Below are positions 1-41,440 of a DNA stretch of 41,440 nucleotides, in pieces. The DNA is from a virus. Positions within the stretch are counted from its first letter, which is position 1, and each line of letters opens with the position of its first letter. The stretch spans positions 1 through 41,440 of the IMG/VR virus record IMGVR_UViG_3300021141_000319. One strand, given 5' to 3'. Below the pieces are notes generated by a model that did no database searches, was not told the origin of the DNA, and saw only the letters and a program-made list of their open reading frames with translations. The position numbers were made by a program, and so were the translations under genes.

Positions 1-9
1 AGGGCGCCC
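1..9. repeat. Left copy of 9-bp terminal direct repeat
   Basis: The window begins with agggcgccc and ends with the same nine bases. The inner eight bases are a perfect palindrome. It could be a cohesive-end sequence written at both ends, or the leftover overlap of a circular assembly. A palindromic overhang would be unusual for a cos phage, so assembly overlap is a live alternative. Confidence 0.6.
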
Positions 10-29
10 GTCTGTTTAATTCGCCTCAC
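1..29 (-). CDS. Possible 5' end of the zinc-ribbon gene that crosses the genome junction
   Basis: If the ends are joined, the leftward frame that runs off position 41440 continues here and reaches a GTG at 29..27. It adds roughly nine residues beginning MRRIKQTG. The frame stays open whether one or both copies of the nine-base repeat are kept, because nine is a multiple of three. No clear Shine-Dalgarno precedes this GTG, so the start is uncertain. See the entry at 41158-41440 for the rest of the protein. Confidence 0.4.
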
Positions 30-98
30 GGCTCATATTGTAATGCCTAGTAGGTGTCGCTACGCGACGACACGCCGATGACTGGTAGGATCTCTAGT
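30..98. other. Short intergenic gap, probably divergent regulatory DNA
   Basis: This 69-bp stretch separates the probable leftward start at 29 from the rightward peptidase gene at 99. It is the only place upstream of the left operon where a promoter could sit, unless the operon is read from late transcription across the joined ends. No convincing -35/-10 pair is visible. Confidence 0.3.
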
Positions 99-656
99 AT
101 GACAACTATCGCGGCGCTTGAAGGTATTGATTACGCAGTGTTCGTTGCTGACTCACAGATTACAGAGGACAACCTAGTAACGTTAGCAACGAGTACGCCA
201 AAGATTGTTGAGGTTGGCAAGTATCTCATCGGTATATCAGGTGATACCAGACCTGGTGACATACTCTCGTACAACTGGAAGCCACCGCTCTATCGTGGTG
301 AAGATCCTGTGCAATTTATGGGAAAGAAAGTTATACCCAGTATCAATCAAGCATTTACAGACAACAACTACGACTACAACAAGGTGGACAAAGATGGCGG
401 TTTTGATTATCTCGTGGCTTTTAACGGCAATGTCTTTAGGATTGCTTGTGATCTCTCTTTTTTCCAAAGTAATGTCGGAGCATACGCTATTGGTAGTGGT
501 GGGCAGTTTGCTCTTGGTTATTTGTATTCAAGCTGTAAGCCTGATATGGAGTTAGCCTACGCAAAGAGACACGCCCGTAAAGCAGTGGAGATTGCTTCGG
601 TACTTGACGCGAATACTGGTAAGCCCATACAGTTAGTAGTCCAAGAACGACTATAG
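99..656 (+). CDS. Proteasome-beta/HslV-like Ntn hydrolase (threonine peptidase)
   Basis: A 185-residue protein of HslV size. From the ATG at 99 it reads MTTIAAL, so removing Met exposes a Thr-1 nucleophile as in HslV and proteasome beta subunits. An upstream frame opens at a GTG at 54, but AGGA at 87-90 and the exposed Thr favour 99. Counting from that Thr, an Asp falls at 17 (VADSQ), a Lys at 34 close to HslV Lys33 (TPKI), a glycine-rich GISGDT follows, and near the C-terminal third is AIGSGGQFA, the HslV Ser125 region. These are the active-site residues of the family. No HslU/Mpa-type ATPase is encoded here, so it would act alone, with a host unfoldase, or as a decoy subunit. It heads the left operon, ten bases before an HTH gene. 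Confidence 0.82.
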   Translation: MTTIAALEGIDYAVFVADSQITEDNLVTLATSTPKIVEVGKYLIGISGDTRPGDILSYNWKPPLYRGEDPVQFMGKKVIPSINQAFTDNNYDYNKVDKDGGFDYLVAFNGNVFRIACDLSFFQSNVGAYAIGSGGQFALGYLYSSCKPDMELAYAKRHARKAVEIASVLDANTGKPIQLVVQERL

Positions 657-665
657 GAGGTAGCA

Positions 666-851
666 ATGAATACACAAGCAGACCGTTGGTTGAGAACAGA
701 AGAGGCAGCAGATTACTTATCTGTAAGCATTGGATTTTTGTACAATCGTGCAACAGAAATTGGAATACCACGTGCGAAGCTAGGTAAAGGGTATCGTTAT
801 CGTATTTCAGATCTTGATGCTTGGATGCTAGGTAAAGCAGAGGAACAGTAA
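666..851 (+). CDS. AlpA/excisionase-type small HTH DNA-binding protein
   Basis: 61 residues with the compact winged-HTH pattern of the AlpA/Xis (HTH_17, MerR-like) group: LRTEEAADYLSVS, then a recognition-helix stretch, then KLGKGYRYRISDLDAWM, the usual wing and C-terminal helix. Preceded by a good AGGAGG (656-661). In other phages such proteins are excisionases or small repressors. No integrase is visible in this window, so a transcriptional role is more likely. The stop overlaps the ATG of the next gene. Confidence 0.75.
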   Translation: MNTQADRWLRTEEAADYLSVSIGFLYNRATEIGIPRAKLGKGYRYRISDLDAWMLGKAEEQ

Positions 852-985
852 TGCAAAAGAGATTTGGCATAACTAATAAGTTTTTAACATACGGTCGCTT
901 ATCTGGATTTGGTATTGGTTTTACTATAAACAGATACTTTATTGATGTACAACTTGGGTTCTGGTACGTAGGGTTTGAGTACTAA
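851..985 (+). CDS. Small aromatic/glycine-rich protein, unknown function
   Basis: A 44-residue frame whose ATG overlaps the preceding stop and whose stop overlaps the following ATG, typical of the translationally coupled genes here. The product is rich in Phe, Tyr and Gly (GFGIGFTINRYF, LGFWYVGFEY) without a clear transmembrane helix. No family recognised. Support is the perfect start/stop overlap on both sides and the absence of a competing frame. Confidence 0.5.
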   Translation: MQKRFGITNKFLTYGRLSGFGIGFTINRYFIDVQLGFWYVGFEY

Positions 986-1137
986 TGGAGTTTAATACTT
1001 ACGATTATGTAGCACCAGAGTTTAGAGAAGTTACAGCAACGACTGAATACGCTGCACACTACTGGTTTGAGCAAGGTTGGAAAGCGTGTAGACTTGCTTT
1101 CCTTTTGCACGATCAAGCAGAGAAGGTAAGCCAATGA
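985..1137 (+). CDS. Hypothetical 50-residue protein
   Basis: Starts at an ATG overlapping the previous stop (taATG) and ends in a TGA overlapping the next ATG. The sequence is soluble-looking and mostly helical, with an aromatic patch (HYWFEQGWKACRLAF) and an acidic N-terminus. No known domain seen. Operonic packing is the main evidence. Confidence 0.5.
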   Translation: MEFNTYDYVAPEFREVTATTEYAAHYWFEQGWKACRLAFLLHDQAEKVSQ

Positions 1138-1220
1138 CAGCATTTCTTGCAGGTTTAGCTATTGGTATTATTCTTGGTAGAGCATTTGAATTATGGGTAG
1201 ATTGGAAGTACAAGAAGTGA
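1134..1220 (+). CDS. 28-residue putative membrane microprotein
   Basis: ATG at 1134 overlaps the previous TGA. The product begins MTAFLAGLAIGIILGRAF, one hydrophobic helix with glycine spacing, then a charged tail (DWKYKK). This is the look of a phage single-pass microprotein. Its end overlaps the start of the nuclease gene, which begins at ATG 1193 or GTG 1217. Confidence 0.5.
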   Translation: MTAFLAGLAIGIILGRAFELWVDWKYKK

Positions 1221-2158
1221 CTGACCCAAAGGAACTACTGCTGACTGCACTACGTGCAGGGGACGCGAAGCGTTCACGATCTACACAGGTACAGATTGGT
1301 CCATCAGAGGTAGGTGGCTGTCGCCGTAAGGTGTGGTACCGACTTAACGATCAACCTGAAACTAATGACAATGAACTCAAGCTTGCTGCTATTATGGGTA
1401 CTGCTATCCACGCAGAAATTGAACGAGCACTAGCAGATAATCCAGATGTGCTGATTGAAACCGAAGTTGAATACAACGGAATGAAAGCACACATTGACTG
1501 TTTCGTACCTAGTACCGGTGATGTGATTGACTGGAAGACAAGCAAGGTCCGGAACCTTTCTTACTTTCCAAGCAATCAGCAACGGTGGCAGGTGCAGCTA
1601 TACGGCTACCTCCTAGCTAACAACGGCTATGCGGTCAACCGAGTGTCACTGGTAGCAATTGCCAGGGACGGGGACGAAAGAGATGTCAAGGTTCACACCG
1701 AAGACTACGATGAGTCCATTGCACTAGAAGCACTCGGTTGGCTAGCGGCTGTTAAGGAAGCAAAGGAAGCACCAGCACCAGAGAAGGATGCAAGTTACTG
1801 TCAGCATTACTGTAAGTACTTTGACGCATCTGGTGAGATGGGATGCGTTGGTCTAAAAAAAGAACGTACGTCAGTCAGTGAAGTAATCATTGCTGACGCA
1901 GAGGTTGACAAGAACGCATTGCTATATCTACAGTTAGCAGAACAAATTAAAGAATTAGAAAAGCAACAGGATTCTTTGAAGGCATCCTTTGAAGGAGTAC
2001 TGGGTACTACTAATTCAGGTATCGAAGTGAGTTGGACAACTGTTAAAGGACGTGAGTCAGTTGACAGTACAGAGGTAGAAAAACTATTAGGGTTCGTCCC
2101 TAAGAAGGTAGGAGCTGAGAGTCAGCGACTATCAATCAAGCAAAGTGGAGGCAAGTAA
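1193..2158 (+). CDS. Cas4/RecB-like PD-(D/E)XK exonuclease
   Basis: About 320 residues. The N-terminal part has GPSEVGGCRRKVWY (Cys near residue 43), then GTAIHAEIE, the conserved His/Glu helix. The core shows AHIDCF and VIDWKTSK (Asp near 102, D-x-K near 113-115), followed by QVQLYGYLL, the QxxxY motif of RecB/Cas4 nucleases. Three Cys near 203-218 (CQHYCKYF to MGC), with Cys43, resemble the Fe-S cluster ligands of Cas4. The expected role is 5' end resection for recombination or genome processing. ATG 1193 is used here. GTG 1217, which overlaps the preceding TGA and follows a GGAAG, is an equally credible start. The next gene starts directly after the stop. Confidence 0.82.
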   Translation: MGRLEVQEVTDPKELLLTALRAGDAKRSRSTQVQIGPSEVGGCRRKVWYRLNDQPETNDNELKLAAIMGTAIHAEIERALADNPDVLIETEVEYNGMKAHIDCFVPSTGDVIDWKTSKVRNLSYFPSNQQRWQVQLYGYLLANNGYAVNRVSLVAIARDGDERDVKVHTEDYDESIALEALGWLAAVKEAKEAPAPEKDASYCQHYCKYFDASGEMGCVGLKKERTSVSEVIIADAEVDKNALLYLQLAEQIKELEKQQDSLKASFEGVLGTTNSGIEVSWTTVKGRESVDSTEVEKLLGFVPKKVGAESQRLSIKQSGGK

Positions 2159-2527
2159 ATGGCTACAGAAGGTACAAAGTTTCAAGTCAACTACAAGTTG
2201 GCAGACGGAACACTTATCAATCTTTACGCAGCAAATGTTCAGGAACTAGAGACAGGTCTTAATGATCTAGGTATGGTTTCAACTTTGATTAAAGCAACAG
2301 GTGCAGAGTTCACAGGTGGGCAAGCAGCACCAACAGTTGCAGCAGTAGCACAAGCTTTCAATGCAACACCAGTTGCTGCGCCAGCACCAGCAGGTGGCGG
2401 TAATACCTGCCGTCACGGTGCAATGACACTACGTTCAGGCGTAGGACAAAAGGGTCCGTGGTCAGGCTATATGTGTGCAGCACCAAAGGGTGCGCCAGAT
2501 AAGTGCGACACCATCTGGGTCCGATAA
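2159..2527 (+). CDS. Putative zinc-binding DNA-metabolism accessory protein
   Basis: 122 residues. The N-terminal half is a small mixed fold (FQVNYKLADGTLINLY), followed by an Ala/Pro/Gly linker around residues 60-80. The C-terminal part has spaced metal-ligand-like residues: TCRHGAMTLRSG, then GYMCAAPKGAPDKC. The tail resembles a short zinc ribbon. It abuts the Cas4-like nuclease and precedes WhiB, so a single-strand-binding or nuclease partner role is plausible, but this is inference from position. Family not recognised. Confidence 0.6.
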   Translation: MATEGTKFQVNYKLADGTLINLYAANVQELETGLNDLGMVSTLIKATGAEFTGGQAAPTVAAVAQAFNATPVAAPAPAGGGNTCRHGAMTLRSGVGQKGPWSGYMCAAPKGAPDKCDTIWVR

Positions 2528-2530
2528 CTA

Positions 2531-2806
2531 ATGCGGGAGCCAAGTAAATACGAAGCTCCTAGTTGTGCAACAATCGGTGGTGACTTCTGGTTCCCCGATA
2601 ATGAATCTGGTATTCCTGGCGCATCTACAGTTGATGCCACCTTTGCAAAGAAGATTTGTAATAGGTGTCCTCATCGTAGAGAGTGCGCTGAGTGGGGTAT
2701 TAAGAATGAGGCTCACGGTATCTGGGGCGGTCTGACAATTAGAGATCGTCAACGCATCAGACGTGATCGAGGAATCAAAATCTATCAGGAGGACGACGTT
2801 GCTTAA
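2531..2806 (+). CDS. whiB: WhiB-family iron-sulfur transcription regulator
   Basis: 91 residues with the full WhiB signature: Cys12, then Cys43-x2-Cys46-x5-Cys52 (ICNRCPHRREC), then GIWGG at 63-67 and a basic tail (RDRQRIRRDRG). The four Cys bind a [4Fe-4S] cluster, and the GIWGG turn plus basic residues contact the sigma factor and DNA in characterised WhiB proteins. The family is confined to actinobacteria and their phages, so this is the best host marker in the window. A phage WhiB usually reprograms host sigma-A promoters. The ATG follows closely on the previous stop, and the gene overlaps the ATPase start. Confidence 0.92.
   Translation: MREPSKYEAPSCATIGGDFWFPDNESGIPGASTVDATFAKKICNRCPHRRECAEWGIKNEAHGIWGGLTIRDRQRIRRDRGIKIYQEDDVA
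2787..2792 (+). promoter_or_regulatory. Shine-Dalgarno AGGAGG that fixes a TTG start
   Basis: A perfect AGGAGG inside the end of whiB, six bases before TTG 2799. It selects TTG 2799 as the start of the ATPase gene over the in-frame GTG at 2763, which lacks such a site. Confidence 0.7.
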
Positions 2807-3647
2807 TCTTTCCCGCGCTTGGAGTGGAGTGCTTACCAAAGCAACACCACTGCCTGATGTGTGGAATGGGTTAGCAGTAGAAGGTATTAAGTTTCGCAGA
2901 GGCCAGGTATGTATGGTAGCTGCAGCACCTAATGCTGGTAAGTCTATGTTCTCCCTGATCTATGCAATCAAAGCCAAGGTTCCTACACTTTTCTTCTCCG
3001 CAGATACTGATACCACTACTGTAATGATGAGGTCTGTATCGCATCTATCTGGTCACTCACAAGTGACAGTCGAGGCAAACCTTTCTAACGATAGTAAGTA
3101 TTACAATGCACACTTAGACAAACTTTCACACATTAAGTGGGTCTTTGATTCTTCTCCAAACATTGATGACTTGGAGTTAGAGATCAGGGCTTACGTTGAA
3201 CTCTATGGACAACCACCTGAGTTGATAGTCATTGATAACTTAATGAACATCACCGCTGAGACGGACAACGAATGGGCTGGACTTAGAGCAATTATGATGG
3301 AGCTTCACGATATGGCACGCAAGACTGAAGCCTGTGTGATGGTCCTGCACCACGTATCAGAACAGTCAGAGTATGGGTCACCTAGTAACCCACCTCATCG
3401 CAGAGCAATTCACGGAAAGGTCAGTCAGTTACCTGCACTGATACTTACACTGGGCTATGACCCATCGCAAGGGATACTCAAGGTAGCACCGGTGAAGAAT
3501 CGGTTTGGCGCACACACTGCTGATGGAAGCAAGTTTGCACAGCTACTGGTAAACTACGCAGCAGTACAGATATCAGACCAAAATGAATTTGGTTGGATGC
3601 TAAGAAAAGATACCATTGCAGGATACCAAGGAGGGTATAATGTCTGA
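2799..3647 (+). CDS. RecA/DnaB-fold ATPase (replicative helicase or recombinase-like)
   Basis: 282 residues from the TTG. Walker A is AAPNAGKS, followed by strand TLFFSADTD. Walker B is LIVIDNLMNI, and ACVMVLHHVSE matches the sensor strand of DnaB/RadA-type AAA (AAA_24/25) ATPases. There is no N-terminal DnaB domain, so the protein is a lone motor domain, as in many small phages. Position between WhiB and the resolvase and upstream of the primase genes supports a replication or recombination motor. Helicase versus RecA-like recombinase cannot be settled by eye. Confidence 0.78.
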   Translation: MLNLSRAWSGVLTKATPLPDVWNGLAVEGIKFRRGQVCMVAAAPNAGKSMFSLIYAIKAKVPTLFFSADTDTTTVMMRSVSHLSGHSQVTVEANLSNDSKYYNAHLDKLSHIKWVFDSSPNIDDLELEIRAYVELYGQPPELIVIDNLMNITAETDNEWAGLRAIMMELHDMARKTEACVMVLHHVSEQSEYGSPSNPPHRRAIHGKVSQLPALILTLGYDPSQGILKVAPVKNRFGAHTADGSKFAQLLVNYAAVQISDQNEFGWMLRKDTIAGYQGGYNV

Positions 3648-3852
3648 ACCAGAGTTAACCAATAAGTACCGAGACAATCTAAAGATTGATGCACTGCGTG
3701 CAGATGTTGATGCACTCAAGGTAGACCTAACCAACTTCGTTGGTGCCTTACTGCAATCTGGTATTGTCGAGTTAGTTAAAGATGAAGAAGGCAACATCAT
3801 CTATAAAATCAACAAGGTTGTACTGGTAGATGAGTCAGTACAACAAGACTAA
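3640..3852 (+). CDS. Small coiled-coil protein, unknown function
   Basis: 70 residues from the ATG at 3640, preceded by GGAGGG (3630-3635). A longer frame opens at 3616 but lacks a comparable ribosome site. The middle (IDALRADVDALKVDLTNFVGALL) has a heptad-like pattern suggesting a coiled coil, and the tail is acidic. It lies between the ATPase and the resolvase-like gene, overlapping both, so a replication accessory role is possible but not shown. Confidence 0.6.
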   Translation: MSEPELTNKYRDNLKIDALRADVDALKVDLTNFVGALLQSGIVELVKDEEGNIIYKINKVVLVDESVQQD

Positions 3853-4180
3853 AGGTTCTCAGTTTGAGACAGATGTAATGAAGTGGCTACGCAATAAAGG
3901 TGTAACTGCGGAGCGTTTGTCTAAAGCTGGGGCAAAGGATGAGGGCGACATCGTAACTGTTATCGCGGGAGAAACCTATATCCTTGAACTCAAGAACAGG
4001 GCAACCCTATCGTTGCCTGAGTTCTGGAGAGAAGCACAAGTTGAGGCGCTTAACTATGCAAAGGCACGTGGTATCGGGGAAGTACCCTTGTCGTATGTAA
4101 TAGTTAAGCGTCGCAACGCATCAATAGATCAGGCTTGGGTAATCCAAGACTTAACTCAATGGCTAAAGGAGAAACAGTAA
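3830..4180 (+). CDS. Holliday junction resolvase-like PD-(D/E)XK nuclease
   Basis: 116 residues with the archaeal Hjc-type layout: GSQFETDVMKWL with Glu13, a loop ending DEGDI with Asp40, then ILELKNR with Glu53 and Lys55. These are the four catalytic residues of the fold. Length matches single-domain resolvases. It would cleave branched recombination intermediates or debranch DNA before packaging. The start overlaps the coiled-coil gene and the stop overlaps the next ATG. Confidence 0.78.
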   Translation: MSQYNKTKGSQFETDVMKWLRNKGVTAERLSKAGAKDEGDIVTVIAGETYILELKNRATLSLPEFWREAQVEALNYAKARGIGEVPLSYVIVKRRNASIDQAWVIQDLTQWLKEKQ

Positions 4181-4290
4181 TGCCAGTACCAGAAGGTAAC
4201 ATCACAACATCAGAGATACTTGTACCAGTAGTAGAAGAAGTAGTTGAAACAACAGAGGAGGAAACCAAAGATGAAGCCGAAACTAATTGA
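4180..4290 (+). CDS. Short acidic protein, unknown function
   Basis: 36 residues starting at an ATG that overlaps the preceding TAA. The second half is strongly acidic (VVEEVVETTEEETKDEAE). Its end overlaps the following gene by 20 bases in another frame. No domain seen. It might be a DNA-mimic-like or merely a spacer peptide. Evidence is operonic packing only. Confidence 0.45.
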   Translation: MPVPEGNITTSEILVPVVEEVVETTEEETKDEAETN

Positions 4291-4453
4291 TGAACATAAG
4301 TTTGCAAGAATTATTGCAGACCTTTTGATTGATCCACAAGATCCAGAAAACCCACACCCAGAACATAACGCTTACAACTGGGGATTGATTGATGCTGAAA
4401 GAGCTTTGCGAGGCGTAGCAGTAGAAGTCATTAAGGAACATCAGCCTAAATGA
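4271..4453 (+). CDS. Hypothetical 60-residue protein
   Basis: The ATG at 4271 sits nine bases after AGGAGG (4256-4261), which decides it over an upstream in-frame start at 4244. The product starts MKPKLIDEHKFARIIADLL and holds a proline/histidine-rich middle (DPENPHPEHNAYNW). No family recognised. The stop overlaps the ATG of the next frame. Confidence 0.55.
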   Translation: MKPKLIDEHKFARIIADLLIDPQDPENPHPEHNAYNWGLIDAERALRGVAVEVIKEHQPK

Positions 4454-4629
4454 TTTGCCAGAACTGTCATAAAGCAGGAGAAGAGAACACTCTTACTCAC
4501 TACAAACGTTCATCTCAATGGCACACTAAGTGTGATGATAAGGGGTGTGTATGCCAGCACAAGACTGGTCCAGGGTACGTAAAGCGGGACGGTTCAAAGG
4601 TGCCGTTGATGCAAACACAATCCCCATAG
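4450..4629 (+). CDS. Small zinc-ribbon-like protein
   Basis: 59 residues starting MICQNCHKAG, with further Cys/His in TKCDDKGCVCQH, so two potential metal-binding knuckles. The ATG overlaps the preceding stop. The last 79 bases overlap the primase zinc-finger gene in another frame. It may be a nucleic-acid-binding helper of the primase. Alternatively only the N-terminal part is selected. Moderate support from the Cys pattern and start overlap. Confidence 0.5.
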   Translation: MICQNCHKAGEENTLTHYKRSSQWHTKCDDKGCVCQHKTGPGYVKRDGSKVPLMQTQSP

Positions 4630-4928
4630 CAGCAATTGTTTCGCACTTCGGAGGTGAAGTACGTGAAGGCAAGAGTGCTTCGGTTCGTTGCTGTTTACAT
4701 AGTGACAGTAGACGTTCAGCAGTTATCAATACTTATGACAATTTATATTTCTGCCATACCTGCGGTAAGGGTGGCAACGCAGCTAACTTAGTGTGCATAC
4801 TAGAGAACTTGGAGTTTAACGATGGCCTCAAACGTGCAGTCGAAATTGCTGCTGGAAGCGGCGCAACAATACGCCCAAGCAATAAGTCCAGAGGCTCTAG
4901 CCGTACTCGAAGGACGTGGGATCTCTGA
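4551..4928 (+). CDS. DNA primase, CHC2 zinc-finger subunit
   Basis: 125 residues from the ATG at 4551 (AAGGGG at 4540-4545). It shows the DnaG N-terminal zinc module: Cys47-x2-His50 and Cys68-x2-Cys71 (YFCHTCGKGG), followed by NAANLVCILENL, the helix after the zinc ribbon. It lacks a TOPRIM domain, which is encoded by the overlapping next gene in a different frame. Together they would make a complete primase that lays RNA primers for host DNA polymerase. The C-terminal tail is arginine/serine-rich (SRGSSRTRRTW) and probably disordered. Confidence 0.8.
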   Translation: MPAQDWSRVRKAGRFKGAVDANTIPIAAIVSHFGGEVREGKSASVRCCLHSDSRRSAVINTYDNLYFCHTCGKGGNAANLVCILENLEFNDGLKRAVEIAAGSGATIRPSNKSRGSSRTRRTWDL

Positions 4929-5472
4929 AGAGACAGCGGGACTGTTTCAGTTAGGGACTATTACTAACCCAATCAACGGACACGAGATGTATGAAGGGTG
5001 GCTATCCATCCCATACATCACGGCATCCGGTGGTTGTGTTGGCTTTAAGTTTAGAAGATTAGATGATGCCAAGCCTAAGTATGGTTCACCTACTGGGCAG
5101 AAGGCACACCTGTATAACGTTTGTGACATCACTGTTGACTCACCTTACATCGTTGTATGTGAAGGTGAATTAGATGCGATAGTCACTAGCGGAGAGCTTG
5201 GGATACCAGCAGTGGGAGTACCAGGTGTTGCAGCCTGGAAGCCACACTTTCCTAAGCTCTTTGCAGGGTATGAAACTATCTTTGTTGTTGGCGACAATGA
5301 CATCAAAGAGGATGGGTCTAACCCTGGTGCTGAGTTTGCTAAGCGCGTGGCTAACGAGGTAATGAACTCACAGATTGTTACACTACCACCAGGTATGGAC
5401 ATCAATGATTACTACTTGGCTAATGGAATTGATGCTACGAAAAAGTTACTGATAGGGGAGTCGAATGTATGA
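4822..5472 (+). CDS. DNA primase, TOPRIM catalytic subunit
   Basis: 216 residues. GWLSIPYI and FKFRRLDDAKPKY match the region before TOPRIM in DnaG-like primases. VVCEGELDAI holds the catalytic Glu, and VVGDNDIKEDGSNPGAE the acidic metal-binding residues. The start ATG 4822 has GGAG eight bases upstream and lies 107 bases inside the zinc-finger gene in the +1 frame. The split may be two coupled proteins or a frameshift product. The stop overlaps the next gene by eight bases. Confidence 0.83.
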   Translation: MASNVQSKLLLEAAQQYAQAISPEALAVLEGRGISEETAGLFQLGTITNPINGHEMYEGWLSIPYITASGGCVGFKFRRLDDAKPKYGSPTGQKAHLYNVCDITVDSPYIVVCEGELDAIVTSGELGIPAVGVPGVAAWKPHFPKLFAGYETIFVVGDNDIKEDGSNPGAEFAKRVANEVMNSQIVTLPPGMDINDYYLANGIDATKKLLIGESNV

Positions 5473-5881
5473 CAATGACAAAGAGCGAGTGGGACACGAT
5501 GCTACAGACTTTGCATCATATGGGCTTCCAGATCCTAAGTTACGATCAGTTAGCGGAGACGATTTTAATAAGGCCATTGCCGACAAGATAGATTACAAGC
5601 ACGTCAAGTTTGTCACTGATGTCTGGGAAGTCTTAGATGGTGCAGGTAACCTGCTCATCAAGAAGCACAAAGACTATGGCCCAACTAATATTAGTCTGTC
5701 CCCTGGTGGACCGCTCAATGGTTTGCGTGTGCGTATGCACGACAAGACAGCACGCATCAACCACTTGATTGATAGCGGTGCAACACCAGAGAATGAGTCA
5801 CTACGAGATAGCTTCATTGATCTACTGAACTACAGTGCTATTGCACTGATGGTCTTAGATGGTAAGTGGCCTCGTGACTGA
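5465..5881 (+). CDS. Nucleotide-modification-associated domain (DUF1599/Nmad1-like) protein
   Basis: 138 residues. The centre has the family pattern LIKKHKDYGPTNIS, then GLRVRMHDKTARINHL, then ENESLRDSFIDLLNYSAIALM. Proteins of this group were linked by comparative genomics to modified-nucleotide metabolism in phages. The exact chemistry is unsettled. Here it lies just after the primase genes, in a genome that also carries a DNA methyltransferase. ATG 5465 follows ATAGGGGAG closely. The last bases overlap the sigma-like gene. Confidence 0.75.
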   Translation: MYDNDKERVGHDATDFASYGLPDPKLRSVSGDDFNKAIADKIDYKHVKFVTDVWEVLDGAGNLLIKKHKDYGPTNISLSPGGPLNGLRVRMHDKTARINHLIDSGATPENESLRDSFIDLLNYSAIALMVLDGKWPRD

Positions 5882-6506
5882 GCTGCACCCAGTAATCTAT
5901 GACCTAGTGCCTAGTGTTGCTAACACTATCTATCGTAGGTATAACAAGCACGTTGAGAAGGATGACATCAAACAAGAGTTGATGGCGTGGGCTATGACTA
6001 GGGTGGAAGATCACACAGTTTACTTAATGGAACCTATCGAAGAGCGACGCAGACATAACGAGCAACGCATTGCGTGGCAGATGAGGCGTGTAGCAGAACG
6101 TTATGCACGCAAGGAGAAGGCTGCTAAGTCTGGATACCAGACTAATGATGAAGCCTACTACGAGTCAGCTACACTTGGTCAGTTGCTTCCCTTTGTTATT
6201 GCATCAGTCATAGATGGAACAGTATTAGAACAAGCACAAGAGATGATTACTGATGGGCAACCTAAAGGTTCATCATCTCCGGCAGAAGGTGGCAACCTTC
6301 TTGCTAATCTCATTGACATCAAGCGTGGCTTTCTTAAACTAGACCAAGATGACCAGACTATCTTGCGTATGCGTCATCACGAGAACTTTACCCTGCAACA
6401 GATAGCACAGGTACTAGAGTGCGCTATCTCTACCGCAGATCGTAGGTGTGCTCAGTCACTGCGTAGGTTGCAGGATAATCTAGGTGGTGTATCGCCGTGG
6501 CAATGA
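5874..6506 (+). CDS. RNA polymerase sigma-factor-like protein
   Basis: About 210 residues. An N-terminal segment (YRRYNKHVEKDDIKQELMAW) resembles sigma region 2.1-2.2. The C-terminal LKLDQDDQTILRMRHHENFTLQQIAQVL and STADRRCAQSLRRLQ look like sigma-70 region 4 with its HTH. The middle is divergent. GTG 5874 gives a gtgactga overlap with the preceding stop. ATG 5859, in the same frame, is possible. It probably steers host polymerase to phage promoters, perhaps with the encoded WhiB. A plain HTH regulator is the alternative. Confidence 0.68.
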   Translation: MTELHPVIYDLVPSVANTIYRRYNKHVEKDDIKQELMAWAMTRVEDHTVYLMEPIEERRRHNEQRIAWQMRRVAERYARKEKAAKSGYQTNDEAYYESATLGQLLPFVIASVIDGTVLEQAQEMITDGQPKGSSSPAEGGNLLANLIDIKRGFLKLDQDDQTILRMRHHENFTLQQIAQVLECAISTADRRCAQSLRRLQDNLGGVSPWQ

Positions 6507-6886
6507 ACGAAGAGTTATTATTTACCTTCCTGCGTGAAGGTTTCTATCCTGACTTAGAGAAAGCACCAGGTATCTATGATGCCTTCGACTGCATCTCTAC
6601 CCAAGCAGGTCACTACATAGAGTTGAAGTGTAGACATACCCATTATCCCACGTTACTGATAGAGGAGATGAAGTATCGCAAGCTGATAACTCAAGCAGCA
6701 GAGCGAGATCTTATCCCCTACTACATCAACTCGACACCGCAAGGTGTCTTTTCTTTTGACCTGATGGACGTACCTGAACCTGAGTGGTTGAACCACTGGA
6801 TGCCAGCGACTACAGAGTTTGCACGTTCTAATAAAGTAAGTAAGTTAGTAGGTTATCTACCGATTGAAGAGGCGGTGCAGCTCTAA
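6503..6886 (+). CDS. Putative PD-(D/E)XK-type nuclease or related protein
   Basis: 127 residues. The core AFDCIS (Asp29), then HYIELKCRHTHYPTLLIEEMKY (Glu40-x-Lys42), matches the D...ExK arrangement of restriction-like nucleases. The following YYINSTPQGVFSFDL fits the later strand. Length suits a single-domain nuclease. ATG 6503 overlaps the previous TGA. GTG 6497 with AGGTGG upstream is an alternative. The substrate is unknown. Confidence 0.6.
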   Translation: MNEELLFTFLREGFYPDLEKAPGIYDAFDCISTQAGHYIELKCRHTHYPTLLIEEMKYRKLITQAAERDLIPYYINSTPQGVFSFDLMDVPEPEWLNHWMPATTEFARSNKVSKLVGYLPIEEAVQL

Positions 6887-7059
6887 TGCAGTACGACTAT
6901 CGTTGCCCTGATTGCAACACAGTATTAACTATTGAACGTAGTATCCACGAGGAACCTCGTGAACCATCTTGCTTTGACTGCCACATACCAATGGTGCGTA
7001 AGTGGGACTCACCAGGTGTTACCTTCAAGGGTAAAGGCTTTTATTCTACTGGCGGGTAA
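6886..7059 (+). CDS. FmdB-type zinc-ribbon protein
   Basis: 57 residues with the FmdB/CxxC pattern: MQYDYRCPDCNTVLTIERS, then CFDCHIPMVRKW, then GVTFKGKGFYSTGG, the usual tail of this family. Two Cys pairs bind zinc. FmdB-like proteins are common small regulators in actinobacteria and their phages. The function is not established. It is the last gene of the left operon, overlapping the previous stop and directly followed by a strong hairpin. Confidence 0.8.
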   Translation: MQYDYRCPDCNTVLTIERSIHEEPREPSCFDCHIPMVRKWDSPGVTFKGKGFYSTGG

Positions 7060-7060
7060 A

Positions 7061-7099
7061 GCAAAGCCCCACCAGTTCCCGTTACTGATGGGGCTTTGC
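7061..7099 (+). terminator. Strong hairpin between converging operons, probable bidirectional terminator
   Basis: GCAAAGCCCCA (7061-7071) pairs with TGGGGCTTTGC (7089-7099), and CAGT/ACTG extends the stem across one mismatch to a 7-base loop, 15 pairs in all. It starts two bases after the FmdB stop and faces the end of the leftward methyltransferase. There is no long U-run on the + strand and only a short TTT on the - strand, so intrinsic efficiency is uncertain. Confidence 0.65.
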
Positions 7100-7135
7100 C
7101 CGAAAGAGAAGGCGAAAGAAAGAAAAACCTTCTGC

Positions 7136-7549
7136 TTAAATAGTATCACAGATATTTTGTATGATCCACTCTACCACAGGTACAGCTACAGCATTACCCA
7201 TCTGCTTGTACCTGGTTGAGTCTGATTGTCCAGCAGTCCAATCATCAGGGAAACCCTGCAATCTTTCGCACTCTACTGGAGTTAAGCGGCGCACGTTAGT
7301 TGGAGTAGCAATGCCCGATACATTGTTTCCACCTGTACCCATACGTGATGTAAGTGTATTCATTGTGTCTCCTTGAACTCTAGCTCCGTCGTGGTAGTGA
7401 GGATGAAAGACAATGACTGTCGTTCGCACATCACCATTATCAAATGCGTTAAGCGTTGGCATTACTCCTCCTTCAATCCAAGTCTCGTAGTCATCCACAT
7501 TCTGTGCTCGTCTACTCTTGGTGAACCACAAGGTTCTCACTTCCTCCAC
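7136..7549 (-). CDS. C5 cytosine DNA methyltransferase, C-terminal half (motifs IX-X)
   Basis: Carries the late part of a Dcm-type enzyme: RRLTPVECERLQGFPDDW (motif IX region) and QMGNAVAVPVVEW (motif X). The upstream RRAQNVDDYETW to PTLNAFDNGDV stretch is typical of the part following the target-recognition domain. It overlaps the N-terminal half by 38 bases in another frame. Possible starts are GTG 7549, GTG 7540 or TTG 7531, the last placed ten bases after GGAGGA. Either a separate beta subunit, as in two-chain M.AquI, or the tail of one gene broken by a one-base shift. Confidence 0.72.
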   Translation of the reverse strand: MEEVRTLWFTKSRRAQNVDDYETWIEGGVMPTLNAFDNGDVRTTVIVFHPHYHDGARVQGDTMNTLTSRMGTGGNNVSGIATPTNVRRLTPVECERLQGFPDDWTAGQSDSTRYKQMGNAVAVPVVEWIIQNICDTI

Positions 7550-8324
7550 CTAGATCACCACCATTGGCACGCAATGTGCCAACTCCTTCTGTGTATCCAC
7601 CAAAGGATGATGAAGTCACAACTACATTATCTTCGGGTCTTTTGTAACCAGTAGCAGTAAGGGTTGTTACTCCTGGTGTGTACTTAGCGAAGCCTGTCTG
7701 ACCAAAGCTGCTTGGAGTTTCTCGGGTAAGGTCTTGCCCCTCTTGTTTGCTCGTCGAAGGATTCCTTCGCAAGCCTTCTGACTTAAAGAGTATTTCGGCA
7801 ACGCTTGAGTTAGGAGTACGTCTGCCAACGATGAAGACTCTACGCCTGCGCTGGGGTACTCCGAAGTGTTGAGCATCAAGCACCCTCCATCCAACAGAAT
7901 ACCCGAGGTCTGCCATCGTCCCGATGACGACTCCAAAATCTTTTCCTTCGTTACTGGATAGCAAACCAGGGACGTTTTCGATGATGAAGTATTCTGTTTG
8001 CGTTTCTTCCACAAGTCTTGCAATCTCCCAGAATAACCCGCTTCGTTCGCCAGCAAGACCAGCTCTTTTGCCAGCAACGCTGAGGTCTTGGCAGGGAAAT
8101 CCTCCTGTAATAATTCCTGTGCTTGGTGTAAATCCTGCATTGATTAGATCCTCTCCTTTAACTGTGGTCACATCTGTAAATTGTGTAGCGTCAGGAAAAT
8201 GCTGCGCCAATACCTGGTTGCAGTTCTTATCTATCTCAACCGAGGCTACTACCTTTACTCCTTGTCGCTGCATAGCAAGGTCAAAGCCACCAACGCCTGC
8301 AAACAAACTAACACCGGTCAGCAT
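7512..8324 (-). CDS. C5 cytosine DNA methyltransferase, N-terminal half (motifs I-VIII)
   Basis: 270 residues with motif I SLFAGVGGFDLA, motif IV GGFPCQDLS (catalytic Cys78), motif VI IIENVPG (116-118), motif VIII QRRRRVFIVG and part of the recognition domain. It lacks motifs IX and X, which the overlapping downstream frame supplies. The product would methylate cytosine at C5 in an unknown site, protecting phage DNA or changing promoter use. Its ATG shares one base with the upstream TGA (TGATG), so it is coupled to the transglycosylase-like gene. Overall similarity to full-length phage Dcm enzymes suggests a recent split. Confidence 0.85.
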   Translation of the reverse strand: MLTGVSLFAGVGGFDLAMQRQGVKVVASVEIDKNCNQVLAQHFPDATQFTDVTTVKGEDLINAGFTPSTGIITGGFPCQDLSVAGKRAGLAGERSGLFWEIARLVEETQTEYFIIENVPGLLSSNEGKDFGVVIGTMADLGYSVGWRVLDAQHFGVPQRRRRVFIVGRRTPNSSVAEILFKSEGLRRNPSTSKQEGQDLTRETPSSFGQTGFAKYTPGVTTLTATGYKRPEDNVVVTSSSFGGYTEGVGTLRANGGDLGGGSENLVVHQE

Positions 8325-8743
8325 CAGTACCAGTTTCTGAGGTCTGAGTGTCTTTTAGCGCTGCAGAAACTGCCTCGATAGCGATGTTCAACGTATCGTA
8401 CACCTCGAAGGATTTGTAATTCAGGTTGGCTACTACGTTCTCTAAGGAGTTGAGCAATTCCGTAAGCTGTTGATCTTGGGTTGTCTGCGAGATGGTCAAG
8501 CCTGCTCTCACGGGTCCATAAGGTGACGGCACATTTGATCTGACTGTCGTTGTAACCGAGTGCGTTGAGGTAACTAATGATAAGTGCCTTGTTCTCACGC
8601 TTCTCCTCCATTGTAGCCTTCGTCCGTGCTTTCATAATCGGTACGTCCCGCAACATCTGGGACGGCGTTGGCTCGTGTGTGTACGCCCACGCTAAGAACA
8701 GTAGTGCCGTCAATGCTAATCCAATTTTTCCCTTGCTTTTCAT
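8324..8743 (-). CDS. Lytic-transglycosylase/lysozyme-like protein with N-terminal membrane anchor
   Basis: 139 residues. Residues 7-21 form a hydrophobic signal/anchor (IGLALTALLFLAWAY). After a linker, CAVTLWTRESRLDHLADN and AYGIAQLL match the SLT-type fold, with Glu79 as candidate catalytic acid. The end (VRYVEHRYRGSF, AKRHSDLRNWY) is the conserved tail of this phage group. It would cut peptidoglycan glycan strands, but it is not beside the lysis cassette at 40-41 kb. It overlaps the upstream gene by 149 bases in another frame. Confidence 0.7.
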   Translation of the reverse strand: MKSKGKIGLALTALLFLAWAYTHEPTPSQMLRDVPIMKARTKATMEEKRENKALIISYLNALGYNDSQIKCAVTLWTRESRLDHLADNPRSTAYGIAQLLRERSSQPELQILRGVRYVEHRYRGSFCSAKRHSDLRNWY

Positions 8744-8897
8744 CTTCTATCTTCTCCATTTCAAGCAGTTGCTTATAGGTATCAGGGTATAGATGAGCAA
8801 GGCGAACTAACGCCCTGTCTCTTGCACGTCTGTAGTTTCTATCTCTTACATTCTTTCGTTTGGCAGTTGCCACCCTTTTCTTAATCTCATCAGTCAT
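8595..8897 (-). CDS. Hypothetical basic protein
   Basis: 100 residues. The N-terminal half is very basic (KKRVATAKRKNVRDRNYRRARDRAL), then LAHLYPDTYKQLLEMEKIEDEK, a helical segment common in small actinophage proteins, then a Gly/Asp/Glu-rich tail. It might bind nucleic acid through the basic arm. The ATG overlaps the stop of the upstream microprotein. The last 149 bases also encode the start of the transglycosylase-like protein in another frame. Confidence 0.6.
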   Translation of the reverse strand: MTDEIKKRVATAKRKNVRDRNYRRARDRALVRLAHLYPDTYKQLLEMEKIEDEKQGKNWISIDGTTVLSVGVHTRANAVPDVAGRTDYESTDEGYNGGEA

Positions 8898-8970
8898 TAA
8901 GATTGTCCTCCCACACTATAAGCACATAGACTATCACCATTACTACCGCTATCCCTAACACTAAACTCAT
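8890..8970 (-). CDS. 26-residue single-pass membrane microprotein
   Basis: ATG at 8970 lies in an ATGA overlap with the preceding gene, and its TGA overlaps the start of the following gene. The product (MSLVLGIAVVMVIVYVLIVW then an acidic tail) is almost entirely a transmembrane helix. No family can be named at this size. It could be a membrane regulator such as an antiholin-like peptide, but that is speculation. Confidence 0.5.
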   Translation of the reverse strand: MSLVLGIAVVMVIVYVLIVWEDNLND

Positions 8971-9218
8971 CTGCCCACCTCCCTTGCTCGTTGAATAATC
9001 TCTGTTATGTCTATCGTCTGCCCTACTAAGTGGGCATCCTCCTCATCACTATCCCACGCAGAGACCAGCACACGGCTACCGGTAGGTGCAAGGGTTAGCC
9101 ATTGCATACATTGTTCAGCGTTAGCTCCGCCCCACGTATTAGAACCATCAGGCTCTACCACTTCGTAAAACAGGATCAGTTCAGACTTGGGTGGATGTAA
9201 GGTGTAGATGTTATTCAT
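8967..9218 (-). CDS. Hypothetical 83-residue protein
   Basis: Starts at ATG 9218 after a GAGGGAGACAACA leader containing the ribosome site. It ends in a TGA overlapping the next ATG. The sequence (KSELILFYEVVEPDGSNTW, then LTLAPTGSRVLVSAWDSDEE) looks like a small beta-rich soluble domain with acidic loops. No known family recognised. Start signals and overlaps make it a credible gene. Confidence 0.6.
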   Translation of the reverse strand: MNNIYTLHPPKSELILFYEVVEPDGSNTWGGANAEQCMQWLTLAPTGSRVLVSAWDSDEEDAHLVGQTIDITEIIQRAREVGR

Positions 9219-9372
9219 TGTTGTCTCCCTCGTCTAGACCAAATAGGCGCGAGAGCGCACTGTTAGCACGCTCTAGGTTCTTGATAGCCCTGGCTATCTC
9301 CTGTTGCTGGATGTCTTTCTCAGCTTCATCAAGGCATAAGTTAAACTTTGCTCGTAGGTACTCTTCATTCAT
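9211..9372 (-). CDS. Small helical protein, unknown function
   Basis: 53 residues, ATG 9372 in an ATGA overlap with the preceding acidic gene. Predominantly helical and charged (NLCLDEAEKDIQQQEIARAIKNL), possibly a short coiled coil. The final codons contain the ribosome site and start of the next gene. Confidence 0.55.
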   Translation of the reverse strand: MNEEYLRAKFNLCLDEAEKDIQQQEIARAIKNLERANSALSRLFGLDEGDNNE

Positions 9373-9476
9373 TCTGGTATCTCCATTTCTTCTAATGTGT
9401 CGAACTCAGGGGACAATTCTTCATCGTCTCCCTCCCCTGCAAATACTGAATCGTTTAATGGTGGTTCGTAACTCAT
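9369..9476 (-). CDS. Very acidic 35-residue protein
   Basis: A longer frame reaches 9593, but ATG 9476 has the GAGGGAGACAACA leader directly upstream, as the gene at 9218 does, and is chosen. The product is mostly Asp/Glu/Pro (GEGDDEELSPEFDTLEEMEIPE) and likely disordered. Acidic phage peptides can mimic DNA or inhibit host enzymes, but nothing here shows that. Confidence 0.5.
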   Translation of the reverse strand: MSYEPPLNDSVFAGEGDDEELSPEFDTLEEMEIPE

Positions 9477-9577
9477 AATTTGTTGTCTCCCTCTAGTAGT
9501 GTCTCGCCTTATTTTTCTGCAGTATCTAGCTACAGACCACCACGCACCGACCCGAACCGATGCGCGGCAGTTCGTCT
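9477..9577 (-). other. Gene-free leader within the leftward operon
   Basis: About 100 bases between the membrane protein stop and the acidic gene. It holds the GAGGGAGACAACA ribosome-binding leader at its downstream end. A longer reading frame through it has no start signal. It may contain an internal promoter, but no clear -35/-10 pair is visible. Confidence 0.3.
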
Positions 9578-9748
9578 CTAGAGTTGGACGCATTCAGTCA
9601 TTGACCCCCAACACCAGCCCAAAAGCTCCGCATTGGGTGAGTCAATCCCAACCCACCAAAGGGAAGAGGACACCAGCACCAGCAACCAAAGGGCGAGAGT
9701 GGCAAGAATTCCCAACACGAACCACCCGCGAGGGGTCACGTTACGCAT
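9578..9748 (-). CDS. Small membrane protein
   Basis: 56 residues, ATG 9748 sharing one base with the upstream TAA. After a short basic N-terminus (MRNVTPRGW) comes a long hydrophobic helix (LGILATLALWLLVLVSS), then an outside-type Trp/Cys-containing tail (ELLGWCWGSMTEC). Probably single-pass in the host inner membrane. Function unknown. The length and the clean stop/start overlap support it. Confidence 0.6.
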   Translation of the reverse strand: MRNVTPRGWFVLGILATLALWLLVLVSSSLWWVGIDSPNAELLGWCWGSMTECVQL

Positions 9749-10134
9749 TAGAGCCACGCCTGCGAAAGTGAATAGCCAGCATCTACGGCTTCGGGTTGTC
9801 CTTCGTACTTGTCACGAAATAGAACGCGGGAAAGACTGTAGACCACGTGGAAACCCATATCCATCCCACAACCACCCACACGAAGAGCGCGGGATCCATT
9901 TACCTCAACAAGTGGATAATCTAAAACAACTGAGGCGTAATAGGTCAGGTCGAGGATTCTGCCTTCTCTGGCGACCTTGAGGGACATCGTGCGACTCATT
10001 CCACTAGGTGCGACACTTCTCAAAACTGTGTAGATGGTGTCGCCTTCCTTCACAAAGAACTCCAAGAGTTGCTTCTTTGCATAGTCGTAGTCTTCCTGCT
10101 TTTGTTGCTTCTTTGTCATTGTTGCTGTTGTCAT
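9748..10134 (-). CDS. Conserved phage protein of unknown function
   Basis: 128 residues, preceded by GAAAGGGTTAG. The middle has VLRSVAPSGMSRTMSLKV and later VGGCGMDMGFHVVYSLSRVLF, a pattern I recognise from small proteins found in many unrelated phages and prophages, none with an assigned function to my knowledge. It has an N-terminal Lys/Gln helix (KKQQKQEDYDYAKKQLLEFF). It is one of the better conserved members of the leftward operon. Confidence 0.7.
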   Translation of the reverse strand: MTTATMTKKQQKQEDYDYAKKQLLEFFVKEGDTIYTVLRSVAPSGMSRTMSLKVAREGRILDLTYYASVVLDYPLVEVNGSRALRVGGCGMDMGFHVVYSLSRVLFRDKYEGQPEAVDAGYSLSQAWL

Positions 10135-10181
10135 TTCTAACCCTTTCAGTTTCTGATCTCATCAGGTGACGAATTACGCCA

Positions 10182-10201
10182 CGACCCCCGAAGGGGTTTC
10201 G
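10182..10201 (-). promoter_or_regulatory. Hairpin with UUCG tetraloop
   Basis: On the - strand ACCCC-TTCG-GGGGT forms a five-pair stem capped by the very stable C(UUCG)G loop. It lies between the zinc-knuckle gene and the 128-residue gene. No U-run follows, so it may stabilise or partially attenuate the transcript rather than end it. Confidence 0.4.
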
Positions 10202-10203
10202 AT

Positions 10204-10320
10204 CTAGTTGTATTGGATTTCGTTTATTGGTGAGCCGTTGCAGTCGTCTGCATAGTGCAACTCCCCGAACTCTTCGGGGTTGTAGATCTCTCCACACTTT
10301 GAGCAGGTCGCCTCTTTCAT
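10204..10320 (-). CDS. Small zinc-knuckle-like protein
   Basis: 38 residues, ATG 10320 in an ATGA overlap with the upstream stop. The start MKEATCSKCGEIYNPEEF and the later ELHYADDCNG give a C-x2-C ... H-x4-C pattern suited to one zinc ion. A seven-pair inverted repeat lies inside the coding sequence at 10263-10279. Size and metal pattern suggest a nucleic-acid or protein adaptor. No family named. Confidence 0.55.
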   Translation of the reverse strand: MKEATCSKCGEIYNPEEFGELHYADDCNGSPINEIQYN

Positions 10321-10748
10321 TTGGTGAGTTCCTTTGCTTCTAGGTTTGCAGTCTTCATTGTTGTTTGGATTGCCTTCGCTTTTTGTTCTGGAGTTGTTTC
10401 AGATTCTGCAAAGAAACAATTCGCCCAGCCTTCACACTCTGCATCTTTGTAGAATGAAAAGCCCTCAGCGTTTGCATAGATGTAGGACTCATCACCAGTT
10501 TTCACATAAACGCACATAGTAAAGCCCCCAGTCTGGTGAACATCTGCAGGAATTCCCAAAGCAATCAAAGCCTCAGCAATTGCAGAAGTTCCTTGCGTTT
10601 CTGATGCTGAAGCCTCTTGGCAGGTGTAGCAATATCCTTCTCTTTTTTCTTCTCTTGTCGTGTTTCCTTCTGAGTCTTTGTATTGTCGCGTGATTTCCAC
10701 GATGTGAGGATGTGAAACGAAATCCTTGCAGGTTGTTGGAATTGTCAT
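10317..10748 (-). CDS. Hypothetical conserved-looking protein
   Basis: 143 residues starting right after the upstream TAA (TAAATG). N-terminal part has YCYTCQEAS. The middle VHQTGGFTMCVYVKTGDESYIYANAEGFSFY looks like a compact beta sheet, followed by AECEGWANCFFAE and a C-terminal helix. Several Cys could be structural or metal-binding. Not recognised as a named family. Confidence 0.65.
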   Translation of the reverse strand: MTIPTTCKDFVSHPHIVEITRQYKDSEGNTTREEKREGYCYTCQEASASETQGTSAIAEALIALGIPADVHQTGGFTMCVYVKTGDESYIYANAEGFSFYKDAECEGWANCFFAESETTPEQKAKAIQTTMKTANLEAKELTK

Positions 10749-11069
10749 TTATTCAACTTCCTTTACTGTTACTTCAACGCCTCGCGTTGAGTAGTCTTCG
10801 TCTTCTTGATCTGCATCAACTGGTTCGATGATTTGCAAAGAGATGATGTCCATCAGTTGATTCAGTTGATCTTGTGTAAGTTTCTTATTTGTTGTGAATG
10901 AGATTGTGCCTTCATAATCAAAGACTTCATCATTTGCATCGCATAATTCTGGAGAATGATAAGCATCTGAACCTTGTTCGGTTTCGTCGTAGTACTGACC
11001 ACAAGCACCGCACAAACTTCTTTCTTTCAGTTCTTCTTGAAACTTGTTCCAAGTGTTTTCGATTGTCAT
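10749..11069 (-). CDS. Hypothetical protein, first gene of the leftward operon
   Basis: 106 residues. CGACGQYYDETEQ near residue 20 and SPELCDAND suggest a small metal-binding module. The second half (TISFTTNKKLTQDQLNQLMDIISLQII) resembles a ferredoxin-like beta-alpha-beta unit, with an acidic end. The leader GAAAGGGTTACAG is nearly the same as that of the 10134 gene. As promoter-proximal gene it may act early. Confidence 0.65.
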   Translation of the reverse strand: MTIENTWNKFQEELKERSLCGACGQYYDETEQGSDAYHSPELCDANDEVFDYEGTISFTTNKKLTQDQLNQLMDIISLQIIEPVDADQEDEDYSTRGVEVTVKEVE

Positions 11070-11170
11070 CTGTAACCCTTTCGCAGATTGTTCGGGATCT
11101 GCTAGGGCTAACGATACACGAAAAAGATGGGTGAGGCTCCCCCATACGGCAGGCGAACGGCACGAGCTTT

Positions 11171-11228
11171 GGTAACAGTTTCATAACGCAATTGCAGTAA
11201 GTTACCAGGATGCGAAGCCCAGTAACTT
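11171..11228. repeat. Cluster of GTTAC/GTAAC inverted half-sites
   Basis: GGTAAC (11171-11176) is inverted against GTTACC (11201-11206), and AAGTTAC (11199-11205) against GTAACTT (11222-11228). Three related half-sites of alternating direction just upstream of the leftward operon look like operator sites for a dimeric regulator or a folded leader. Confidence 0.4.
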
Positions 11229-11264
11229 GGGAGAATGCTGAGAGATTCCCGAGCTGAAAGCGCA

Positions 11265-11341
11265 GGGTCAAAGGGTCGGCGGTTGGGTCAATGGGTCACC
11301 AGTTGGGGCAGGTGATCGGGTTGGGTTGCTGGTTGGTTGGG
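11265..11341 (+). repeat. G-tract / GGGTCA iteron-like array
   Basis: Eight runs of three or four G at 11265, 11273, 11285, 11293, 11305, 11318, 11323 and 11339. Three read GGGTCA and one GGGTCG. The opposite strand is correspondingly C-rich. Could be replication iterons or a G-quadruplex-forming element. Confidence 0.45.
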
Positions 11342-11465
11342 TTGAAGCAGTTATTGAATCGGCTTAATCTCGGGATGTTAAATAGTGCCGAGGGTAGAGC
11401 AACCTCTTTAACCATAACCAAACAAGGCAGACAGTCAGGGCATAACTGTCTAACCGTCTACCATA

Positions 11466-11480
11466 GGCAGAGAGTCTGCC
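11466..11480. repeat. Perfect inverted repeat GGCAGA-gag-TCTGCC
   Basis: Six-pair stem with a three-base loop. Forty bases upstream, GGCAGACAGTC (11426-11436) is a near copy of GGCAGAGAGTC (11466-11476), and AGACAGT/ACTGTCT (11429-11451) forms another hairpin, so this is a small repeated structured block. Confidence 0.4.
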
Positions 11481-11525
11481 AGCGGGAGGGGGCACCCGGG
11501 GTTGTTGAATCTGAGGCGGGGGAGG

Positions 11526-11656
11526 TATATATACCCCAACAAAAAATATTTGCTAAAGTGAAGCTGCAATACCCCTCTGACCTGCGGTTATATATACTGT
11601 GATGAAGGTCACATCTATAAAACGGGAAATGCGTTAAATTTCCTGCCTTATATATA
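11526..11656. promoter_or_regulatory. Three TATATATA boxes at 60-63 bp spacing
   Basis: TATATATA occurs at 11526-11533, 11589-11596 and 11649-11656. The first lies in the perfect 12-base palindrome GGTATATATACC, and the third inside CCTTA...TAAGG. Spacing of 63 and 60 bases is close to six helical turns. They may be tandem -10 elements, DNA-unwinding sites or protein sites on one helix face. Confidence 0.45.
11598..11613. promoter_or_regulatory. CRP/GlxR-type operator TGTGA-N6-TCACA
   Basis: TGTGATGAAGGTCACA is a perfect match to the consensus of CRP-family regulators, including actinobacterial GlxR/CRP. A TTAAAT hexamer at 11634-11639 lies where a -10 box would be if the site were centred about 41 bases upstream of a rightward start, a class II activator layout. 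The match is seen directly. Use by a host regulator is inferred. Confidence 0.55.
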
Positions 11657-11698
11657 GTAAGGGGCTTTAGTAGGAAAGACCCTGAGTTGCTACGGTAT

Positions 11699-11775
11699 GG
11701 CCTCTAGCGAGGCCCCTAGGCCGAGCACTAACTTACCCCTCAGTTCGCTGTGGCTCCTTCGGGCGTTAAGCCCGA
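11699..11775. repeat. Tandem GC-rich hairpins in the late leader
   Basis: GGCCTC-tagc-GAGGCC (11699-11714) and TCGGGC-gttaa-GCCCGA (11759-11775) are perfect six-pair stems, with a GGCC-ccta-GGCC repeat between them at 11711-11722. They lie in the leader of the late operon and could be RNA structures or terminase recognition elements. No U-run follows either. Confidence 0.4.
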
Positions 11776-11806
11776 TCTGCCTAGTACTTTTAGTGGGGAT
11801 TGGTCT

Positions 11807-11820
11807 ATCTACTGGTAGAT
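11807..11820. promoter_or_regulatory. Palindrome ATCTAC-tg-GTAGAT
   Basis: A perfect 6+2+6 inverted repeat 68 bases before the TerL start, near a TATGAT hexamer (11843-11848) that resembles a -10 box but lacks a good -35. Operator-like. Confidence 0.35.
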
Positions 11821-11887
11821 GAATCATTCGACCTAGTAAAGATATGATCCGATTACGGCCCGTCCCCAATAAATTTTAGGAGATCAC

Positions 11888-13747
11888 GTGGCTGACAATA
11901 GTGCCGATATTGCCAAGAGAATCATCCTTGGTTGTGTAGCAGAGGGTATGACCATCGAGCAGGCTTGTGCCTCCGCTGGTAAATCCATTAAGACCTACGA
12001 GTACTACCGTCGCACCGATAAGGTCTTTACAGACAAAGTTGACCGAACACGGCTGGGTCTCAAAGACAAGAGCTTTGCAGCTTCCGATGTCCACGACTTA
12101 AACTTTGCTGAGTTCCGCCAGAAGTACCTACACTCCCGCACCTTCCCACATCAGCAGAATCTAATAGATGTAATCGAAGGCCGTGAACCTGGGTGGCTAC
12201 ACCCCAGTATGAAGTATGAAAAGGGTCTGGCTAATAACCGTATCCTTTTGAACATTCCGCCAAACCACGCCAAGTCTATGACCGTGACGATTGATTACGT
12301 CACGTGGCAGGTTTGTCAGAACCCTAACTTTCGTGTGCTGATTGTTTCCCAGACTCAGCAACTTGCAGCAGACTTTCTCTACGCCATCAAGCAACGCCTG
12401 ACTCATCCTAATTATGAAGCACTCCAACAGGCTTACGCTGCTGGCGTAGGGTTTAACTCTAAGTCTGCCTCGTGGCAGGCAACCCGTGTCACCTTCGGTG
12501 ATGAACTCCGTGAGTCATCTGAAAAGGACCCGAACATCGAAGCCGTCGGTATTGGTGGTCAGATCTACGGTAAGCGTGCAGATATGATTATCGTAGACGA
12601 TGCGGTGACATTAAAGAACGCCAACGAGTTTGAGAAGCAAATCCGTTGGTTGACCCAGGATGTGCGTTCTCGTCTTAACCCTACTGGTAAGTTGATTATC
12701 GTAGGTACCCGTGTTACCGCAGTTGACTTATACCGCGAGCTACGCTCCGAAGACCGCTACCCTGGTGGCTTGGTTCCGTGGACCTATCTTGCAATGCCAG
12801 CTTTATTAAAGACAGATGAAGACCCTGATAATTGGGAGACTCTCTGGCCAGCATCTGATGCTCCCTTTGACGGACAGACAGAATCAGATTTGAACGAAGA
12901 CGGCCTCTATCCTAGATGGAATGGTCGTAACCTTTACAACGAACGTCAAGCTATGGATGCATCTACTTGGGCGCTTGTCTATCAACAGCAAGACATCTCA
13001 GATGATGCCATCTTTGATCCAGTCTGCGTAAGAGGTGCTATTGATGGAATGCGTAAAGCAGGTCGTCTGGTTCCTGGTCACCCAGGCCATCCGCGTGATG
13101 TTAATGGCTTTTCTTTTATTTGTGGTCTTGACCCCGCTATGGTTGGTGATACAGCCGCCATTTGTTACGCTGTTGATCGCGCTACACATAAACGCTATAT
13201 CGTTGATGCTATTAAAATTACTAGGCCAACACCTGCTGCGATCCGTCAATTAATCTTTGACTGGACTTCCCTGTACTCACCTAGTGAGTGGATAGTAGAG
13301 AAGAATGCTTTTCAATCATTCCTTACGCAAGATGAGGGCATCCGCCAGAACCTTGCCTCACGGGGTGTGTTACTGCGAGAACACCATACTGGAACCAACA
13401 AGTGGGACTCCGGTTTCGGTGTTGCTTCTATGTCCACCTTGTTCGGCACAAAACAGTTCGACGGAAAGCACCACCGCGACAACCTTATTCACTTACCTTC
13501 TGACCAAACTGAAAACATCAAGGCGCTCATCGAGCAATTGATTACGTGGTCACCAACTACTAAAGGTAAGACCGATATGGTGATGGCACTGTGGTTCTGT
13601 GAGATCCGAGCACGTGAGATGCTCAACCAAGGATTACATCAAACCCACCATATGAAGAATCCTTTTCTATCTCGCTACGAGGTAGGCAAACGAACAGTTA
13701 TCAACATAGATGAACTGCTCGCAGAAAAAGATCGCACATTCATCTAA
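11888..13747 (+). CDS. terL: Terminase large subunit, with N-terminal HTH-like segment
   Basis: 619 residues, GTG start with AGGAG at 11878-11882. Residues about 122-130 (NIPPNHAKS) are the Walker A-type loop, MIIVDDA (233-239) is Walker B, and the C-terminal nuclease begins FICGLDPAMVGD with a metal-binding Asp near 415, continuing through IVEKNAFQ. It cuts and pumps DNA into the prohead at the portal. Residues 1-60 (IILGCVAEGMTIEQACASAGKSIKTYEYYRRTD) look like an HTH, similar to domains in small terminases. No separate small terminase gene was found. First gene of the late operon. Confidence 0.93.
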   Translation: MADNSADIAKRIILGCVAEGMTIEQACASAGKSIKTYEYYRRTDKVFTDKVDRTRLGLKDKSFAASDVHDLNFAEFRQKYLHSRTFPHQQNLIDVIEGREPGWLHPSMKYEKGLANNRILLNIPPNHAKSMTVTIDYVTWQVCQNPNFRVLIVSQTQQLAADFLYAIKQRLTHPNYEALQQAYAAGVGFNSKSASWQATRVTFGDELRESSEKDPNIEAVGIGGQIYGKRADMIIVDDAVTLKNANEFEKQIRWLTQDVRSRLNPTGKLIIVGTRVTAVDLYRELRSEDRYPGGLVPWTYLAMPALLKTDEDPDNWETLWPASDAPFDGQTESDLNEDGLYPRWNGRNLYNERQAMDASTWALVYQQQDISDDAIFDPVCVRGAIDGMRKAGRLVPGHPGHPRDVNGFSFICGLDPAMVGDTAAICYAVDRATHKRYIVDAIKITRPTPAAIRQLIFDWTSLYSPSEWIVEKNAFQSFLTQDEGIRQNLASRGVLLREHHTGTNKWDSGFGVASMSTLFGTKQFDGKHHRDNLIHLPSDQTENIKALIEQLITWSPTTKGKTDMVMALWFCEIRAREMLNQGLHQTHHMKNPFLSRYEVGKRTVINIDELLAEKDRTFI

Positions 13748-13757
13748 GGAGACAACA

Positions 13758-13955
13758 ATGCCAAATATGAAAAAGCCTGCAGTTAAGAAAACAGCAACTA
13801 AGGCACCTACAAAGAAGACACCTATGTCTCTTACAGGACCAGCAGCAGTAGAAGCGCTACAACGTCGTGTATCACCTGCTGGTGTTAGACAAGCAGAAGC
13901 TGGCGCTAAGAAGGCTATTGCTAAGAAATACCCAGGATTAACTAAAAAGAAGTAA
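13758..13955 (+). CDS. Small lysine-rich protein
   Basis: 65 residues from ATG 13758, directly after AAGGAGACAACA. A longer frame from 13710 lacks such a site. The first third is a Lys/Thr/Ala/Pro repeat (KKPAVKKTATKAPTKK) like histone H1-type tails, then a short helix, ending in KKYPGLTKKK. It lies between TerL and portal. Possibly a DNA-binding or head-associated basic peptide. Confidence 0.55.
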   Translation: MPNMKKPAVKKTATKAPTKKTPMSLTGPAAVEALQRRVSPAGVRQAEAGAKKAIAKKYPGLTKKK

Positions 13956-13965
13956 GGACCCCACA

Positions 13966-15726
13966 TTGTTATCAGTCAAAGAAGTTGACGCTAAGCTCGC
14001 ACGCTTACGTACTCGCTCATCAGCGCGAGATCAACGTATGCGTGATGTGCTCTCGGTGCGTCAGGGAGATATCTCTAAGGTATATCCTGCAATGTTTTCA
14101 GAGGACTATCCAAAGCCTCTGGTTGCAAACTTCATTGACGTCGCAGCTCGTGACTTAGCAGAAGCGATGGCACCACTGCCATCCTTTAACTGCTCAGCAA
14201 CCAATATGGTTTCAGATGCAGCACGTAAAGCAGCAGATACTAGAACTCGTATTGCAAACTTTTATGTAACAAACTCTGACCTACAACTGCAGATGTACAC
14301 AGCAGCAGACTGGTATAACACCTACGGTCTTGGTATTGGTATGGTTGAGATGGACTTTGAGGACAACAACCCTCGCATCCGTATGCTTAACCCATTCGGT
14401 ACCTACCCAGAGTTAGATCGTTATGGTCGCGTATTATCTGTCACACAGGTAATTGTTACCGATGCAGAGACATTAGCTGCACAGTACCCAGAGTATTACG
14501 ATTTAATTCTAGGTAAGAACCAGTACGCTCTTTCTTCTCCTTACATCTCAATGGTCAAGTACCACGACAAAGAACAAGATTTGCTGTACTTGCCAGAACG
14601 TAAGAATTTAGTTCTATCACGCACACCTAACATCTTAGGTAAGGCAATGGCATCTGTCGTAATGCGTTCATCCCTAGATGGTGAAGCGCGTGGACAGTTT
14701 GATGATGTTCTATCTGTACAGCTTGCTCGTGCTCGTTTTGCAGTATTGCAGATCCAAGCAGCAGAAAAATCCATCCAAGCACCTATTGCTATTCCACAGG
14801 ATGTGCAAGAGTTGGCACTTGGACCAGATGCAATTATGCGTTCTGCAAACCCACAAGGTATTCGTCGTGTTCCACTAGAGCTACCACCTGGAGTCTTCGC
14901 TGAATCCGGTGTGTTAGAACGCGAACTTCGTCTTGGTGCTCGTTATCCTGAATCTCGTTCAGGAGATATCAGTGCATCAGTAGTTACTGGTCGTGGTGTG
15001 CAAGCACTACAGGCTGGCTTTGATACACAGATCAAATCAGCGCAAGCACAGTTTGCTCGTATGTTCCAAGAACTTATCTCAGTTTGCTTTGAAGCAGATG
15101 AGAAAGTATTTGGTGGCATTCCAAAAACCATCAAGGGTTCAGATGATGGAACACCTTACGTTCTAAAGTACACACCATCTCGTGACATTAAGGGTGAGTA
15201 CGGCGTAGATGTACGCTACGGAATTATGTCTGGTATGGATCCAAACCGTGCCATCATTGCTTTACTACAAATGCGCTCAGACAAGCTCGTATCTCGTGAC
15301 TATGTACGTCGTGAGATTCCAATGGACTTGAATGTTACGCAGGAGGAACAACGTGTTGATATCGAAGAAATGCGCGATTCTTTGCGCGTGGCTGTTGCTC
15401 AGTATGCTCAAGCCATTCCTGCCCTTGCAGCGCAAGGCCAAGACCCTATTGAGATTATCACCCGCATTGCATCTGTTATCCAGGGTCGGCAAAAGGGCCA
15501 ATCGCTAGAGAGCACAATCGAAAAAGCATTTACACCAGAACCACCACCTCCAGCCCAAGAGATGCCACCTATGGCACCAGGTATGGAACAACAACTTCCA
15601 GCGGCAGGTGCGGCCCCCGCCCCAGCCTCAGCGCAACCTCCACAAGAACAAGGTGGTATGGCCCCTGCTGCTGGTCAACGTCCAGATATAGCCCAACTAC
15701 TAGCTGGTATCACCGGCGCAGCATAA
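13966..15726 (+). CDS. Portal protein
   Basis: 586 residues from a TTG with AAGGA upstream. Position right after terminase and size fit. The N-terminal helical part (FIDVAARDLAEAMAPLPSF), TAADWYNTYGLGIGMVEMDF and the LNPFGTYPELD loop are typical of portals of podovirus-like phages. ARYPESRSGDISASVVTGRGV and LQAGFDTQIKSAQAQFARM fit the stem and long helix. The last 60 residues are Pro/Ala/Gln/Met-rich and likely disordered. It forms the ring through which DNA enters and leaves. Confidence 0.85.
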   Translation: MLSVKEVDAKLARLRTRSSARDQRMRDVLSVRQGDISKVYPAMFSEDYPKPLVANFIDVAARDLAEAMAPLPSFNCSATNMVSDAARKAADTRTRIANFYVTNSDLQLQMYTAADWYNTYGLGIGMVEMDFEDNNPRIRMLNPFGTYPELDRYGRVLSVTQVIVTDAETLAAQYPEYYDLILGKNQYALSSPYISMVKYHDKEQDLLYLPERKNLVLSRTPNILGKAMASVVMRSSLDGEARGQFDDVLSVQLARARFAVLQIQAAEKSIQAPIAIPQDVQELALGPDAIMRSANPQGIRRVPLELPPGVFAESGVLERELRLGARYPESRSGDISASVVTGRGVQALQAGFDTQIKSAQAQFARMFQELISVCFEADEKVFGGIPKTIKGSDDGTPYVLKYTPSRDIKGEYGVDVRYGIMSGMDPNRAIIALLQMRSDKLVSRDYVRREIPMDLNVTQEEQRVDIEEMRDSLRVAVAQYAQAIPALAAQGQDPIEIITRIASVIQGRQKGQSLESTIEKAFTPEPPPPAQEMPPMAPGMEQQLPAAGAAPAPASAQPPQEQGGMAPAAGQRPDIAQLLAGITGAA

Positions 15727-15742
15727 CAAGAGGAGGTGTAAT

Positions 15743-15886
15743 ATGAACCAAGGATCACGTGCAGCAGCACCAATGTCAAAGCCAGTTGAAGGCAAGAAGG
15801 ATACCTCCAAGCCAGCAGGACCAGGCAAGGTAGTACCATCAATGATGCCAGCAGGACGACGCGGCAACGCAGTAAAAAAGGGATAA
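15743..15886 (+). CDS. Small basic protein, probable virion-associated
   Basis: 47 residues, ATG 15743 after a strong GAGGAGG. Low-complexity Lys/Pro/Gly/Ala (SKPVEGKKDTSKPAGPGK, then PAGRRGNAVKKG). Too short to be in most gene lists but with a better ribosome site than many larger genes here. Function unknown. Confidence 0.6.
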   Translation: MNQGSRAAAPMSKPVEGKKDTSKPAGPGKVVPSMMPAGRRGNAVKKG

Positions 15887-15915
15887 TGACTTTTTAATGA
15901 GAGGTGTACTGGGCG

Positions 15916-16131
15916 ATGAACGATGATAATTACATTCCTCGTCCAGTGCGCTTTCTCGATCTTGTTGTTGTAGGCGTAGGCTTTATACACAACATAGCAT
16001 CATCAATTGAAACCTTAACGGGTGAACTAATGGAATTAGCAATTTATCAATCAAATCATCTTACTCAAACCAATCGGGCTTGGGAAGATATGGCAGCAGA
16101 TTTAGAAAAATTAGAGGAGGACCAACAGTGA
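15916..16131 (+). CDS. Small protein with hydrophobic segment
   Basis: 71 residues from ATG 15916. GTG 15904, in frame, overlaps the likely ribosome site GAGGTG. Contains RFLDLVVVGVGFIHNIASSIETL, possibly an amphipathic or membrane helix, and an acidic coiled tail (MAADLEKLEEDQ). In the late operon between portal and virion genes. No family recognised. Confidence 0.55.
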   Translation: MNDDNYIPRPVRFLDLVVVGVGFIHNIASSIETLTGELMELAIYQSNHLTQTNRAWEDMAADLEKLEEDQQ

Positions 16132-16541
16132 GTATGATGAATCCACTGGCAGGACCAGCAGGTCCAGGCAAGTTCTCTACACGTACTGATAATTTACAAA
16201 TGGGTTCTATCGCATACGGCGAAGGCGTTGAGACACAGGCTATTAAGTCTGGTGCTCCGCTTGCACGTACACCTGGAGTTAGCGCATCAAATGCGCCTGC
16301 AGTTCCAACAGGAAGTACTCCTGGACTCTATGACAACACAGCATTTCCAGATAGAAACATTATGAATGGAACTGATGCAGGCCCAGGTGTAGGTTCAGAA
16401 GCATTGATGATGAATCAATCTCAACAAGGCGAATCAGACATTATTGCAAGATATATGCCAGCACTTGATGCAATGGCATCAGCTCCAGATGCTCCACAAT
16501 CATTTAGAATTTTTGTGCGCTCATTACAGGGGAATATGTGA
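16128..16541 (+). CDS. Hypothetical late protein, probable virion component
   Basis: 137 residues from GTG 16128, seven bases after GAGGAGG. The longer frame from 16080 lacks this. The chain is rich in Gly, Pro, Ala, Ser and Met (PLAGPAGPGKFSTRTDNL, AYGEGVETQAI) with a C-terminal helix (MPALDAMASAPDAPQSFRIFVRSL). Probably a mostly disordered structural or head-interior protein. Its stop overlaps the next GTG. Confidence 0.6.
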   Translation: MSMMNPLAGPAGPGKFSTRTDNLQMGSIAYGEGVETQAIKSGAPLARTPGVSASNAPAVPTGSTPGLYDNTAFPDRNIMNGTDAGPGVGSEALMMNQSQQGESDIIARYMPALDAMASAPDAPQSFRIFVRSLQGNM

Positions 16542-16684
16542 AGCAATTTGTTAAAGATGTTACAGCGTTTGTTGATGCACTAGGTTATGACCATCCAGGT
16601 ATCGTCCTTTCGCTTGCACAAATTCCTTGGGAATCAGATTACGACAGAGATGGTTTTATAGATTACCTGACACGGGAGGCATAA
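16538..16684 (+). CDS. Hypothetical 48-residue protein
   Basis: GTG 16538 overlaps the preceding TGA (GTGA). Product MKQFVKDVTAFVDALGYDHP, then IPWESDYDRDGFIDYL, an acidic loop of EF-hand appearance (DYDRDGFID), followed three bases later by the start of the giant gene. The resemblance to a calcium loop is visual only. Confidence 0.55.
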   Translation: MKQFVKDVTAFVDALGYDHPGIVLSLAQIPWESDYDRDGFIDYLTREA

Positions 16685-16687
16685 TCT

Positions 16688-19600
16688 GTGCCTAACTATT
16701 GGGATATTGTTAAGAAAGCAATTAGCGATACTATTGGTAACGCAGTTGGTGCTGTTCCACAGGCAGGTATTTCTCTTGCTGGTGGTCTTGCTCAAAAGCA
16801 AGCAAGTCAATTAGCCCCTGGCGTAAGTGTCCCTAACATTGCAAACGAGCCTAAGCGCATTATTGGCGACATTGCTAATAATATGGCTACTAAAGCAGTT
16901 AATACTGCTACTAAGCCAGCAGAGGTAGTGCGTTTAGATACTGCATTTAACCTTGGTATGAAAGAGGTAGATCAATTCTATCAATGGGCATATCCAAAGG
17001 TATCTCAACCTGTTAGTACGGCTCTTCTTTCTAGTGCAGATTTTACTGCTGGTGAAGGTCTTAACCTTGTAAGCAATTGGAAACTTGCAAAACAAGTTAG
17101 CCCAGGACAGGCTTTTCTTGCACCTACAGCAGAATTATTTAATCCTGATTTTAATATTGCATCACCATCAGATCGTAAGAAAACATTTGTAGATAACGTT
17201 TTTGGAAAACTTACCAGTGGTGGTCTTGATGGACTTCTTAACTTTTTTGCAGATCCATTAGTTATCGGTGGCAAGGGCCTTAAGGTTGCACGTGAAGTTG
17301 GTCTTATTCGTCCTATTGAATCAGCAGAAGACATTGTTCGTCTTCGTTCAGAGCTTGACATCCACGGTATGTATGTCAAATCTAACGGTGTTGTTGGGCG
17401 CGAAACCCCAATGGGTGTAGTAGCTCAGCGTCTTGTTGGAAAGAACGCAGCAGAAGCTGCAGATGATGTCTTTATTAGAAAAACCACAAACCCTACCCTA
17501 ATGGCAGGACTTGTTGGTGAAGCTAATACCTATGAAGATGTGGCAAACTTTATTGCTGCTGCTGCTGGCGATACAAATTCACTAGCAAAAATTGCGGTTA
17601 CTCGTGCATCTATCGCTGATGAGATTCAACGCTCTCAAGATATCTTAGATCCTATTCAAAAGCGTTATAACACCATTGAGTGGGGCGCTGGAGTCAACAT
17701 TGAACAGCATCTTCCTACAGTTCAAGAGTATGATCGCTTAAACAGAGTCCTTGATGACCTTAAATTACGCGATACTAACCTAGAACGCGCTATGTCTGAG
17801 GGTATTGGTGACTATCGCGTCATCAATGAGTACACATCAGCAGCCGATGTTAACTTATTTAACAAAAATATTGGCGTAGCAGTTGAGAAGGCACGTGCTA
17901 AGGCATCTGACCTATACCACGATTTTAGTTTCTACACAGAAACATTCCAAAAGTCTCCATACACTCGCCCAGTTGTAGTTATTCAGGCAGCATTTAACAA
18001 ATTGCCACGTGGTATCGTCCGTATTGACGGCGGTCCTGTAGCAGATTCATACAACGAAATCAAATATGCCCTTAATTCTGTCAAGCCATTACGCGATATG
18101 AGATATATCGAAACTAAAAATGAACTTGCCAGAGATTATATGAATGCTCGCAACGCTACTGAACGTATGGCTGCAGTTGAAAACATTGAATCAGAACTTG
18201 CTGATATTATTGCGCTTGAAAATGGTTTAACCGTTGATGAAGCACAGCGTTGGTACAAGGTCTATGGCAGTGTCCGTCGCGGAATGATGGATAGTTTCTC
18301 ACAACACGGCTTTTGGGTAGATGAAGCAGAGAAGTTAGTTACTTCTCCATTCTGGAAATCTGAAATGCCTAACGTAGTCCCTATGATGGACTTTAATGAC
18401 TTTGATAAGTTCCTTAAAATTTACAAGAATGTTCGTCCTTTGGGAGAAAAGGCTACAGAGGCAGCACTTAAAGCACGTCAAGCAACTGGCGAAATAGAAG
18501 ATATGTTAGATTTTGCTAACTCTTTATTTAAGGCTTCTGTTCTTACACGTATGGGTTACCCAATTCGTAACACAATTGATGGTCAACTTCGTGCAGCATT
18601 AGCACTAGGTGCTCTTGCTAAAACAGATGGTATGATTAAAAATCTAGCATCTAATACTAGGACTCGTGCAGTTAAAGCTACAAACTTTTTTGAAGAAACA
18701 ATTGGCCTAGAAAACCCAAGTCAATTACGTGACCAAATTGGTAAGTTAGTAACTCAGCGCAGCCAGACTATTGATGTGCGTAATAGCATATTAAATGAGG
18801 TTACTCCTACTCAATATTATGCTGGTGCTGCAGGTACATTTGGCAAGCCAGTTGATCCAGGAATGGTTGAACTTGCTCTAGCATCTAAGACAAAGCCTTT
18901 ACTAACACAGAAGCAGCGTGATGCTTACTTTGAGTTAAGCAAGAAGCAAAAAGAACAAAAGGGTCTTTTGTTTGGTGCTGACAAAGATAAGTTCAAGGAC
19001 ATACAAGCCAAGGCTTATGGTCAGTATGTACGTCAAGAGGTAGTTCCAAATCTTCCTAAAGGCACAACTTTAGTATATGCAGATTTCCCTAGCGGAAAAG
19101 TTTTCTACAAGATTCCTGGAAAGCAAACCCGTTTACCAAAGGGCGCAATTCCAGATATTCAAACACGTAAAGGTCTACCTTCTTCTATTTTAGCAGATGA
19201 GTTAGAGTCATCTGGTAAGTTTAAGATGCGTGCTAAGGGTCCAATTGAGCAACCTGATATCCGTGTTATTACTTCATATGAGATTTCTAAGGGAATGAAC
19301 TATGAAGATATTGCTGATCTTCTAGGCGAACAGCAAATGAACCGCATCCGTACTTACCAGGATATGGTTGATAAGTATGACAACGAGATTCTTGACAAGA
19401 TCGTTCAATCACAGAAGCTAGCGACACGTCGTTCTGAACTCAAGATTGTACGTTCAGGTGAAGGACAAGATCTTTATACATCGCCGTCTGGTGTAAAGAT
19501 TGAAGCTAATGGAGCATTTGCAGGTCCTAATGGAATCTTGCATCGTCAAGATGCAGCAAGCGATAACACGCTTAACTGGATGACAGAAGGACAAACTTAT

Positions 19601-21910
19601 CTTTCGTACGATGCTATGAAGGGTATTGAATCACGCAGTTACGCAGGAAGGTTGAGCGAAACTCGTACAGTAGTTCAGCCTACTGATCCTCAATACTTCA
19701 ATGAGATGTCAGTATTTGCTAATCGTATCTTGCGCCAAGACCAACTTGCTATGCGTATTCTTCAGGGAGAAGGCGATAGTGAAATCGCTGGATGGTTACG
19801 TCGTGATGGTAAATTTTACTTACGTGAAATTAATGCTGATGTTGCTTCGGATCAAATTAGATCTCATATCTCAGAGGCACGTTCCCGTATTTACAAACTG
19901 TTTCCAGATCAGCAAATGCGAGCACTTATTGCACGTGAGGAATTAACTCCAGAACAGTTTGATGCTTTGATGCGTGGTGCTCCAAATCTTGCACCTATTG
20001 CTGGACGTTCCTTTGTTGATGACACATTACGTTACGATAAAGGAATTATCAAAAGCTCTATCAATACTGCTATATCAGGAATCTTCAAAGCTATTGGTTC
20101 TACACCTGAAAACAATCTTGTAGCGTGGCCTTTTTATGAAAGACTTTACAAGAAGAATCTTCAAAATGAGATTAATATTGCAGAAGGATTGGGCAAGAAC
20201 CTTCAAGATCCTCAATTAATTATTCAGTTACAACGTACTGCACATTCAGCATCACGTCAAACTGTTAATGAAACTTTGTACCGTATGACAAACAATACCG
20301 GTATTTCAACAACAATGCGTTTCTTGGTTCCATTCTTTAATGCACAGTACAACGCTGTTAAGGTTTACGGAAAGTTCTTCCTTCAAGATCCTTCACGTAT
20401 TGCCCGTGCCTCACAGATTTGGAATCTTCCCAACCGTATTGCTACAGTCGTAGACCAAGAAGGCAATGAAGTTCCAGCAGGAACACCACCTTCAGTCCAA
20501 CAATATCTTCTATTTACAATTCCAGAAGGTGTACAAGGAAGATGGGGTATCCCAAAGGGATATCAGATATCTATTCCTAAGAACAGTCTTAACGTATTCT
20601 TGACAGGAGAAAACCCTCTTGTTCCTTCATTTGGAATACCTGTAACTCTTCCAGTATCAATGTTTGCTAATGATCGTCCAGATCGTGTTGATAGTGCAAA
20701 GAAGTTTTTAATAGAGTTTACTGGCGAAACAACAGCTAACGTTATTATGAATAGCCTTCTGCCATTTGGTAAAGCGCCAGCAGATCCTTGGAAGTTATTA
20801 CTTCCAGCAGCAGGTCAAAAGTATGCTGCATTACAAAGTGGCTTAGATGACACTACCTTTGCAAATGCGGTTGGAAGCGCTATGAAGACTCAGTATTATG
20901 AGTGGGATCAAAATGGACGCCAAGGTCCACAACCTGACTTTGCAGATGCTGTTATCTTAGCAAAGCAATTGTACAAGATTCGCATAGGCGTTAACTTGTC
21001 ATTGCCGTTTACATTTACATTCCGTCCTGAGTGGCAACCAATTATTGATGACTACCGTCGTGCTTTGCAAGACCCAAAAGTTGGCAAGACAAAGGTTGAC
21101 GAGTACATACTTTCTAAGTATGGTGATATTGGTTATGTTATGACTGCACCTAGCAGCAAGAACACAACTAACTTGCTTACAACGTCAGGCGCTGTAGTAA
21201 ACCAGCGTAAGTATAACGCCCTACTTGGCGAAATGGATAAACTAAATACTCCAGGTTTAGTTGGATTTATTGCTAACTTTGGCAACAACCAAGATAAGTA
21301 CTCAGAAGCAGCAGCAAACTACTTCCGTGATAGAACAGTACGCCCTGGTGGACAGATTAAATACACTGAGCGCCGTGCCACTGAAGACATTCTAGTTGAT
21401 CGTCAGGAAAGCCTTGGCTGGAACTATTACGAAAAGTTCTCAAAGCAACGCGATGCAGCTCTTGCCCAGTATGGAATCAAGAGTGTAAATTCAGAGGCTG
21501 CTCGACAGCTAGGAATTACAGATGCTTGGGAGCAAGCAGTTCAGTCTATTAAAAATTATTTACCTGCTTGGACAGAAGCATACGATAACTCTGTAGGTGA
21601 CTTTACAAAAACCAAGCGTTATGTCAAGGGTCTTCTTAAGATAACTCAAGATAAAAAGTGGATGGGTCAGTACGGTAAAACAAACACAATGCAGGCAGTT
21701 TCTGATTATGTTCTTAATCGTGATTATCTGACTCGTGAAATTGCAAACCGTAAAGCAAATCTAGGTACACAAGGTCTTTCAGATCCAGCCAATGCTGATC
21801 TTAAAGATCAGTGGGATGAATACATTTTACAGATGAAATTATGGGATAATGGATTCGGTGATTTCTACACACGCTACTTAGAAAACGACAACTATGAGGT
21901 GATTGACTAA
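16688..21910 (+). CDS. Giant 1740-residue putative internal virion/ejection protein
   Basis: By far the longest gene. The GTG start is four bases after the previous stop. The N-terminus has small amphipathic segments (AVGAVPQAGISLAGGLAQ). Long helical, charged regions follow. Near the C-terminal third, TGISTTMRFLVPFFNAQYNAVKVYGKF is a hydrophobic/aromatic stretch seen in large phage polyvalent or ejection-type proteins. Further motifs (ARSRIYKLFPDQQMRALI) are helical. No enzymatic motif could be assigned by eye. Its place between portal and scaffold genes, followed by three more unassigned late proteins, is where podoviruses keep internal core proteins delivered into the cell with DNA. A tape-measure role is less likely since no tail tube genes are seen. 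Confidence 0.7.
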   Translation: MPNYWDIVKKAISDTIGNAVGAVPQAGISLAGGLAQKQASQLAPGVSVPNIANEPKRIIGDIANNMATKAVNTATKPAEVVRLDTAFNLGMKEVDQFYQWAYPKVSQPVSTALLSSADFTAGEGLNLVSNWKLAKQVSPGQAFLAPTAELFNPDFNIASPSDRKKTFVDNVFGKLTSGGLDGLLNFFADPLVIGGKGLKVAREVGLIRPIESAEDIVRLRSELDIHGMYVKSNGVVGRETPMGVVAQRLVGKNAAEAADDVFIRKTTNPTLMAGLVGEANTYEDVANFIAAAAGDTNSLAKIAVTRASIADEIQRSQDILDPIQKRYNTIEWGAGVNIEQHLPTVQEYDRLNRVLDDLKLRDTNLERAMSEGIGDYRVINEYTSAADVNLFNKNIGVAVEKARAKASDLYHDFSFYTETFQKSPYTRPVVVIQAAFNKLPRGIVRIDGGPVADSYNEIKYALNSVKPLRDMRYIETKNELARDYMNARNATERMAAVENIESELADIIALENGLTVDEAQRWYKVYGSVRRGMMDSFSQHGFWVDEAEKLVTSPFWKSEMPNVVPMMDFNDFDKFLKIYKNVRPLGEKATEAALKARQATGEIEDMLDFANSLFKASVLTRMGYPIRNTIDGQLRAALALGALAKTDGMIKNLASNTRTRAVKATNFFEETIGLENPSQLRDQIGKLVTQRSQTIDVRNSILNEVTPTQYYAGAAGTFGKPVDPGMVELALASKTKPLLTQKQRDAYFELSKKQKEQKGLLFGADKDKFKDIQAKAYGQYVRQEVVPNLPKGTTLVYADFPSGKVFYKIPGKQTRLPKGAIPDIQTRKGLPSSILADELESSGKFKMRAKGPIEQPDIRVITSYEISKGMNYEDIADLLGEQQMNRIRTYQDMVDKYDNEILDKIVQSQKLATRRSELKIVRSGEGQDLYTSPSGVKIEANGAFAGPNGILHRQDAASDNTLNWMTEGQTYLSYDAMKGIESRSYAGRLSETRTVVQPTDPQYFNEMSVFANRILRQDQLAMRILQGEGDSEIAGWLRRDGKFYLREINADVASDQIRSHISEARSRIYKLFPDQQMRALIAREELTPEQFDALMRGAPNLAPIAGRSFVDDTLRYDKGIIKSSINTAISGIFKAIGSTPENNLVAWPFYERLYKKNLQNEINIAEGLGKNLQDPQLIIQLQRTAHSASRQTVNETLYRMTNNTGISTTMRFLVPFFNAQYNAVKVYGKFFLQDPSRIARASQIWNLPNRIATVVDQEGNEVPAGTPPSVQQYLLFTIPEGVQGRWGIPKGYQISIPKNSLNVFLTGENPLVPSFGIPVTLPVSMFANDRPDRVDSAKKFLIEFTGETTANVIMNSLLPFGKAPADPWKLLLPAAGQKYAALQSGLDDTTFANAVGSAMKTQYYEWDQNGRQGPQPDFADAVILAKQLYKIRIGVNLSLPFTFTFRPEWQPIIDDYRRALQDPKVGKTKVDEYILSKYGDIGYVMTAPSSKNTTNLLTTSGAVVNQRKYNALLGEMDKLNTPGLVGFIANFGNNQDKYSEAAANYFRDRTVRPGGQIKYTERRATEDILVDRQESLGWNYYEKFSKQRDAALAQYGIKSVNSEAARQLGITDAWEQAVQSIKNYLPAWTEAYDNSVGDFTKTKRYVKGLLKITQDKKWMGQYGKTNTMQAVSDYVLNRDYLTREIANRKANLGTQGLSDPANADLKDQWDEYILQMKLWDNGFGDFYTRYLENDNYEVID

Positions 21911-22731
21911 TGTCTTGGACTAAAGACGAAAAGGGTAAGTTAACTGTTTGGGTAGCAGACGGTAAAGGCAACCCAAATGTACCTGGCGATAACTCAACAC
22001 CAAAGCCTACTTTTGGATTTAACTCCGGAACTGCAAGCCAGAATAGTCTTGGACTGCTTCTTGGTTTTGGCATCCAAGAACAAGGCAAAGATGTAACTCT
22101 TGCTCCAGTCAAGATTGCCCCATACATTGTTACTCTTTCAAAGAGTAATCCAAAGGCTTACAGTTCAATTAAGAGTTTGGTAAAGGCAGCATCAGGAAAA
22201 ACAATTGATGATCCTAACACTCTTGGTGCTTGGGTTAGTCGTTTAGCTGAGAACATTTTTTATTCAACAGATCCAATAGTCAAGACTATGAGCATTGAAG
22301 ATTTTCTTCGCTCAACAGCAAAGACTGCAAACATAGCAGATGAGGCAGCAAAGACAGCCGCATTACCACAGCGTGAGATTTATAACAGAACTGAAGCAGA
22401 TCGTATAAAGATGATTGATGAAGTTTCTATGGCTCTTCGTGGTCAAAACATTACAGAAGCAGACAAAGCGCAAAAGTGGTACACAGATCTTAAAACATCT
22501 ATTGATAAAATGATTGATACTGGCTCCGTTAGAACTACATCAAAGAAGTTCAACCCTAAGACTAAAAAAACAGAATTAGTAGCTGTGACTACTCCTGGTT
22601 TTTCAGAAGAACAAATTGCTACTACTGCAGAAAAAGCTATTCGTCAAGCAGCGCCTGAAGATGTTGCTCGCAAAGAGCGTGTTGAATTTACTGATTGGAT
22701 GTTGAAATCACTAGGAGGCGCTAATGGCTGA
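21910..22731 (+). CDS. Probable virion protein, unknown function
   Basis: 273 residues, ATG overlapping the giant gene's stop. Starts with a short beta-like segment (KGKLTVWVADGKGNPNVPGD), then Gly/Leu-rich GLLLGFGIQ, then mainly helical sequence with many Lys and Thr. Co-translated with the giant protein, so probably part of the same internal core or tail complex. No family recognised. Confidence 0.6.
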   Translation: MSWTKDEKGKLTVWVADGKGNPNVPGDNSTPKPTFGFNSGTASQNSLGLLLGFGIQEQGKDVTLAPVKIAPYIVTLSKSNPKAYSSIKSLVKAASGKTIDDPNTLGAWVSRLAENIFYSTDPIVKTMSIEDFLRSTAKTANIADEAAKTAALPQREIYNRTEADRIKMIDEVSMALRGQNITEADKAQKWYTDLKTSIDKMIDTGSVRTTSKKFNPKTKKTELVAVTTPGFSEEQIATTAEKAIRQAAPEDVARKERVEFTDWMLKSLGGANG

Positions 22732-23734
22732 GACAGCAGCACAAAAGAAAGCACGATTAGCCAAAGAAGCAGCTTACATCAAGTCACTTGAAAACCCAAT
22801 TACTAGCCAATACGATCCACGCATTAGTGCCAATATGGGTGTTGCTAATACACAAGTAATGAATAATACAACGCCTAATCCTGCGTTACCTAAAGGATTA
22901 ACTGATGCAGAAATTGCTGCCAATCTTGGTATTGGCGAAGCACTTCTGCTAGATAAAATTTATGGAAAAGAACTTGAAGAAGTTTTTAAGCTTTACAAAA
23001 CAAATCCAGTTGCAGCAAGAGATCTTTTGTTTAAGACTAAGTGGGGAAAGCTAGACTCTGATGCTAGAACTAACTACTTATTAAAGTTAGAAAATAGCGA
23101 TCTTTACAAAGAGCGTTTGAAAAGCTGGAAGCTTTCTCTTATACCTAATCTTAAAGCAAGAGGCATCACATATACAGATGCCCAACTTGATGACTATTAT
23201 CTTCGTGGCATTGATGGCCTAACAATTATTGACGAGTTGTCATCTGGTCAAAAGTTTGAACCAGGTAAGACTGGTGGAACACAAGCGACTAATTACAATA
23301 CATTGCTTGGAACTGCTACTCGTAATGGCGTCTCTGCATCATTGCTTCCAAAAGTTCTTGGCTTTGATACTATTGACCAAGTTATCAAAGAACTACAATC
23401 TGGTGCTTCTATTGAAGACTTTAACCAGAAGATTCGTAACTATGCTAAGACCGCTATGCCTGAATGGGCTAAGAAGTTAATTGATGAGGGCAACGATTTA
23501 ACTGAAATTGTTAACCCATATCGAGCAACTATATCTGATGAACTAGAACTTCCCTACACATCTATTGATGTGACAGATAGAAATATTCAAAACGCTCTTG
23601 CTAATAACATAAGCCTTGCAGAATTACGAAAGCAATTACGCAAGGATGATCGTTGGCAATATACAGATAAGGCTCGAAGCCAAGTAGCAAATGCAACTAA
23701 ACAGGTTCTTCAAGACTTTGGATTTATGGGGTAA
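22724..23734 (+). CDS. Probable virion protein, unknown function
   Basis: 336 residues, overlapping the previous gene by eight bases. Helical, with LKLENSDLYKERLKSWK and AELRKQLRKDDRWQYTDKAR, which resemble segments of the neighbouring protein at 23737 (LQNTEAYQNRFSANKDR). The two may be distant paralogues of a helical internal virion protein. No catalytic motif seen. Confidence 0.6.
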   Translation: MAETAAQKKARLAKEAAYIKSLENPITSQYDPRISANMGVANTQVMNNTTPNPALPKGLTDAEIAANLGIGEALLLDKIYGKELEEVFKLYKTNPVAARDLLFKTKWGKLDSDARTNYLLKLENSDLYKERLKSWKLSLIPNLKARGITYTDAQLDDYYLRGIDGLTIIDELSSGQKFEPGKTGGTQATNYNTLLGTATRNGVSASLLPKVLGFDTIDQVIKELQSGASIEDFNQKIRNYAKTAMPEWAKKLIDEGNDLTEIVNPYRATISDELELPYTSIDVTDRNIQNALANNISLAELRKQLRKDDRWQYTDKARSQVANATKQVLQDFGFMG

Positions 23735-23736
23735 AA

Positions 23737-25275
23737 ATGGCTGAACAATTCGTAACCGATATTACAAAATTTCCTAAGCGTACTCAACAGATACTTGCTG
23801 ACAATGCTAAACAATTTGGTATAACAGCAGAAGAATATCTTATTCAACGCGGTGGACTTGATCCAGTTACTAGAAAATATGGTGACTCGTACGATCCAAA
23901 CGTAGACCTTACCCCTGCTGAATACAGTGCAGCAATTGCTGGCAAAACAGGAGAAGCCGTTGGCAAGGCAATCAATGTCGCAACAGAAGCTAAAGCTGCA
24001 AGTGCTGGAAATTTTCCAGATCCATCAAGCCCAGAAGCCGCACAACTTTATGAAAAGCTTAAAGGACGCGCAACCGGGGGAGTTAAACCAAACTCAGATG
24101 AACAGGAATGGCTTAATAATTACCTTATTCATAGATCAAATATTTTTAAGGGACTACAAACAGCAGGTAATAAATTAACTCCAGCACAAGAGGCTGAAAA
24201 AAATCAGCTTATAAATATTGGAGTAATAGGCGACAAGCCATACACAGGACCTGCAGGCTCAACAACAGTAACTACTCCAGTAACAGGCGGTGCAGGTGGC
24301 GCAGACGGTGCAGGTGGTACTGGCGGTACGGGTGGTACAGGCACAGGTGGTACAGGCACGGGCGGTACAGGTACACAACTTGAAAACGATCAAAAAATAG
24401 CAGAAGATAAAGCAAAACGCACTTCTGCCTATAACATACTTTATGATGAGTTTAACAAATATGGTTTAGGTAGCCTGGTATCTGATATCAAGAATTACTT
24501 AATTGATAACTCTTTTGACCCATCAGAGTTTTCTATTCAATTACAAAATACTGAAGCTTATCAGAATCGTTTTAGTGCAAACAAAGATCGTATTGCTAAA
24601 GGACTTAGCGCTTTGCGTCCATACGACTACATTAAATTAGAAGATCAATACCAAAGAATTATGCAAAACTATGGTTTGCCTAAAAGTTATTGGGAGCAAA
24701 CAGTTGACCCAGTAACCGGAGTTACTTCGCAAAAAGGATTCACGAAGTTGATTGCCAATGATGTAGATAATATAGAACTAGAAGACCGTATTGCTACTGC
24801 TCAAAAACGTGTTGTTAATAGCAACCCGGAGGTTCTTGCGGCACTTAAGAAATTCTATCCAGACATTAAAAATGGTGACATTCTTGCTTATGTGCTTGAC
24901 CCTGAAAATGGAAAAGATTTAATCAATCGTAAAATTACTACAGCCGAAATTGGTGGATCAGCCGCACGCTTTGGTCTAACAACTAATGTTTCAGATGCCG
25001 CATACCTAGAACGATATGGTGTTAATAAGGCTATGGCAGAAGAAAAATATGCAGCTATCGGCAGTGGATTGCAACGCGGTTCACAGTTAGCTGCAATCTA
25101 TGGACAAGATCCATACACCCAAGCAACTGCAGAAACAGAATTCTTCAAATTGCCAAATGCTGAAGAAGCACGTAAGCAACGTCAAAAGATTACTGGACTG
25201 GAACAAGCTACATTCAGTGGTAAAACTGGAGTATCTTCTGGTGCATTAGCACGTGATCGCGCTGGCGGTTACTAA
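23737..25275 (+). CDS. Probable virion protein with Gly/Thr linker
   Basis: 512 residues, ATG two bases after the previous stop. Residues about 185-212 are a pure Gly/Thr/Ala linker (GGADGAGGTGGTGGTGTGG), joining an N-terminal domain to a helical C-terminal domain (YDYIKLEDQYQRIMQNYGL; GVNKAMAEEKYAAIGSGLQRG). The repeat-coded linker is prone to length change. Likely the last of the internal/core proteins before scaffold. Confidence 0.6.
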   Translation: MAEQFVTDITKFPKRTQQILADNAKQFGITAEEYLIQRGGLDPVTRKYGDSYDPNVDLTPAEYSAAIAGKTGEAVGKAINVATEAKAASAGNFPDPSSPEAAQLYEKLKGRATGGVKPNSDEQEWLNNYLIHRSNIFKGLQTAGNKLTPAQEAEKNQLINIGVIGDKPYTGPAGSTTVTTPVTGGAGGADGAGGTGGTGGTGTGGTGTGGTGTQLENDQKIAEDKAKRTSAYNILYDEFNKYGLGSLVSDIKNYLIDNSFDPSEFSIQLQNTEAYQNRFSANKDRIAKGLSALRPYDYIKLEDQYQRIMQNYGLPKSYWEQTVDPVTGVTSQKGFTKLIANDVDNIELEDRIATAQKRVVNSNPEVLAALKKFYPDIKNGDILAYVLDPENGKDLINRKITTAEIGGSAARFGLTTNVSDAAYLERYGVNKAMAEEKYAAIGSGLQRGSQLAAIYGQDPYTQATAETEFFKLPNAEEARKQRQKITGLEQATFSGKTGVSSGALARDRAGGY

Positions 25276-25287
25276 ATAAAAAGCCTG

Positions 25288-25311
25288 CCACTAGAACGAC
25301 TGGCCTAGTGG
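25288..25311 (+). promoter_or_regulatory. Hairpin after the virion-protein block
   Basis: CCACTAG (25288-25294) pairs with CTAGTGG (25305-25311) across a 10-base loop. No U-run follows. Probably an RNA processing or partial termination element separating core-protein and scaffold/capsid transcripts. Confidence 0.4.
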
Positions 25312-25331
25312 AGCGATAATAAGACCAGGAG

Positions 25332-25371
25332 TAGGAGCCACATAACCCGCCCCAAGGATATGTGAGGCCTA
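25332..25371 (+). promoter_or_regulatory. Second leader hairpin before the scaffold gene
   Basis: TAGG/CCTA (25332-25335 with 25368-25371) and CACATA/TATGTG (25339-25344 with 25359-25364) form a two-part stem. It may protect the highly expressed scaffold/capsid message or mark a processing point. Confidence 0.35.
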
Positions 25372-25401
25372 TGCCAACAACTAATAGGGAGAAGGACCAC
25401 T

Positions 25402-25872
25402 ATGTCCAATTACGACTACGAGGATGATGACGACTTCACAATGGATGACTCATCAAACGATCTAGTAAAGCAATTACGCAAAGCAGCTAAAGCAAAAGAT
25501 AAAGAACTGCAAGAACTTAAGTCTCAGTTTGAGTCTTTGAATAAGTCGCAACGCGAACGAGCAATAAAGGATGCCCTCGCAAGTCGCGGGGTAAACAGCA
25601 AAGTTGCTTCATTTATCCCACAGGATATAGACCCAACTGAAGAGTCTGTATCTAAATGGCTTGAAGACTATGCCGATGTATTCGGTATTGAAGTAAGCCA
25701 AACCCAGGCACAACCTAATATCAATCCAGCCGATGCTGCAGCATATAAGCGTATGACAAACTCCGCAGACTCTGGCGCTTCGCCAGAGCACAATGGAGAC
25801 ATTATGCAAAAACTAATGAATGCAAATAGCAAGGAAGAACTGGACGAAGTTATTAGGTTGTCTGGACTCTAA
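25402..25872 (+). CDS. Putative scaffolding protein
   Basis: 156 residues, highly acidic N-terminus (YDYEDDDDFTMDDSS), central coiled coil (LVKQLRKAAKAKDKELQELKSQFESL) and a short C-terminal helix. Position directly upstream of the major capsid protein, size and composition are those of phage scaffolds, which guide prohead assembly and then leave. Ribosome site GGGAGAAGG. No sequence-level family hit can be claimed by eye. Confidence 0.72.
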   Translation: MSNYDYEDDDDFTMDDSSNDLVKQLRKAAKAKDKELQELKSQFESLNKSQRERAIKDALASRGVNSKVASFIPQDIDPTEESVSKWLEDYADVFGIEVSQTQAQPNINPADAAAYKRMTNSADSGASPEHNGDIMQKLMNANSKEELDEVIRLSGL

Positions 25873-25903
25873 TCCGATCCTAAACAAGAAAGGCTAAACC
25901 ACA

Positions 25904-27082
25904 ATGGCAACACCACAAGGTACCCCAACGGGTACTGGTAATATCACCGCACTTGTGCAGGCAGCATACGATCAGTATGTAAGAATGGCGCTTCGCTCCA
26001 TTCCTGTTATGCGCTCACTTGCAGATGTTAAGCCAGTACAGCAGGCAATGCCAGGATCATCAGTTGTTTTCTCAATCTACTCAGATTTGGCACAAGCTAC
26101 TTCTACATTGACAGAAACTTCAGATGTATCAAGCATCGCACTAGGTAACCCTTCACAGGTTACAGTAACACTGAACGAATACGGTTCAGCAGTTACAACA
26201 ACAAAGAAGTTAAACCTAACTTCATTTAACGATGTTGATTCAGCACTTGCTGACATCATCGCGTACAACGCAGCAGACTCTATTGATAACGTTGTAGGTC
26301 AGGTCCTCTCAGCAGGAACTAACGTGATCTACTCAAACGGTCCATCAGGAACTGCACCAACATCATCAGCAGGAGTTCTACCAGTAGACACAATGACAGT
26401 TGCGGATATCCGTAACGCTGTTGTATCACTACGCACAAACAAGGCATTGCCTCGTATGGGTGAACTATATGCTGCATACCTACACCCACGTCAGTCAGCC
26501 GATCTTCGCGCTGAAACTGGTACAGGTGGCTTCCAGGAGCTAACAAAGTACGTTGAGCGTACACCGTTCGTTGCTGGTGCAGTAGGCGTTATCGAAGGTG
26601 CATTCATCGTTGAGACACCACGTGTCCTAAACGGTCTAAACCTTGCTTCAGGTATCACACCTACAGTTGCAATCACAAACGTTGTTGCAACAACAAGCGC
26701 TGTAACAATTACAACAGCAGTTGCTCACGGTCTTGGCGTAGGCCAGGTTGTGACAGTTGCTGCTACAACTAATACAGCAGTTAACGGCACATACACAATC
26801 ACTGCTGTTACATCAACAACATTCACCTATGCTCTAGCAGGAAGTGCTATCACTTCTGTTGCAGACACAGGTACTGTTACATTCACCAACAACTACCGTG
26901 CGATCATCGCTGGTCGTGAAGCATTGGCTGAAGCACAGGCTGCAGACATCTCAACCGTTATCGGTCCAGAGATTGACGCACTACGTCGTTTCCGCACAAT
27001 CGGTTGGTACTACTTCGGAGGCTTTGCACGTCTTCGTGAAGCGGCTCTATTCCGCATTGAGTCATCTGCAACAAACGGATAA
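25904..27082 (+). CDS. Major capsid protein, N4-gp56-like, with inserted beta domain
   Basis: 392 residues. The N-terminal arm (ITALVQAAYDQYVRMALRSIPVMRSLADV), SVVFSIYSDLAQATSTLTE and DIIAYNAADSIDNVVGQV, with the later LYAAYLHPRQSADLRAET and FRTIGWYYFGGFARLREAAL, match the N4-gp56 family of HK97-fold capsids. Residues about 250-328 (AHGLGVGQVVTVAATTN, NGTYTITAVTSTTFTYAL) are a Thr/Val-rich beta domain inserted before the last strand, resembling modules found in phage fibre proteins. It probably protrudes from the shell. Good ribosome site upstream. Confidence 0.85.
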   Translation: MATPQGTPTGTGNITALVQAAYDQYVRMALRSIPVMRSLADVKPVQQAMPGSSVVFSIYSDLAQATSTLTETSDVSSIALGNPSQVTVTLNEYGSAVTTTKKLNLTSFNDVDSALADIIAYNAADSIDNVVGQVLSAGTNVIYSNGPSGTAPTSSAGVLPVDTMTVADIRNAVVSLRTNKALPRMGELYAAYLHPRQSADLRAETGTGGFQELTKYVERTPFVAGAVGVIEGAFIVETPRVLNGLNLASGITPTVAITNVVATTSAVTITTAVAHGLGVGQVVTVAATTNTAVNGTYTITAVTSTTFTYALAGSAITSVADTGTVTFTNNYRAIIAGREALAEAQAADISTVIGPEIDALRRFRTIGWYYFGGFARLREAALFRIESSATNG

Positions 27083-27099
27083 TTCAGATAGTGCAACGG

Positions 27100-27125
27100 C
27101 AGGGGGTAGGGAAACCTACCCTCTG
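27100..27125 (+). terminator. GAAA-tetraloop hairpin after the capsid gene
   Basis: Eleven pairs (one G-U) capped by a GAAA GNRA loop at 27111-27114, 17 bases after the capsid stop. No U-run follows. It may be an mRNA-stabilising 3' end or a partial terminator limiting downstream expression relative to capsid. Confidence 0.5.
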
Positions 27126-27145
27126 TCACTTAGGAAAGGTTGGAT

Positions 27146-27469
27146 ATGCCATACACATTAGTAACGCCGTACCAGTGGCAAACCTGGGGCGCAGGATTAA
27201 ACGAGTTTACTCCGTACTCACGCCTTGCAGGTCGTCGTCTTAATGGTGGAACTATTGATGGCGATATTGCTCCAAGCCTTACAGATGTTCCACGCGGTCA
27301 AACATTGATTGTTAATGGAACTAATGTAACTATTACTTTAACTCCAAGCCAGGATGATCTAGCAGCAGCTAGTTATTATTTCCTTGGTGGTCACGAATAT
27401 GTTATTAGCGATTACCAAGCAGGGGTACTTACCGCTGCCGGATACGGAAGTTGGATAACTCCAGTATGA
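27146..27469 (+). CDS. Small probable head/virion protein
   Basis: 107 residues from ATG 27146. A TTG at 27140 is in frame but closer to the AGGAAAGG site. Beta-rich: RRLNGGTIDGDIAPSLTDVP, TLIVNGTNVTITLTPS, then a Tyr/Gly-rich end. Position just after the capsid gene suggests decoration or head completion. Not recognised as a named family. Confidence 0.55.
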   Translation: MPYTLVTPYQWQTWGAGLNEFTPYSRLAGRRLNGGTIDGDIAPSLTDVPRGQTLIVNGTNVTITLTPSQDDLAAASYYFLGGHEYVISDYQAGVLTAAGYGSWITPV

Positions 27470-27738
27470 GTTTACATAGACGAACAACACACCTTGAGTA
27501 TGTCGAAGGATGCTTTGGCTGCAAGGTAGGCGAACTAGAGTTGAGCGTAGGGGTTGCAAACCACAGAGGTATACCTACAGCTAAGCAGCACGATAAGGAA
27601 CTACAGTCTTATTATGATGCTACACGTCAGGGTATAGAACCACGTTCAACAAAGAGCAAAGATATAGATGCAGCAGTTCAACTTTCCAACGAGGCTGGTA
27701 AGGCTTTCGATGGGATCTCAATGACATTTAAGGAGTAA
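27466..27738 (+). CDS. Conserved-looking small phage protein
   Basis: 90 residues, ATG in an ATGA overlap. HLEYVEGCFGCKVGELELSVG near the start is a CxxC-containing motif I associate with small late-operon proteins of actinophages. The rest is helical and charged. Possibly zinc- or Fe-S-binding. No function known to me. Confidence 0.6.
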   Translation: MSLHRRTTHLEYVEGCFGCKVGELELSVGVANHRGIPTAKQHDKELQSYYDATRQGIEPRSTKSKDIDAAVQLSNEAGKAFDGISMTFKE

Positions 27739-27740
27739 TA

Positions 27741-27863
27741 ATGGAAAACTACGAAGAAGATTTAACAAAGTACCCAACACCTGATAAGCAATACGAAGGC
27801 GCAATGAAGTACTGCACATACGAGTCAATCCAAACTGGCGCGATGGGCAAGTCTGCCAAGTAA
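27741..27863 (+). CDS. 40-residue hypothetical protein
   Basis: ATG 27741, preceded by AAGGAG. MENYEEDLTKYPTPDKQYEG, then AMKYCTYESIQ. The end overlaps the next ATG. Small, acidic then basic. No family. Confidence 0.5.
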   Translation: MENYEEDLTKYPTPDKQYEGAMKYCTYESIQTGAMGKSAK

Positions 27864-28141
27864 TGGCTAAGTCTCCAGCGTGGCAAAGAGCAGAGGGCAA
27901 GAACCCAAAGGGTGGCCTCAACGCAAAAGGTCGTGCCTCTGCCAAAGCGCAGGGGATGAACCTTAAGCCTCCAGTCAAGAAGGCTGAGGCTGCTAAGTCT
28001 CCTAAGTCTGCAGGACGACGTAAGTCTTTCTGTGGTCGTATGTGTGGGATGAAGGCAAAGAACACTTCCAGTAAGACAGCTAAAGATCCGAACTCAAGAA
28101 TAAACAAGTCGCTTCGCGCTTGGGATTGTAAGTGTAAATGA
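27863..28141 (+). CDS. Basic Cys-containing conserved phage protein (DUF6321-like)
   Basis: 92 residues, pI clearly basic. N-terminus SPAWQRAEGKNPKGGLNAKG, then a Lys/Ala/Pro linker, then KSFCGRMCGMKAKNTSSKTA and the end LRAWDCKCK. This arrangement is widely shared by small proteins of aquatic phages. The Cys (CxxxC and CxC) may bind zinc. Function unknown; a nucleic-acid-binding or virion role is plausible. It overlaps the next gene by four bases. Confidence 0.65.
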   Translation: MAKSPAWQRAEGKNPKGGLNAKGRASAKAQGMNLKPPVKKAEAAKSPKSAGRRKSFCGRMCGMKAKNTSSKTAKDPNSRINKSLRAWDCKCK

Positions 28142-28302
28142 AAAAGAAAACAGCATTCTGGGATAAAAAGAATCCTAAAAAGAAATCAACTACGTTAACA
28201 GCAAAGCAAAAAGCTGCAGCAAAGGCTAGAGCTAAAGCAGCAGGTAGGCCTTATCCAAACCTAATAGATAACGCAGCAGTAGCACGATCTACAAAGAATT
28301 GA
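28138..28302 (+). CDS. Small lysine/alanine-rich protein
   Basis: 54 residues, ATGA overlap with the previous stop. Starts MKKKTAFWDKKNPKKK, then AAAKARAKAAGRPYPNLIDN, a short basic motif that also occurs in many small phage proteins. Likely nucleic-acid associated. No named family. Confidence 0.55.
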   Translation: MKKKTAFWDKKNPKKKSTTLTAKQKAAAKARAKAAGRPYPNLIDNAAVARSTKN

Positions 28303-28311
28303 GGTAAATAG

Positions 28312-28596
28312 GTGGCACTAGGACAATACGGAACAACGTTATTAGATGAACTTAATCGTTTGGCTAATGGTGGCACCTATAGAGCACCAGGCGAAATGGT
28401 TGGCGAAGCCCTTGCTGCAAAGCAATGGGCAACGCAACGTGAAGTAACAACTAATCTAACAGACACGGTAGGAGTTCTAAATGCGATTGCGGGTACGGAT
28501 ACTACTAATCGCCTTGATTACAGCGGCGTATGTAACCTCATCGCTGGTACTTTTCAACTACCTGCAGCGCAAGCTCTCAGAGCGGTGTCAGAGTGA
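28312..28596 (+). CDS. Hypothetical late protein
   Basis: 94 residues from a GTG with AGGTAAATAG upstream. Helical N-terminus (TTLLDELNRLANGGTY) and an Ala/Leu/Thr-rich remainder (GVLNAIAGTDTTNRLDYSGVC). Stop overlaps the following GTG. May be a connector or fibre-attachment protein by position. Not recognised. Confidence 0.55.
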   Translation: MALGQYGTTLLDELNRLANGGTYRAPGEMVGEALAAKQWATQREVTTNLTDTVGVLNAIAGTDTTNRLDYSGVCNLIAGTFQLPAAQALRAVSE

Positions 28597-28934
28597 GTGC
28601 TAAATATAACTTGGTGTGTGACCAAGCAACTACATTTAATTTTGCTTTCCAGATTCTCAACGACAACACTCCTTGGGATCTAACCAACTATGATGTCACT
28701 ATGACAGTGCGTCCTTTTGTTGGTGCAGCTACTACAACTGTAGTGGCAACCAATGACAATGGGCGTGTGGCTATTGACGGTCCTAATGGCCGAATAACAG
28801 TAGTTCTTAGTGATACAACAACTGCCGATATAGATGCAGGTCGTTACTCATATGATCTAGTAATAGATTCAGGTAGCGTAGTTACAAGAATCCTAGAAGG
28901 TAAGTTTATCGTAACAGGCGCGGTGACAACTTGA
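28593..28934 (+). CDS. Small beta-sandwich protein, probable fibre/baseplate adaptor
   Basis: 113 residues. Alternating hydrophobic/polar strands ([63 protein letters not shown]) resemble the Ig-like domains found in upper-baseplate and fibre-linker proteins. Directly upstream of and overlapping the collagen-like fibre gene, so a fibre adaptor is likely. Confidence 0.6.
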
Positions 28935-31756
28935 CACAAGACTTTGTTGTTATTGAAAGTTTACAAAGCCCTGTCTATGTAAACGTTGGAGCTGCTCAAA
29001 GCTCGGAAACAGTAATTGTCATAGAAGAGATCACTCCACAAATTGGCGTAAGTCTTTCAAATGACCAAGGCCCACAAGGTGCTCCAGGTAACACTGGACC
29101 AACAGGTGCAACTGGTCCTGTGGGAGCAACTGGTTCAACGGGTGGTACTGGACCAACAGGAGTGACTGGTCCAACTGGACCGATTGGAGCAACAGGTGCT
29201 ACAGGTGTTACTGGACCGATTGGCGCGACGGGTGCCACGGGTCCTATTGGAGTTACAGGCAACACAGGACCTACAGGTCCAACGGGCGTTACGGGAAACA
29301 CAGGTCCAACGGGACCTATCGGAGTTACAGGCAACGTCGGACCGACTGGACCAACTGGTGCCACGGGTCTCGTAGGTGTCACTGGACCTACTGGCCCCAT
29401 CGGAGTTACGGGAGATACAGGACCTACTGGTCCTGTTGGCGTTACAGGTCCCATAGGAGTTACTGGACCGACTGGTCCTATCGGTGTCACGGGAGATACA
29501 GGGCCTACAGGTCCTATCGGTTTAACTGGAGTAACAGGTCCAATCGGAGCAACAGGACCTGTCGGTCCTACGGGTCCAATCGGAGCCACTGGTCCAACAG
29601 GTGCAGACAGCACTGTTCCAGGTCCTACGGGCGCTACAGGGGCTACAGGACCCACTGGAGCAGACGGTCAGTCCTCCAGCTTCTATGACTATTTAGCCAA
29701 TACCACTGCTACAAGTGGCAAGCCTGGCAATACTTACTTGCTATGGAACAACGCAACTCAGACTTCTGCTACACAGATCAACATTGACCACATTGACGAT
29801 GACAACATTGACATTGACATCTTCTTAGAAATCCTTAGCCCTGGAGATATTCTTGTTATTCAGGATAGAACGAACTCTGCCAACTTCCAAAAATGGGAAG
29901 TATCGGCTGCAATTACCGTCTTCCCTAATAACTATGTAATAGTCCCAGTAACCCTTATTAACTCTGGTGGAACTGGTACTACAGGTTTTGCTAATAACGC
30001 ACAGATATTCCTAGCCATTGTAAGCGCAGGTGTCATTGGACCCACAGGTCCTATCGGTGCTACAGGTCCTACGGGATCTACAGGTCCAGTAGGGGCAACA
30101 GGGCCTATCGGTGTAACTGGTCCAACTGGACCACAGGGTGTAACAGGACCTGCTGGTACTAACGGAATTAACGGCGCAACAGGACCTACTGGACCTATTG
30201 GTGCTACTGGTACAGCAGGTGCAGTAGGTGCCACAGGTGCCACAGGACCACAACCATCTCTTTCATCAACAGCAGCATTGGCTTTAGGAACTGCTAGTGC
30301 TGGTGTTGGAACAACTGCAAGTAGAACAGATCACGTACACCCAACTACTGGTCTTGCATTATTAACAGGTGCAACTTTTAGTGGCAACGTTACCGCTCCA
30401 TCATTTACTGGTTACTTAACAACATCAAATACAGGTAGAACTGGAAACATTCCCCTTGTAACGCCTGCCGCTTCAAGCCAAGCAACGTGGTCAAATTATG
30501 CCGTGGGCTATTCAGTTGTAATGGCGAATGCTTCAACTGCAAATGGAACAGCAACTAACAACTACAACTACTTTCAAAAGTTTGGTAATAGAGATGCTGC
30601 TGGTGGTTGGTCTGGCCTAACAATTGATATGGCAACTGGAGACTTGTACACAGGATTTACAACATCAAGTGCAAGTTATGCAACTTGGTACAAGATGGCT
30701 CAAACTGCGGGTTCTACATTTACTGGTCAGATTCAATCTACCCTTGCTAATAGTCAATCAACAGGTGGTGGACAACTTTGGTTAAATGGCGCTACTGGTA
30801 ACAGAATTGATTACAATATCAACGGTGTTGCTGCTCCAACGGTTGGAACAAGAAGCCTTGGAACTAAACTTGTTTTGTATCCAAGTCTTTCAGGATCTGC
30901 AGCAGATTTTGCAATAGGTATTGAAAACGCAACTTTATGGCAATCTGTTGCAGATGCAGCGCAATTTTTTAGATGGTATGCAGGAGCCACAAACGTAGCC
31001 ACTTTAACAGGTACAGGCGCATTATCTATAACTGGAAGTTTTTCTGCTGGATCATTTGCAGCAGCATCATTTACAGGACTGATTACTGGTAAAGAAAATA
31101 CTGGCGGAACAATCCTAAACTCTAATGACACAGGCAGTATCTCAATTAGAGGAAATGCAACTACTCAAGCCGCTGCAATGTCTTTCCATAGAACTGGCAA
31201 CTATGCTATAAATATGGGTCTTGATACAGACAATGTATTCAAAATTGGTGGTTGGTCTGCAGGTATTATTATGCTCTCACTCAATGGCTCAGGTAATCTT
31301 ACAGTTCCTGGAGTAGTAACTGGCTCAAGTTTTGCTGGCAATGCAACTTCAGCGACTTCAGCAACTTCAGCAACTTTTCTTAACTCTTCAAATTATATTC
31401 AAAGAACTGGATCTTCAGGTAACTTAAATACTGATTTTAACAATACTCCTGCAGGAACAGTTAGACACCAAGGAGATGATGGAGGCTTAGCAAATAGCCC
31501 AGGTGGTACTTGGTGGGTTTATGAACATATGCGTCACAGTAATCCTTCTAGTTCTTGGGGTGTACAAGTTGCTTGGGGATGGGAAGATAATGCCAACAGA
31601 CTAGCCACAAGAAATGTTCAAGGTGGAGGTTTTGCTGGCTGGGTCTATTATATTAATAATACTAACTATCAAACATACGGTCTAAGAAAAACAACTTTTG
31701 GAACTGCTGCACCTTCTGGTGGCGTTGATGGCGATGTTTATATTCAATACACCTAA
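28931..31756 (+). CDS. Collagen-like tail fibre / receptor-binding protein
   Basis: 941 residues from a TTG overlapping the previous TGA. Residues 46-245 and 368-440 are Gly-X-Y repeats dominated by GPTG/GVTG/GATG, which form a collagen-type triple helix. A globular domain of about 120 residues separates them. After [20 protein letters not shown] comes RTDHVHP, then pyocin-knob-like units ([28 protein letters not shown]). The C-terminal 300 residues probably bind the host surface. The repeats likely vary in number between relatives. Confidence 0.85.
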
Positions 31757-31768
31757 CAAGGGAGAGCA

Positions 31769-32707
31769 ATGCCTGTATATGTAAATGTTGCTGGAACTTG
31801 GAGAACTGCTTCTTCTGTATATACCAATGTATCTGGTACTTGGAGAACTGCTTCTGATATGCCAGTTAAAGTTGCTGGCACTTGGAGGACTGGAACCATT
31901 GCACCACCATCAGTGCCAGTTAATTACTTGGTTCTTGCGGGTGGCGGCGCTGGATACAATCCGGGCGGCGGTGCCGGTGGTTATAGAGAGTCCACAATAA
32001 GTTTAACTAGAGGTTCAGCAAAGACAATAACAGTCGGCGGTGGAGGTGCATATTCAAGTGGAACTTTTCCGTCTCCTACTTTTCCAAACGGTTCTAATTC
32101 TGCTCTTGACTCAATTACATCTATAGGCGGTGGCGGTGGCGGTGCCGGAACTGCACCACAAAACGGTGCAACTGGTGGCTCCGGTGGCGGAAGATTTGGA
32201 ACTGGTACTACGGGCGGGGCGGGAACTGCAGGTCAAGGAAATGCTGGCGGTGGAACTTCTACGGGAACTAATAACAACGCAAGCGGTGGCGGTGGCGGTG
32301 CCGGTGGCGTTGGTGGCCAAGCACAATCCGGAGTTTTCCCAACAGGCGGCATAGGTGGAAATGGTATTTCTTCTTCCATAACTGGTACAGCGGTAGGTCG
32401 CGGTGGCGGTGGTGGTGGTAGTGGTTATGGAACGAACTCAACAATTGCACAGGCTAATGCGTGGGGTGGCGCAAATCCATACACGGCCGGTACAGGTTCG
32501 GTCTATCAAGCACCTGCCGCAAACCGTGGTGGTGGAGGCGCTAGTAGCGGAACTGCATATAACACAAATGGTGGTAGTGGAATTGTTATTATCTCTTACC
32601 CAACCTCATATGGCTTGGCTGTTGCAACAACTGGGTCACCAACTCAAACAACAGTAGGCGGAAACTATGTTTATCAGTGGACTGGTAGCGGTAGCGTAAC
32701 CTTCTGA
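31769..32707 (+). CDS. Glycine-rich tail adhesin
   Basis: 312 residues, ribosome site AAGGGAGAG. The N-terminus carries three copies of V-x-GTWRTAS-type repeats. Then YLVLAGGGAGYNPGGGAGGY and long Gly-rich runs (SIGGGGGGAGTAP, GGVGGQ) like the polyglycine-II adhesins of the T-even gp38 type. It ends SGIVIISYPTSYG, then YQWTGSGSVTF, also seen at the end of the 35627 protein. It probably forms a receptor-binding tip. Confidence 0.78.
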   Translation: MPVYVNVAGTWRTASSVYTNVSGTWRTASDMPVKVAGTWRTGTIAPPSVPVNYLVLAGGGAGYNPGGGAGGYRESTISLTRGSAKTITVGGGGAYSSGTFPSPTFPNGSNSALDSITSIGGGGGGAGTAPQNGATGGSGGGRFGTGTTGGAGTAGQGNAGGGTSTGTNNNASGGGGGAGGVGGQAQSGVFPTGGIGGNGISSSITGTAVGRGGGGGGSGYGTNSTIAQANAWGGANPYTAGTGSVYQAPAANRGGGGASSGTAYNTNGGSGIVIISYPTSYGLAVATTGSPTQTTVGGNYVYQWTGSGSVTF

Positions 32708-32722
32708 TACAATGGCAGGACC

Positions 32723-32740
32723 TTAGCCTGACGAGGCTAA
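32723..32740 (+). terminator. Small hairpin TTAGCC-tgacga-GGCTAA
   Basis: Six-pair stem 15 bases after the glycine-rich adhesin stop, followed by ACTTAACAAAAGG. No U-run. Weak terminator or processing site. Confidence 0.35.
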
Positions 32741-32759
32741 CTTAACAAAAGGATATCTA

Positions 32760-32987
32760 ATGTCAATTGATTATGCAGCACTACTTACAGATGAGCAAAA
32801 GCGTAAGATCTTGGAACAGCGCATTGCACAGTTTGCAACAGAGGCATACCAGCACACACTTAACAAGCAGACCTGTGAAGCACTCAATGATGAAGAAGGT
32901 ATTGGCTTTGTAGATAAAGCGCTTGTAACTCTTGAGGCAGCAATCACAACTCATCAAGCAGAACTAGCAGCACTTCCTGCGGAATAA
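32760..32987 (+). CDS. Small helical protein of the fibre module
   Basis: 75 residues, AAAGGA upstream. Begins MSIDYAALLTDEQKRKILEQ, followed by RIAQFATEAYQHTLNKQ, a pattern I recognise from small proteins next to tail-fibre genes of aquatic phages. Possibly a fibre-assembly helper or adaptor. The function is not known. Confidence 0.6.
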   Translation: MSIDYAALLTDEQKRKILEQRIAQFATEAYQHTLNKQTCEALNDEEGIGFVDKALVTLEAAITTHQAELAALPAE

Positions 32988-33009
32988 GATACTAGCTCTG
33001 GTATAGCAG

Positions 33010-34071
33010 ATGCGTTTTCACGTAATGTCATTGCCTCATACGCAGACAACTAAAGATTATGTTAACTGCGCCTATACAGAGAAGGTACGCCGATTCTGTA
33101 TGATGATGAAAGGGTTAGGTCATACGGTTTATCTCTACGCTGGTGAGGAAAACGAAGCACCTTGTGATGAACTAATTACTTGTATCACAAACGAGCAGCG
33201 TGAGGAATCACTAGGCGGTAAGCATTACACAGAGGCACCCTTTGATTCCGATCTTCCGCATTGGCAGATCTTTAATGGTACTGCCATCAAGGAACTTGGC
33301 AAGCGCCTAGAGCAAAAGGATTTTATTTGCGTTATCGGTGGTGCTTCACAAAAACCAATAGCTGATGCTTACCCAAACCACATCACGGTGGAGTTTGGCG
33401 TTGGATACGGTGGAGTCTTTAGTAAGTACAAAGTCTTTGAATCATACGCTTGGATGCATAGCATCTATGCGATGTTTAAGAACCCAACTACGGTTGATGG
33501 CAACTTCTATGATGCGGTTATTCCTGGTTACTTAGAACCAGAGATGTTCCCATTGCAAAAGAAGAAAGAAGATTACTTCTTATACGTAGGTCGTATGATA
33601 GATCGCAAGGGCATAGTTATTGCCCAGCACGTATGCAAAGAATTGGGACTTAAGCTTATTATGGCAGGTCCTGGTAATAACCCAAAGATTGAATACGGTG
33701 AATGGGTAGGACCTGTTGGTCCTGAAGAGCGAGCAAAGTTAATGGGTGGTGCTACTGCCCTATTTGCTCCAACCCTATACATAGAACCTTTCGGTAACGT
33801 TGTTATCGAAGCACAGACCTGTGGAACTCCAACGATTACCACAGACTGGGGAGCCTTTACAGAAACTAATGTGAACGGACTTACTGGATACCGTTGCAGA
33901 AATGCAATGGAGTTTGCAGCAGCTACAGAGTGGGTCAAAGATCTTAACCCACTAAAGATACACAAGCGAGCAGTATCTCTTTATTCATTAGATGCTATCG
34001 CACCACAATACGAACAATACTTTGCACGACTGCTAACTCTATGGGGAGATGGCTGGTATGAGAGGAAATAA
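33010..34071 (+). CDS. GT4-family glycosyltransferase (GT-B fold)
   Basis: 353 residues. The second domain has FLYVGRMIDRKGI (near 190-202), AGPGNNP, and E-PFGNVVI-E, the E-x7-E pair of GT4 enzymes at about 259 and 267, followed by TCGTPTITTDWGAFTE and GLTGY. It would transfer a sugar from a nucleotide donor. Being inside the tail-fibre module, likely targets are the phage fibre/adhesin proteins or host surface glycans (to block superinfection or hide the virion). Which one is not shown. The stop overlaps the next ATG. Confidence 0.85.
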   Translation: MRFHVMSLPHTQTTKDYVNCAYTEKVRRFCMMMKGLGHTVYLYAGEENEAPCDELITCITNEQREESLGGKHYTEAPFDSDLPHWQIFNGTAIKELGKRLEQKDFICVIGGASQKPIADAYPNHITVEFGVGYGGVFSKYKVFESYAWMHSIYAMFKNPTTVDGNFYDAVIPGYLEPEMFPLQKKKEDYFLYVGRMIDRKGIVIAQHVCKELGLKLIMAGPGNNPKIEYGEWVGPVGPEERAKLMGGATALFAPTLYIEPFGNVVIEAQTCGTPTITTDWGAFTETNVNGLTGYRCRNAMEFAAATEWVKDLNPLKIHKRAVSLYSLDAIAPQYEQYFARLLTLWGDGWYERK

Positions 34072-34973
34072 TGCCAACGCTAAACGAAATGGTAGACGAA
34101 GTAAGAGCTAACCTACAAGGGTACTCACTACGTCAGGACCGTATTACCTATGTTGCTAACCCTGCTGGTTTAACTACCACTACATCACAAATTACTGTTG
34201 GCTCATCTTCTAACCTAGCCAAAGGTCTTATTGAAATTGATGACGAGTTAATCTGGATTGATTCTTTTGATAAGGCTAACAATAACCTTAACGTAGTACC
34301 AGGCTTTGGTCGTGGGTTTCAAGGTACCACTCCTGCGCCTCACTCACAATATGCCCAAGTAACTTTAGCACCAACATTTCCTCGTAACAATATCAAGAAG
34401 GCAATCAACGATACGATCAACAGTTTCTATCCTAAGTTATGGATTGCTGCTTCTTACACCTTTACCTTTAACGCATCTCAGACTACATACCCATTGCCTG
34501 ATGACTGCGAAGATGTTTTGTTTATCTCTTGGCAGACTACTGGCTCTAGCCAAGAATGGTTACCGGTAAATCGCTGGCGCTTAGATGGTATGGCAAACGC
34601 TGCCACCTTTAATACACAGAATACAATAAACATCTATGAGAACGTACAGCCTGGTCGTACAATTCAAGTTTGGTACACAGCAACGCCTAATACTCTTGAC
34701 GCAAACACAGATGATTTTGCTGACGTTACTGGCCTACCAGAGTCTTGCAAGGATGTTGTCGTACTCGGCGCAGCATACAAGTTACTGTCTTACCTTGACG
34801 CAGGGCGAATCAATCTCTCTAGTGCTGAAGCGGATCTAAACGATTCTAAGATTCCATCATCTGCTGGTGCAGCCGCATCCCGCTACATCTTTGCTTTATA
34901 CCAACAGCGACTTAACGAAGAAGCTTTGAAGCTTGCTGACAAGTATCCAATCCGTATCCACTACACCCGCTAA
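34071..34973 (+). CDS. Putative head-tail connector / tail tubular A-like protein
   Basis: 300 residues. N-terminal helix (LNEMVDEVRANLQGYSL), middle beta domain (GLIEIDDELIWIDSFDKANNNLNVVPGFG), then RNNIKKAINDTINSFYPKLW, PLPDDCEDVLFISW and AAASRYIFALYQQRLNEEALKLADKYP, which fit the helical connectors of podovirus tails. Position among tail genes supports an adaptor role. Exact family not certain. Confidence 0.6.
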   Translation: MPTLNEMVDEVRANLQGYSLRQDRITYVANPAGLTTTTSQITVGSSSNLAKGLIEIDDELIWIDSFDKANNNLNVVPGFGRGFQGTTPAPHSQYAQVTLAPTFPRNNIKKAINDTINSFYPKLWIAASYTFTFNASQTTYPLPDDCEDVLFISWQTTGSSQEWLPVNRWRLDGMANAATFNTQNTINIYENVQPGRTIQVWYTATPNTLDANTDDFADVTGLPESCKDVVVLGAAYKLLSYLDAGRINLSSAEADLNDSKIPSSAGAAASRYIFALYQQRLNEEALKLADKYPIRIHYTR

Positions 34974-34982
34974 GGAAAACCA

Positions 34983-35627
34983 ATGACACGTAAATACTCA
35001 AGTATCAGCGTAGAAACAACGCTTGCCTCTGGTATCTCAAACTCTGCTGCATCTATGACTGTGGCTACTGGAACTGGTTCTGCCTTGCTTATGGGTGTAA
35101 CTCTAGATCCTGGCAACATTGATACCTTCTCAGTAGCAATTGACCCAGATACCGTTAACGAAGAAATTGTTTTTGTAACTCAAATCAACAGTGACACGCT
35201 TACGATTGTTCGTGGTCAGTCAGGCACCAGTCCAATCTCACACTCAGGTGGAGCGACAGTAAAGCACGTCTTTGTATCTGAAGCACTTAATGCCTTTGAA
35301 GCAGGACTTAATGAAACTATTCCACTTAACAATCAAACTGGCACAACCTACACGCTAACTGCCAATGATGCTGGTCAATTGATAACACTGACCAGTGCAT
35401 CAGCTATTACTTTAACTGTTCCAACTAATGCTACGGTTCCTTTTGCTAATGGAACTCAGATTACTATTAGCCAAAATGGAGTAGGTCAGGTAACTATTGC
35501 ACCTGCAGTTGGCGTAACTGTTAGCGCATCAGATACCGCAACTAAATTAAGAACACAGTATTCTGCTGCAACTCTTATTAAACTTAACACAAACTCTTGG
35601 ATCCTAATCGGAGATATAGCTGCCTAA
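34983..35627 (+). CDS. Beta-rich tail/fibre protein
   Basis: 214 residues. Repeated strands (SISVETTLASGISNSAASMTVA, TVNEEIVFVTQINSDTLTIVRG, TYTLTANDAGQLITLTSASAI, TVPFANGTQITISQNG). The second half resembles a small trimeric fibre head domain seen in many phage structural proteins. Its end overlaps the FN3 protein start. Confidence 0.65.
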   Translation: MTRKYSSISVETTLASGISNSAASMTVATGTGSALLMGVTLDPGNIDTFSVAIDPDTVNEEIVFVTQINSDTLTIVRGQSGTSPISHSGGATVKHVFVSEALNAFEAGLNETIPLNNQTGTTYTLTANDAGQLITLTSASAITLTVPTNATVPFANGTQITISQNGVGQVTIAPAVGVTVSASDTATKLRTQYSAATLIKLNTNSWILIGDIAA

Positions 35628-37888
35628 TGAGAATCCTTGGAACAGTCGCATCTTCTAAACGTGAGGTACCAGGAGTTCCAACAATTGGAACAGCAACGAA
35701 CGTTGGATCGGGTCGTGCCTACAACAATGGACGAGCAGATGTAACCTTCACTGCACCTGCAATTACTGGTGGACTTCCTATTACCTCTTACACGGTGACA
35801 TCTAGTCCTGGTGGGTTTACTGCAACTGGTGTATCTTCTCCTATTACAGTCACTGGTTTGCAATCAGGAGTTGCCTATACATTTACAGCAAGGGCTACTA
35901 ACTCTGCTGGAACAGGCGCTGCATCTGCTGCATCTAACAGCATAACTGCAACCACAATTCCACAGGCACCTGTAATTTCAGTTGCAGACGTTGGCACAAG
36001 TCGTCCATATAACAATGCAGCTACTACTATTACTGTAACAGGCGGTGCAACTGGTGGGGCTTCTATCAGTTCATACACAGCAACATCAAGTCCTGGAAGC
36101 TTTACAGCTAACAGCCTATCCCCATTGACCATAACTGGTCTGGCATCAGGCACCTCATACACATATAGCGTTGTAGCAACTAACGCTAATGGCACATCTA
36201 CAGCAACTGTATCTAGTGCTGTCACTGCAACTACAGTTCCACAAGCACCAACAGTAAGTGCTGCAGACGTTGGCACAGGTCGCGCCTATAACAATGGTGC
36301 AGCAACAATTACTGTTTCAGGTGGGGCAACAGGTGGAAAGACTATAGCCTCTTACACAGCCACATCAACACCAGGATCATTTACATCAACAGATGTTGCT
36401 CCATTTACAGTTACTGGTTTGGCTTCTTCTACAGCGTACACATTTAGCGTGACAGCAGCCAATGCCAATGGATCTTCAACGGCTACAACAACCAATAGCA
36501 TTACTGCTACTACAGTTCCACAGGCTCCTACTATTGGCACAGCAAGTTGTGCTACAGGACAGGCTTATACAGGAAGTGCGAACATCTCTGTTCCATTTAC
36601 TGCTGGTGCAAATGGTGGCAAAACGGTTTCAACATTTACTACTACATCATCAGGCGGAGGAACAGCAACAGGTGGCGCAAGCCCTATTACTATCTCACGC
36701 ACAGTAGGAACTTCATACACATTTACTGTCACAGCAACTAATGCCAATGGTACATCTGGAGCATCAAGTTCTAGCAACTCTGTACTATCTGCATCAGTAC
36801 CGCAGGCTCCTACAATTGGAACCGCTACTGCTGGCAATGGAACTGCTTCAGTTACCTTCTCAGCCAATGCAACAGGTGGCTCAGCAATTACTTCCTTTAC
36901 AACAACTTCTTCACCTGGATCAATCGCAGCTTCAGGTGGAAGTCCAGTTACAGTTTCAGGATTGACCAATGGAACTGCTTATACATTTACAACAACAGCA
37001 ACCAATGCCTTTGGAACATCAACAGCATCTGCTGCATCTAACTCTGTAAGTCCTGTTGCGCCAGTAGTCGCTCCGTCAACCGTTGAATACTTAGTTGTTG
37101 CTGGCGGTGGCGGTGGATCGCAGGGCGGTGCTGGTGCTGGTGGATACAGAACTGCATCAGGATTTGGAGTATCCACTGGAAGTGCAATCACAGTAACTGT
37201 TGGTGGCGGTGGTGCTGCTGGTGCCTTTGGTTCACCTTACGGACCTGCTCCAAGTGGAAGCGATTCTGTCTTCAGTAGCATTACTTCTTCAGGTGGTGGA
37301 GGCGCAGCACAGGGTAATCCTGGTGGAACAACCGCCAATGGTGTAGCAGGTGGTTCGGGATCTGGTGCTTGGGGTAACGGAACCTTTGGTGCTGGTAATA
37401 CACCTTCCGTATCACCATCACAAGGCAATAATGGTGGTTCGGGTTCTACTGTTTCATTTGCACAATTTGGTGGCGGTGGTGGTGCATCTGCTGCGGGTGG
37501 TAATGCAACCAGTAACCAAGGTGGCGTGGGAGGCGCAGGATCTTCTTCATCAATTACTGGATCAAGTGTTACATATGCAGGTGGTGGTGGTGCAAACACA
37601 TCTCAAAACGTTTATCAAGCACCTGGCGGTGCAGGTGGTGGCGGTAATGGTGGATACGGCGTTAGCCCTAATCCAAATGTTGCAGGAACTCCAGGTTCTG
37701 CAAATACAGGTGGTGGAGCAGGCGGTCAATTTAATACACCTTTCAACACTGGCGGTTCAGGAGTTGTAATTATTCGTTACGCAAATACATTTGCCGATGC
37801 TGTATCAACTACAGGTTCACCTACATTTACAAACACAGGCGGATTCAAGATCTACCAATGGACAGGAAGCGGGAGTATAACTTTCTAA
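35627..37888 (+). CDS. FN3-repeat and glycine-rich adhesin
   Basis: 753 residues from ATG 35627 overlapping the previous stop. Five fibronectin-III-like repeats start near residues 12, 110, 203, 296 and 390 (each PQAPTIG/PQAPVIS-type, period about 93 residues). The motifs GLASGTSYTYSV and similar mark the last strands. From about 483 a Gly-rich domain (AGGGGGSQGGAGAGGY) ends YQWTGSGSITF, almost the same end as the 31769 adhesin. It probably extends from the tail and binds the host. The repeats make recombination likely. Confidence 0.8.
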   Translation: MRILGTVASSKREVPGVPTIGTATNVGSGRAYNNGRADVTFTAPAITGGLPITSYTVTSSPGGFTATGVSSPITVTGLQSGVAYTFTARATNSAGTGAASAASNSITATTIPQAPVISVADVGTSRPYNNAATTITVTGGATGGASISSYTATSSPGSFTANSLSPLTITGLASGTSYTYSVVATNANGTSTATVSSAVTATTVPQAPTVSAADVGTGRAYNNGAATITVSGGATGGKTIASYTATSTPGSFTSTDVAPFTVTGLASSTAYTFSVTAANANGSSTATTTNSITATTVPQAPTIGTASCATGQAYTGSANISVPFTAGANGGKTVSTFTTTSSGGGTATGGASPITISRTVGTSYTFTVTATNANGTSGASSSSNSVLSASVPQAPTIGTATAGNGTASVTFSANATGGSAITSFTTTSSPGSIAASGGSPVTVSGLTNGTAYTFTTTATNAFGTSTASAASNSVSPVAPVVAPSTVEYLVVAGGGGGSQGGAGAGGYRTASGFGVSTGSAITVTVGGGGAAGAFGSPYGPAPSGSDSVFSSITSSGGGGAAQGNPGGTTANGVAGGSGSGAWGNGTFGAGNTPSVSPSQGNNGGSGSTVSFAQFGGGGGASAAGGNATSNQGGVGGAGSSSSITGSSVTYAGGGGANTSQNVYQAPGGAGGGGNGGYGVSPNPNVAGTPGSANTGGGAGGQFNTPFNTGGSGVVIIRYANTFADAVSTTGSPTFTNTGGFKIYQWTGSGSITF
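35957..37078 (+). repeat. Tandem FN3-coding repeats, about 279-282 bp
   Basis: Four successive units start near 35957, 36236, 36515 and 36797, each opening with codons for (I/V)PQAP. Spacing is 279, 279 and 282 bp. The first, more divergent unit begins near 35660. Confidence 0.65.
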
Positions 37889-38280
37889 TGGCACACTTTG
37901 CAGAACTAGATGAGAACAACATTGTTAAACAAGTAATTGTTGTACATAACAACGAACTATTAGTTGATGGTGTTGAATCAGAGACTAAGGGTATTGAATT
38001 TTGCCAATCATTATTTGGCGGCAACTGGGTCCAGACTTCATACAATAGAAACTTTCGCAAGAACTACGCAGGCATTGGGTTTTTTTATGACCCAACTCTT
38101 GATGCGTTTTACATACCACAACCGTATCCTTCTTGGACTTTGAATGAAGATACTTGTGATTGGGAACCACCAACTCCTATGCCAGTTAACCCATATACAC
38201 CTGACCAAGAAGCGTATTGGTTAGAACCTCAGTATCAATGGGACGAAGCAACTTTATCTTGGACAAAACCTACAGAATAA
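37888..38280 (+). CDS. Conserved small tail-associated protein
   Basis: 130 residues, ATG overlapping the previous TAA. AHFAELDENNIVKQVIVVHN, then IEFCQSLFGGNWVQTSYN, FRKNYAGIGFFYD and PYPSWTLNEDTCDWEPPTPMP form a pattern very common in small proteins beside tail fibres in aquatic phages. Role probably structural or in fibre assembly. Not experimentally assigned as far as I know. Confidence 0.7.
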   Translation: MAHFAELDENNIVKQVIVVHNNELLVDGVESETKGIEFCQSLFGGNWVQTSYNRNFRKNYAGIGFFYDPTLDAFYIPQPYPSWTLNEDTCDWEPPTPMPVNPYTPDQEAYWLEPQYQWDEATLSWTKPTE

Positions 38281-38293
38281 CTAAGGAGACACA

Positions 38294-40234
38294 GTGGCCT
38301 ACGGCGACGACATCACAGAGGGAATACCCTACGTCCTATCAAACCCAGTGGGTGCCACTAATTTCTCATCTACTGGCGAAGCCTACGATGTAGCAATTGC
38401 TGGTCTACCGTTCTTTATATTGAACTCCGATGATGCACCTTTTCGTCGTGTCACAGCTCAGTATCGTAAGCAACAGATTGACCAGAGCCGTGAGCCAGGT
38501 GAACAGACGCTTACTGGTTGGTGGCTTAGATCCCAAAGCTCTTTCCACCTTGGTGCTGGCATCAAGTTCTTCGAGCCTATCCAAGAAGAGTCGCTGCGAT
38601 TCCAATACACACAGTCTAAAGGTGTAGATGTTTGGACAAGAGGTCAGGCTACCCTGCTTAACAGCACAGTCAGGGCTAGGGTTGCAACAGCAACCAATCT
38701 ATCTTTATTTGGTGCTAGAGATGCCACCAATAACGTAGATGCGATTGTCTTTACTGAAGGACCCGATCTAAAGAAACTCACTATGAGTGGCGATACACCT
38801 ACCGTTACTACCTATACCTTGGTAACAGTTCCACATACGCTTGATTTTAAGTCGCTAACCTCTGATGGTACTCGGTACTTTGCAGCAGATAATGCTCGTA
38901 TCCATAGAGGTAATATCTTTGGTACCACATCTGATGGTCATATCTACGATCTTAATGGTCCAGTAACTACAGTAGTAATGCGATACGCAAAGCAACGTTT
39001 ACTAGCTGGAGTTGATAGAGATCTATATGAACTAGATTCTAATAAGGCAACCACTTCAGGTGGTCACGCTCTACCTACTGAACTTTATACACACCCAAAT
39101 CCATCGTGGATATGGACAACCATATCTGAAGGACCTGCTGCTTTCTATGTTGGTGGCTATGCTGGATCGCAGTCATCTCTATACAAGATTACTTTAGATG
39201 CCACAGTTCCTAATGCTCTTGGTTTCCCAACACTTAATACTCCTACTGTTGTAGTTGATTTACCAGAAGGTGAAATACTAAATGCCTTTGATGTATACCT
39301 TGGTACCTTTGGAGTTCTTTGCACCAACAAGGGTGTAAGAGTTGCAGTAGTATCTGCCGATGGTGACATTAGTTATGGACCATTACTAATAAATACAGAG
39401 TGCAAGAGCGTAACCTTTAGGGATAGTTTTGCTTATGTAACAACCTTACAAGGCACCGAATCAGGTTTAATCCGTATTGATTTATCACAACCAGCAGTTC
39501 CTAATAGTCTTATCTTTGCCTATGCTTGGGATGTTTATGCAAGCGGTGAAAGCGCTAATCCAATATCTACAGACTTCCTTGGCAATACTGATAGAGTTGT
39601 CTTTGGTATACCAGGTGATGGAATATGGGTCGAATCCGCAAGTACGCTAGTAGCAGAAGGTTACCTGCGTACTGGTTACATCAGATACAACACACTAGAA
39701 ACTAAAATCTTTAAGCTGCTTCAAGCCCGTGTTAGCACGTTCAATGGTGGGCTATACGTAGATTCTATTGATGCTGGCAATAACTACTATCGTATTGGTA
39801 CCTTCTCGCAAGGATCAAACGTACCTGAAGTTAACATCAGTTACCCACAGGCATCACAAGAATACCTTGGCTTCCAGTTTACATTGACTCGCTCAACTAC
39901 TGATACATCTAAGGGGCCGTTGTTTACTGGTTATCAGATTAAGGCACTGCCTGCCATCCCACGTCAAGAACTTATCCAGTATCCATTGTCTTGCTTTGAC
40001 CACGAGTCAGATCACTTCGGAGTTGAGATTGGTTTTGAAGGTTCTGCTTATGATCGTATGAGCCAACTCAAAGCTGTTGAAAATGTTGGAGATACCATCC
40101 GCGTTGAAGACTTTAGAACCGGTGAGTCTTACCTTGGACTCATCGAAGAGCTGGACTTTGTTAACAAGACACCATCAGATAAGCGCTTCTCTGGCTACGG
40201 CGGAACGCTCTTAGTAACCATTAGGACGGTCTAA
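38294..40234 (+). CDS. Putative tail nozzle/tubular B-like protein (beta-propeller-like)
   Basis: 646 residues from a GTG after AAGGAGACACA. Recurrent strand units (LTSDGTRYFAADNARIHRGN, RYAKQRLLAGVDRDLYEL, SLYKITLDATVPN, DSFAYVTTLQGTESGLIRIDL) look like blades of a propeller, as in the tail nozzle of T7-like phages. C-terminal QELIQYPLSCFDHESDHFG and VGDTIRVEDFRTGESYLGLIEEL are typical of a terminal distal-tail domain. Last tail gene before the lysis cassette. Confidence 0.62.
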   Translation: MAYGDDITEGIPYVLSNPVGATNFSSTGEAYDVAIAGLPFFILNSDDAPFRRVTAQYRKQQIDQSREPGEQTLTGWWLRSQSSFHLGAGIKFFEPIQEESLRFQYTQSKGVDVWTRGQATLLNSTVRARVATATNLSLFGARDATNNVDAIVFTEGPDLKKLTMSGDTPTVTTYTLVTVPHTLDFKSLTSDGTRYFAADNARIHRGNIFGTTSDGHIYDLNGPVTTVVMRYAKQRLLAGVDRDLYELDSNKATTSGGHALPTELYTHPNPSWIWTTISEGPAAFYVGGYAGSQSSLYKITLDATVPNALGFPTLNTPTVVVDLPEGEILNAFDVYLGTFGVLCTNKGVRVAVVSADGDISYGPLLINTECKSVTFRDSFAYVTTLQGTESGLIRIDLSQPAVPNSLIFAYAWDVYASGESANPISTDFLGNTDRVVFGIPGDGIWVESASTLVAEGYLRTGYIRYNTLETKIFKLLQARVSTFNGGLYVDSIDAGNNYYRIGTFSQGSNVPEVNISYPQASQEYLGFQFTLTRSTTDTSKGPLFTGYQIKALPAIPRQELIQYPLSCFDHESDHFGVEIGFEGSAYDRMSQLKAVENVGDTIRVEDFRTGESYLGLIEELDFVNKTPSDKRFSGYGGTLLVTIRTV

Positions 40235-40428
40235 TGCAGGCACAAGACTACGCAACAGTTGCTGTTGCAGTAATGACAATCATTGGTGGCTTTGCTGCAG
40301 CGGTACGCTGGTTAGTAAAGCACTACCTTAATGAACTCAAACCTAATGGTGGTTCAAGCCTTAAAGATTCTGTCAAAAGATTAGAAGACCGCATAGATGA
40401 CCTGTACCGATTGGTTGCAGAGAAATGA
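40234..40428 (+). CDS. Holin-like membrane protein
   Basis: 64 residues: one N-terminal hydrophobic helix (YATVAVAVMTIIGGFAAAV), a positively charged segment, then a charged coil (SLKDSVKRLEDRIDDLYRLVAEK). Small size and location directly before the endolysin suggest a holin or holin regulator that controls lysis timing. The ATG overlaps the tail gene stop. Confidence 0.72.
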   Translation: MQAQDYATVAVAVMTIIGGFAAAVRWLVKHYLNELKPNGGSSLKDSVKRLEDRIDDLYRLVAEK

Positions 40429-40434
40429 GTAACG

Positions 40435-40908
40435 ATGAAACCTGTTGTAAAGAAAGCCACACCTGCCGCTATTGCTGTCCTTCGACAAGCCACAGCGATA
40501 TGTCCTTCTCGGAAGAAAGCCTCAGATGGGTTGCTACCATCAGCAGCACACCTGAGCAAGAGTCCTAACTCAGATCACAATACTGGATTCGGTGTTGATT
40601 TAACCCACGATAAGTTGGGTGGCATTGACTGCGTTAATCTATTTCAAGAACTAAAAGCAGACAAGCGTGTTAAGTATCTTATTTTCCAAGGCAAGATCTG
40701 GTCAGCAGAACGTGCCTCAGAAGGTGACCGTGAATACACAGGTTCCAATAAGCACAACAAGCATCTTCACATCTCCATCAAGGATGAATGTGGAGACGAC
40801 ACTTCCCCTTGGTTCCCTTGGTTGGGCAAGCCGAAGGTTGTCGCAAAGGTTAAGGCAGCAGTTAGGCCACTACCAAAGAAGAAAGAACCAACAAGTCCAA
40901 AGGAGTAA
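40435..40908 (+). CDS. Endolysin, M15/VanY-type peptidase
   Basis: 157 residues. SDHNTGFGVDL is the S-x-H-x2-G-x-(A/G)-x-D metal/substrate motif of M15 peptidases, and NKHNKHLHISI the H-x-H metal-binding end. GIDCVNLFQELKADKRVKYLIF fits the helix between. Cuts peptide stems of peptidoglycan at lysis. Basic Lys/Pro C-terminal tail. No signal peptide, so holin-dependent. Confidence 0.82.
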   Translation: MKPVVKKATPAAIAVLRQATAICPSRKKASDGLLPSAAHLSKSPNSDHNTGFGVDLTHDKLGGIDCVNLFQELKADKRVKYLIFQGKIWSAERASEGDREYTGSNKHNKHLHISIKDECGDDTSPWFPWLGKPKVVAKVKAAVRPLPKKKEPTSPKE

Positions 40909-40910
40909 CA

Positions 40911-41102
40911 ATGGATAAGAACAAGTTAAAGGCAATGGCAGCAACTTATTTACGTGCTGGAATTGCATCAATAATCGCCTTATATCTTGCAGGCGTAACA
41001 GATCCAAAGGCTTTAGCAACAGCAGGAATCGCTGCGGTTGCAGGTCCACTGCTTAAGGCATTGGATCCAAAAGCTGCAGAGTTTGGTCGTGGGTCTAAGT
41101 AA
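40911..41102 (+). CDS. Second holin candidate
   Basis: 63 residues, start after AAGGAG. Two hydrophobic stretches (YLRAGIASIIALYLAGV, ALATAGIAAVAGPLLKAL) separated by a short loop, with a charged N-terminus, a shape common for phage holins near endolysins. Together with the 40234 gene it may form a holin/antiholin pair. Confidence 0.68.
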   Translation: MDKNKLKAMAATYLRAGIASIIALYLAGVTDPKALATAGIAAVAGPLLKALDPKAAEFGRGSK

Positions 41103-41123
41103 CCCATAGCGCGAGGCAAACAG

Positions 41124-41159
41124 GAGGTCGGTCCCTACGGGGACCGGCCTTCTTTTTTT
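41124..41159 (+). terminator. Rho-independent terminator of the late operon
   Basis: Stem of about 11 pairs (GGTCGGTCCC with GGGACCGGCC, loop TACG at 41136-41139) followed by TTCTTTTTTT. Typical intrinsic terminator 21 bases after the last lysis gene, facing the stop of the leftward zinc-ribbon gene. Confidence 0.9.
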
Positions 41160-41440
41160 ATGCCATTTTGTCGGCAGGGCAAGGGATTGTTACTAGGTTC
41201 CCACAGTTAACACAGGTTGCATCTAAGAAGTACCAGACTAACTCGTAGTCTTCAAAGGAGGCCATAACACTAAAGACTTGTGAGCCACACGGACACACGT
41301 GAAGTGGTCCTAAACCCCGCAGATCGGTTCCAAAAGGCTCAGGAAGGGTACTCCTGCGCCATCTAAACGATGGCAGGGTTGGTAGACGGAACCGCAGGGT
41401 TACTGTACGGTTGCTACTGTCGCGCCCATTGAGGGCGCCC
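41158..41440 (-). CDS. Zinc-ribbon protein, incomplete at the window edge
   Basis: 93 codons are open from the window end to TAA 41160-41158. HVCPCGSQVF and CVNCGNLVTIPC give C-x-C and C-x2-C-x7-C metal sites. The N-terminal part (RTVTLRFRLPTLPSFRWRRS) is basic/beta-like. No start lies in frame near the edge inside the window except a late GTG (before CPCGS) and ATG. If the ends are joined, the frame reaches GTG at position 29. The product would be about 100 residues, on its own in orientation, convergent with the late operon. A small nucleic-acid-binding or regulatory protein is likely. Confidence 0.65.
   Translation of the reverse strand, partial: GALNGRDSSNRTVTLRFRLPTLPSFRWRRSTLPEPFGTDLRGLGPLHVCPCGSQVFSVMASFEDYELVWYFLDATCVNCGNLVTIPCPADKMA
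41422..41438. repeat. Inverted repeat at the right end
   Basis: GCGCCC-attga-GGGCGC, six pairs with a five-base loop, overlaps the right nine-base repeat. May be part of a cohesive-end/terminase site or simply a GC-rich palindrome within the gene. Confidence 0.4.
41432..41440. repeat. Right copy of 9-bp terminal direct repeat
   Basis: agggcgccc identical to positions 1-9. See the left copy. Confidence 0.6.

Follow-up and report, generated by a model that had tools for sequence, protein, structure and literature searches.

Peptidase locus and genome

The window analysed here is the whole stretch of 41,440 nucleotides from a virus (IMG/VR record IMGVR_UViG_3300021141_000319), and the features that bear on the argument are the following.

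54–73, no strand: palindrome GTGTCG-CTACGCGA-CGACAC, possible operator or hairpin, overlapping the expected -35 region
86–91, plus strand: TAGGAT, a -10-like hexamer 7 nt before the ATG, candidate leaderless promoter
99–656, plus strand: proteasome-like Ntn threonine peptidase of group I (BPH-like), 185 aa (Pfam, PHROG_1040, conservation, profile and fold matches)
666–851, plus strand: HTH_17 protein, the next gene after the peptidase, detected in only 3/80 close relatives
1193–2158, plus strand: Cas4-like nuclease, conserved downstream neighbour (79/80 loci)
2531–2806, plus strand: WhiB-like regulator, actinophage marker (76/80 loci)
13966–15726, plus strand: portal protein, 50–52% identical to homologues matching phrog_104
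41122–41153, plus strand: strong intrinsic terminator with a 14-pair stem and T-run, at the end of the operon before

The product of ORF 99–656 begins MTTIAALEG. We rejected a 200-aa reading from a GTG start at 54, the in-frame upstream extension of which differs in length between relatives, and took the antisense ORFs at 237–467 and 487–870 as chance. That the gene heads its operon, as had been predicted, is supported by the terminator at 41122–41153 together with the promoter-like box just before the ATG. The palindrome at 54–73, a possible operator or RNA hairpin, is kept in most window-type relatives with paired changes (GTCGC/GCGAC versus GTTGC/GCAAC) and variable spacing; it is followed by a nearly invariant CGACACGCCG, and the window has a single occurrence of the full 14-base motif GCGACGACACGCCG. 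A possible small zinc-ribbon protein (CPCG...CVNCG; 41158–41439, minus strand), open towards the window edge, lies between the terminator and the peptidase gene, and a C-5 cytosine DNA methylase (7512–8324, minus strand) is encoded on the strand opposite to the early operon.

The window is probably a complete genome, circular or permuted, since relatives read straight from its end into its start and its first 9 bases repeat its last 9 (AGGGCGCCC at 1–9 and 41432–41440), a sequence present once at the junction in relatives. The terminases of the window and of Planktophila phage F5 share 46% identity, the GC contents are close (44.9% in the window, 44.7% in F5), and the two genomes are largely collinear. 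Phages F5 and E7 were isolated on Planktophila strain LanE-43, and WhiB is treated in the literature as an actinophage marker (PMC10202952); the main text of the paper describing both phages does not mention a proteasome homologue (PMC10202952). Phages of the window type are common in freshwater and appear to infect Actinobacteria, and we infer that the host order of this one is 'Ca. Nanopelagicales', for which a literature search turned up no paper on proteasomes. The peptidase behaves as a single-copy core gene, because each of the seven contigs longer than 28 kb that terminase alone recruited has it exactly once; four smaller terminase-recruited fragments (23–28 kb) lacking the gene are no evidence of absence.

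An intact proteasome-like peptidase

ORF 99–656 encodes a proteasome-like Ntn hydrolase with an intact catalytic site. The protein matches Pfam PF00227 (Proteasome; E 2.8e-12) and PHROG_1040, "peptidase HslV family" (E 4.6e-28), the latter also matched by 61/61 aligned family members. The AlphaFold model (pLDDT 89, pTM 0.85) has the Ntn beta-subunit fold on which the original prediction depended, and Foldseek against the PDB places Thiobacillus BPH at the top (E 1.7e-11, TM 0.77), ahead of HslV and 20S beta subunits; a profile of the family likewise ranks BPH first, aligned over its full length (E 4e-12). The Pfam, PHROG_1040 and Foldseek E-values, taken with purifying selection on the gene among close relatives (median dN/dS 0.07), exclude chance.

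With Thr2 of the ORF counted as residue 1, the protein has Thr1, Asp17, Lys34 (the Lys33 equivalent), Gly47, GSGG at 131–134 and DANTG at 169–173, so the N-terminal Thr, Asp17, the Lys at 33–34 and the AIGSGG loop first read from the sequence are all present. They are also conserved. The gene was found in 80 IMG/VR relatives, and across these and the window (81 close sequences) the named residues are invariant, apart from A/S changes and one G/N change within DANTG; among family members of less than 75% identity to one another, all 54 keep Asp17, the Lys33 equivalent and both loop glycines; 50 have Thr as residue 1 and the other 4 have Ser. A catalytically dead relative was rejected on this ground, and a defence-system protein was rejected for want of a PADLOC match. 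The protein has the compact build of the group I homologues: four helices are predicted, including one at 70–88, there is no C-terminal extension, and Thr directly follows Met, leaving no propeptide. After helix 2 comes a long, acidic pore loop, a segment of net charge -3 (-4 in BPH).

A DNA-level search of phages gave no match. In a maximum-likelihood tree of the proteins, which has very long branches and in which only the starred splits are reliable, a starred clade (98/95) unites the window protein with its counterparts from Actinomycetia phage DSL-LC01, Planktophila phage F5 and Microbacterium phage Pumpernickel. Tree tests of the window group with the F5-type group join the two at 73/94, a split that is unstarred and comes with a long-branch warning. 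BPH lies among betaproteobacterial proteins, apart from the actinophage clade, and another clade holds homologues from proteobacterial and Moorella phages, Myxococcota and rhizobial plasmids. A homologue from a MAG labelled Gammaproteobacteria nests among the actinophage-type proteins, and its contig may be a misbinned phage; homologues on Paraburkholderia and Rhizobium conjugative plasmids are annotated as hypothetical proteins and lie close to transposase genes. Aeromonas phage 2L372X carries two proteasome homologues in tandem (114931–115482, and 115500 across the origin to 23), of 183 aa and about 139 aa, the latter PPH-looking; both keep Thr1, Asp and Lys, and a mixed ring of the two is possible.

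Gene contexts and candidate roles

The peptidase gene occurs in three arrangements, compared here over the best 80 loci per scan for each type, which are not random samples of nature. In the window type the Cas4-like nuclease lies downstream in 79/80 loci and WhiB 1.3–2.2 kb downstream in 76/80; in the DSL-LC01 type WhiB follows at 17–1156 bp in 59/80. In the F5 type, by contrast with the window type, in which it opens the replication operon, the gene sits directly behind the portal gene, identified by its match to phrog_104, which ends just upstream in 80/80 loci, with the terminase further up in 61/80. The upstream regions also differ: of the 49 distinct window-type regions, 47 have TANNNT 6–7 nt ahead of the ATG (shuffled sequences average 1.4, maximum 5) and just 5 have a Shine-Dalgarno-like sequence, against 3/49 and 24/49, respectively, for F5-type genes, whose pattern is as would be expected for a gene internal to an operon. 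The window-type pattern is the signature of leaderless genes, which is reported to be common in Actinobacteria (PMC3160421), and the window peptidase transcript looks leaderless. The suggestion that the peptidase could act early therefore fits the window group, by the operon head and the promoter-like box, but neither the F5-type sister group nor the family as a whole.

These contexts bear on the possibility that the enzyme serves to process a phage protein, such as one of the head, the scaffold or the virion interior, and is expressed from a late operon in some phages and an early one in others. The F5-type position, portal-adjacent throughout and between portal and capsid, is near that usual for a prohead protease, and F5 is otherwise collinear with the window; a role in cutting a phage protein, raised at the outset, gains some weight because the gene adjoins the portal in the sister phages. 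The F5 capsid gene, however, lies about 9 kb downstream of the peptidase gene, the window group has the gene far from the head genes rather than between portal and capsid, and in other phages the neighbours of the relatives are nucleotide-metabolism or regulatory genes. The position in the early operon, as in the window group, speaks against virion-protein processing as the only role, and we consider this explanation unlikely.

Alternatively, one could envision the peptidase docking on a host AAA+ unfoldase (ClpX, ClpC or the proteasomal ATPase) and redirecting host protein degradation. The absence of an encoded partner ATPase, noted in the original prediction, is borne out: with E. coli HslU, ClpX and Lon as tblastn queries nothing was found in the window, while bacterial hslVU loci scored as positive controls, and the only plausible Walker-A ORFs are those of a DnaB-like helicase and TerL. 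The related HslV needs an ATPase and the phage has none of its own; both points speak for such docking, as does, in the window group, the gene's place first in its operon with its own promoter-like box. The pore loop, however, is acidic like that of the unfoldase-free BPH and not basic like that of HslV (PMC5777263), and the sister phages keep the gene in the head module. A host unfoldase could serve the window peptidase, but hijack or poisoning of host degradation finds no support here, and we regard this explanation as a little less probable again than processing.

Least probable, and in our view quite doubtful, is a specialised, non-degradative transferase, ligase or amidohydrolase on the proteasome fold, for which connectase, a ligase, shows the scaffold to be capable (PMC8665760), BPH offers a relative with no measurable peptidase activity (PMC5777263) and thymidylate or ribonucleotide reductase genes occur close to several of the distant phage homologues, but against which stand the compact four-helix ring-peptidase layout, all four helices being predicted where connectase lacks the first pair, and the failure of the nucleotide-gene neighbourhood in F5-type phages. 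That neighbourhood recurs for SuperGirl/Bas29 and four more loci (ribonucleotide reductase, thymidylate synthase or kinase, ThyX, PhoH) as a plain co-occurrence.

We favour a self-assembling, ATPase-independent BPH-like peptidase, a core gene of its phage family with a narrow range of phage or host substrates, and put the chance that this reading is right at about even. Translation would start at Met-Thr-Thr on a seemingly leaderless transcript; removal of Met by the methionine aminopeptidase of the host should leave Thr1 exposed, so that no propeptide would be needed. The subunits would then assemble into a closed homo-oligomeric ring, with the active sites inside and the acidic pore loop at the entrance, which would act, in the course of infection and without a dedicated unfoldase, on a few phage or host proteins that are unfolded or specifically recognised. 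Because BPH is inert on standard substrates (PMC5777263), activity of the window peptidase cannot be assumed; the phage enzyme may be selective in the way that BPH is. Among the three roles first put forward (forming its own ring, cutting a phage protein, taking over host degradation), the ring is, by analogy with BPH, the best supported.

A more far-reaching version, which we offer as speculation and would not expect to hold in full, is that the ATPase-independent ring is core to widespread freshwater actinophages and has one specific phage or host target, its gene having relocated within the phage family, between the head module (late) and the early operon, and gained a leaderless promoter and possibly an operator. 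If true, this would be the first physiological role for a BPH-like proteasome homologue. The switch of context between portal-adjacent gene and early-operon head narrows the question, as retention of the protein does not depend on which module drives it, and tractable relatives exist in Planktophila phages E7 and F5 (host LanE-43) and in the E. coli K-12 phage SuperGirl/Bas29 (gene bas29_0065).

Comparison with known proteasome homologues

The original description of the protein as proteasome/HslV-like was right in its first half and imprecise in its second. HslV of E. coli HslVU shares with the window peptidase the fold, the catalytic residues, the TT start and the GSGG loop; yet HslV models score the window protein at 18.8 bits against a cut-off of 157.75 and at 19.7 against 137, and the HslV pore region is basic (Arg86/Arg89/Lys90 cluster; PMC5777263) where that of the window peptidase is acidic, a comparison for which the HslV portion was aligned by hand. 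HslV proper was thus rejected, the scores being far below its cut-offs and the genome having no hslU. A 20S proteasome beta subunit was likewise set aside, as the genome encodes one PF00227 protein only, and so no alpha partner, and the propeptide is missing; so was PPH, which is about 140 aa and lacks helix H2, where the window protein has 185 aa and a predicted helix at 70–88.

By sequence, fold, missing propeptide and long acidic pore loop, the window peptidase is closest to BPH, a propeptide-free double heptamer that binds epoxomicin, has no known unfoldase and is inert on standard substrates (PMC5777263). BPH (PDB 5OVS, 5OVU) is the top PDB match by profile and by fold alike, and both proteins have Thr1/Asp17/Lys and lack a partner ATPase; they differ in that identity is about 21%, and in that BPH belongs to a betaproteobacterial clade and the window peptidase to a phage-borne actinophage clade. 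The BPH ring is known (PMC5777263), and that of the window peptidase is predicted from it by analogy.

The family itself is already known, as PHROG_1040, a label that is annotation only and whose members spread over several proteasome-homologue groups, and from the phage-borne PPH, AAH and CPH of Fuchs, Alva and Lupas (2021), who described these as lacking AAA+ partners or informative gene context (PMC8665760). AAH, PPH and CPH share with the window peptidase the compact group I layout, carriage by phages and the lack of an AAA+ partner, and no Actinobacteria-specific phage encoding AAH was found in that study (PMC8665760). What is new is an actinophage clade of homologues, assigned at the level of group I, together with the occurrence of a homologue in Planktophila phages E7 and F5, both cultivated, and two gene contexts in otherwise collinear genomes.
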